Assembly: GCA_945893365.1 (NCBI GenBank)
Contig: CAMDED010000071.1
Span: 1 to 37,164, forward strand
Direction: 5' to 3'
From: Candidatus Sulfopaludibacter sp. SbA3
GTDB taxonomy: Bacteria > Acidobacteriota > Terriglobia > Bryobacterales > Bryobacteraceae
Length of the DNA: 37,164 nt
This document shows positions 1-37,164 of the stretch, one piece after another. Position numbers and translations under genes: made by a program. Position 1 is the first letter of the stretch. Each line of letters starts with the position of its first letter. The notes under the pieces were generated by a model. It was not told the origin of the DNA. It made no database searches and was given only the letters and a program-made list of their open reading frames with translations.

Positions 1-1
1 C

Positions 2-682
2 GCGAAGTTCCGCGAAGCCATGCAGAAAGAGCTCGCCGGGAAGAGCATGCAGGATCTGACGCCCGAGGAACGCACCAAGCTTTTCGAAAAGATCCGCGCT
101 TCGATGCCGGCCGCCGCGGGGGCGACGGGTGCGAAGCCCGTCCCGGGGACCAAGCCGGCCGACGGCGCAAAGCTGGCCGATGGCCAACAGGCTGCCGAGG
201 GCGGCCGCGGCGGGCGGCGCGCAGGCGGTCAGGGGGGCCCCGGCGGTCCGGGAGGATTCCCCGGCATGGGCGGCTTCCCTACTACGGATAGCGATGCGGA
301 CCGCGCAAAAGCGAAGCTGCCACCGGCGCCCGAAGAGGATGCGCAACTGGAAGCTCTTTTGCGTCCGGGCTTGCTTGCCGACGTCGAAATCATCGTCGAG
401 AAGATTCCAAACGCGATTCACGTTCCCGTACAGGCCGTATTCGAGAGGGAAGGCAAGCAGGTCGTCTATGTAAGGGTGGGCACTCGTTTCGAAGAGCGGC
501 GGGTCAGACTGGCCAAACGCAGCGAGTCCGCGATGGTCATTTCCGAAGGGGTCAAAGCCGGTGATATCGTCGCGATGGCCGACCCGTACGCAAAGAAGTC
601 GGACAAGAACGACAAGTCTAAAGGCGGCGGAGGAGCCGGCATGCCGGGTATGCCTTCGGGCGGAGGCAAGGGGGGAAAGTAA
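2..682 (+). CDS. Efflux periplasmic adaptor subunit, C-terminal part (5' end outside window)
   Basis: The reading frame is open to the left edge, so the ATG at 20 is probably internal and the gene starts upstream. The segment around residues 110-185 (LLRPGLLADVEIIVEK, then HVPVQAVFEREGKQVVYV) is the beta-barrel and membrane-proximal part of HlyD/MacA-type adaptors, which link an inner-membrane pump to an outer-membrane channel. Before it lies an Ala/Gly/Pro-rich, low-complexity stretch, and the C-terminus is a Lys/Gly/Met-rich tail. Both are unusual for the family and probably disordered. The stop codon overlaps the start of the MacB-like permease (TAATG), and a TolC-like gene follows, so the three form one efflux operon. 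The family call is firm; the substrate cannot be inferred. Confidence 0.82.
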   Translation, partial: AKFREAMQKELAGKSMQDLTPEERTKLFEKIRASMPAAAGATGAKPVPGTKPADGAKLADGQQAAEGGRGGRRAGGQGGPGGPGGFPGMGGFPTTDSDADRAKAKLPPAPEEDAQLEALLRPGLLADVEIIVEKIPNAIHVPVQAVFEREGKQVVYVRVGTRFEERRVRLAKRSESAMVISEGVKAGDIVAMADPYAKKSDKNDKSKGGGGAGMPGMPSGGGKGGK

Positions 683-1935
683 TGGCGAATCTGAGCGGCA
701 TCTTACCCGAACTCTACATGGGGTTTTCGAGCCTCCTGGTGCATAAGCTTCGCAGCTTGCTGACGATGCTCGGCATGATCTTCGGCGTAGGCGCCGTGGT
801 TGCCATGCTCTCCATCACGGCCGGCGCGCAGAAGGAGATGATGAGTTTCATCGACCAGCTGGGCGTGAACAATATCATTATCGAAGCGCGGGAAGCCGTA
901 GACCGGAACGAGCTGCAGACGATCCGTGCGATCTCCCCGGGTCTCACGTTCCGCGATTTCCGCGCGATCTCCGAAAACGTACAGGGTATCGAAGCCCTCA
1001 CGCCCCGCAAGCGCTTCAAGCCCGGCAAGGTGCTGCCGAAGACCACGGCTGAAGTTCCTATGCTCATCGGCGTGCTGCCTAATTTCGTCGACATCAACAC
1101 GCTGAAAATGGTTTCCGGCCGCTTCTTTACCGAAGAGGAGAACCTTCACTCGGCCGCCGTGTGCGTGCTTGGCGAATCGGCGAAGGTGAACCTGCTGGGC
1201 TTCGACGATGCCGTCGGCAAGTTCGTGAAGGTGAACGACGTCTGGCTTCAGGTGATCGGCATTCTCGCGTCGCAGTCCGGATCGGACGACGTGGAAGGCA
1301 TGCAGGCGATGAACCGGAACAACATGATCATCGCGCCCCTGAACTCCGTCATGCGGCGTTTCGAGGACAACAACAGCTACCTCAAAGACGAAATCGACGG
1401 CGTATACATTAAAGTCACCTCGGGCACGGATTCGATCGAAACGGCGAGTGTGGTACGCGCGATCCTCGCGTCCACGCACAAGGACGCCGGCGATTTCACC
1501 GTCATCGTACCGGCCGACCTGCTCGAGCAGCGCCGGCAGACGCAATTCATCTTTAGCGTCGTCATGATTTGCATCGCCGGCATTTCGCTTCTTGTCGGCG
1601 GCATCGGAATTATGAACATCATGCTCGCGACGGTGCTTGAGCGGACGCGCGAGATCGGCATCCGCCGCGCCATCGGAGCCCGGCAGGGAGATATCATCCG
1701 GCAGTTCCTGACCGAGGCCATCATGATCTCGATCGTCGGCGGCTTGATCGGCATCGGGTTCGGCTTCAGTCTCTCGAGGATCATCGCCTCCATGGCGGGG
1801 TGGTCCACGGTAGTCACGTTTTCATCGATCGCGATCGCGTTCGGAGTTTCCGTTTTTATCGGATTGCTGTTCGGGATTTATCCCGCGGTTCAGGCCGCGA
1901 AACTCGATCCCATCGAAGCCATCCGTTACGAGTAA
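682..1935 (+). CDS. MacB-like ABC transporter permease (MacB_PCD plus FtsX domains)
   Basis: This 417-residue inner-membrane protein has the MacB/LolE-type permease layout. An N-terminal membrane segment (about 17-45) is followed by a large periplasmic core (about 50-280) and three C-terminal membrane helices of the FtsX domain. The motif GGIGIMNIMLATVLERTREI, just after the second helix, is the family hallmark. No ATPase domain is fused to it, so the matching ABC ATPase must be encoded elsewhere, perhaps just upstream of the window. Its ATG overlaps the adaptor stop by one base, which implies translational coupling. The pump probably exports a small molecule or lipid-like substrate using the adjacent adaptor and TolC-like channel. 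Confidence 0.9.
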   Translation: MANLSGILPELYMGFSSLLVHKLRSLLTMLGMIFGVGAVVAMLSITAGAQKEMMSFIDQLGVNNIIIEAREAVDRNELQTIRAISPGLTFRDFRAISENVQGIEALTPRKRFKPGKVLPKTTAEVPMLIGVLPNFVDINTLKMVSGRFFTEEENLHSAAVCVLGESAKVNLLGFDDAVGKFVKVNDVWLQVIGILASQSGSDDVEGMQAMNRNNMIIAPLNSVMRRFEDNNSYLKDEIDGVYIKVTSGTDSIETASVVRAILASTHKDAGDFTVIVPADLLEQRRQTQFIFSVVMICIAGISLLVGGIGIMNIMLATVLERTREIGIRRAIGARQGDIIRQFLTEAIMISIVGGLIGIGFGFSLSRIIASMAGWSTVVTFSSIAIAFGVSVFIGLLFGIYPAVQAAKLDPIEAIRYE

Positions 1936-1946
1936 CATTCACCCAT

Positions 1947-3614
1947 ATGCACTCAAGATTCTTCTTCCTAGGTCAGCTTTGCTCAATTTGCCTGCTTTGC
2001 TCCGTTTGCGCCCGAGCGCAGTTCGCGCCTTTTCCACAGGGGAACTATTTCCGCGAAGCGTTTGGAACCACGATCACCCGGGTTGAGTTGCGCTCGCCGG
2101 TGCGCCTTGCCGATTCCGTGATCGGCGACAAGCTGGAACTTTCGCTGCGTTCCTATCTGGAATTGGTCATGGCGAACAATACCGACGTCCAGATCCAGCG
2201 GCTGGCCGTCGAAACGGCCGCTAACGCCATCACGCGCGCATTCGCGCCATTCGATCCCCTTGCGACGGCGAACTTCACGAACACCCGTTCCAAGACGCCC
2301 GCCAACGGCGTCCTCGACGGAGCGGCTACCGTTTCCTCGCTGAACCAGCCCGCTACCTTCCGCTATCAGCAGACGCTTGAAACCGGCACTCAATATAACG
2401 TCGCCTTCTTCGGACAGAAGCAAACCACCAACAGCGGCTTCCAGAATTTCAACCCGGCGCTGAATACGAATCTGTCCTTTGGGTTCGTTCAGCCCCTGCT
2501 CCGCGACCGGGGCGGCATGGTGAACCGCCTCCCCATCACGCTCGCGAGGAGCCGGCTGCGGCAGACTCAGTATGTGCTTCGCGACCAGATCATGCGCCTT
2601 CTGACGGACGCCGAGAACGTTTATTGGGACGTCGTCTTCGCCAGGGAGAACCTGGCTGTTGCGGAAAGTTCGCTCGAACTGGCCAGCGCGTCGCTGAAGC
2701 GTTCTCAACGCGAGTTGGAATTGGGCGCGCTTTCGCCGCTCGACATCTTCCAGCCGCAGCAGGTTTACGCCTCGGCCGAGATCCGCGTCTCGCAGGCGAA
2801 GTTCGCACTTGCGCAAAGAGAAGACGCGCTGCGCAAACAGATTTCCGCGGATCTCGATCCATCCATTCGCAGGCTCCCGATCGTACTGACGGAGGCCGTG
2901 CTGCCGCCTACCGACACGGGCGCGATCGACGCGGAGATGAAAGTCGAGAGAGCCCTGCAGTTGCGGCCCGATCTTAAGGCCTCCATTCAGGAACTCGATG
3001 CCGACGACATCGGTATCAAGATTGCCAAGAACGCGCTAAAGCCGGGTCTCAGCCTCTTCGGCAACTACACCGCGCAGGGACGCGGCGGAATTTTCAACGA
3101 GCGCACGAACGTGGCGAACGCCTTCGGCCAGACCACGCCCGTGATCAGCAGGATTCCCGGCGGGTTCGGCGATGCCCTCGATCAGCTCTTCGGCTTCGGT
3201 TTCCCGATTTACCAGTTCGGCATCCAGCTGCGCCTGCCCATCCGCGACCGCGCCGCCTCCGCCAACTACGCGGACGCGATCATCAATAAGCGGCAGGACT
3301 CTCTGACCGTCCGCAACGTCGAGCAGACCACGCGCCTCGACGTGCTGAACGCGGTCAACAACGTGGAGGCGAGCAAGGCCAGCGTGAGACTGGCTATCGT
3401 AGCCCGCGATTTCGCCCAGAAGCGCCTCGACGCCGAACAGAAGAAATACGAGCTCGGCACGAGCCAGATCTTTTTCGTATTGCAGGCTCAGAGCGATTTG
3501 ATTCAGGCGCAGTCGGAACTCGTTCGCGAATCGGTGAACTACCGCCGCAACAACTTGAACCTTCTCCGCCGCACCGGAGAGCTGCTCGACGAGCGCGGAG
3601 TCTACATCGATTAG
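1947..3614 (+). CDS. TolC-family outer-membrane efflux protein
   Basis: The ATG at 1947 is chosen because it opens with a clear signal peptide (FFFLGQLCSICLLCSVCARA, then Q); the frame itself is open further upstream, inside the permease gene. The mature protein of about 530 residues has two long alpha-helical halves typical of outer-membrane efflux channels. The second half includes RDFAQKRLDAEQKKYELGTS and a following QAQSDLIQAQSELVRESVNYR helix. It starts 11 bases after the MacB-like permease stop and completes a tripartite exporter. No Shine-Dalgarno sequence is evident, so expression may depend on coupling to the upstream gene. mutL begins 24 bases downstream. Confidence 0.9.
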   Translation: MHSRFFFLGQLCSICLLCSVCARAQFAPFPQGNYFREAFGTTITRVELRSPVRLADSVIGDKLELSLRSYLELVMANNTDVQIQRLAVETAANAITRAFAPFDPLATANFTNTRSKTPANGVLDGAATVSSLNQPATFRYQQTLETGTQYNVAFFGQKQTTNSGFQNFNPALNTNLSFGFVQPLLRDRGGMVNRLPITLARSRLRQTQYVLRDQIMRLLTDAENVYWDVVFARENLAVAESSLELASASLKRSQRELELGALSPLDIFQPQQVYASAEIRVSQAKFALAQREDALRKQISADLDPSIRRLPIVLTEAVLPPTDTGAIDAEMKVERALQLRPDLKASIQELDADDIGIKIAKNALKPGLSLFGNYTAQGRGGIFNERTNVANAFGQTTPVISRIPGGFGDALDQLFGFGFPIYQFGIQLRLPIRDRAASANYADAIINKRQDSLTVRNVEQTTRLDVLNAVNNVEASKASVRLAIVARDFAQKRLDAEQKKYELGTSQIFFVLQAQSDLIQAQSELVRESVNYRRNNLNLLRRTGELLDERGVYID

Positions 3615-3638
3615 CGCGCGCGTGTCACACTGTTTGAC

Positions 3639-5732
3639 ATGGGCCGCATCCGCGTTCTTCCCGACCAGGTCGCGAACAAGATTGCGGCCGGCGAGGTGGT
3701 GGAGCGGCCAGCCTCGGTAGTCAAGGAACTTCTCGAAAACTCGCTCGACGCGGGCGGTAACCGCTTCCGCATCGAGATCGAAAGCGGCGGCAGGCGTCTC
3801 ATTCGCATCTCGGACGACGGCTCCGGAATGCTGCGCGACGACGCCATGCTCGCCTTTGAGCGTCACGCCACGAGCAAGCTGCGCGACGTCAAGGATCTGC
3901 TTTCGATCGCCACGCTTGGATTCCGCGGCGAAGCTCTTCCCTCGATTGCCTCCGTCTCGCGCCTCTTGCTTGAGACGCGCGCTCCCGAGGAGGAAACGGG
4001 CGCGCGGGTCGAGATCGCCGGAGGGAAAATGCTCCGCTACGAGGAAGCCGCGCTTCCGCCGGGCACCGTTATCACCGTACGCGATCTGTTCTACAACGTC
4101 CCGGCACGCAAGAAGTTTCTGCGCTCCGAGCAGACCGAGCTCGCGCACATCGCTTCGCTCGTGACCCACTACAGTCTGGCGCATCCAGGCGCCACGTTCC
4201 TGTTGATCAGCGGGGGTAATGAACTCCTTCACGTCACGACGGCGCAGAACTTGCGGGAGCGCGTGTTTCAGGTCTTTGGGAGCGAGACGCTCGATGAACT
4301 CGTGGATCTGGGCGCGGCCGAGCGCGAATTGAGCGTGCCGCCCACGGCGGACCAGGAGGAGGCGGCGGTGAAAGTTTTCCGCTTGAAGGGGTTCATTTCC
4401 CGGCCTCAGGTGCAGAAGAACAATCGCAACTCGATCTTCATCTTCGTCAACGGACGCCTCATCCGGGACCGCGTCATTCTGCACGCCATCTCCTCGGCGT
4501 ACTACAACCTGATGCCGCACGCCTGTTTCCCTTTCGCGCTTCTGTTCCTCGAATGCGACAGCGAAGAGGTGGACGTAAACGTGCACCCTTCAAAGACGGA
4601 GGTGCGCTTTCGCCATCAGTCCTTCGTTCACGATTTCGTACGCGACACGCTGAGGCAGAAGCTGATCGAGTCGCGTCCGGCGCCGGCTTTCGCGGTGAAT
4701 CCCACGGGCGCGGCGGGATTTTCGGATGTGGGACCTGCCGCGCCGGGACTTTCCGCGCCCGGTCTGTCACCGCCGCCGGCTTCACCGCGGCGGGCGGCGT
4801 CTCCCGAGCTCCAGCGCGCGGCGCGGCTTCCCTTCTCCGAATTCTCGCAGATGATCGAGAACGAAGCGGCTGCGGAACCGCCCTCAAGGGAGCCCCAAGC
4901 GCCGCTGGCGGAGATTCCTCCGGAGGAGGGACACGAATCCAATCTTCCGGTGCTGACGCTGCGGCCCCCGCCGGGTCCCGCGCCGCGGCTCTCGTTCGGC
5001 GACGGTTCGATCCCGCTCGCGGCCCAAACCACCGGGAGCGCGCCACAAGCCGTATCCGGCGGCCCGCGAGCGGAATCCGTTACGCTTGCCGTCCCGGACA
5101 CCCACATCGCCTTTCCGGCTGAACTCATGGCTCCGCCGGCGTCACTCTCCTCGCTTGGCGACCTCCGTCCTCTCGGCCAGATTCACAACAGCTTTATCAT
5201 TGCCGCCGGCCGCGACGGACTTTGGATCATCGACCAGCATGTCGCCCATGAACGCATCCTGTTCGAAAAGGTGCTGAAGCAGCGGGCCGCGGGTCAGGTC
5301 GAGATGCAGCAACTGCTGATGCCGATGGTGATCCAGCTCACGGCGGCGCGGCAGATCGAGTACGCTCGCATCGCGGACGAGCTTCAGACGATCGGATTCG
5401 AGACCGAACCGTTCGGCAACCGCACCATTGCCATCAAGGGCGCGCCCGCGGGCATTGGCCCGGGCGAGCTCGAAAAGCTGCTGTTCGAGATTCTGGAAAT
5501 TGCCGAAGACGACTTTCGCGGACTCTCGATCGACGGCGTGCGAAGGAATATCGCGGCCTCCATCGCCTGCCGGGCGGCGATCAAGATCAACACGCGGCTC
5601 GATCAAAATAAGATGGATTGGCTCCTGACGGCGCTTGCGGCGACGGACTTCCCCATGGCCTGCCCGCACGGCCGGCCGATTGCGCTGCAATACTCCACGC
5701 GGGAGATCCTGAAGGCCTTTCACCGGATTTGA
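3639..5732 (+). CDS. mutL: DNA mismatch repair protein MutL, with endonuclease motifs
   Basis: MutL couples mismatch recognition by MutS to strand incision. The GHKL ATPase region (residues 1 to about 335) carries ELLENSLDAG, DDGSGM, RHATSKL, GFRGEALPSI and the GTVITVRDLFYNVPARKKFL block. A Pro/Ala/Gly-rich linker (about 340-510) leads to the C-terminal dimerisation domain. That domain has all three motifs of nuclease-active MutL proteins: DQHVAHERILFE at 532 (Val replaces the usual Ala), ACRAAIK at 643 and CPHGRP at 675. Nicking activity is therefore predicted, as in organisms that lack MutH-type strand marking. The length of 697 residues is somewhat long because of the linker. It follows the efflux operon closely but is functionally unrelated to it. 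Confidence 0.97.
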   Translation: MGRIRVLPDQVANKIAAGEVVERPASVVKELLENSLDAGGNRFRIEIESGGRRLIRISDDGSGMLRDDAMLAFERHATSKLRDVKDLLSIATLGFRGEALPSIASVSRLLLETRAPEEETGARVEIAGGKMLRYEEAALPPGTVITVRDLFYNVPARKKFLRSEQTELAHIASLVTHYSLAHPGATFLLISGGNELLHVTTAQNLRERVFQVFGSETLDELVDLGAAERELSVPPTADQEEAAVKVFRLKGFISRPQVQKNNRNSIFIFVNGRLIRDRVILHAISSAYYNLMPHACFPFALLFLECDSEEVDVNVHPSKTEVRFRHQSFVHDFVRDTLRQKLIESRPAPAFAVNPTGAAGFSDVGPAAPGLSAPGLSPPPASPRRAASPELQRAARLPFSEFSQMIENEAAAEPPSREPQAPLAEIPPEEGHESNLPVLTLRPPPGPAPRLSFGDGSIPLAAQTTGSAPQAVSGGPRAESVTLAVPDTHIAFPAELMAPPASLSSLGDLRPLGQIHNSFIIAAGRDGLWIIDQHVAHERILFEKVLKQRAAGQVEMQQLLMPMVIQLTAARQIEYARIADELQTIGFETEPFGNRTIAIKGAPAGIGPGELEKLLFEILEIAEDDFRGLSIDGVRRNIAASIACRAAIKINTRLDQNKMDWLLTALAATDFPMACPHGRPIALQYSTREILKAFHRI

Positions 5733-5762
5733 CACGTATCCTGAACTATCACTGAACAACCT

Positions 5763-6074
5763 ATGGCTAAGAGAACGAAACTGCTCGATCCAATTCATCC
5801 GGGCGAGATTCTGACTGAAGAATTCATGAAACCGCTCGGCATCGGCATCAACCGTCTCTCGCGTGATCTGCATGTGCCGCCCAACAGGGTTCACGGCATC
5901 GTTCACGCCACCCGCGCCATCACCGCGGACACTGCGCTGCGCCTCGGAATCTACTTCGGCGTGTCCCCGCGAACGTGGTTGAACCTGCAATCGGAGTACG
6001 ATCTGCGCGTCGCCCTAAGGCCGCCGGCGAGGAAATCGCCAATACGGTTCGCAAGCGCGAAGCCGCCTGAATAA
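5763..6074 (+). CDS. higA: HigA-family antitoxin-like XRE protein with frameshifted tail, no toxin partner
   Basis: The protein begins with the HigA signature (HPGEILTEEFMKPLGI), followed by a Cro/C1-type helix-turn-helix and the typical end of the domain (ADTALRLGIYFGVSPRTWLNLQ). HigA proteins normally bind and neutralise the RelE-like nuclease HigB and repress their own operon. No HigB gene lies on either side: mutL ends 30 bases upstream and tilS follows. The last 20 or so residues read as unusual Pro/Arg-rich sequence. In the +2 frame from 6017 the same DNA encodes KAAGEEIANTVRKREAA and a stop at 6070, which is a normal HigA ending. A one-base loss (or two-base gain) near 6015-6019 therefore seems to have changed the tail. 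It may still bind DNA. Confidence 0.8.
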   Translation: MAKRTKLLDPIHPGEILTEEFMKPLGIGINRLSRDLHVPPNRVHGIVHATRAITADTALRLGIYFGVSPRTWLNLQSEYDLRVALRPPARKSPIRFASAKPPE

Positions 6075-6140
6075 CAAGAAAGCGGCCTGACCCGACCTTG
6101 GGGAGTGACCTGTCCAGCCTCTGCCGAGCCCCTGCGCTGC

Positions 6141-6146
6141 TAGAAT
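6141..6146 (+). promoter_or_regulatory. Candidate -10 element (TAGAAT) for a leaderless tilS transcript
   Basis: TAGAAT ends six bases before the GTG at 6153, and no Shine-Dalgarno sequence is present. This geometry places transcription start at or very near the start codon. No convincing -35 hexamer is seen. Confidence 0.45.
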
Positions 6147-6152
6147 CGAAGT

Positions 6153-7496
6153 GTGCTCGCGCGAATGGTAGAAACCGTCGAGCGTCACCGCATGTTCCGG
6201 CCAGGCGCGCGCGTGGGCGTAGCCGTATCCGGCGGTCCCGATTCGGTCTGCCTGCTGCACTTGCTCCACGAACTCGCGCCGCGATGGGATCTCTCGCTCG
6301 CCGTTCTCCATCTCAACCATCAACTGCGGGGAACTGAATCGGCGGGCGACGAACAGTTCGTCCGCGAGCTCGCGGCATCGCTCGAACTTCCGTGCTTCAT
6401 CCGGTCCGCCCCCGCATTTAGGGGAAACCTCGAGGAAGCTGCCCGGCGCGCGCGCCAAGCCCTGTTTGCGGAGGCGCGCCAGGCGCTGTCGCTCGATTGC
6501 GCCGCCACGGGCCACACCCGGTCCGACCAGGCGGAGACGGTGCTCTTCCGCTTTCTGCGCGGATCGGGCAGCGCCGGACTCGCCGGAATCCTCCCCGTGA
6601 CGGCCGAGCGAATCGTGCGGCCCCTGATCGAGATCGGCGGACACGAAACACGCGCGTTTCTCGGCGCTTGGGGCATTGAGGCCCGCGAGGATTCATCGAA
6701 CGCCGCGGATTCATTTGCCCGTAACCGCATCCGGCGGCAATTGCTCCCTGGTCTCGAGCGGGACTGGAATCCAGCGCTCTCCGAAACGCTGGCCCGCACG
6801 GCAGCCTGGGCGCGGGACGAAGAGGAATATTGGGCGGGCGTGATCGCCGCGTCGGCCGCGGAACTCCTGCACGAGACCGGCGCGGGCGTCGAGATGCGCG
6901 CTCCGGATGTTGCCGCCATGCCCGCCGCAAAGGCTCGCCGGTTTCTGCGCCACGCGATCGCCCGCGGGAAAGGCGATCTGCGCCGCGTCGGCTTCGAACA
7001 CGTCGAGCAGGTACTCGAGCTTGCCCGGCGGGCGGAGGGCTACGGCAGCGTGTCCCTGCCCGGTCTCACCGCAACCCGCTCCTTCGAGTGGCTGCGCATT
7101 GCGCCACCCTCGAACTTACCGGCCTACTCACTCGGCATCGGCGTGCCAAGCCGTACGCGAATTCCAGGCAGCTCGCGAACCATCTCGCTCGAACCCGCCC
7201 GTTCTTCCGATTCCAGCTATACTGAAGCTGTGAGCCTCTTGGACTGGGGCACGGCCTCCGGGCCGCTCGTAATGCGGAGTTGGAGGGCCGGTGACCGGTA
7301 TCGTCCTGTTGGACGATCCGCGTCCTGCAAACTGAAACATTTGTTCCAGGAGGCGCGGGTTCCGGAGTGGGATCGCCGGAATTGGCCTGTTATTACTCGC
7401 GGGGAGTCGATCGTTTGGGTTCGGCGGTTCGGTCCGTCGGCGGAGTTTGCCGCGCCGTCAAGCGCCGCTTGTGTCTTGAGAATTAGGGAAGATTGA
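6153..7496 (+). CDS. tilS: tRNA(Ile)-lysidine synthetase TilS
   Basis: TilS uses ATP to attach lysine to C34 of the tRNA-Ile with CAU anticodon, which switches its specificity from Met to Ile codons. The PP-loop ATP pyrophosphatase motif SGGPDS is at residues 26-31, followed by LHLNHQLRG and [20 protein letters not shown]. The C-terminal TilS_C domain is recognisable in the segment beginning [14 protein letters not shown] and ending with [14 protein letters not shown]. The length of 447 residues is normal. GTG at 6153 is preferred because of the TAGAAT six bases before it; ATG at 6165 is an alternative start. ftsH begins 76 bases downstream, a neighbour pairing seen in many bacteria. Confidence 0.94.
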
Positions 7497-7531
7497 ACCC
7501 GGCGCCTCGCTTTTGGCGTCTATATCTTTAG

Positions 7532-7552
7532 AAGGCGGTCGCTGTTCGCCTT
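7532..7552 (+). promoter_or_regulatory. Small hairpin in the ftsH leader
   Basis: AAGGCG (7532-7537) and CGCCTT (7547-7552) can pair around a nine-base loop. This is just after the end of tilS and 12 bases before the ftsH ribosome binding site. It could be a weak terminator or a leader structure; no T-run follows. Confidence 0.25.
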
Positions 7553-7572
7553 TTCATCGAATCGGAGGTTGC

Positions 7573-9488
<1,916 letters not shown>

Positions 9489-9492
<4 letters not shown>

Positions 9493-10127
9493 TCCCGGCG
9501 TTCCCGGTCTATTTATTTGACCTAGACGGTACCCTGCTCGACTCGGCGCACGATATATGCGGCGCGCTCGAGCAGGCGCTCACTGAGGCGGGCATTACTC
9601 CTCCTCCGTTCGATTTTCTCAAGAGTTACATCGGCCGGCATCTTATCGACCTGTTTCAGGACATCTGTCCCGGCTACACGAACGAGCAATTTGACGGCCT
9701 GATCCTGCGGTATAGGGCCGTCTATCTTGCGCGCCAACACTCTATGACAATGGTTTATCCGGGTGTTGCCGAAGGGCTGCCGCGAATCGGCGGCCGCAAG
9801 GCGACCGCCACCACAAAAGGGACGCCCACCACGCGGGCGGTTCTCGAACAATTCGGGCTCGCGCCCTACTTCGACCACATCCAGGGCACCGACGGCATAC
9901 CCTCCAAACCCGCGCCCGACGTCCTCTTCGCGGCTCTTAAAGGTTTGAATGCGCGGCCTGAAGATTGTCTGATGGTGGGCGATTCGGCCGCGGACATGGA
10001 GGCCGGACGCCGCGCGGGAGTGAAGACTTGCGCCGTCCGCTACGGCTACGGTTCGGCGGAGGCGCTTGCTCAATGGGAGCCGGATTTCTGGATCTCCGAT
10101 CTGCGTGAACTGACCGGCGTAAGCTGA
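9489..10127 (+). CDS. HAD-superfamily hydrolase, phosphoglycolate-phosphatase-like
   Basis: The GTG at 9489 overlaps the ftsH stop by four bases and places the HAD motif I (DLDGTLLDS) at the expected N-terminal position. Motif II is probably the Thr in ATTKG, motif III the Lys in SKPAPD, and motif IV is [17 protein letters not shown] helical cap of the Gph/PgmB type lies between motifs I and II. Proteins of this group remove phosphate from 2-phosphoglycolate, a by-product of oxidative DNA damage repair, or from other small phosphate esters. mutM lies seven bases downstream, so a role in clearing phosphoglycolate is plausible but is inferred only from position. The length of 212 residues is normal. 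Confidence 0.85.
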
Positions 10128-10134
10128 CAAATTC

Positions 10135-10926
10135 ATGCCGGAGCTCCCCGAAGTTGAAGCCGTTTGCCGCAAGCTGCGCCGCGCGGCCGAAGGCTGTGTG
10201 ATTGCGTCGGGCCACATCGTGAGGAAGCGCATCTCAGCTCCGCAGGATCCGGCGGAGGTGGAAACGCGGGCGGCCGGCCGCACGATAGAGCGAGTCGAAC
10301 GCCGCGGCAAGAACATCTTCCTTCACCTTACGGGCGGCCTCGCGATGCACGTCCACTTGCGCATGACCGGCAACCTGGAGGTGATTCCGGACGCCCGCTT
10401 CCGCCCCTATGCGGCCAGCGCCTGGTTTGAGTTCGACGATGGCCGGGCTCTGCTTTTCGAAGATCCGCGGGGCCTGGGAACGCTGCGGCTGATCGATGAG
10501 TTGCCCGAACTGGGCATCGAACCGCTCTCGCGCGGCTTCTCGGATGCGGCGCTCACCCGGATGACCGCGGAATCGAGAGCTCCCATTAAGCTGTTTCTCA
10601 TGGACCAGACGAAGATTGCGGGCATCGGCAATATCTACGCGGCCGAGGCGCTCTGGCGCGCGCGTATTTCACCGCTTCGGCCCGCGAACAGCCTGAGTCC
10701 CGCGCGACTCTCCGCGCTGCGGAGGGACATCGCCGCAGTGTTGCGCGATGGCGTGAAATCGGCTGTTCTAGCCTATTCGAAGCCGGGTGGCTTCAAAGAA
10801 GCGGAACAACTTCAGCTCAACGTTTATGGCCGCGAGGGGGAAACCTGTTTCCGCGGCGGGGCTAAGATAAGGCGCATCATACAAGGCGGCCGCTCGACGT
10901 ACTATTGCGGCCGCTGCCAGCGGTAG
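10135..10926 (+). CDS. mutM: Formamidopyrimidine-DNA glycosylase (Fpg/MutM) with altered zinc finger
   Basis: The enzyme excises oxidised purines such as 8-oxoguanine and nicks the abasic site. The N-terminus PELPEVE supplies the catalytic Pro2 and Glu3. The central KIAGIGNIYAAEALW helix-two-turn-helix is canonical. The C-terminal zinc finger normally has a Cys-x2-Cys-x16-Cys-x2-Cys pattern. Here the pattern is C238, G241, C258 and C261, so the second ligand is Gly (codon GGC at 10855-10857, one base from TGC). Everything else in the finger is conserved, including GGRSTYYCGRCQ. The 263-residue length is normal. Whether activity survives is unclear, because zinc-less family members exist. A sequencing error is also possible. 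Confidence 0.95.
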   Translation: MPELPEVEAVCRKLRRAAEGCVIASGHIVRKRISAPQDPAEVETRAAGRTIERVERRGKNIFLHLTGGLAMHVHLRMTGNLEVIPDARFRPYAASAWFEFDDGRALLFEDPRGLGTLRLIDELPELGIEPLSRGFSDAALTRMTAESRAPIKLFLMDQTKIAGIGNIYAAEALWRARISPLRPANSLSPARLSALRRDIAAVLRDGVKSAVLAYSKPGGFKEAEQLQLNVYGREGETCFRGGAKIRRIIQGGRSTYYCGRCQR

Positions 10927-10939
10927 GCCTGTCCAACTC

Positions 10940-11235
10940 TCACACCTTCGGCGTTCGTTTGTGCCAGTCGGTTCTTTCCGTGGAACGCCATGCCGGCGGC
11001 GAGAAACGCGTTCTCGCTGAACGGCCGTCGGACGAATCAAAGCGCCAGAGGGAGAGCGTTGCCCACCCCCAGTTCCTCGGAGATTCCGCAAGACAGACTT
11101 GGGCAGGAAGTCCTGCCAGGTTTCCGGCAGCGCCCGGGGTCGCGCGTCGCGCGGTCTTTCGGCCGAGGCCAGCCGGGGGGGCCGCGAGTCCAGCAGGGTC
11201 GCCGATTTTCGAAGCGGCGCCAAACCGGGCGGCCG
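10940..11235 (-). pseudogene. Decayed second copy of the amidase 3' end
   Basis: This stretch aligns base by base with the last 290 or so bases of the amidase gene at 11980-12272, at roughly 75-80% identity by eye, in the same orientation and ending at the equivalent stop position. Read leftward it gives ARFGAASKIGD, then NALPLAL, a TGA (11037-11039) where the intact gene has Gln, and then RRPFSENAFLAAGMAF. A one-base insertion near 10972-10982 shifts the last codons. It cannot encode a complete amidase. It marks a duplication or an insertion that left the ParD/VapC locus between two copies of the same gene end. Confidence 0.85.
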
Positions 11236-11246
11236 CTTCGGCGGCC
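11231..11246 (+). terminator. GC-rich hairpin with TTCG loop
   Basis: GGCCGC (11231-11236) and GCGGCC (11241-11246) pair perfectly around TTCG, giving a very stable C(UUCG)G tetraloop. No T-run follows, so rho-independent termination is uncertain. It sits at the exact edge of the amidase relic and just upstream of the antitoxin gene, so it could also be a junction scar. Confidence 0.35.
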
Positions 11247-11265
11247 CTTACTGCTACCTTGAACC

Positions 11266-11511
11266 ATGCCCCTGACCGTTATCCTAGACTCTCACGGCGA
11301 GCAACTCGTCGCGGCGCACCTCCGTACCGGCCGCTACCATTCGCCCGAAGAGGTCGTAACTCGCGCACTGGAAACCCCCGCCGAGAAGGAACCAGCCGCC
11401 GTGGCCAGCCCGGCAATGACGCCCGCCGAAGCCGTGGCCGACATCCGCGAATTGCGCAAAGGCGTCACGCTCGGCGGACTCCGTATCAAAGATCTGGGGC
11501 GCAAGTACTGA
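11266..11511 (+). CDS. ParD/CopG-like antitoxin of a broken toxin-antitoxin pair
   Basis: The 81-residue protein opens with TVILDSHGEQLVAAHLRTGR, then YHSPEEVVTRALE. This is the beta-strand/helix/helix pattern of ribbon-helix-helix antitoxins in the ParD group. Such proteins bind the operon promoter and hold the toxin inactive. The second half (about 35-81) is a variable toxin-binding tail. A TACCTT hexamer (11255-11260) sits five bases before the ATG, with no Shine-Dalgarno sequence. Its stop overlaps the start of a PIN-domain toxin gene (TGATG), the usual coupled arrangement, but that toxin is destroyed. The antitoxin frame itself is intact. A different antitoxin class with the same fold remains possible. 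Confidence 0.7.
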   Translation: MPLTVILDSHGEQLVAAHLRTGRYHSPEEVVTRALETPAEKEPAAVASPAMTPAEAVADIRELRKGVTLGGLRIKDLGRKY

Positions 11512-11888
11512 TGCCCGGTTTCGTTGCCGATGCATCGGCGACGCTCCCGTGGTGCTTCGAGGACGAGGCCACGCGAGGGACTGACGCTCTGCTTGAGCGA
11601 CTTCGCGCGGGCGAACCTTGTCGTGGCCGCGCACCGGAGCCGAATCGATCTCGAGCGGGTAGCCCGTTTTGCTCGCGATTTGGCGGCGCCGCCGATCCGT
11701 ATCGAGCCACCTTGCGCTGCGGCCGACTGGGATGCCGTAATCCGAGTGGCAAACCAAGCATCGGCTTACCGTTTACGATGCCGCGTATCTGGAACTCGCC
11801 GAACGGACCTGCCTTCCCCTCGCCACTCTCGACGCCGATTTTGCGAAACGCAGCCCTGGCCGCAAGCGTTGTTCTGGTGGAAACATGA
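11511..11888 (+). pseudogene. vapC: VapC-like PIN-domain toxin, broken by several frameshifts
   Basis: The start (FVADASATLPWCFEDEATR) has the first catalytic Asp and flanking sequence of VapC ribonucleases. The homology then moves between frames. From about 11611 the frame encoding ANLVVAAHRSRIDLERVARF carries on to about 11757. From 11759 another frame encodes HRLTVYDAAYLELAER, the C-terminal PIN signature, and LATLDADFAK. Near 11845 it shifts again to ALAASVVLVET with a stop at 11888. Compared with a normal VapC, about a dozen residues around the second acidic residue are missing at the first junction, where GCGAACCT could have mediated a deletion. At least three lesions mean it cannot make an active toxin. 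Confidence 0.85.
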
Positions 11889-11979
11889 ACACCCAGTTCA
11901 TGGCTTCCTCGCCCGATGTCCGTTACAGCGCGCCGACCAGGTCGGCTTCATAGCGCGTACCCGCCTCGCGTCTCCCGCG

Positions 11980-12272
11980 TCACACCTTCGGCGTTCGTTT
12001 GTGCCAGTCGGTCCTTTCCTGGAACGCCATGCCGGCGGACAGAAGCGTGTTCTCGCTGAACGGCCGTCCGACGAACTGAAGCGCCAGGGGCAGAGCGTTG
12101 CCCGGCCCCGGTTCTTCGGAGAATCCGCAAGGCAGACACAGGGCAGGCAGTCCCGCCAGATTTCCGGCGGCGCCCAAGTCGCTCAATCCGCGGTCCGCCG
12201 GCGTTGGGCTGACAGGGGGCCTCAAGTCCAGCCGGTCGCCAATCTTCGACGCGGGTCCAAACCGGGCGGGCG
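11980..12272. repeat. Intact-side copy of the direct repeat shared with 10940-11235
   Basis: This is the 3' end of the functional amidase gene and the source or partner of the decayed copy about 1 kb to the left. Both copies have the same orientation and flank the toxin-antitoxin locus. Confidence 0.8.
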
Positions 12273-13425
12273 AAACCAGAATGTCTACGTCCGCGAACAA
12301 CTTGTGCAGAGCCTGCTGCACGAGCGTTCGAATCCGCATCGCCTTCAGATAATCCTTCGCGGAGAGATCGAGGCCGGCCTTCAGGCCGGCAATCTGATTC
12401 TTGTCCGCTAGCTCATCCACCTTGCCGCTTTCAATCAGCGGCTCGAAGATCGCGGAACCTTCCGCGGCAATGATGGCGCTTGCCGCGAGTCCGTAGGGCA
12501 GCTCCGGCAATCCGGTCCCGATCAGCCTGACGCCCATTTCCTTTAACGTCGCAAAGGCCTTCTCGAATGCGGGCCGCGCGGAAGGTTCGGCCCAACCGCT
12601 GAAATCCACTTCCGCGTACCCAACGCGCAAGAGCTCGGGTTTCCGGGCATAATGGGGCGCGAAATAGAAACTCCTCCCGGATGAGCTTGGATCGCCGGAG
12701 TCCTTGCCCGCGATAGCCTGCAACACAAGGCCGCAATCCTCCGCGGAGCGGCAAATAGGCCCAATCTTATCCATCGTCCAGGAAAGCGCCATCGCCCCGT
12801 TCCGGCTCACAAACCCGTAGGTGGGACGCAGTCCGGTAACTCCGCAGAAGGCGGCCGGAGTGAGAATCGATCCCCAGGTTTCCGATCCGATGGCGAACGG
12901 CACAAGGCCCGCGGCGACCGCGCTACCGGAACCGCTCGAGGATCCGCCCGACCAGTGCCCCAGATTCCACGGATTCAGCCCCGGTCCGAACAGCGAGGCC
13001 GCCGGATAGCAGTAGCCGCCGCCGCCCGCCAGTTCCACCATCGAAAGCTTCCCCGTGAGCACGGCCCCCGCCGAATCCAATTTCGACACCACCGTGGCGT
13101 CGGTCTTGAAAACCTGCGCGGCGTACGGCTTTGCGCCCCAGGTGGTGGGAAGCCCGGCCACGCTCAGAAGGTCCTTCACGCCGCAGGGAATTCCCTGCAA
13201 GGGGCTGCGCCAGCGGTCGCGCTTGATGTCTCCGTCAATGTCCTTGGCCTTCCGCAGCGCCCGTTTGGTGAGCGGCAGCGCCAGTGCGTTGTAGCGCGGA
13301 CCGAGCGCTTCCAGGCGCGCGCAGAAAGCTTTCGCCAACTCGACCGCCGAGATTTCCCGCGCCTTCAGCCGCGCGCCCCACTGCGCGACCGATGAGAAAT
13401 ATTCCGCTTCCGCGAGTCCGTGCAT
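11980..13425 (-). CDS. Amidase-signature family hydrolase
   Basis: Enzymes of this family hydrolyse amide bonds with a Ser-cisSer-Lys triad. By alignment to family spacing the residues are Lys84 (in GVKDLL), Ser162 (in GGSSSGSGSA) and Ser186 (in GSETWGSIL). The usual GSDTGGSIR nucleophile motif is altered here to GSETWGSIL, so substrate preference may differ from GatA-type enzymes. The length of 481 residues is typical. There is no signal peptide. It starts six bases after a small exported protein gene, with GAGG in good position before the ATG, and probably shares its promoter. No gatB or gatC lies nearby, so a role in tRNA amidation is unlikely; the substrate is unknown. Confidence 0.9.
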   Translation of the reverse strand: MHGLAEAEYFSSVAQWGARLKAREISAVELAKAFCARLEALGPRYNALALPLTKRALRKAKDIDGDIKRDRWRSPLQGIPCGVKDLLSVAGLPTTWGAKPYAAQVFKTDATVVSKLDSAGAVLTGKLSMVELAGGGGYCYPAASLFGPGLNPWNLGHWSGGSSSGSGSAVAAGLVPFAIGSETWGSILTPAAFCGVTGLRPTYGFVSRNGAMALSWTMDKIGPICRSAEDCGLVLQAIAGKDSGDPSSSGRSFYFAPHYARKPELLRVGYAEVDFSGWAEPSARPAFEKAFATLKEMGVRLIGTGLPELPYGLAASAIIAAEGSAIFEPLIESGKVDELADKNQIAGLKAGLDLSAKDYLKAMRIRTLVQQALHKLFADVDILVSPARFGPASKIGDRLDLRPPVSPTPADRGLSDLGAAGNLAGLPALCLPCGFSEEPGPGNALPLALQFVGRPFSENTLLSAGMAFQERTDWHKRTPKV

Positions 13426-13431
13426 GAGTCC

Positions 13432-13656
13432 TCAGGGCTTGAATACGAATGCGGGCTCGGTGGCCATGGGAACTTGAAATTTGGCGAGGTCCGCGCCCGC
13501 GCGCCGCTTGGATTCCTTCGCCGCCGTGAGCAATTCGCCGGGATCTTCCGCTCTCTTATCCGTAGCCTGCGCGGCCGCGGGGGGCGCGGAGCCCGCCAGC
13601 GCCACTGGAACCAGGATGGCCGAAGCCAGGGTCCTTCTCGTGAGTTTCTCACTCAT
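13432..13656 (-). CDS. Small exported protein of unknown function, upstream of the amidase
   Basis: The 74-residue frame starts with a Tat-like signal peptide (TRRTLASAILVPVALAGSA, cleavage probably near AAAQ). This leaves a mature peptide of only about 45 residues with a charged helix (ELLTAAKESKRRAGADLAKF) and a VPMATEPAFVFKP tail. It is not recognised by name. It precedes the amidase by six bases and is preceded by a TATAAT seven bases before its ATG. This short protein plus amidase arrangement suggests a linked function, but none can be assigned. The intact frame, the convincing signal sequence and the promoter argue that it is real. Confidence 0.7.
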   Translation of the reverse strand: MSEKLTRRTLASAILVPVALAGSAPPAAAQATDKRAEDPGELLTAAKESKRRAGADLAKFQVPMATEPAFVFKP

Positions 13657-13663
13657 AGAGACG

Positions 13664-13669
13664 ATTATA
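13664..13669 (-). promoter_or_regulatory. Candidate -10 element (TATAAT) for a leaderless transcript
   Basis: A perfect TATAAT on the minus strand ends seven bases before the ATG at 13656, with no Shine-Dalgarno sequence between. It lies in the 28-base gap after aroDE and would give the exported peptide and amidase their own promoter. Confidence 0.5.
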
Positions 13670-13684
13670 GGCTACTGCCGCAAG

Positions 13685-15193
13685 CTACATCGGGTGTTCC
13701 AGAGCTTCGAGCGCGGCTTTTTCCATCGCGGCGCGAGGGGCCGCGTCGCCCGTCCATATCTCGAACTGCCTCACCGCCTGCTCGATGAACATCTCGATCC
13801 CGCCGATCACCTGTTTGCCCTGTTGCTTTGCATGCTTCAACAGCAGCGTCTCCATCGGGTTGTACACCATGTCGAATACGACTTCGCCCGGAATGCGATC
13901 CGCAAAGAAACATCCGTCGCTATGCGGGAACATCCCGAGGGGCGTGGCGTGGATCAGTGCGTCGAAGTCCCGCTTCCGGGCGTCGGCGATCGAGAGCGCC
14001 TCGGCGTTGAACAGCTTAGCCAGCGAGCGCACGCGATCCGGATTTCGTCCGCAGATACTGATCCTCGCTCCCGCATCCGACAGCGCGCATACCGCGCCGC
14101 GGGCCGCGCCGCCATTGCCGGCAATCAGCACGGAGGCTCCGGCCAGCCGCAGACGCCGCGACAAAGGTCCCTTGATGCCATCGACGTCGGTATTCGCTCC
14201 GCGCCACTTCCCGGCCTTCCTCCAGACCGTGTTCACGGCGCCGATCCTGCGCGCCGCCGGTTCGATGTGGTCGAGGTAACGCATGACGCGCTGCTTGTGC
14301 GGAATCGTCACGCTGAATCCGGAAAGCGGTAAACTCTCGGCCAGCGCGAATAGGTCCTTTATCTGCGCGGGCGCGACGAGCATCGGCACGTACACGGCGT
14401 CCACGCGCCGCGACTGAAACGCCCGATTGTGGACGGCCGGGGAAATGGAATGCCGCACCGGATCGGCGATGACGCCGAACACTTTGGCCGACTTCGTGAT
14501 CTTGTCTACCCGGTAAAAGTGTCTCAACTGCTTCGCGCTCACCTGCCCGGCCGCGGTGCCGTCCATCGAAAGCGGCGCGGCATACGTGAACAGCCCGCCG
14601 AACGAGGCCGAAAGTACGCGCGTCGGGAAGCCCGTTTCGCCCATAGCCAGCAGCACGAGCGGCACCCGCGGATTCTCGCGGCCCAACTCAAGCACCCGGC
14701 CGACATCGCTGGGCTTGCGAGCCGTTGTGGCGAGCTTGTACGCATCCGCGGGCACTTTCTGCAGCCGCCGCAGCACGGTGTCCATCTTCGGAGTGGTCTC
14801 GTAGTTGTGGTAGGAGACAATCACTTTGGCGCGGCCCTGAAAAATGGCGAGCCGGCCTGGCGCGGCTTCCGCGGATTCGATCTCCACGTCCACCGCGCGC
14901 GCACCCGCTTCCACCGCCGCGTCGAGAACGCTTATCTGGCTCTCGATACTGCCGTTGAACTTTCCGTGATTCTGATGACGGCGGCATGTGGCAAGAATCA
15001 GGCACTCGGGATGGCGCTTGAGAAAATCGCGGATGACGGCGCAGCCGCCCTCCGGCCGATCCAGATAATCCAGGCGGAATTCCAGGAAGGACTCTCCCGC
15101 GGCCGCCTCGCGTAAAGCTCGCTCCATGAGCTTGGTTGTGTCCGGGACCCCGAGCGCGATGCAGATGCGAGGGAAGGAAAATTTCAGCGCCAT
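13685..15193 (-). CDS. aroDE: Bifunctional 3-dehydroquinate dehydratase / shikimate dehydrogenase
   Basis: The protein joins two consecutive steps of the shikimate pathway. Residues 1 to about 222 are a type I dehydroquinase with EFRLDYL, His129 in VSYHNY and the Schiff-base Lys153 in AYKLATTA. Residues about 238-502 are shikimate dehydrogenase with VIADPVRHSISPAVHNRAF, catalytic Lys300 in TIPHK, Asp336 in GANTD, the NADP-binding IAGNGGAARGA and the C-terminal GIEMFIEQAVRQFEIW. The start at 15193 is chosen because dehydroquinase homology begins immediately (LKFSFPRICIALGVPD); the frame continues upstream only as shadow of the MFS gene. The fusion is known from plants, chlamydiae and several bacterial phyla. 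It follows the MFS gene after 29 bases. Confidence 0.95.
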   Translation of the reverse strand: MALKFSFPRICIALGVPDTTKLMERALREAAAGESFLEFRLDYLDRPEGGCAVIRDFLKRHPECLILATCRRHQNHGKFNGSIESQISVLDAAVEAGARAVDVEIESAEAAPGRLAIFQGRAKVIVSYHNYETTPKMDTVLRRLQKVPADAYKLATTARKPSDVGRVLELGRENPRVPLVLLAMGETGFPTRVLSASFGGLFTYAAPLSMDGTAAGQVSAKQLRHFYRVDKITKSAKVFGVIADPVRHSISPAVHNRAFQSRRVDAVYVPMLVAPAQIKDLFALAESLPLSGFSVTIPHKQRVMRYLDHIEPAARRIGAVNTVWRKAGKWRGANTDVDGIKGPLSRRLRLAGASVLIAGNGGAARGAVCALSDAGARISICGRNPDRVRSLAKLFNAEALSIADARKRDFDALIHATPLGMFPHSDGCFFADRIPGEVVFDMVYNPMETLLLKHAKQQGKQVIGGIEMFIEQAVRQFEIWTGDAAPRAAMEKAALEALEHPM

Positions 15194-15222
15194 TCGAGAC
15201 TTATCGAGGATACCATGACGTG

Positions 15223-16476
15223 CTAATCTTCCGGAAACGCGATCGGCGCGTCCGGTATCCGCCGAATCAGGAGAAAAAAGGCAAGCACTGCCATCGCCGG
15301 CATCAGTCCGGCGGCAAGAAATACCGGCAGAAAGCTGAAACGGTCGACAATCATGCCTGTCGCAAGCACGAGGGTCATGTTCGACACGCCTTCGCACATT
15401 CCCGTCAGTCCCGTCACGCTCGCGAGCGCGCGCTGCGGAAACAGGTCGGCCAGCATTCCGATATAGGTGGCGGCGAACACACTCACGCCGAAAGTGGCCA
15501 CGCAGATAAGGGCGACCGGCATCGCTTCTCCTCGCGGAAACGGCGCCATCATGCTGGCCGAACACAGCGCGGCTGCGGCGGCGAACGTTACCTTGCGCGC
15601 GAAGTCGGCGCTGTGCCCTCGCGCGATCAAGCGGCTTGAAAACCAGCCTCCAAGGATGTTGCCGAGTCCGGCAAACAGAAAAGGAATGCCCGCCAGGAGA
15701 CCGATCGATTCCATGGAGAACTGCCGTTCCCGCCGCAAGTACTCCGGGAGCCAGTACCAGTAGAAGTGCACCACCGGACCCGACAAGGCTCGCATCAGCA
15801 TCGCGCCCCATACCTGGCGCAGGCGCAGAAGAGGCGCAAGCGGAACGCTCCGCTGCGCGGCCGCACCCGCGTTTCGCTCGCGGTAGAACAGCAGCCAGGG
15901 CACAATCCACAGCACGCCGAGCACGCTTGGGACCACGAACGCCATCCGCCAGCCAAAAGAGCCGGATAGCTTCACGATGAACCACGGCGCCGCGAAAGCT
16001 CCAACGACCGTGCCGCTATTGAACAATCCGCCCGCGAGCGCGCGCTCGCGAGCCGGAAACCAACTCGAGATTACCTTTACGCCGGCCGAGTAGTTGCCGC
16101 ACTCCCCTACTCCGAGCAGAAAGCGCAAGCCGCAGAAGTGCTGCACGCTTCGCGCGAGCGAATGCAAACCGTTCGCCGCCGACCACCACAGCATGATGAG
16201 CGGAAGGCCGAAACGCGGCCCCTTCCTGTCGATTAGAATGCCCGCCGGGACTTGCGCCAGCGTCAAGCCGAGCAGGAAGCTGAACAAGATATAGGAATAT
16301 TCGGTGTTTGAGAGGCGCAGCTCGTCGCGAATCACGGGCGCGAGGACCGAAAGCACCTGCCGGTCGAGCAGGTTTACGGCGATCGAAAGAAAGAGCAGCG
16401 CAAGCACGCCCCACCGCGCGCGGTCCGGTTCGCCGCCGCTTGCTCCCGGTGAGCCTTTGGTCTGGTCTAGTAGCAT
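15223..16476 (-). CDS. MFS transporter, ACS family (hexuronate/anion-type)
   Basis: This 417-residue membrane protein has about 12 predicted helices and begins with the helix after RARWGVLALLFLSIAVNLLDRQ. That sequence, the loop DRKGPRFG and GECGNYSAGVKVISSWFP resemble the anion:cation symporter branch that includes hexuronate and glucarate carriers. It is therefore expected to import an organic anion or sugar acid with protons. ATG at 16476 is used; an upstream frame exists but reads into the divergent gene. The start codon directly abuts the divergent NagB-like gene, so a transport-metabolism link is plausible. It may lead the transcript that continues into aroDE. Confidence 0.88.
   Translation of the reverse strand: MLLDQTKGSPGASGGEPDRARWGVLALLFLSIAVNLLDRQVLSVLAPVIRDELRLSNTEYSYILFSFLLGLTLAQVPAGILIDRKGPRFGLPLIMLWWSAANGLHSLARSVQHFCGLRFLLGVGECGNYSAGVKVISSWFPARERALAGGLFNSGTVVGAFAAPWFIVKLSGSFGWRMAFVVPSVLGVLWIVPWLLFYRERNAGAAAQRSVPLAPLLRLRQVWGAMLMRALSGPVVHFYWYWLPEYLRRERQFSMESIGLLAGIPFLFAGLGNILGGWFSSRLIARGHSADFARKVTFAAAAALCSASMMAPFPRGEAMPVALICVATFGVSVFAATYIGMLADLFPQRALASVTGLTGMCEGVSNMTLVLATGMIVDRFSFLPVFLAAGLMPAMAVLAFFLLIRRIPDAPIAFPED
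16471..16476 (+). promoter_or_regulatory. Candidate -10 element (TAGCAT) for the NagB-like gene
   Basis: TAGCAT ends six bases before the ATG at 16483 and includes the reverse-strand ATG of the MFS gene, so the two divergent genes would share this spot. Confidence 0.4.
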
Positions 16477-16482
16477 GTGGGA

Positions 16483-17331
16483 ATGACCGAAAACCTGATG
16501 GAGATGTCCGCCGGCGCATTGACCCGCCGCGCCCGCATTCCGTTCCGCCTGCTTCCGGATATTCCGTCGCTCATCGCTCACTTCGCCAGGTCGGTCGCGG
16601 ACGAAATCCGGAACGCGAACCTGCGCCGTGAAACGTCGCGTCTGATTCTTCCCGTCGGGCCCGTGGCGCAGTATCCTATTCTAGTCGAGATCACGAACCG
16701 GGAGCGCATCAGCTGGAAGAACGTCCACGTCTTTCAAATGGACGAGTTCCTGGACTGGCAGGGCCGCCCGGTCGCGCTCACGCATCCGCTCAGCTTCGAG
16801 GGCTTCATGAAGCGCGAGCTTTATTCGCGAATCGACCCGGAACTGCGCATCCCGGAGAGCCAATGCTGCTTTCCGCACCCTTTCCGCATCGGCGAGATCG
16901 GCGAACGCATCCAGGCCGCGGGTGGCGTCGACGCCTGTTACGGCGGCATCGGCTATCACGGACATGTCGCCTTCAACGAGCCCTGCATTTCCAGATGGAA
17001 TTCCGTGAGCGTGGAAGAGATGCGCGCCTCGCTCACGCGGGTGGTTTCACTTGGCGCGGATTCAATCGTGGTACAGAGCATTCACTCGGCCGGCGGAAAT
17101 CCCGAGGCGATTCCGCCGATGGCCGTTACGCTGGGGATGCGGGACATCCTCGCCTCGCGGAAGATCCGGCTGTACTGCGCGGCCGGCGAGCGGCACCGCG
17201 CCGTGTTTCGTAGAGCCGTCGCGGGTGAAGTCTCCACCGCCTATCCGGCGACTCTCGTGCAAGGGCATCCCGACGCCGAGGTCCTGACAAGCGAGGCGAC
17301 GGCCCAGCCCATCGTCATCGGACTTCGGTAG
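16483..17331 (+). CDS. Glucosamine-6-phosphate deaminase-like protein (NagB/RpiA/SOL fold) with altered active site
   Basis: The protein (282 residues from ATG 16483; GTG 16477 is an alternative) shows the NagB motifs: VHVFQMDEF with the general-base Asp at 87, and GIGYHGHVAFNEP at 155-167. In E. coli NagB the second block is GVGNDGHIAFNEP, where Asp141, His143 and Glu148 assist ring opening. Here His161 and Glu166 are kept but the Asp position is His159. NagB converts glucosamine-6-phosphate to fructose-6-phosphate and ammonia. The change, plus divergence elsewhere, suggests another phospho-sugar substrate. The divergent neighbour is an ACS-type transporter, consistent with a sugar-related role. 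The exact reaction is uncertain. Confidence 0.8.
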   Translation: MTENLMEMSAGALTRRARIPFRLLPDIPSLIAHFARSVADEIRNANLRRETSRLILPVGPVAQYPILVEITNRERISWKNVHVFQMDEFLDWQGRPVALTHPLSFEGFMKRELYSRIDPELRIPESQCCFPHPFRIGEIGERIQAAGGVDACYGGIGYHGHVAFNEPCISRWNSVSVEEMRASLTRVVSLGADSIVVQSIHSAGGNPEAIPPMAVTLGMRDILASRKIRLYCAAGERHRAVFRRAVAGEVSTAYPATLVQGHPDAEVLTSEATAQPIVIGLR

Positions 17332-17351
17332 TAAGATAGAGAAGCTGGAAA

Positions 17352-19535
17352 ATGAGCGCGTCTCTCGATCCCCTGGAAAATACGCAGGATATTATCTATA
17401 GTCACGATTTTGCCGGGAAGATCACGCAATTCAACCGGGTGGCGCTCGAACTATGCGGCTACACTAGGCAGGAAGCCTTGCGGCGCAATATCAGAGACGT
17501 GATCGCGGAAGAATACCGCGACGCGGCGGTACGGATGATGTATCGCAAGCTCGGCGGTGAGACCGTGCCGCCCTACGAGCTAGGCATTATCGCGAAGGAT
17601 GGAAATACCATAACCGTCGAGGTGAACAGCAAGCTTCTGTTTGACGGCGGAAAACCCGTGGGAGTGCTCGGCGTCGCGCGCGATATCACGGAACGCAAGC
17701 GTGCGGAAAAGGCTCTGCGGGAAAGTGAAGCCAAGTTCCGCGCGGTCGCCGAAACCGCGCTATGCGCGATCTATATCGCTCGCGGCTCGAAGCTTCTTTA
17801 CGTGAATCCGGCGGCCGTCTCCGCTTATGGAGGCTCCCTGGAAGAAGTGCTCGCGATGGACGCGTTCGACCTGGTCGCGCCCGATTTCCGTCATCAGCCG
17901 GCGCCTAACGCCCAGGCGCGCGAGACGGGCCAGGCTCCTTCGCGGTTCGAAACGATTACCCTCACGAAAAACGGCGAGATCCGGTGGCAGGACGTCTCCG
18001 TCCGCACAATTGAATTCGAGGGCCAGCCGGCGTCCTTGAGCACAGCCTTCGACATCACGGAGCGCAAGCGTTCCGAACATGCGCTCGAGGAGAGCGAGGC
18101 CAAGTTTCGCGCGGTCGCCGAAATGGCCGTGTGCGCGATCTGCATCTCTCGCGGTCCAAAACTTCTGTACGTCAATCCCGCCGCGGTTGCCGGCTACGGA
18201 GGCACGCTTGACGAGATGCTGTCGATGAACTCGCTCGACACCGTGGCGCCGGACCATCGCGAGCTGGCCAGGGAGTATGCTCGGGCGCGCGTCGAAGGCG
18301 AAGGACCTTTACGTTACGATCTCAAGACGATCACAAAGAGCGGCGAGATCCGTTGGCACGACATCTCCGCCCAGCGAATCGAGTACCAGGGCGAGCCCGC
18401 CGTACTCACAACCGCGTTCGATATCACGGAGCAGAAGCGGGCGCATTCGGCCCTCAGGGAATCCGAAGCGCGTTATCGCAGCCTCTTCGAGAACGTCCCG
18501 GACGGCGTGTTCCGGATTACGCGCGATGGGAAAATCCTGGCCGCGAATCCCGCGCTGGTTGAAATGCTCGGCTACGATTCCGAAGAGCAACTCCAGGGCG
18601 TGGATATCCCCTCGGCTCTGTGCACGAATCCGGAAGAGCGGCGGGCGAATTTTAAGAAGCTTGAGTCCGGCGCGCCGTTGCGGAACTTCGAACACCGCGT
18701 CCGCCGCCGCGACGGGCGTGAAATCGTCGTGCTCCAGAACACGCGCGGCCTGCTCGACGAAACCGGCGCAGTCGTTTGCTTTGAAGGCACCCTCACTGAT
18801 ATCACCGACAGAAAACTCCTGGAGGACAAACTCCGCGATGCCCAGAAAATGGAAGCCGTCGGCCGGCTGGCGGGAGGCATCGCTCACGATTTCAATAATC
18901 TGCTCACGGTGATCTCGGGATATTCCGGGCTGGTCAAGAGCCGGCTTGGGGAGAGTGACCTCTCCTATCGGCACATCCTCGAAATTGAAAACGCGGCGAC
19001 GCGCGCCACCTTGCTGGTAAGGCAATTGCTCGCGTTTAGCCGCAGGCAAATCCTGCAGCCCGTCTCGCTCGACCTGAACGCTCTGATTAAAGCGATGGAG
19101 GCCATGTTGCAGCGGCTGATTGGAGAGCGGATACTCCTCACCGTCAGCTATGGGACGCCGCTCGGAAAAATCCGCGCCGACGCCTCCCAGATCCAGCAGA
19201 TCGTAACGAACCTGGCCGTAAACGCGCGCGATGCCATGCCCGATGGCGGGGAACTGGCGATCTCAACGCAGCTCATCGCCGGGCCGGACCGGACGAAGGA
19301 AGTGCTCCTCCGCGTCTCCGACACCGGGACGGGAATGGACGAGACGACGAGAGCCCACGTCTTCGAACCTTTTTTCACCACGAAAGATGTGGGGAAGGGC
19401 ACGGGTCTCGGACTCTCCACGGTTCATGGAATCGTCGAGCAGAGCGGCGGCAGGATCGCCGTCGACAGCGAGCTCGGGCGGGGCACAGCCGTTTCCATCT
19501 GGCTACCCTGCGATGAAAGTCGCAACGCGACATAG
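17352..19535 (+). CDS. Cytoplasmic multi-PAS sensor histidine kinase
   Basis: Four PAS domains precede a kinase core: PAS1 about 1-125, PAS2 about 126-248, PAS3 about 249-371, PAS4 about 372-495. Each ends in a DITERKR- or DITDRK-type linker. PAS2 and PAS3 are a clear internal duplication with an exact 123-residue offset (both contain LLYVNPAAV). The phospho-accepting His512 lies in GGIAHDFNNLL. The ATPase domain has NLAVNARDAMPDGGEL, DTGTGMD, FEPFFTTK and GKGTGLGLSTVHGIVEQSGG. No membrane helix or receiver domain is present, so it senses an internal signal and must use a separate response regulator, none of which is adjacent. It starts 20 bases after the NagB-like gene and may be co-transcribed with it. 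Confidence 0.93.
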   Translation: MSASLDPLENTQDIIYSHDFAGKITQFNRVALELCGYTRQEALRRNIRDVIAEEYRDAAVRMMYRKLGGETVPPYELGIIAKDGNTITVEVNSKLLFDGGKPVGVLGVARDITERKRAEKALRESEAKFRAVAETALCAIYIARGSKLLYVNPAAVSAYGGSLEEVLAMDAFDLVAPDFRHQPAPNAQARETGQAPSRFETITLTKNGEIRWQDVSVRTIEFEGQPASLSTAFDITERKRSEHALEESEAKFRAVAEMAVCAICISRGPKLLYVNPAAVAGYGGTLDEMLSMNSLDTVAPDHRELAREYARARVEGEGPLRYDLKTITKSGEIRWHDISAQRIEYQGEPAVLTTAFDITEQKRAHSALRESEARYRSLFENVPDGVFRITRDGKILAANPALVEMLGYDSEEQLQGVDIPSALCTNPEERRANFKKLESGAPLRNFEHRVRRRDGREIVVLQNTRGLLDETGAVVCFEGTLTDITDRKLLEDKLRDAQKMEAVGRLAGGIAHDFNNLLTVISGYSGLVKSRLGESDLSYRHILEIENAATRATLLVRQLLAFSRRQILQPVSLDLNALIKAMEAMLQRLIGERILLTVSYGTPLGKIRADASQIQQIVTNLAVNARDAMPDGGELAISTQLIAGPDRTKEVLLRVSDTGTGMDETTRAHVFEPFFTTKDVGKGTGLGLSTVHGIVEQSGGRIAVDSELGRGTAVSIWLPCDESRNAT

Positions 19536-19711
19536 GGCCCGCGGCGCCGGATGCCTGCGGCCGAAGACCAGCGAGGCCGCGTCCCATCCCAATCGCCGGA
19601 GCGGAACAGGCTGTGTGCGGTAGTAAGCCGCGACCCCAAGATCCGCGCCTCTTAGATCCAGACGATCCGATGAACGGCGGAGGCCCGCCTGCAACTCCCG
19701 AAAATCGAATC

Positions 19712-20584
19712 TTAGGCCGGCCGGCGACGCCGCAAGGCCAGGAGCGCCGCCAACCCCGCACCCGCCAAAGCGGTCGTCACGGGTTCAGGCACCGTTGTGT
19801 CAAACGGCTCGGCGTAGATGAAATCGTCCATTACGACCGCGTCATCGGTCAAGCCGAAATCACCGTCGAGACCGTGCGCCCCCGAGGTGATTCGCACTCT
19901 CGAGACCCTTTCGCCCGCGTCGAACGAAACACCCAGGAATGAAAACGATCCCGTGGAGTTCCCGCTCGGAGTCGGGAAGACACTTTGCACTGCAAACAAG
20001 CCAAGCGAAACGTCGTCCGCGTCGAAGTACTCGATCGACGTGAATCCCGGATAGTCGACGTCCGAGAATACAGCGCCGAAGCCGCGGACCGTAGCCTCCG
20101 CGCCCGGGCTTCCCGGTACCGAGAACGTCACGTCGACGATGTTGCTACCCAAAATTCCGAACATCCTCGACGGGCTGAAGGGATCGAAGTCGGTAGGACC
20201 GAAGGGCAACTCGAGTGAAAACTCAGTGGCGCTCACGCGGAAGCCGGTGCCCGGCGTGGTGAACGAAGCGCCGCGGACGCGGGCGTCCGGTTCCACGCCG
20301 GCCGTGCCATTGAAGAAATTTCCAGGAAACGGGTTCGGCGAACTTGAACCCACCGGAACGCCATCCCAGTTGATCTCCCGTCTGCCAGTGGTGCATGGTG
20401 AGGGCGTACAGGCTCCGGGAGCATTGAGCGACCCCCCCAAGTCGGTCCGGAATGAAGTAATCACTCCGTTAAAGGTCACGTCACCCGCGCCGGCGGTTGA
20501 TAACGCCGACCGCACGATCGGCCCGGCTACAGCGAGAGGCGCAAATGTAAGGGCAATTCCCGCCAATAAACTTTGTTTTTTCAT
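19712..20584 (-). CDS. PEP-CTERM sorting-signal exported protein
   Basis: The 290-residue protein has an N-terminal signal peptide (KKQSLLAGIALTFAPLAVAG) and a C-terminal PEP-CTERM tripartite signal: VPEP, a hydrophobic helix (TTALAGAGLAALLAL) and an RRRR tail. Such proteins are handled by exosortase and delivered to the cell surface or matrix. The middle part is a beta-rich domain without an enzymatic motif I recognise. No exosortase is in the window. GGAGGA lies ten bases before the ATG. The gene is convergent with the PAS kinase; the 176 bases between them show only small GC-rich stems and no clear terminator. Confidence 0.87.
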   Translation of the reverse strand: MKKQSLLAGIALTFAPLAVAGPIVRSALSTAGAGDVTFNGVITSFRTDLGGSLNAPGACTPSPCTTGRREINWDGVPVGSSSPNPFPGNFFNGTAGVEPDARVRGASFTTPGTGFRVSATEFSLELPFGPTDFDPFSPSRMFGILGSNIVDVTFSVPGSPGAEATVRGFGAVFSDVDYPGFTSIEYFDADDVSLGLFAVQSVFPTPSGNSTGSFSFLGVSFDAGERVSRVRITSGAHGLDGDFGLTDDAVVMDDFIYAEPFDTTVPEPVTTALAGAGLAALLALRRRRPA

Positions 20585-20672
20585 CGCAAAGCAGTCCTCC
20601 GTTACTGCACCTGTCTAATGTACAACAAGCCGAAACAAAAGTAAAAACATTTCTCCCCTGCCGAAGCGGCTA

Positions 20673-22310
20673 TCAGTGGTAAATTCCAGGCGCCTCCTGC
20701 CCGAGCGCCCGGACATATTCGACATATGTTCCCGGATAAATCCGGGGATTGCGGTCCGTGCCGCTCTCGCCTCCGAGTTCGAGCACCTGCGAACCCAGGC
20801 CTCGCAGGAACATGCGGTCGTGCGACACGAAGATCATAGTGCCCGTAAAATCCTTGAGCGCATCGACAAGCATTTCCTTCGTCGCCAGGTCGAGGTGATT
20901 GGTAGGCTCGTCAAGCACCAGAAAGTTCGGCGGGTTGTACAGCATCCGCGCCATCGCAAGCCGGGATTTCTCGCCTCCCGAGAGCGCGCGGATCTTCTTG
21001 TCCACGTCGTCGCCCGAGAACTGGAACGCCCCGGCAAGGGTGCGAAGCGAGCCGAGGCCGTCCTGGGGGAAGTCCTGCTGGAGCTGTTCGACGACCGTCA
21101 GATTCGGGTCGAGTACGTCGAGCGATTGCTGCGCAAAGTATCCCATGTTCAAGCTCGCGCCCAGCCGCACGGTTCCCGAATCGGGCGCGCTCGCTCCCGC
21201 GATCATCTTGAGCAGGGTGGTCTTGCCGGCGCCGTTCCTCCCCATCACGGCCCAGCGCTCGCCGCGGCGGATGGTGAAGCTGAATCCGTCGTAGATCACG
21301 CGGGAACCGTACCGCTTGTGCAGATCCTCGATCACCGCCACCTGATCGCCCGAGCGCGGAGGGACGCGAAAATCGAACTTCACCACCTTGCGCGTCTTCG
21401 GCAGCTCGATCTTATCGATCTTGTCGAGGGCCTTGATGCGGCTCTGCACCTGAGCCGCTTTCGCCGCGTGCGTCTTGAAGCGCTCGATAAAGCGCTGCTC
21501 CTTGGCCAGCATGGACTGCTGGCGGGCGAAAGCCGCCTGCTGGTTGGTCTCGCGGATGGCGCGCTCGCGCTCGTAGAAATCGTAGTCGCCCGAATAAGCG
21601 ACGATTTCACCGGCGTCGATCTCGGCGATTTTCGAGACGACGCGGTTCATGAATTCGCGGTCGTGCGATGTCATGAGGAGGGCGCCCGGGAACGACTTCA
21701 GAAACTCCTCCAGCCAGATGATCGATTCGATGTCGAGATGGTTGGTCGGTTCGTCCATCAACAGCACATCGGGCCGGCCAAGCAGGACGCGAGCGAGCGC
21801 GACGCGCATCTTCCAGCCGCCGGACAGATCCCCCACATCGCCATCGATCCGGTCGTCCTCGAAGCCGAGGCCGTGAAGCACCTCGCGAGCCTGCGCTTCG
21901 AGCGAATAGCCGCCCAGATGCTCGTACTCTTCCTGCACTTCGCCGAAGCGCGCGAGGATACGGTCCATATCGCGAGCCCGCGCGGGATCCTCCATGGCCC
22001 GATGAAGGCCCTCCAATTCGTGGTGCAGATCGCCCGCCCGGCCGCTGCCGGCGATGGCCTCGTCAAGGACGGACCGGCCCTGCATTTCCTCAACGTCCTG
22101 ACGGAAGTAACCGATGGTCAGCTTCTTCGGAACCGAGACCTCGCCCTCGTCCGGCGATTCCTCGCCGACGATCATGCGGAAAAGCGTAGTCTTGCCAGCG
22201 CCGTTAGGACCCACCAGGCCGACCTTTTCACCGGGGTTCAACTGAAAGGAAGCGTCGACAAAGACCAACTGTTTCCCATACTGCTTGTGGATACTTGAGA
22301 AAGAAATCAT
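20673..22310 (-). CDS. ABC-F family ATPase (ribosome-associated type)
   Basis: Two tandem ATPase domains are present without membrane segments. The first has GPNGAGKTTLF, LSGGWKMRVALARVLL and DEPTNHLD; the second has GRNGAGKTTLLKM, LSGGEKSRLAMARML and DEPTNHLD. The linker after domain 1 contains a charged coiled coil (about 235-300, including RERAIRETNQQAAFARQQ), the P-site tRNA interaction motif of ABC-F factors. These proteins bind the ribosomal E site and relieve stalled translation. ATG 22310 is preferred (545 residues): it directly precedes the usual ISFSSIHKQYGKQLVF start, and a TAGTGT lies five bases upstream. Whether it belongs to the Uup, EttA or YdiF subgroup cannot be fixed by reading. 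Confidence 0.93.
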   Translation of the reverse strand: MISFSSIHKQYGKQLVFVDASFQLNPGEKVGLVGPNGAGKTTLFRMIVGEESPDEGEVSVPKKLTIGYFRQDVEEMQGRSVLDEAIAGSGRAGDLHHELEGLHRAMEDPARARDMDRILARFGEVQEEYEHLGGYSLEAQAREVLHGLGFEDDRIDGDVGDLSGGWKMRVALARVLLGRPDVLLMDEPTNHLDIESIIWLEEFLKSFPGALLMTSHDREFMNRVVSKIAEIDAGEIVAYSGDYDFYERERAIRETNQQAAFARQQSMLAKEQRFIERFKTHAAKAAQVQSRIKALDKIDKIELPKTRKVVKFDFRVPPRSGDQVAVIEDLHKRYGSRVIYDGFSFTIRRGERWAVMGRNGAGKTTLLKMIAGASAPDSGTVRLGASLNMGYFAQQSLDVLDPNLTVVEQLQQDFPQDGLGSLRTLAGAFQFSGDDVDKKIRALSGGEKSRLAMARMLYNPPNFLVLDEPTNHLDLATKEMLVDALKDFTGTMIFVSHDRMFLRGLGSQVLELGGESGTDRNPRIYPGTYVEYVRALGQEAPGIYH

Positions 22311-22315
22311 CCGAA

Positions 22316-22321
22316 ACACTA
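22316..22321 (-). promoter_or_regulatory. Candidate -10 element (TAGTGT) for the ABC-F gene
   Basis: TAGTGT on the minus strand ends five bases before the ATG at 22310; no Shine-Dalgarno sequence is visible. Confidence 0.35.
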
Positions 22322-22887
22322 AGTTAGCAGAGCTAGCTGGTTAGGTGCGGCCCTTCGGGAGTGGTTCAGGCGCTAGGGCAAGAGCCGAATCGCCGGGAAT
22401 TGCATAGTTTCGCATGTTGAGGACTCGATGTTGAGCGGTTCGCGCGGCGCAGTTATCCACGGCCATGAATTGAACGAAGTAGATATCTGGGATGGCATGA
22501 TTATTCGGATCAGTTACTTGCTTGGGCTGCATTGCCGCAAAGGTCGTGAAAGGGTGGTTGCCCGGACGGCGGCGGGGAAAGGGGCGGCCTCGGCGCGCTG
22601 TTTCAGAGCACGGAACGTTCCAAACCCCGGTTGCGTCCGTTTCGAAGCTCGACGGCTCAGACGCCAGTGGTATCGCCGAACCGTGAAGCCCCTGTGGCGC
22701 TGGCTCTGAAGGATTCCTTTTGCTCAGCGCGGGAAAGGCGACGAGCGCCGCAAGAATTACCGGCAAATCGGGTTGAACAGGCTAGTACTTTCCACTTTGT
22801 GGTGGAACTAACCCAAGCGGCGTGAACGTGCTCCGATTAGTCGAGGTCAACCATATGACCCTACTATTGGGCCGATAAACAGTTTGA
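22322..22887. other. Non-coding stretch between the ABC-F gene and the DUF2934 gene
   Basis: About 570 bases with no convincing gene. A 141-codon leftward frame (22341-22766) and a 93-codon rightward frame (22428-22709) exist. Neither shows a recognised domain, a ribosome binding site or a sensible composition. A perfect six-base stem, TTCCAC/GTGGAA (22790-22795 with 22802-22807), has no T-run. Confidence 0.55.
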
Positions 22888-22917
22888 TTGCGAAATATCC
22901 GCGACTTGTGCTATGAT
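22888..22917 (+). promoter_or_regulatory. Candidate sigma-70 promoter for the DUF2934 gene
   Basis: TTGCGA (22888-22893) and TATGAT (22912-22917) are separated by 18 bases. Transcription would begin near 22924, leaving a leader of about 25 bases with AAGGAG before the start codon. Confidence 0.5.
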
Positions 22918-22950
22918 ATGTGTTTTAACGCAGGATAAAGGAGAATCATT

Positions 22951-23241
22951 TTGCCAACAAAACGCACAACTTCGAGTGGCGGTCTTCGTTCCAATGCCGC
23001 GCCCGCGCAGCGCGTGAGAGGGTCGATCGCTAAACATTCCTCCACGGCTTCCCCGGAAACCGCTGTTTCCATGACCGAAGAAACTTCTGCAATAAGTTCG
23101 CAGGTTGAAGAAAAGGAGTTGGTTGCAAGACTCGCCTACTCTTATTGGGAAGCCCGCGGATTTCAGGGCGGGTCTCCCGAAGAAGATTGGATTCGCGCGG
23201 AAGCTCACGTCCGTGGGAAGGTAATGTCCGCGAGCGCCTGA
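22951..23241 (+). CDS. DUF2934-domain protein
   Basis: The 96-residue protein has a low-complexity Ser/Ala/Arg-rich N-terminal half and, at about 57-87, the DUF2934 signature (ARLAYSYWEARGFQGGSPEE followed by DWIRAE). Proteins with this short helical domain are common in Acidobacteria and Proteobacteria and have no established function. The start is TTG at 22951, supported by an AAGGAG nine bases upstream and by the promoter at 22888-22917. It stands alone, with the IS630-like relic immediately downstream on the other strand. Confidence 0.8.
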   Translation: MPTKRTTSSGGLRSNAAPAQRVRGSIAKHSSTASPETAVSMTEETSAISSQVEEKELVARLAYSYWEARGFQGGSPEEDWIRAEAHVRGKVMSASA

Positions 23242-23252
23242 TTTGTTCCCGC

Positions 23253-23403
23253 CATCCGCGGGTGAGGTTGCGGTTTTCGTCCAGTCAACGAGCCCCGGCC
23301 CAGTCCTTCCTGGTCGAAGCGGTGAACCCAATTCCTTACCGAACGCGGCGCGTCGCAAGTATTCGAGCAACTTGACGACACTTGGCCGCGCTTCGATGAG
23401 CAT
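23253..23403 (-). pseudogene. Relic of an IS630-like transposase N-terminus
   Basis: Leftward translation gives EARPSVVKLLEYLRRA in one frame and, after a shift near 23345, PRSVRNWVHRFDQEGLG in the next. Together these resemble the helix-turn-helix start of IS630-family transposases (usually RTVRRWVRRFNEEGL-like). Nothing after about 23253 matches, and no terminal repeats are visible. It is only a fragment of an old insertion. Confidence 0.5.
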
Positions 23404-23433
23404 GCGGAATTATTCATGGCGCGATGGCCGACT

Positions 23434-24048
23434 CTACCGGTATTTTCTCAGCACGGCAAGCAGCCGTCCCTGAATTTGCACATTCTCGATCGGTGTCATG
23501 ATAGGGTCCATTGAAGGGTTGGACGGCTGGAGCCTCGCCTTTCCGTCCGGCTCGCGATAGAAGCGCTTCAGAGTCGTTTCATATCCCCCTACGAGCGCCG
23601 CGACAATTTCGCCGTCCCGCGCGTCGGCGGTCTTCTCCAACAGGACGAAATCGCCATCGCAAATGTGGTCGCCAATCATCGAATCTCCGCGGACTTCGAG
23701 AGCAAAAGTTTCCGCATTTCCGGTAAAATCGCTGAATTTAAGCGTACGTCGCTGCTCGTCCGCCTCGACCGGAGAGCCTGCCGCGATCCTGCCCACCAGA
23801 GGCGCCTCCTCGCGCCGCTGCCGCCGCTCCCTGACGTACTTCGCCCCGAGTTCGAGAGACCGGCTCTGATTGACGCCCCGCTTCAGGTATTGCTTGGCAT
23901 CGAGCGCGGAGATGTGCTTATGTACCGTGGCGAGAGACGCCAGGTTCATGCCTTTGGCGATCTCGTCGTAACTCGGGCTGTACTCGTACTTTTCGACAAA
24001 CTCCGCGACAAAGTCGAGCACCTGCTTCTGCCGTTTAGTCAGGGCCAT
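23434..24048 (-). CDS. lexA: LexA repressor (SOS regulator)
   Basis: LexA represses DNA-damage genes and cleaves itself when RecA is activated. The N-terminal winged helix (TKRQKQVLDFVAEFVEKY, SPSYDEIA, ASLATVHKHISALDAK) binds DNA. The cleavage site is Ala90-Gly91 (RIAAGSPVEA), and the Ser123 (GDSM) and Lys161 (TLKRF) dyad is intact. The ATG at 24048 is chosen because AAGGAG lies six bases upstream and the protein then begins like other LexAs; an in-frame ATG 48 bases upstream would add an atypical extension. The length of 204 residues is normal. Direct repeats overlap its promoter. Confidence 0.96.
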   Translation of the reverse strand: MALTKRQKQVLDFVAEFVEKYEYSPSYDEIAKGMNLASLATVHKHISALDAKQYLKRGVNQSRSLELGAKYVRERRQRREEAPLVGRIAAGSPVEADEQRRTLKFSDFTGNAETFALEVRGDSMIGDHICDGDFVLLEKTADARDGEIVAALVGGYETTLKRFYREPDGKARLQPSNPSMDPIMTPIENVQIQGRLLAVLRKYR

Positions 24049-24067
24049 CGCCGTCTCCTTGCTTTCT

Positions 24068-24096
24068 ATTCTTGGCGAAGAAAAGGGGAAAGTCAA
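24068..24096 (-). promoter_or_regulatory. Candidate lexA promoter
   Basis: Reading leftward, TTGACT (24091-24096) and AAGAAT (24068-24073) are separated by 17 bases. Transcription would begin near 24061, twelve bases ahead of the lexA start codon. The -35 element is embedded in a set of direct repeats. Confidence 0.5.
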
Positions 24097-24124
24097 GGGG
24101 CAGTCAAACAGGGGCAGTCAAACA
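24085..24124. repeat. Direct repeats over and upstream of the lexA -35 element
   Basis: GGGGCAGTCAAACA occurs twice in perfect tandem (24097-24110 and 24111-24124), preceded by a diverged unit GGGGAAAGTCAA (24085-24096) that contains the -35 hexamer. The position suits an operator. It could also be a simple-sequence repeat. Confidence 0.6.
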
Positions 24125-24139
24125 GAATGAAGCCGGGAA

Positions 24140-25120
24140 CTACTGTCCGATGTCAGCCGGTCCCCGAAGGCGCGGGAGAGTCAACTTCAGGATCGTCTTC
24201 CCTCGCGCGGAGACAAGACTGTCATCGACGTCGAGGTATTGTAGCGACTTGAAGCCAGGGATTGAAGTGAGCCCCGCGTTCGTTATCTCCGTCTCCCAGA
24301 GACTTAAGTCCTTCAGATTCGGAAGATCGCGAAGCAGCCGAAGGGCGCGATCCGTGATTTTCGTGCCGCCGAGCACCAGCGACTCGATGGATGCGAGTCC
24401 CCGCAATTTCTCGACACCGGCGTCGGTGATCGAGGTGAGGCCAAGGTTCAGGCGCCGCAAAGAAGTCAGCGGCAGCAGCGATTCGATTCCGGAATCGGTG
24501 ACGGCCGTCGAGGCGAGATTCAACTCCTCGAGGGCCGTGAGGTCCTCAAGAAAGGCAAGACCCGCCTCCCCAACCCGGGTGGAACTCAGGTTGAGCGATT
24601 CGAGCATCGGAAACATCGGCAGGAACCGGGCGCCCTCGTCCGTGATTGCGGTTCCCTCGATCGACAGCAATCTCAGGGAGTGCAGTCCGGATAGAGATTC
24701 AAATCCCGCGTCGGAAAGCGGCGTGCCACCCGCTTCGAGGATGATCAGTGAGCGCAAGCGGCTCAAATGCCGCAGCTGATCGTCGCCCAGGTTTGCCTCG
24801 CCTCCCGCTCGGCGGATGAAGCCATGCAGGTCCCCCGAACGCATCGCGCCCAGCGGCGAAATATCGCCGCAGCCGCCGGCGACCCGCAAGATAAGCGCCT
24901 TCCCCGGGGGGACCAGCACGGATCCGCGCGCTTCGCCGAGAAGTTCTTCCGCGCCGCCAGGATCGCCCAAGTCCTTGACGGACAATTCGCCCAGTGAGCG
25001 GTCCTCGGGAAACTGAAGGCGCCGCATTCCGATCCTGGCCGCGTCCTCAAGGCCTCGGCGAACCAGCTCCGAGTCGAAGAGGGCTAGCGCACCCTGGCTG
25101 GCGCGCACCAGTTCGCTCAC
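24140..25120 (-). CDS. Leucine-rich-repeat protein
   Basis: The 326-residue protein contains seven regular 24-residue leucine-rich repeats (starts at 122, 146, 170, 194, 218, 242 and 266) and a partial eighth. Each follows the pattern LxxLxxLxLxxTxITDxGxxxL (for example LTSLRRLNLGLTSITDAGVE). Such solenoids bind other proteins. The first 110 residues are a non-repeat domain I do not recognise. It contains a segment SVLVPPGKALILRVAGGCGD, two Cys-poor helices and no signal peptide or membrane segment, so the protein is probably cytoplasmic. Its ATG overlaps the stop of the J-domain gene by four bases, implying paired translation and function. lexA follows after 91 bases with its own promoter. 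Confidence 0.85.
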   Translation of the reverse strand: MSELVRASQGALALFDSELVRRGLEDAARIGMRRLQFPEDRSLGELSVKDLGDPGGAEELLGEARGSVLVPPGKALILRVAGGCGDISPLGAMRSGDLHGFIRRAGGEANLGDDQLRHLSRLRSLIILEAGGTPLSDAGFESLSGLHSLRLLSIEGTAITDEGARFLPMFPMLESLNLSSTRVGEAGLAFLEDLTALEELNLASTAVTDSGIESLLPLTSLRRLNLGLTSITDAGVEKLRGLASIESLVLGGTKITDRALRLLRDLPNLKDLSLWETEITNAGLTSIPGFKSLQYLDVDDSLVSARGKTILKLTLPRLRGPADIGQ

Positions 25121-25917
25121 CGTGCGTCCTCCTGCGCGGTCAACTCCGCCAGGCGATTCTTCGCCTTTTCGATCTCCCGGCCGATCGTGCGTCCCATCTC
25201 GTCCATGAGGCTGCCGCCTGGTCCCGGGGCCTGCAGCCGATCCCTGAGATGCCAGAGGTCCGATGTCTCAAGGGCAGCCATTTCCTCTTCTATACCTTGG
25301 AGACGCAGCCGGACCTGCGCCACTTTCCGGATGGTCCGTATCAACTCCGCGGCTACTCCGGCGCCAGGCACCGCCTCGGGATCGCTTTCCCATTGTTCGA
25401 TGATGGAGCGGAGCGCGCGCTGGTCGCCTTTGCGGTAGGCGGCATTGGCGTCGGACATGAGCCGCTCGCGCCGCGCACGCTGCTCCGGATCGACCGTTAG
25501 ATCGGGATGCAGTTGTTTCGCGACGTCCAGATAAAGCCTTCTCAGTTGAGGCGCGGTCTCGGGCCTTGTGGAGGCCTCCGTCGGATCGCCGTCGGCCCCG
25601 GCAAATCCGGAGCACTCTCTTGCCGAGGCTTGGGCGCGCTGGTGAATGAAAGCCGCCTGGATGGGAGGATTCGCTTTTGCCGCCCGTGGACGCCGCTTTG
25701 CGAGGCTTTCGGCGATCAGGACTTCGAGTTCGTCGAGTTCAAGGTAGAGGAGCCCGATCGTTCGCACGTATCGCCATTCGAAGGCGTGCAAGTCCCGCTG
25801 GATCGTGGCGAGATCGAGTTCACGCTGCGCCAGCCCGGCGTGAATTTCCTCCAGTTCCCTGGTCTTCTCTTCGAGCTCGCGCTCTTCAGGAGTCAGCCTC
25901 TTCCCGGTTCCGGTCAT
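25117..25917 (-). CDS. J-domain-containing coiled-coil protein
   Basis: The N-terminal part (about 8-75) is a Glu/Arg/Leu-rich coiled coil. Residues about 124-175 resemble a J domain with the key His-Pro-Asp at 137-139 (AKQLHPDLTVD) and a following helix ending in DANAAYRKGD. The C-terminus (about 185-266) is another long helix. The HPD motif is what activates DnaK-type Hsp70 ATPases, so this could recruit Hsp70 to a client. It lacks the Gly/Phe-rich region and zinc domain of DnaJ. The length is 266 residues with no signal peptide. It overlaps the leucine-rich-repeat gene (ATGA) and follows the epimerase-like gene after 14 bases. The partner and client are unknown. Confidence 0.75.
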   Translation of the reverse strand: MTGTGKRLTPEERELEEKTRELEEIHAGLAQRELDLATIQRDLHAFEWRYVRTIGLLYLELDELEVLIAESLAKRRPRAAKANPPIQAAFIHQRAQASARECSGFAGADGDPTEASTRPETAPQLRRLYLDVAKQLHPDLTVDPEQRARRERLMSDANAAYRKGDQRALRSIIEQWESDPEAVPGAGVAAELIRTIRKVAQVRLRLQGIEEEMAALETSDLWHLRDRLQAPGPGGSLMDEMGRTIGREIEKAKNRLAELTAQEDAR

Positions 25918-25931
25918 GCCCCAAGAAGCCC

Positions 25932-26981
25932 TTATGCGCCTGCCGGCTCTTCCGGTATTCGCTCCGCGGTCTCCAGGAAAGCGAAATAGTCGACGCGAAC
26001 CTTACTTTTTGCCGGAATCCAGCGATATCCGGGCACGCCGAACATACCGCCACGCTCAATCATCTTGCGGCGGGTCTCCGGCATGGGAGACGCTCCGAAT
26101 TCGAGTCCGCGAGTAAGAGTTCTACCGTTCCACGGCGGAGTCGTCCTGCCCCGATTCTCCTCCCAGATGCCCAGCCAGGGGAAATCCGTCCGTTTCCAAA
26201 TGTATCCGAAAAGCGTCTTAAGCCTGGGGGAATAGGCGAGAAAGAAAGCGCGTTCGCGATGAGGGTCCATGAGATGCGTGGTAAACCCGCCTGACGACAC
26301 GGCAGTGGTGTAGACACGCAAGTCCATGGTTCCGCCGCCCGGCTTTGGAACGTTTGGCCAGTCGAACTCCGCTCCGGTCTTCATGTAGCCCCCGGCGCCG
26401 GTTAGTTCCTCCTCGAACACCTTCGAGCGGGTGCCCGGGGCGCGGAACTGGGTGACTCCCTTTTCAAGGAAGGGCGGGCCGAGCGTAACATGCTCGGTCC
26501 AGGCGACCGGCCGGTCCGAGCCCGAGACATTTTCCACCGTTTCCGTGATCTCGACTTTTCGCGAACCGCGCGCCAGCCGGATACGCCGTTCCAGCTTGAG
26601 CTGCGCGATCGGCAGAGCGGCTCGCGCCGTCAACTCGGAGTCCGAAGAGGCGATTTCATAAGGCGCAATCGACGCTTCCCCATGCACGGTGAGCCCGGCT
26701 GCCGCCTCCTCATCCGAAGGTCCGCCGAAAATATCCAGGCACAGATTGTGCCCCATGATCCCGGCGAGCAGTTTGCTTTCCGAGTCGCCGCCATACCCAG
26801 GGTGTTTCGCGGGGCTGTAGGTGGAAGGCTCGATCGAAGGCCAGGGCGGCAGCCACAAGGGATTCACGCCGGATTTCCGGTCCGCGATTTCGGCGATATG
26901 CCCGCCCTCGACAAGCACAGTCACACGAAGGGCCTCGTTTTGAATCGACACCGCCCGGCGATTGCGAAATTGCGTTTCCAC
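25932..26981 (-). CDS. Aldose-1-epimerase-like (galactose-mutarotase fold) protein
   Basis: The 349-residue protein is rich in beta strands and shows features of the mutarotase-like superfamily: an early VEGGHIAEI strand, AWTEHVTLGPPFLE in the middle, and late segments with aromatic residues (KRTDFPWLGIWEENRG). His in EHVTLG may correspond to the catalytic His of mutarotases, but this is tentative. It begins with GTG directly after the TAG of the Gfo/Idh gene (TAGGTG), so translation is likely coupled. Its likely role is anomer handling or binding of a sugar released by the neighbouring catabolic proteins. It could be a non-enzymatic carbohydrate-binding relative. Confidence 0.6.
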   Translation of the reverse strand: METQFRNRRAVSIQNEALRVTVLVEGGHIAEIADRKSGVNPLWLPPWPSIEPSTYSPAKHPGYGGDSESKLLAGIMGHNLCLDIFGGPSDEEAAAGLTVHGEASIAPYEIASSDSELTARAALPIAQLKLERRIRLARGSRKVEITETVENVSGSDRPVAWTEHVTLGPPFLEKGVTQFRAPGTRSKVFEEELTGAGGYMKTGAEFDWPNVPKPGGGTMDLRVYTTAVSSGGFTTHLMDPHRERAFFLAYSPRLKTLFGYIWKRTDFPWLGIWEENRGRTTPPWNGRTLTRGLEFGASPMPETRRKMIERGGMFGVPGYRWIPAKSKVRVDYFAFLETAERIPEEPAGA

Positions 26982-28403
26982 CTAAGCTTTCTTGTTCGCC
27001 GCCGCCGTCTTGCCCATCTTGTCGATCTCGCTGAAGTACACGCGGCGGCCTTCGTCCATGGCGAGATTGGAAAGAATTACGGCCGTCGAATCGGCCAACC
27101 CGATCTCGAGGTCCGCTTTCGGCCGCACCCCGGAGCGCACGGATTCGAGGAAACTTTCGAGCTCGATATCGACGGGATTGCGGTCCTCTTCGGGAACCAT
27201 TACGCCTTTCGAGTACAGCCAGCGGCGCGCGAATTTCATTTCCTTGTCGAGGAACGATTCGTTGCCCGAGATCTGGTCGCGATCGAACAGAATAGGCAGC
27301 CCTCTCTGGCCCTTTCCGGTGCCGAGGAGCGAAGCGTTGGCGATTACAGCCTCCTTTTTTCCGCCGGCGGGAGTGACCGAAGGGGGGATCGGCTCCCGAT
27401 ACCACATTCCCAGCGCCGGCTCGTTGTCCGTTCCCACCGTGATCTCGATCGTGGCTTTGGTGCCCATGATGCGCTCGCCGAATTGCGTACGAGAGGCGCC
27501 GAATAGCGGGAGATGCTCGTTGGTGCTGATCGAGCTGTAGACCAGTTTCTGCCCTTTCGGATACTTGTAGATGAGCTGGATATTGTCGTAGACGTCACGG
27601 CCGTCGCGGATGTAGTCGTTGCCGCCCACGCCCACGACGAATTCGGGCGAAGCGCCGAACATCCAGTCCGCCACGTCGATCTGGTGCGATGCAAGTTCCG
27701 CGGTCAGGCCGCCGGAGTATTCGCGGTAGAGTCTCCAATTCGCCATGCGTTGACGCTGTGGATCGGGGTCCGGTTTGATTTTCCAAGCCCCGTTCACGGT
27801 GCGATGCCACTGCGCATGAACATGCGTCACGTCGCCCAGCATCCCCTTGTCGATCATCTGTTTCGCAGTCTGATAAAACTTGCTGTAACGCCGCTGCAAT
27901 CCCACCTGAAGGATCTGCTTCGGGCGGTCGTAGGAAAGCGCGCGCAGCGCATGCACTTCCTCGGGCTTGAAAACAAGGCTTTTCTCGCAGAAAACGTGTT
28001 TACCCGCGAGCAACGCATCGCGAGTGACACGGAAATGCTCGAACAGAGGCGTCGCGATGAGAACGCAATCGAGTTCTTTGCGGCCTAGCATCTCACGATA
28101 GTCCTTGTACTGCTCCGGCCTTGTTCCCGCGACATCCGCGCCTTTCTTCAGGTTCGGCTCGTAGATGTCGCAGACGGCGACGCAACGCCCGAGGTCGTTC
28201 GTATTTTTCAGATGTGTCAGGAGGTACTGACCGCGGCTGCCGGTACCGATGAAGCCGTACTGAACCTGGTTGGCGGACGTAACGCGCTGGAACGCGGGGG
28301 CGCGGTTTGGGGCGGCAGCCACCGCCACGGCGGCGACCGTCGTGAAGGTCCGGCGCGTTAGGTCTTTGACTTGTGTTTTTTCAGCAGCGTTGCCGTCGGC
28401 CAT
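26982..28403 (-). CDS. Tat-exported Gfo/Idh/MocA-family oxidoreductase
   Basis: A twin-arginine signal (LTRRTFTTVAAVAVAAAP) leads the protein. The Rossmann domain follows (QYGFIGTGSRGQYL, VAVCDIYEP), then the family segment GKHVFCEKSLVF, where Lys is the conserved catalytic-type residue, and a C-terminal alpha/beta substrate domain. The cofactor would be NAD(P)(H). Tat export of such enzymes is a hallmark of Planctomycetota and Acidobacteriota and implies folding with cofactor before export. The length of 473 residues is typical for this subgroup. It lies between the DUF1501 gene (88-base gap) and the epimerase-like gene (no gap). Substrates are likely sugars or cyclitols, but are not determined. 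Confidence 0.88.
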   Translation of the reverse strand: MADGNAAEKTQVKDLTRRTFTTVAAVAVAAAPNRAPAFQRVTSANQVQYGFIGTGSRGQYLLTHLKNTNDLGRCVAVCDIYEPNLKKGADVAGTRPEQYKDYREMLGRKELDCVLIATPLFEHFRVTRDALLAGKHVFCEKSLVFKPEEVHALRALSYDRPKQILQVGLQRRYSKFYQTAKQMIDKGMLGDVTHVHAQWHRTVNGAWKIKPDPDPQRQRMANWRLYREYSGGLTAELASHQIDVADWMFGASPEFVVGVGGNDYIRDGRDVYDNIQLIYKYPKGQKLVYSSISTNEHLPLFGASRTQFGERIMGTKATIEITVGTDNEPALGMWYREPIPPSVTPAGGKKEAVIANASLLGTGKGQRGLPILFDRDQISGNESFLDKEMKFARRWLYSKGVMVPEEDRNPVDIELESFLESVRSGVRPKADLEIGLADSTAVILSNLAMDEGRRVYFSEIDKMGKTAAANKKA

Positions 28404-28432
28404 AAGAACAACCTCGCAAGAATTTCACCATG

Positions 28433-28438
28433 ATTGTA
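28433..28438 (-). promoter_or_regulatory. Candidate -10 element (TACAAT) for the Gfo/Idh gene
   Basis: TACAAT lies on the minus strand in the 88-base gap, 29 bases before the ATG at 28403. A GAGG sequence follows in Shine-Dalgarno position. No clear -35 hexamer is seen. Confidence 0.3.
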
Positions 28439-28491
28439 TCAAATGGCGGCGCGATCCGGCCCGGCAAGCGGGCCCTTACAATAGCCACTGC

Positions 28492-29877
28492 TTACGCGAT
28501 TATCGGCTGGATCACTTCGCCGGCCACGTCGGTCAGGCGGAAGTCGCGGCCGCTGTAGCGGTAAGTAAGCCGTTTGTGGTCAAGGCCCATCAAATGCAGT
28601 ATCGTAGCGTGGAGGTCGTGGGGATGCACGCGATTTTCCACCGCCTTGAAGCCGAAATCGTCGGTCGCGCCGTAGGCCATCCCGCCCTTTATGCCGCCGC
28701 CCGCAAGCAGCGTCGTGTAGCCCGGCACATTGTGATCGCGGCCGTTGCCCACGCGCTCCAAACCGCTGTTCTGAATCATCGGAGTGCGGCCGAACTCGCT
28801 CCCGATGATGACGATCGTATCCTTAAACAGCCCTCGCGCTTTCAGGTCGTCGAGCAGAGCGGCGATGGGGCCGTCGGCCGCTTCCGCCAGTTTTGCGTGG
28901 ACCCGAATATCGTCGTGGCTGTCCCACGGCTGGAAGTTGCCGAAGTAGAGCTGAACCATGCGCACGCCGCGTTCGGCAAGACGCAGGGACATCAGGCATC
29001 CGCGCCCGAAGTCGCTATCTCCGTACCGGGCTCGCGTCGCCTCGCTCTCCTTCGTAAGGTCGAGCACGTCCGGCGCTTCCATCTGCATGCGGAAAGCCAC
29101 TTCCATTGAGGCGATACTCGCCTCCAGCTGCGGTTGATGGCCGATCTGCGAAAGATAGGATTCGTTCAACTTGCCGACAAGGCTCAACTGCCGCTCCTGC
29201 TCCGCGAGCGTCAAATCCTTATTGCGCACGTTGCGAACGAGCTTTTCCGGTTCCCTCTCCGAGTTGCGAATGTAGGCGCCCTGGTAGCTCGAAGGCAGGA
29301 ACGCGGAATCCCAGAGCTGCGGCCCGAGCACGGGATATCCCGGGCACAGCGCCACAAAGCCGGGCAGATTCTGATTCTCGGTTCCAAGCCCATAGGTGAG
29401 CCAGGAACCCATCGAGGGGCGTCCCGCGAGGCCATGGCCGCTATTCATCAGCAGCAGCGAAGGCCCGTGGTTACCGTTGTCGGAATACATGGAGCGGATG
29501 ACGCAAAGGTCGTCGATACGCGCGCCAAGCTGTGGGAAAATTTCGCTGACTTCAAGACCGCTTTGGCCGCGCTTCCTGAACTCGAAGGGAGAACGCATGA
29601 GACTCCCCGAGGCGCGATCGGTTTTGATCTTCGGACCGGGCATCGGCTCGCCATGGTGCTTGGCCAGCATCGGCTTCGGGTCGAACGTATCCACCTGCGA
29701 CATTCCGCCATTGAGGAAAATGAAGATCACGCGCTTCGCCTTCGGCGTGAAGTGGGGAGCTTTGACGGCAAGAGCTCCGGATGCCGTCTCGGTTTTCGAA
29801 GCGGCCTGCAGCAGGCTCGACAGTCCGGCCATGCCGAAACCGGCGCCCGCGGTCCGCAAGAGTTCGCGTCTATTCAT
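28492..29877 (-). CDS. DUF1501-domain exported protein
   Basis: The 461-residue protein starts with a twin-arginine signal (NRRELLRTAGAGFGMAGLSS). It then shows the DUF1501 pattern: KRVIFIFLNGGMSQVDTFDP, MYSDNGNHGPS and GSEFGRTPMI near the C-terminal third, with DHNVPGYT after it. The family is related to the alkaline-phosphatase/sulfatase superfamily, but its reaction is unproven. It nearly always sits next to a PSD1/cytochrome-domain protein, as here (24 bases downstream of that gene). GGAGG seven bases before the ATG supports the start. The pair probably acts together in the periplasm on polysaccharide or small-molecule catabolism. Confidence 0.93.
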   Translation of the reverse strand: MNRRELLRTAGAGFGMAGLSSLLQAASKTETASGALAVKAPHFTPKAKRVIFIFLNGGMSQVDTFDPKPMLAKHHGEPMPGPKIKTDRASGSLMRSPFEFRKRGQSGLEVSEIFPQLGARIDDLCVIRSMYSDNGNHGPSLLLMNSGHGLAGRPSMGSWLTYGLGTENQNLPGFVALCPGYPVLGPQLWDSAFLPSSYQGAYIRNSEREPEKLVRNVRNKDLTLAEQERQLSLVGKLNESYLSQIGHQPQLEASIASMEVAFRMQMEAPDVLDLTKESEATRARYGDSDFGRGCLMSLRLAERGVRMVQLYFGNFQPWDSHDDIRVHAKLAEAADGPIAALLDDLKARGLFKDTIVIIGSEFGRTPMIQNSGLERVGNGRDHNVPGYTTLLAGGGIKGGMAYGATDDFGFKAVENRVHPHDLHATILHLMGLDHKRLTYRYSGRDFRLTDVAGEVIQPIIA

Positions 29878-29901
29878 TTAGTGCCTCCAACCAGACATAA
29901 G

Positions 29902-32586
29902 CTAGTTTACCGAACTGAATTCGCTCGAGCTGAGCAGCGCCTGCGCGTACTGCGGCCAGGATCCGCCGCTTTTCTGAAGAAACTCCAGACCGATCGTCAC
30001 CTCGGAATCAAGCGGATCGCGTGAGAAAAGCAGGCGGTACGCTTCGCGGATGCCCGCCTTGTCGTCACCCCGTAATCGCTCCGCCGTCATCTTTTCGGCC
30101 AACATCCGCGACTGCTGCGCGACGAAGCTGCTGTTCAGGAAGAAGAGTCTCTGCATGGGCCCTACCGTTACCATACGCTGCTCGCTCGTATTGTTCGGAT
30201 TCGGAAAGTCGAAAAGAGCAAGGGTTTCGTCGGGATTGGTTCGGCTCACCAAACCGTAGACGGAGCGGCGTCGATTTTTGTCGTCGAAGGGAACCGGTTC
30301 GCCGCCCACCGTGCGGTCGAGCGTACCCGCCACGGCAAGCAGCGAGTCTCGCAGGGCTTCGGCGTCCAGCCGGGGACGCAGGTTCGCGCGCCACAGGTAG
30401 CGATTTGCCGCATCCACGGCGTAGTTCTTTTCGGAATGCCGGGTACTCAGGCCATAGGTCGAAGACAGCATGATCTCGCGGTGCAGGGCCTTCACCGACC
30501 ACCCGCTTTCGATGAATCGCGCCGACAGATAGTCGAGTAACTCCGGATGGGTCGGCCGGTCGCCAATCAGGCCGAAATTCGCCGTCGTTCGGACGATTCC
30601 CTCGCCAAAATGAAGCTGCCAGACACGGTTTACCATGACGCGCGCGGTGAGCGGATTGTCAGGGCTGGCGATAGCCTCGGCCAGTTCGAGGCGGCCGCTT
30701 CCTTTGGTGAAAGGCGCGGGCTCGCCGGGAGAAAGAATCGCCAGAAACCGCCGGGGCGCTTCCTCACCGAGGTTGGCAGGCTCACCGCGGATCTCCACTT
30801 TCCCATTGGCGGGTTTGGCGGAATCGCGCACGGCATGCAGGAAGGGATACTGCTTCGGTAGCGATTTCTGTAAACGGTCCTGATCCGCGCGAAGAGCGGC
30901 AAGATGCTCCTGCAGCAGCGGAGGGAGGAACCGGTCGATTTGCTTCGCTCCGTGATGGTAGACGCCGCCTTTGAAATCGACGAAGTCCTTCTTGTACGGG
31001 TCGGACGCAAGGTCGCGCCAGAGGTAATACTTGACGATTTCGAGCGATTCGAGATTTGTGTACTGGCGGGTACGCTCGTCGCGAACGCCCTTCGCCCCAC
31101 CCATGGCGACATAGTTACGATCGTCCATGCCCTTCTTTTCCGCGTTCATCGCCAGCACAAACGTCTGGAAGTCCTCCGCCGTTTTCCGGACTTGATCCAT
31201 CGGAACGGTCTCGCCTCGCGCCCGCCTCTCCATCAGATCCAACCAGGGCTTCAGGAACGGATGATCCTTCCGCGGGTCCTTGAGATAGCTTTGCCAACGT
31301 TGAAGAGTCTCGGCGTCAAGGCCTGATTTATCGGCGGGATCACCGTTCCACGCCGCGAGAAGGTAACTCGCCGTTTTCGTGGCCAGCACATCGCTCACCT
31401 CGTCGCCGTGCTTCTTGACGAAGTCCTCGATCTCGAATTTTTTCTCCTCGATTTGCTTCTGAATGGCCTTGTACGCGTTCACTTCCGCCTCGGAAGCAAG
31501 GGGGTATTCGCGAACCTCGCTGCTTTTGAAAACGCCGCGAAGCGAGTAATAGTCCTTCGTGGGGATGGGATCGTACTTGTGGTCGTGACACTTCGCGCAG
31601 CCCACCGTCAGACCGAGAAATACGCGCGTCGAAACGTCTACCTGATCGTCGGCGCCATGTCCGAGAGCGTGGAATCCGAGTGCGGCTAAGTGTTTCGGGA
31701 CTTGGTTCGGGCCGTCCTTCGGATCCATCAGGTCGGCGGCGATCTGGGCCTTGACGAAGACGTCATAAGGCAAGTCCGCGTTAAACGCGTTGATGACCCA
31801 GTCCCGGTAGCGATAGGCGTTCGCATACGGAGTGTCTTTGCTCGCTCCCAGGTCGCCATCGGAATAGCGGGCCAAGTCAAGCCAGTAGCGTCCCCAACGC
31901 TCGCCGTAATGCGCGGAGGCGAGCAGACGGTCGACAACTTTCGCGAAAGAGCCGGGCGACGGGTCCGCGAGGAAGGCATCCACTTCTTCAGGCGCGGGCG
32001 GCAGTCCGGTCAGGTCGAACGTCGCGCGGCGAAGCAGATCCCGCTTTTCCGCCGGGCCGACGGGTGAAAGATCCCGCTGTTCGAGAGCCGCAAGAACGAA
32101 ACGGTCGATGGTTGATTTCGGCCACGCTACGTTCTTGACCGCCGGAGGAGGCTGTTTCTTTACGGGCTGAAACGCCCAGAACGCGCGCTGTTCCGGGCGT
32201 ATGGTGTAGACGCTTGCGTCCACCGGAACCGCCGGCTCAGGTGCAACGGGCCACTCCGCACCCGACTTGATCCACGCCTTCAGACCGGCCACTTCCGTGG
32301 GTTCGAGCGGCCCTTGCGGCGGCATCTTGAATTTCTCGTGGACGCGCAACACCGCCTGCATCAGCAGACTTTTCTCCGGATCTCCGGGCACGATAGCCGG
32401 ACCCGAGTTGCCGCCTTTGAGGAGGCCTTCACGGGAATCGAGTTGAAGGCCACCGAGCCGTGAGCCGGTATGGCAGGAATAGCAATTCTTCGCAAGCACG
32501 GGGCGCACGCGCGTTTCAAAAAAATCCGCGTCGGCCGCGATAAGCAGTCCCGAAGCGCACGCCGCAAGCGTAATTTGGCGCCACAT
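29902..32586 (-). CDS. Planctomycete-type cytochrome / DUF1549 / DUF1553 (PSD1) protein
   Basis: This exported 894-residue protein has a signal peptide (QITLAACASGLLIAADA) followed by a PSCyt1 c-type haem domain with CYSCH at 35-39. A second haem site CAKCH lies at 330-334 within the DUF1549 region (CHDHKYDPIPTKDYYSLRG). The DUF1553 (PSD1) region follows, with LTARVMVNRVWQLHFGEG and TNPDETLALFDFPN. The haem groups suggest electron transfer coupled to an oxidation by partner proteins such as the neighbouring DUF1501 protein and the Gfo/Idh enzyme. It is the first gene of the leftward run. A TACACT hexamer lies 12 bases before its ATG and CAGGA two bases before it. Confidence 0.94.
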   Translation of the reverse strand: MWRQITLAACASGLLIAADADFFETRVRPVLAKNCYSCHTGSRLGGLQLDSREGLLKGGNSGPAIVPGDPEKSLLMQAVLRVHEKFKMPPQGPLEPTEVAGLKAWIKSGAEWPVAPEPAVPVDASVYTIRPEQRAFWAFQPVKKQPPPAVKNVAWPKSTIDRFVLAALEQRDLSPVGPAEKRDLLRRATFDLTGLPPAPEEVDAFLADPSPGSFAKVVDRLLASAHYGERWGRYWLDLARYSDGDLGASKDTPYANAYRYRDWVINAFNADLPYDVFVKAQIAADLMDPKDGPNQVPKHLAALGFHALGHGADDQVDVSTRVFLGLTVGCAKCHDHKYDPIPTKDYYSLRGVFKSSEVREYPLASEAEVNAYKAIQKQIEEKKFEIEDFVKKHGDEVSDVLATKTASYLLAAWNGDPADKSGLDAETLQRWQSYLKDPRKDHPFLKPWLDLMERRARGETVPMDQVRKTAEDFQTFVLAMNAEKKGMDDRNYVAMGGAKGVRDERTRQYTNLESLEIVKYYLWRDLASDPYKKDFVDFKGGVYHHGAKQIDRFLPPLLQEHLAALRADQDRLQKSLPKQYPFLHAVRDSAKPANGKVEIRGEPANLGEEAPRRFLAILSPGEPAPFTKGSGRLELAEAIASPDNPLTARVMVNRVWQLHFGEGIVRTTANFGLIGDRPTHPELLDYLSARFIESGWSVKALHREIMLSSTYGLSTRHSEKNYAVDAANRYLWRANLRPRLDAEALRDSLLAVAGTLDRTVGGEPVPFDDKNRRRSVYGLVSRTNPDETLALFDFPNPNNTSEQRMVTVGPMQRLFFLNSSFVAQQSRMLAEKMTAERLRGDDKAGIREAYRLLFSRDPLDSEVTIGLEFLQKSGGSWPQYAQALLSSSEFSSVN

Positions 32587-32757
32587 AGTCCTGGAACAAG
32601 TGTATCAGGACGAATGTATCAGGCGGCGGAAGCCGCGTCAAACGGAGGCTCGAAAATCGGCTTTCTCACCGACGCGATTCCACAAGTGTCCGAAATTCCT
32701 TTGGATCAACTCGGCACGGATTATCGCTCGGAGTCTGGATCGTCATCCCGGCCGCGA

Positions 32758-33096
32758 TTAAAGTCGTCGCTCCGGCTTTCCCGACCAGGCATCCTCGAAG
32801 CTGACGCCCTTAAGGGACATCATGACGTCCACACGCGTGTGCGGGATACCATCGAGTAGAAGTAACCGGCTTGGGTGGAAGTCTTCAGCAGACAGGTTCT
32901 TTAGAGGTGCACCGATTTCTTTACGGGCAATTGAACACGCTCCGGGTATTCTCCGGACTCGTCTCGATCACATAGATCCAGGTCTTTCGTGTAGCGTGGC
33001 TCGGTGTGATATCCAACGGCGTATCCCGACAACCGAATACTTAACTCGGCTGCCGTTGAAAAGCTTCAACAGATCTCGTTAGAAGCCGGAATTCAC
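32758..33096 (-). pseudogene. Nucleotidyltransferase-like (DUF6036/AbiEii-type) relic
   Basis: Leftward reading gives RDLLKLFNGSRVKYSVVG, then after a shift near 33025 YAVGYHTEPRYTKDLDL, after another near 32971 VIETSPENTRSVFN, and after a third near 32925 GAPLKNLSAEDFHPSRLLLL. DGIPHTRVDVMMSLKGVSFE continues to a stop at 32758. These are the conserved blocks of a nucleotidyltransferase, including the TKDLDL metal-binding Asp pair and a later VDVM. At least three frameshifts and an in-frame stop near the start mean it is dead. No gene is seen in 32587-32757. Family members often work with a small partner protein or as type IV toxins. Confidence 0.75.
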
Positions 33097-33249
33097 GCCG
33101 GCCTTGTTCCGATGGTAGCCTTCGGCGAGCTCCGACATCGCCTTGACTCGAGCCGTTGGGGTCTGGCGCCGCCAAAACTGAATATCGAACGAGCGATCGC
33201 CGCGTTCGATTCGTCGAAACCGTTCCATCACAAGTTCCCGCTTTTGCAT
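33079..33249 (-). CDS. Short open frame beside the nucleotidyltransferase relic
   Basis: An intact 56-residue frame starts MQKRELVMERFRRIER and contains DRSFDIQFWRRQTPTARVKA, a charged helical pattern. Small proteins of about this size directly precede nucleotidyltransferases of this kind in Acidobacteria and are assumed to be partners. TAGGAT lies six bases before the ATG, as for other leaderless candidates here. The final residues run into the start of the relic in the same frame and end at a TAA, so the original C-terminus may be lost. I do not recognise a named family; function is unknown. Confidence 0.5.
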   Translation of the reverse strand: MQKRELVMERFRRIERGDRSFDIQFWRRQTPTARVKAMSELAEGYHRNKAGVNSGF

Positions 33250-33255
33250 CGCCCG

Positions 33256-33261
33256 ATCCTA
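33256..33261 (-). promoter_or_regulatory. Candidate -10 element (TAGGAT)
   Basis: TAGGAT on the minus strand ends six bases before the ATG at 33249, with no Shine-Dalgarno sequence. Confidence 0.4.
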
Positions 33262-33342
33262 TCTCAACTTTAAATACAAGATGCTCGTGAACATGGAGGG
33301 CGCCGGCGATGCTGCGAGCCTGTGGAGACGCCATTTCCAGCG

Positions 33343-34989
33343 TCATTCCCCCAATAGCGTCTTCAGCCTCGTGTACCCTGCCCGGCTCACGGGCAGACGG
33401 CTGCCATCGCTGAGGATGGCGATCTTACTGTCCTTCGTATAGGGCTCGATCTGCGTTACCCGGTCGAGATTCACGATGTAGGAGCGGTGGATACGGATAA
33501 ATCGCGCCGGGTCCAGGCTTTCCTCCAGGCTCGCGATGGTCTGTTGCTTGAGGTAGTTCTTCCGTTCGCTGCGCAGCGATACGTAGTCGTCCTGCGATTC
33601 GGCGTAGTCGAGCTTTTCGACCGGGATCACGTGTACCTTCGTGCCGTCTTTCACCACCAGCCGCTGCGCGAACTGTTCGGGAGGACGAGCCGCCTGCGCC
33701 AGATCGACTGCGAATGGAGCCGGGCGCGCGGTTCCGCTCTCCTCTTTGTTCAGAGGCGCGTTCACCGCGGCGCGCCTTACTTTCTCCACCGCGGAATGAA
33801 GGCGCTCTTCGCTGAAGGGCTTCAGGAGATAGTCGACGGCGTGCGCATCGAAGGCGCGCAACGCGTACTGGTCATACGCCGTGGCGAAGATCACGTTGAC
33901 CGACGGGTCGATCAGTTGCAGCACTTCAAAGCCGTCGAGTTTCGGCATCTGGATGTCCAGAAACATCAGGTCCGGCTTCAACTCGCCCGCTTTCTTCACG
34001 GCTTCGAATCCGTTCGAGCACTGGCCCACAATTTCGATTTCGGGATGCGACCGCAGCATCTCGGCGAGAACGCCGCGCGCCAGTTCTTCGTCGTCTACAA
34101 TGAGAGCGCGCATTCTCCCCGTTCCGACATGGGGCGCGCCGCATTTCTCTCGCTGAAGATTCTTCAAATCCACCAGCAGATCGCGCGCCGACTGGTACCT
34201 CCGTTCGCGATCCTTCTCCAGACATTTCTCGATGACGCGTTCGAGTTCGAGCGGGGTTGCGCGGGAGAGACGCGAAAGCGGGTCGGGCCTCGCGTTGATG
34301 ATCAACGAGATTGTCTCAACCGTCGTCGCTCCCGAGAACGGCAGCCGTCCCGCCGCCATTTCGTACATCACCGCGCCCAGGCTGAAGATGTCGCTGCGCT
34401 CGTCCACTTCCCGCCCTAGCGCCTGCTCCGGGCTCATGTAGGGGATCGTTCCCAGGAGCATGCCTGGCGTAGTCATGAACTGCGTGTTGGCCGTCGCGAG
34501 ATCCGCGGGCGGCGCGAATTTCGCCAGACCGAAATCGAGCACTTTCACGTGGCCGCGAGCCGTCACCATGATGTTTGCCGGCTTGATATCGCGGTGCGTG
34601 ATCCCTTCGGCATGCGCGGCTTCAAGGGCGCCGGCTACCTGCACGGCAATACGGATCAGCGTAACCGTGTCTACCGGATGTTCCCGCATTTTGCGGTCGA
34701 GCGTCTCGCCATCCACGAACTCCATGGCAAGAAACTGGATGTTCCGCGATTCCACCTCCGCTTCGCCAAGCTCGTGCAGGTAAGCGATATTCGGGTGGCT
34801 CAGGCGCGAGGCTGCCTTGGCCTCCTGCAGGAAACGGCGGGAGGCTTCCCCCGTGGGATCGGGCCGCAGCGCCTTTAGCGCCACTCGGCGCTCGAGTTTC
34901 GTATCCTCGGCCAGGTAGACATCGCCCATGCCACCGCTGCCGAGCGCGGAAATGATGCGGTAGTGGGCAACCGTGCTGCCGGGCTTCAT
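33343..34989 (-). CDS. Ser/Thr protein kinase fused to a LytTR response regulator
   Basis: One 548-residue frame joins three modules. Residues 10 to about 285 are a complete Hanks-type kinase: glycine loop LGSGGMGDVY, Lys39 in VALK, HRDIKPAN with Asp134 and DFGLA at 152-156. Residues 293 to about 410 are a receiver (RALIVDDEELARG, phospho-acceptor Asp345 in FLDIQMPKLDG, and later FATAYDQYALRAF). Residues about 443-548 are a LytTR DNA-binding domain (RFIRIHRSYIVNLDRVTQIE). The receiver Met293 (34113) is preceded by GGGGAGA, so a separate regulator could also be translated. ATG 34989 fits kinase N-termini; GTG 35001, overlapping the histidine kinase stop, is the alternative. It could take phosphate from both the LytS-like kinase and its own kinase domain. 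Confidence 0.93.
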   Translation of the reverse strand: MKPGSTVAHYRIISALGSGGMGDVYLAEDTKLERRVALKALRPDPTGEASRRFLQEAKAASRLSHPNIAYLHELGEAEVESRNIQFLAMEFVDGETLDRKMREHPVDTVTLIRIAVQVAGALEAAHAEGITHRDIKPANIMVTARGHVKVLDFGLAKFAPPADLATANTQFMTTPGMLLGTIPYMSPEQALGREVDERSDIFSLGAVMYEMAAGRLPFSGATTVETISLIINARPDPLSRLSRATPLELERVIEKCLEKDRERRYQSARDLLVDLKNLQREKCGAPHVGTGRMRALIVDDEELARGVLAEMLRSHPEIEIVGQCSNGFEAVKKAGELKPDLMFLDIQMPKLDGFEVLQLIDPSVNVIFATAYDQYALRAFDAHAVDYLLKPFSEERLHSAVEKVRRAAVNAPLNKEESGTARPAPFAVDLAQAARPPEQFAQRLVVKDGTKVHVIPVEKLDYAESQDDYVSLRSERKNYLKQQTIASLEESLDPARFIRIHRSYIVNLDRVTQIEPYTKDSKIAILSDGSRLPVSRAGYTRLKTLLGE

Positions 34990-34997
34990 GCCGCTGT

Positions 34998-36065
34998 TCA
35001 CGATCTTACCTGCCTTTCCGACGGGAGAGTCATTTCCACGCGGTAGCGGTGGGCCGCCCGGCACACGTCGAGCCTGGCGGACGCGCCATATCGCACTTCC
35101 AGCCGCTTCCTGACATTCACAAGACCCAAGCCGTTCTTCGCGGCAGGCGGGGCATCCGGGTCGAATCCGTTCTCGACGACCACCAGCAACTGTCCCTCCC
35201 GCCGGCGCGCCGTGAGGCGGATCCAGCCGTCTTCAAGCGCCGTGGCCACGCCGTGCTTCACGGCGTTCTCAACTAAAGGCTGGAGTAGCAAGGGAGGGAC
35301 CGCGCAAGCTTCACAGCCGTCCTCGATTTCTTCCTCGACGCGCAACCTGGAGCCGAAGCGCACCTGCTCCACACTCAAATACGCCCGGACGAGCGCCAAC
35401 TCCTCGGAGAGCTCTATGCTCTCCTTCTCTCCCAAACCAAGCGTACTGCGAAGGAAATCCGAAAGCAGCACGCACATCCGGCGAGCCTTCGCCGGGTCTA
35501 CCGTGGTGAGGGCGCTGATCGAATTGAGGCTGTTGAACAGGAAGTGCGGATTCACCTGCATCTTCAGCGCCTTCAGTTCCCCGTCGCGCGCCAGCACCTG
35601 GGATTCGAGCGCGCGGCTTTCGGCGTCGCGCGAAGCTTCGACCGCCAGATACACGTAGTGAATCGCCACCGCGACTAGATAGAGGGGCGCGCTCACGCCG
35701 AACAGCAGCGGGAATTGCCGCGCGAATCGCTGTTCGAGCTTGTCCGCCGCCAGCAGTCTTTCCGCGGCCGGCAGGATCTGAGTGGCCACGCCGACAAGCA
35801 GCAGGCTCGCCGCGGCAGCCGCAAGCGAATGAGCGAACAGCACGCTTGCGATATTTCCCGGACGAAGCGGCGTAACGCGGCACATGTACCACGGAGACAG
35901 GCACACCAGCGAATAGACCGCCATAAGCGGCAGGGTTACGGCCAGCCCTTCCGTCCAGGTCAACGTTCCGCCGGCGGCAATAATGCCCGCAATAACCCCG
36001 CCAGGCACGAGCCATGACAGCAGGTAGAGCGCGAGCCTGGCTGGCGACGCAAGAATCGGGTGCAT
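34998..36065 (-). CDS. LytS-type membrane sensor histidine kinase
   Basis: The first 150 or so residues contain about four membrane helices with short loops and no large extracellular sensor, suggesting detection of a membrane or partner signal. The His_kinase block follows: LKMQVNPHFLFNSLNSISAL with the phospho-accepting His, then LLLQPLVENAVKHGV (N box) and KNGLGLVNVRKRLEVRYG (G box), at 355 residues in total. This class phosphorylates LytTR regulators, and the next gene encodes one, fused to a Ser/Thr kinase. The upstream gene is LiaF-like, which in Firmicutes inhibits its kinase, so a LiaF-style control of this kinase is a reasonable inference. Gaps are 8 and 13 bases, indicating one operon. 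Confidence 0.92.
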   Translation of the reverse strand: MHPILASPARLALYLLSWLVPGGVIAGIIAAGGTLTWTEGLAVTLPLMAVYSLVCLSPWYMCRVTPLRPGNIASVLFAHSLAAAAASLLLVGVATQILPAAERLLAADKLEQRFARQFPLLFGVSAPLYLVAVAIHYVYLAVEASRDAESRALESQVLARDGELKALKMQVNPHFLFNSLNSISALTTVDPAKARRMCVLLSDFLRSTLGLGEKESIELSEELALVRAYLSVEQVRFGSRLRVEEEIEDGCEACAVPPLLLQPLVENAVKHGVATALEDGWIRLTARRREGQLLVVVENGFDPDAPPAAKNGLGLVNVRKRLEVRYGASARLDVCRAAHRYRVEMTLPSERQVRS

Positions 36066-36078
36066 GTGAGTGCGCCGC

Positions 36079-36783
36079 TTAGTTTGAAACTTCCACGCCG
36101 CCGAATGCCGCCATCCCCTTGATGATCAGATGTCTCACATTCGCGGCGTCGCTCATGGGCGGCGTCCGGGTCTTGTCCTCGTAGCCTCCGAAGATGGCCA
36201 CGCCGTCCAGCCTCACGCGCCAAGTGTCGGGCACCCGCAACTTTACGCCGCCGAACATCGCATTCGCGGTGAAGACGACCAACGGCTGTGACATGCTGGA
36301 ACCGGTAAGGTCGATCTCATAGCCCCCGAAAACGGCGAGCACTTCGCCCCCCTTGAAGTCCTCCGTAATCACACGCTGTTTGCTGCCGCCGAACACCTGA
36401 AAGCCGTTGACGCAGCAGGTGTCCGAAACGGAGCACCCCGGTCTGCTCTGTGTAGCGTTCCAGAGAAAGTTGACGCCGATCCAAATCAGAATCAGCGGCC
36501 ATAGAGTCCGGAAACCGAAGTGCACATAGCCGAGATTGTTAAGCAGGAAAAGTCCGCCGACGATCACGAGGAAACCGCTCAACGCCCGCCCCTGGGTCCC
36601 CTTTGCGTCGATGAGGTTCGCCGTGCCGGCCGCGATCAAGAGCAGCGGCCAAAAGCTCCACATGTCGCGGGTTTGGATGATCCCCAGGTTTCCCAGCAAG
36701 AGCGCCGCGCCGATGAATAGGATCGTTGCTCCCGCGATAAGGCTGGGCGTCACGGCGCGCTGCGTCTGGTTGTCGTTCTGCAT
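36079..36783 (-). CDS. LiaF-like membrane protein (cell-wall-stress response family)
   Basis: ATG 36783 is chosen because a GGAGG sits five bases upstream; the frame extends further but as unlikely sequence. The 234-residue protein has four membrane helices in the first 110 residues (TLWPLILIWIGVNFLW is the last). A short Cys-bearing linker (PGCSVSDTCC) follows, then a C-terminal domain with repeated FGG motifs (QVFGGSKQ, AVFGGYEIDL, AMFGGVKLRV, AIFGGYEDK, AAFGGVEV). This matches LiaF C-terminal (DUF2154) proteins. LiaF regulates the LiaRS two-component system on envelope stress. Here it leads an operon with a LytS-type kinase and the kinase-regulator fusion, so it is probably the sensor or inhibitor. 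Confidence 0.85.
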   Translation of the reverse strand: MQNDNQTQRAVTPSLIAGATILFIGAALLLGNLGIIQTRDMWSFWPLLLIAAGTANLIDAKGTQGRALSGFLVIVGGLFLLNNLGYVHFGFRTLWPLILIWIGVNFLWNATQSRPGCSVSDTCCVNGFQVFGGSKQRVITEDFKGGEVLAVFGGYEIDLTGSSMSQPLVVFTANAMFGGVKLRVPDTWRVRLDGVAIFGGYEDKTRTPPMSDAANVRHLIIKGMAAFGGVEVSN

Positions 36784-37164
36784 AACTGCCTCCAATGAGA
36801 GACTATCACCCGCGCTCCGGCGAAGCCCGCTCTTTTCGGCGAATGACGCGCGGATACCGGTAAGTGACGTGCCTTCAGCGTTTTCCTGGGGACTCTTCAT
36901 TCCTGGAAGGTATTCAGATTCTCAGGTTAACTCAGGCTTCTCAGGTTTACTCAGGATTCTCAGGCTTCCCAGGTTTACCCAGGATTCTCAGGTTTAGCGG
37001 AGATCCGGTGGGTTCGGGCGGAGCGCCGGGATAAACCGGCATGCAATAAGGAATGAAAGAGTCCGGCAGGAAAGGAGGAGCGAATCCATCCTGACCCCGA
37101 GTCTTGCGGAGCGCATCGTAAGGTGCGGTCCGAAGCGTAGACAGGGGCAGCGACGGGCAGGGTA
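36784..37164. other. Upstream region of the LiaF-like operon, no gene seen
   Basis: No convincing coding frame is present. It holds a TGATAGT (minus strand) a short way before the LiaF-like ribosome binding site, a possible extended -10. The hexamer array at 36921-36992 lies here, as does an AGGAGG-like motif near 37073-37081 with no supported gene behind it before the edge. Confidence 0.5.
36921..36992. repeat. Array of eight CTCAGG/CCCAGG hexamers at helical spacing
   Basis: Hexamers start at 36921, 36931, 36940, 36950, 36959, 36968, 36978 and 36987. Steps are 10, 9, 10, 9, 9, 10 and 9 bases, mean about 9.4, with TTTA or ATT/CTT spacers giving a 19-base super-repeat. Six are CTCAGG and two CCCAGG. 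They lie 138-209 bases upstream of the LiaF-like start. Confidence 0.85.

Follow-up and report, generated by a model that had tools for sequence, protein, structure and literature searches.

A Hanks-type Ser/Thr kinase joined to a receiver-LytTR response regulator beside LiaF-like and LytS-type partners in Candidatus Sulfopaludibacter

The window analysed here, the whole stretch of 37,164 nucleotides of Candidatus Sulfopaludibacter sp. SbA3 (contig CAMDED010000071.1), encodes a protein in which a Hanks-type Ser/Thr kinase, a receiver and a LytTR DNA-binding domain are joined in one polypeptide. This architecture, together with its reading as an accessory kinase on a Lia/Vra-like LytTR regulator, is held with high confidence. 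The fuller proposal, that an accessory Ser/Thr kinase was gained at the N-terminus of an envelope-stress regulator of the LiaF-like/LytS-type/LytTR kind and tunes it, is one for and against which the grounds seem to us equal. Two usually separate signalling systems meet here in one protein, in one family of soil acidobacteria. The clade concerned holds the fused and the unfused regulator with a common operator motif, as well as one genome with a partly deleted kinase, and offers a natural with/without comparison for the effect of attaching a Ser/Thr kinase to a His-Asp switch.

Domain architecture of the fused protein

The gene is a single open frame on the minus strand, with an ATG at 34989 and a stop at 33343-33345, and its parts are the following.

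33343-34989, minus strand: fused gene for the Ser/Thr kinase-receiver-LytTR protein (548 aa, or 552 aa if the start is GTG 35001)
34192-34962, minus strand: Hanks-type Ser/Thr kinase domain, PknB-like, residues 10-266 (Pfam, PDB sequence search, Foldseek)
34117-34137, minus strand: linker, residues 285-291, with pLDDT below 50 at 285-289 and Met293 two codons further on
33784-34104, minus strand: receiver domain, residues 296-402, with the phospho-acceptor Asp345 at 33955-33957
33352-33639, minus strand: LytTR DNA-binding domain, residues 451-546 (Pfam)

All three Pfam matches lie well over their cut-offs: Pkinase (residues 10-266) with 154 bits against 31.7, Response_reg (296-402) with 89.9 against 30.2, and LytTR (451-546) with 85.7 against 22.6. 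The kinase carries the P-loop, the VALK lysine (Lys39), the HRD and DFG aspartates (Asp134 and Asp152) and the SPE motif, and the receiver residues Asp345, Asp299/300, Thr370 and Lys390 are invariant in both alignments made (A1, 21 rows, and A2, 75 rows). The initial annotation had described, from the letters alone, a complete Hanks kinase with a canonical receiver (Asp345) and a LytTR output in one protein, and with the domains over their cut-offs and the catalytic residues in place this description stands. Both His-Asp and Ser/Thr phosphorylation of the fused protein are plausible.

PknB was the top PDB match of the kinase both by sequence and by predicted structure (Foldseek, 6i2p, E 2.7e-24). 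The AlphaFold model, built on the 75-row alignment A2, had a mean pLDDT of 87.4 and was weak at residues 158-179 (activation loop), 285-289 (the linker between kinase and receiver) and 417-422 (a second linker); it predicts the three domains confidently, with a mutual arrangement that is not reliable (pTM 0.56). The match of the fused protein to PknB_PASTA_kin, a full-length model, reached 297 bits against a cut-off of 450, and no PASTA repeats following the kinase were matched in the Pfam and NCBIfam scan. The best NCBIfam match of the REC-LytTR kind was BtsR, with 179.7 bits, under its cut-off of 246.

Translation start

The true start is probably GTG 35001 rather than ATG 34989, since this GTG overlaps the stop codon of the histidine kinase gene as GTGA and lies 20 codons ahead of the P-loop, and since in fused orthologs from beyond the genus the P-loop is preceded by an ATG at a distance of 19 or 20 codons in 13 of 18 cases. 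An internal start at Met293, preceded by a Shine-Dalgarno-like GGGGAGA, had also been suggested as the source of a second, shorter product. This idea was rejected, as the position holds other codons in the fused relatives: CTG in the closest one (85% identical), ATC, ATT, GTT or CTx and once TTG in 17 other fused rows, with isoleucine in the alignment for genomes G089 and G131, so that among fused relatives Met293 occurs only in the genome of the window. Besides, GGGGAGA directly adjoins the ATG, and with no gap it is too close to be likely as a normal Shine-Dalgarno sequence.

Operon partners

Two genes upstream of the fused gene and a predicted operator complete the locus.

34998-36065, minus strand: LytS-type sensor histidine kinase (His_kinase and HATPase_c), 355 aa, the next gene upstream, whose stop overlaps GTG 35001
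36079-36783, minus strand: gene of a LiaF-like membrane protein (LiaF-TM), the longest open frame beginning at 36900
36836-36866, plus strand: predicted LytTR operator, TCGGCGAATG-N11-CCGGTAAGTG, a direct repeat with a 21-nt period, roughly 52 nt ahead of ATG 36783 on its upstream side

The histidine kinase matched His_kinase (PF06580) with 89 bits and HATPase_c with 25.5 bits, slightly under the cut-off of 26.4. The membrane protein matched LiaF-TM (56.8 bits) and LiaI-LiaF-like_TM1 (69.2 bits), each with a cut-off of 27, and LiaF-like_C/Toastrack with 21.8 bits, under the cut-off of 29. Its gene probably starts at ATG 36783, because the longest open frame, from 36900, would contain the predicted operator.

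Gene order was read for all 86 regulator loci of the family sample described below. As judged from these loci, the host system is a conserved operon predicted to encode a LiaF-like membrane protein, a LytS-type histidine kinase and a LytTR regulator. The order LiaF, histidine kinase, kinase-REC-LytTR was found in 17 of the 21 fused cases, placing the Ser/Thr kinase exactly between the histidine kinase and the regulator. In G088 the histidine kinase and LiaF genes are convergent and downstream of the fused gene, in G024 the fused gene is cut at a contig end, and in G089 and G131 no histidine kinase gene was found in the stretch around the fused gene; a genome search gave a near full-length homologue of the histidine kinase in all four. 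At the unfused loci the two partners are mostly just upstream, elsewhere convergent downstream, and at several loci absent from the stretch. The phospho-acceptor motif PHFLFN was present in all 18 histidine kinases of linked fused systems, while the strict N-box pattern was matched by 10 and the G-box pattern by 15 of these 18.

Predicted operator

The usual target of a LytTR regulator is a pair of direct repeats spaced by about 21 nt. Such repeats (10 bases, at most one mismatch, period exactly 21 nt) were found in 31 of 70 regions around the LiaF start, against a mean of 1.2 and a maximum of 2 in shuffled regions, and other periods from 17 to 26 reached at most 5 of the 70. A Gibbs search with the period fixed at 21 gave a motif of approximately TCGGCGAATG-N11-CCGGTGAACG, lying on the other strand than the operon. 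Among all positions on both strands of the window, the site listed above scored best (24.1 bits, the next 17.8), and it was not wholly inside the region on which the motif had been trained.

Among the fused regions, 14 of 17 have a site of at least 18 bits, and among the unfused ones 37 of 53; these counts are scores on the motif's own training sequences, for which the control is the enrichment of the period over shuffled regions. Many of the 16 unfused regions with less than 18 bits have convergent histidine kinase and LiaF genes. In the three fused regions that were missed, the site was cut by the region edge, inside the LiaF frame as first called, and whole scans recovered it with 24.1 bits in the window, 21.6 in G001 and 19.9 in G088. 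One further system, in G110, lies too near a contig end to have entered the Gibbs search and has a mismatch-free site at C88:47-77, among the matches listed. Every one of the 18 fused systems in which LiaF is linked thus has such a site. As the motif is common to fused and unfused systems, the DNA target of the fused protein is most likely still the ancestral one, namely its own operon.

In a wider regulon scan, which covered 17 of the 21 fused genomes, the 31-base pattern with one mismatch allowed was matched 256 times and its reversed control 84 times (5 times each in G119), a signal not strong enough for naming target genes. In more distant operons the 21-nt repeat occurred in 11 of 57 regions (1.1 expected); this enrichment is only suggestive, as the 18-nt and 24-nt periods were also raised, to 7 and 5 regions.

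Occurrence of fused and unfused regulators

When the REC-LytTR part alone was used as a query (E <= 1e-78) on 200 sampled genomes of the family, a match was found in 86, one per genome. The kinase is fused in 21 of them (20 at full length, and G024, cut at a contig end), and the other 65 are unfused. The earlier proposal of a former gene boundary ahead of the receiver holds in substance, the regulator being a stand-alone REC-LytTR protein in these 65 orthologs. One unfused ortholog (L244, G010:C1:6102055-6102780) has an in-frame TAG near its start; it may be a pseudogene, begin further downstream or contain an error of sequencing.

Bacteroidota, Ignavibacteria, Duganella/Massilia and other groups also have this three-gene operon, there lacking the kinase. 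Among 80 of 581 matching loci, 64 hold the regulator, and only L050, probably the same record as G001, has a kinase in frame. Ten genomes of a class sample of 399 matched at E <= 1e-108, all in the family of the window. In a phylum sample of 396 genomes there were three matches at E <= 1e-100, namely the window, G765, in which only the kinase part matched, and G567; the class and phylum thresholds would miss fusions to unrelated kinases. A check of regulator frames longer than 500 aa gave 28 rows, one of them the window and one the fused gene of G567; the other 26, in a search of further families of the phylum, measure 502 to 670 aa, and in the 19 of them that were fetched no kinase is joined to the regulator. 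At 17 of 20 loci (L321-L340) the regulator frame is open for at least 250 codons upstream and runs across the histidine kinase gene in a different phase, and open-frame length alone would therefore suggest false fusions.

Evolutionary history

In the tree of regulators (85 rows, G010 being dropped for its in-frame TAG) all fused rows fall in one 49-row sector (support 92/88) together with 28 unfused rows. Seven changes between the two forms are needed, four of them forced by well-supported branches, and a single clade of fused regulators was rejected (AU test, p 0.0008). The kinase tree was built from 20 fused and 37 unfused kinases, L048 (stop) and G024 (short) being dropped; it agrees with a single clade of fused kinases (p 0.54), and this clade appears at 80/77 once one row is added. 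The trees suggest, as the simplest reading, a single gain of the kinase at the root of the sector, followed by about six losses as we count them on the regulator tree; transfer of the fused gene may be an alternative history. The kinase was apparently lost repeatedly while the regulator stayed. It seems to be an add-on that is not essential to the regulator, and with about six lineages that seem to have lost it, its benefit is probably not general. A loss in progress would fit G116: near helix alphaG its kinase is short of about 21 residues, and its regulator is sister to that of unfused G030 (100/94).

The match in G567, which belongs to another class, is full length with 51% identity, and its domains were confirmed by a scan. 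The LiaF and histidine kinase genes lie divergent beside the fusion. Placing the kinase of G567 in one clade with the main fused kinases was rejected (p 0.0067), a result qualified by the long branch of G567, and this is therefore probably a second, independent fusion. The same genome also holds an unfused LiaF-histidine kinase-regulator operon elsewhere, L339 (G567:C64) and L309 (G567:C47) representing the unfused operon and the kinase-fused copy within one genome.

Kinase conservation and unfused relatives

The P-loop, the VAIK lysine, the catalytic aspartate, DFG and SPE are kept in all 20 complete fused kinases, and 17 of them have every motif intact; G089 and G131 have HCD in place of HRD, and G116 carries the deletion described above. 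In nine pairs dN/dS was 0.03-0.17 for the kinase (dS above 1, saturated, in five) and 0.04-0.10 for the regulator. Intact motifs and low dN/dS indicate a kinase that is predicted to be active and under selection. Thr169 in the activation loop is invariant. Leu32, at least 90% conserved in the fused rows, aligns with Leu33 of PknB, which we take to lie in the kinase dimer face, and titles of PDB entries among the structure matches name PknB L33 mutants.

In each of the nine unfused near kinases inspected by eye, the kinase domain is followed by a hydrophobic stretch that probably spans the membrane. Seven unfused kinases were scanned for what comes next: TPR repeats are present in five and PD40 repeats in one, and in the last, L308 (identity about 59%, included in no tree), PD40 matched under the cut-off. 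As the nearest unfused kinases are followed by this stretch and an outer half, REC-LytTR appears to stand in the place of a membrane-linked half.

Possible role of the attached kinase

The mechanism proposed begins with membrane stress, which the LiaF-like protein and the histidine kinase would sense and pass on by phosphorylating Asp345; the receiver would dimerise, and the pair of LytTR domains would bind the repeat and control its own operon. The same dimerisation would juxtapose two PknB-like kinase domains, which might then autophosphorylate, and the kinase could go on to phosphorylate the regulator itself, in the receiver, the linker or LytTR, tuning the response. Such tuning has a precedent between separate proteins, as the LiaR-like VraR is a target of Stk1 at four threonines and binds DNA less well once phosphorylated there (PMC4601284).

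A comparison of 21 fused with 28 unfused regulators by Fisher tests on 242 columns gave no gained Ser/Thr site specific to the fused regulators after correction. The best gained column was 314, with Ser/Thr in 12 of 21 fused against 2 of 28 unfused regulators (raw p 0.0002). Column 518 alone survived correction, in the opposite direction (9 of 21 against 28 of 28). The simple form of tuning in cis is weakened by the lack of a gained position and by the loss of threonine 518 in 12 of the 21 fused regulators, and this step, taken alone, we hold with marginally more doubt than belief.

The regulator might instead control the kinase, which we entertain tentatively: a signal from the histidine kinase, through phosphorylation of Asp345 and dimerisation of REC-LytTR, would switch on the Ser/Thr kinase, and its main targets would be other proteins, giving a second output in addition to transcription. 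For kinases of the PknB type, dimerisation is regarded as the activating step. The lack of a gained site would suit such an arrangement, as would the place that REC-LytTR holds, that of the hydrophobic stretch and the TPR/PD40 half in near unfused kinases, and the existence of the regulator without a kinase in 65 of 86 orthologs; but REC-LytTR and operator are much alike in fused and unfused systems, and a kinase for unrelated targets need not stay on a DNA-bound protein. Tuning in cis is ranked slightly ahead of control of the kinase by the regulator. A bolder version, in our view rather unlikely, would have the His-Asp phosphorelay directly drive the Ser/Thr kinase, coupling transcription at the operator to a Ser/Thr response elsewhere, in a design that would have arisen at least twice, on related regulators and from different kinases (the main clade and G567).

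That the kinase is a passive or decaying passenger, tolerated in one clade, at most a scaffold and now being lost, is improbable. The apparent losses, about six, and the deletion in G116, nearest to an unfused regulator, would agree with decay, but the dN/dS values of the kinase, motifs intact in 17 of 20 and a second fusion in another class speak against it. An artefact joining two genes in a draft genome of 299 contigs is a practically negligible explanation, since 20 further sampled genomes, one of them with the gene cut where its contig ends, show the same join across ten genus groups and with identities of 55-85%, Pkinase, Response_reg and LytTR are matched in all 21 rows, and the stretch from 34113 to 34160, where by the initial annotation a stop or frameshift would have refuted the fusion, contains neither.

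Comparison with known systems

The system resembles LiaFSR and VraTSR, in which the gene of a LiaF-TM membrane protein accompanies those of a response regulator and its sensor kinase (PMC11237479), and VraR is also a substrate of a Ser/Thr kinase (PMC4601284). LiaI-LiaF-TM/Toastrack proteins are associated with two-component systems, among them vraT of S. aureus and examples from Proteobacteria and Ignavibacteriae, and in Firmicutes there is a link to LytTR; the word 'threonine' is absent from the main text of that paper (PMC11237479). The present system differs in its LytS-type histidine kinase (PF06580) and in its output: LiaR has a receiver with a winged helix-turn-helix (PMC11237479) and VraR is of the NarL type (PMC4601284), unlike the LytTR regulator found here, which is not of the LiaR/VraR type (receiver and helix-turn-helix). 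With this output the system works like LiaFSR but is not LiaFSR. The Ser/Thr kinase is in cis here, whereas it acts in trans on VraR, GraR and DosR (PMC4601284) and on WalR (PMC4478028).

Systems of the LytS/LytTR kind (BtsSR, LytSR, AgrCA) share the REC-LytTR regulator with a His_kinase-type partner and direct repeats with a 21-nt period, the geometry of other LytTR operators, while the N-terminal Hanks kinase and the LiaF-like third component set the present system apart. The kinase has the fold and motifs of PknB, StkP and Stk1, but here it has no PASTA match and is fused to REC-LytTR. A hybrid of histidine kinase and Ser/Thr kinase in Spirulina likewise combines His-Asp and Ser/Thr parts in one polypeptide, with the difference that a histidine kinase is fused there and a DNA-binding response regulator here (PMC1183210).

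No Pkinase-REC-LytTR architecture was found in titles and beginnings of abstracts among the papers listed from the open literature, a scope that leaves subscription journals mostly outside. Many described proteins of this kind had been named as a refutation; within that scope no described ones came up, and undescribed ones are numerous in the family. None of the parts is new by itself; the novelty lies in their covalent joining, in where the kinase sits within the operon and in the way the fusion has come and gone.

Other genes of the window

Genes on the minus strand at 26982-32586, the side adjacent to the fused-gene region, encode a Gfo/Idh/MocA oxidoreductase (26982-28403), a DUF1501 protein (28492-29877) and a PSCyt1/PSCyt2/PSD1 protein (29902-32586). 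The plus strand carries genes for an FtsH-type AAA protease (7513-9492) and for a histidine kinase with several PAS domains (HisKA and HATPase_c, 17352-19535). An ABC-F-like ATPase with two ABC_tran stretches and ABC_tran_Xtn is encoded at 20673-22319 on the minus strand, and within this gene an antisense frame (20676-22298) is also open, probably owing to base composition.
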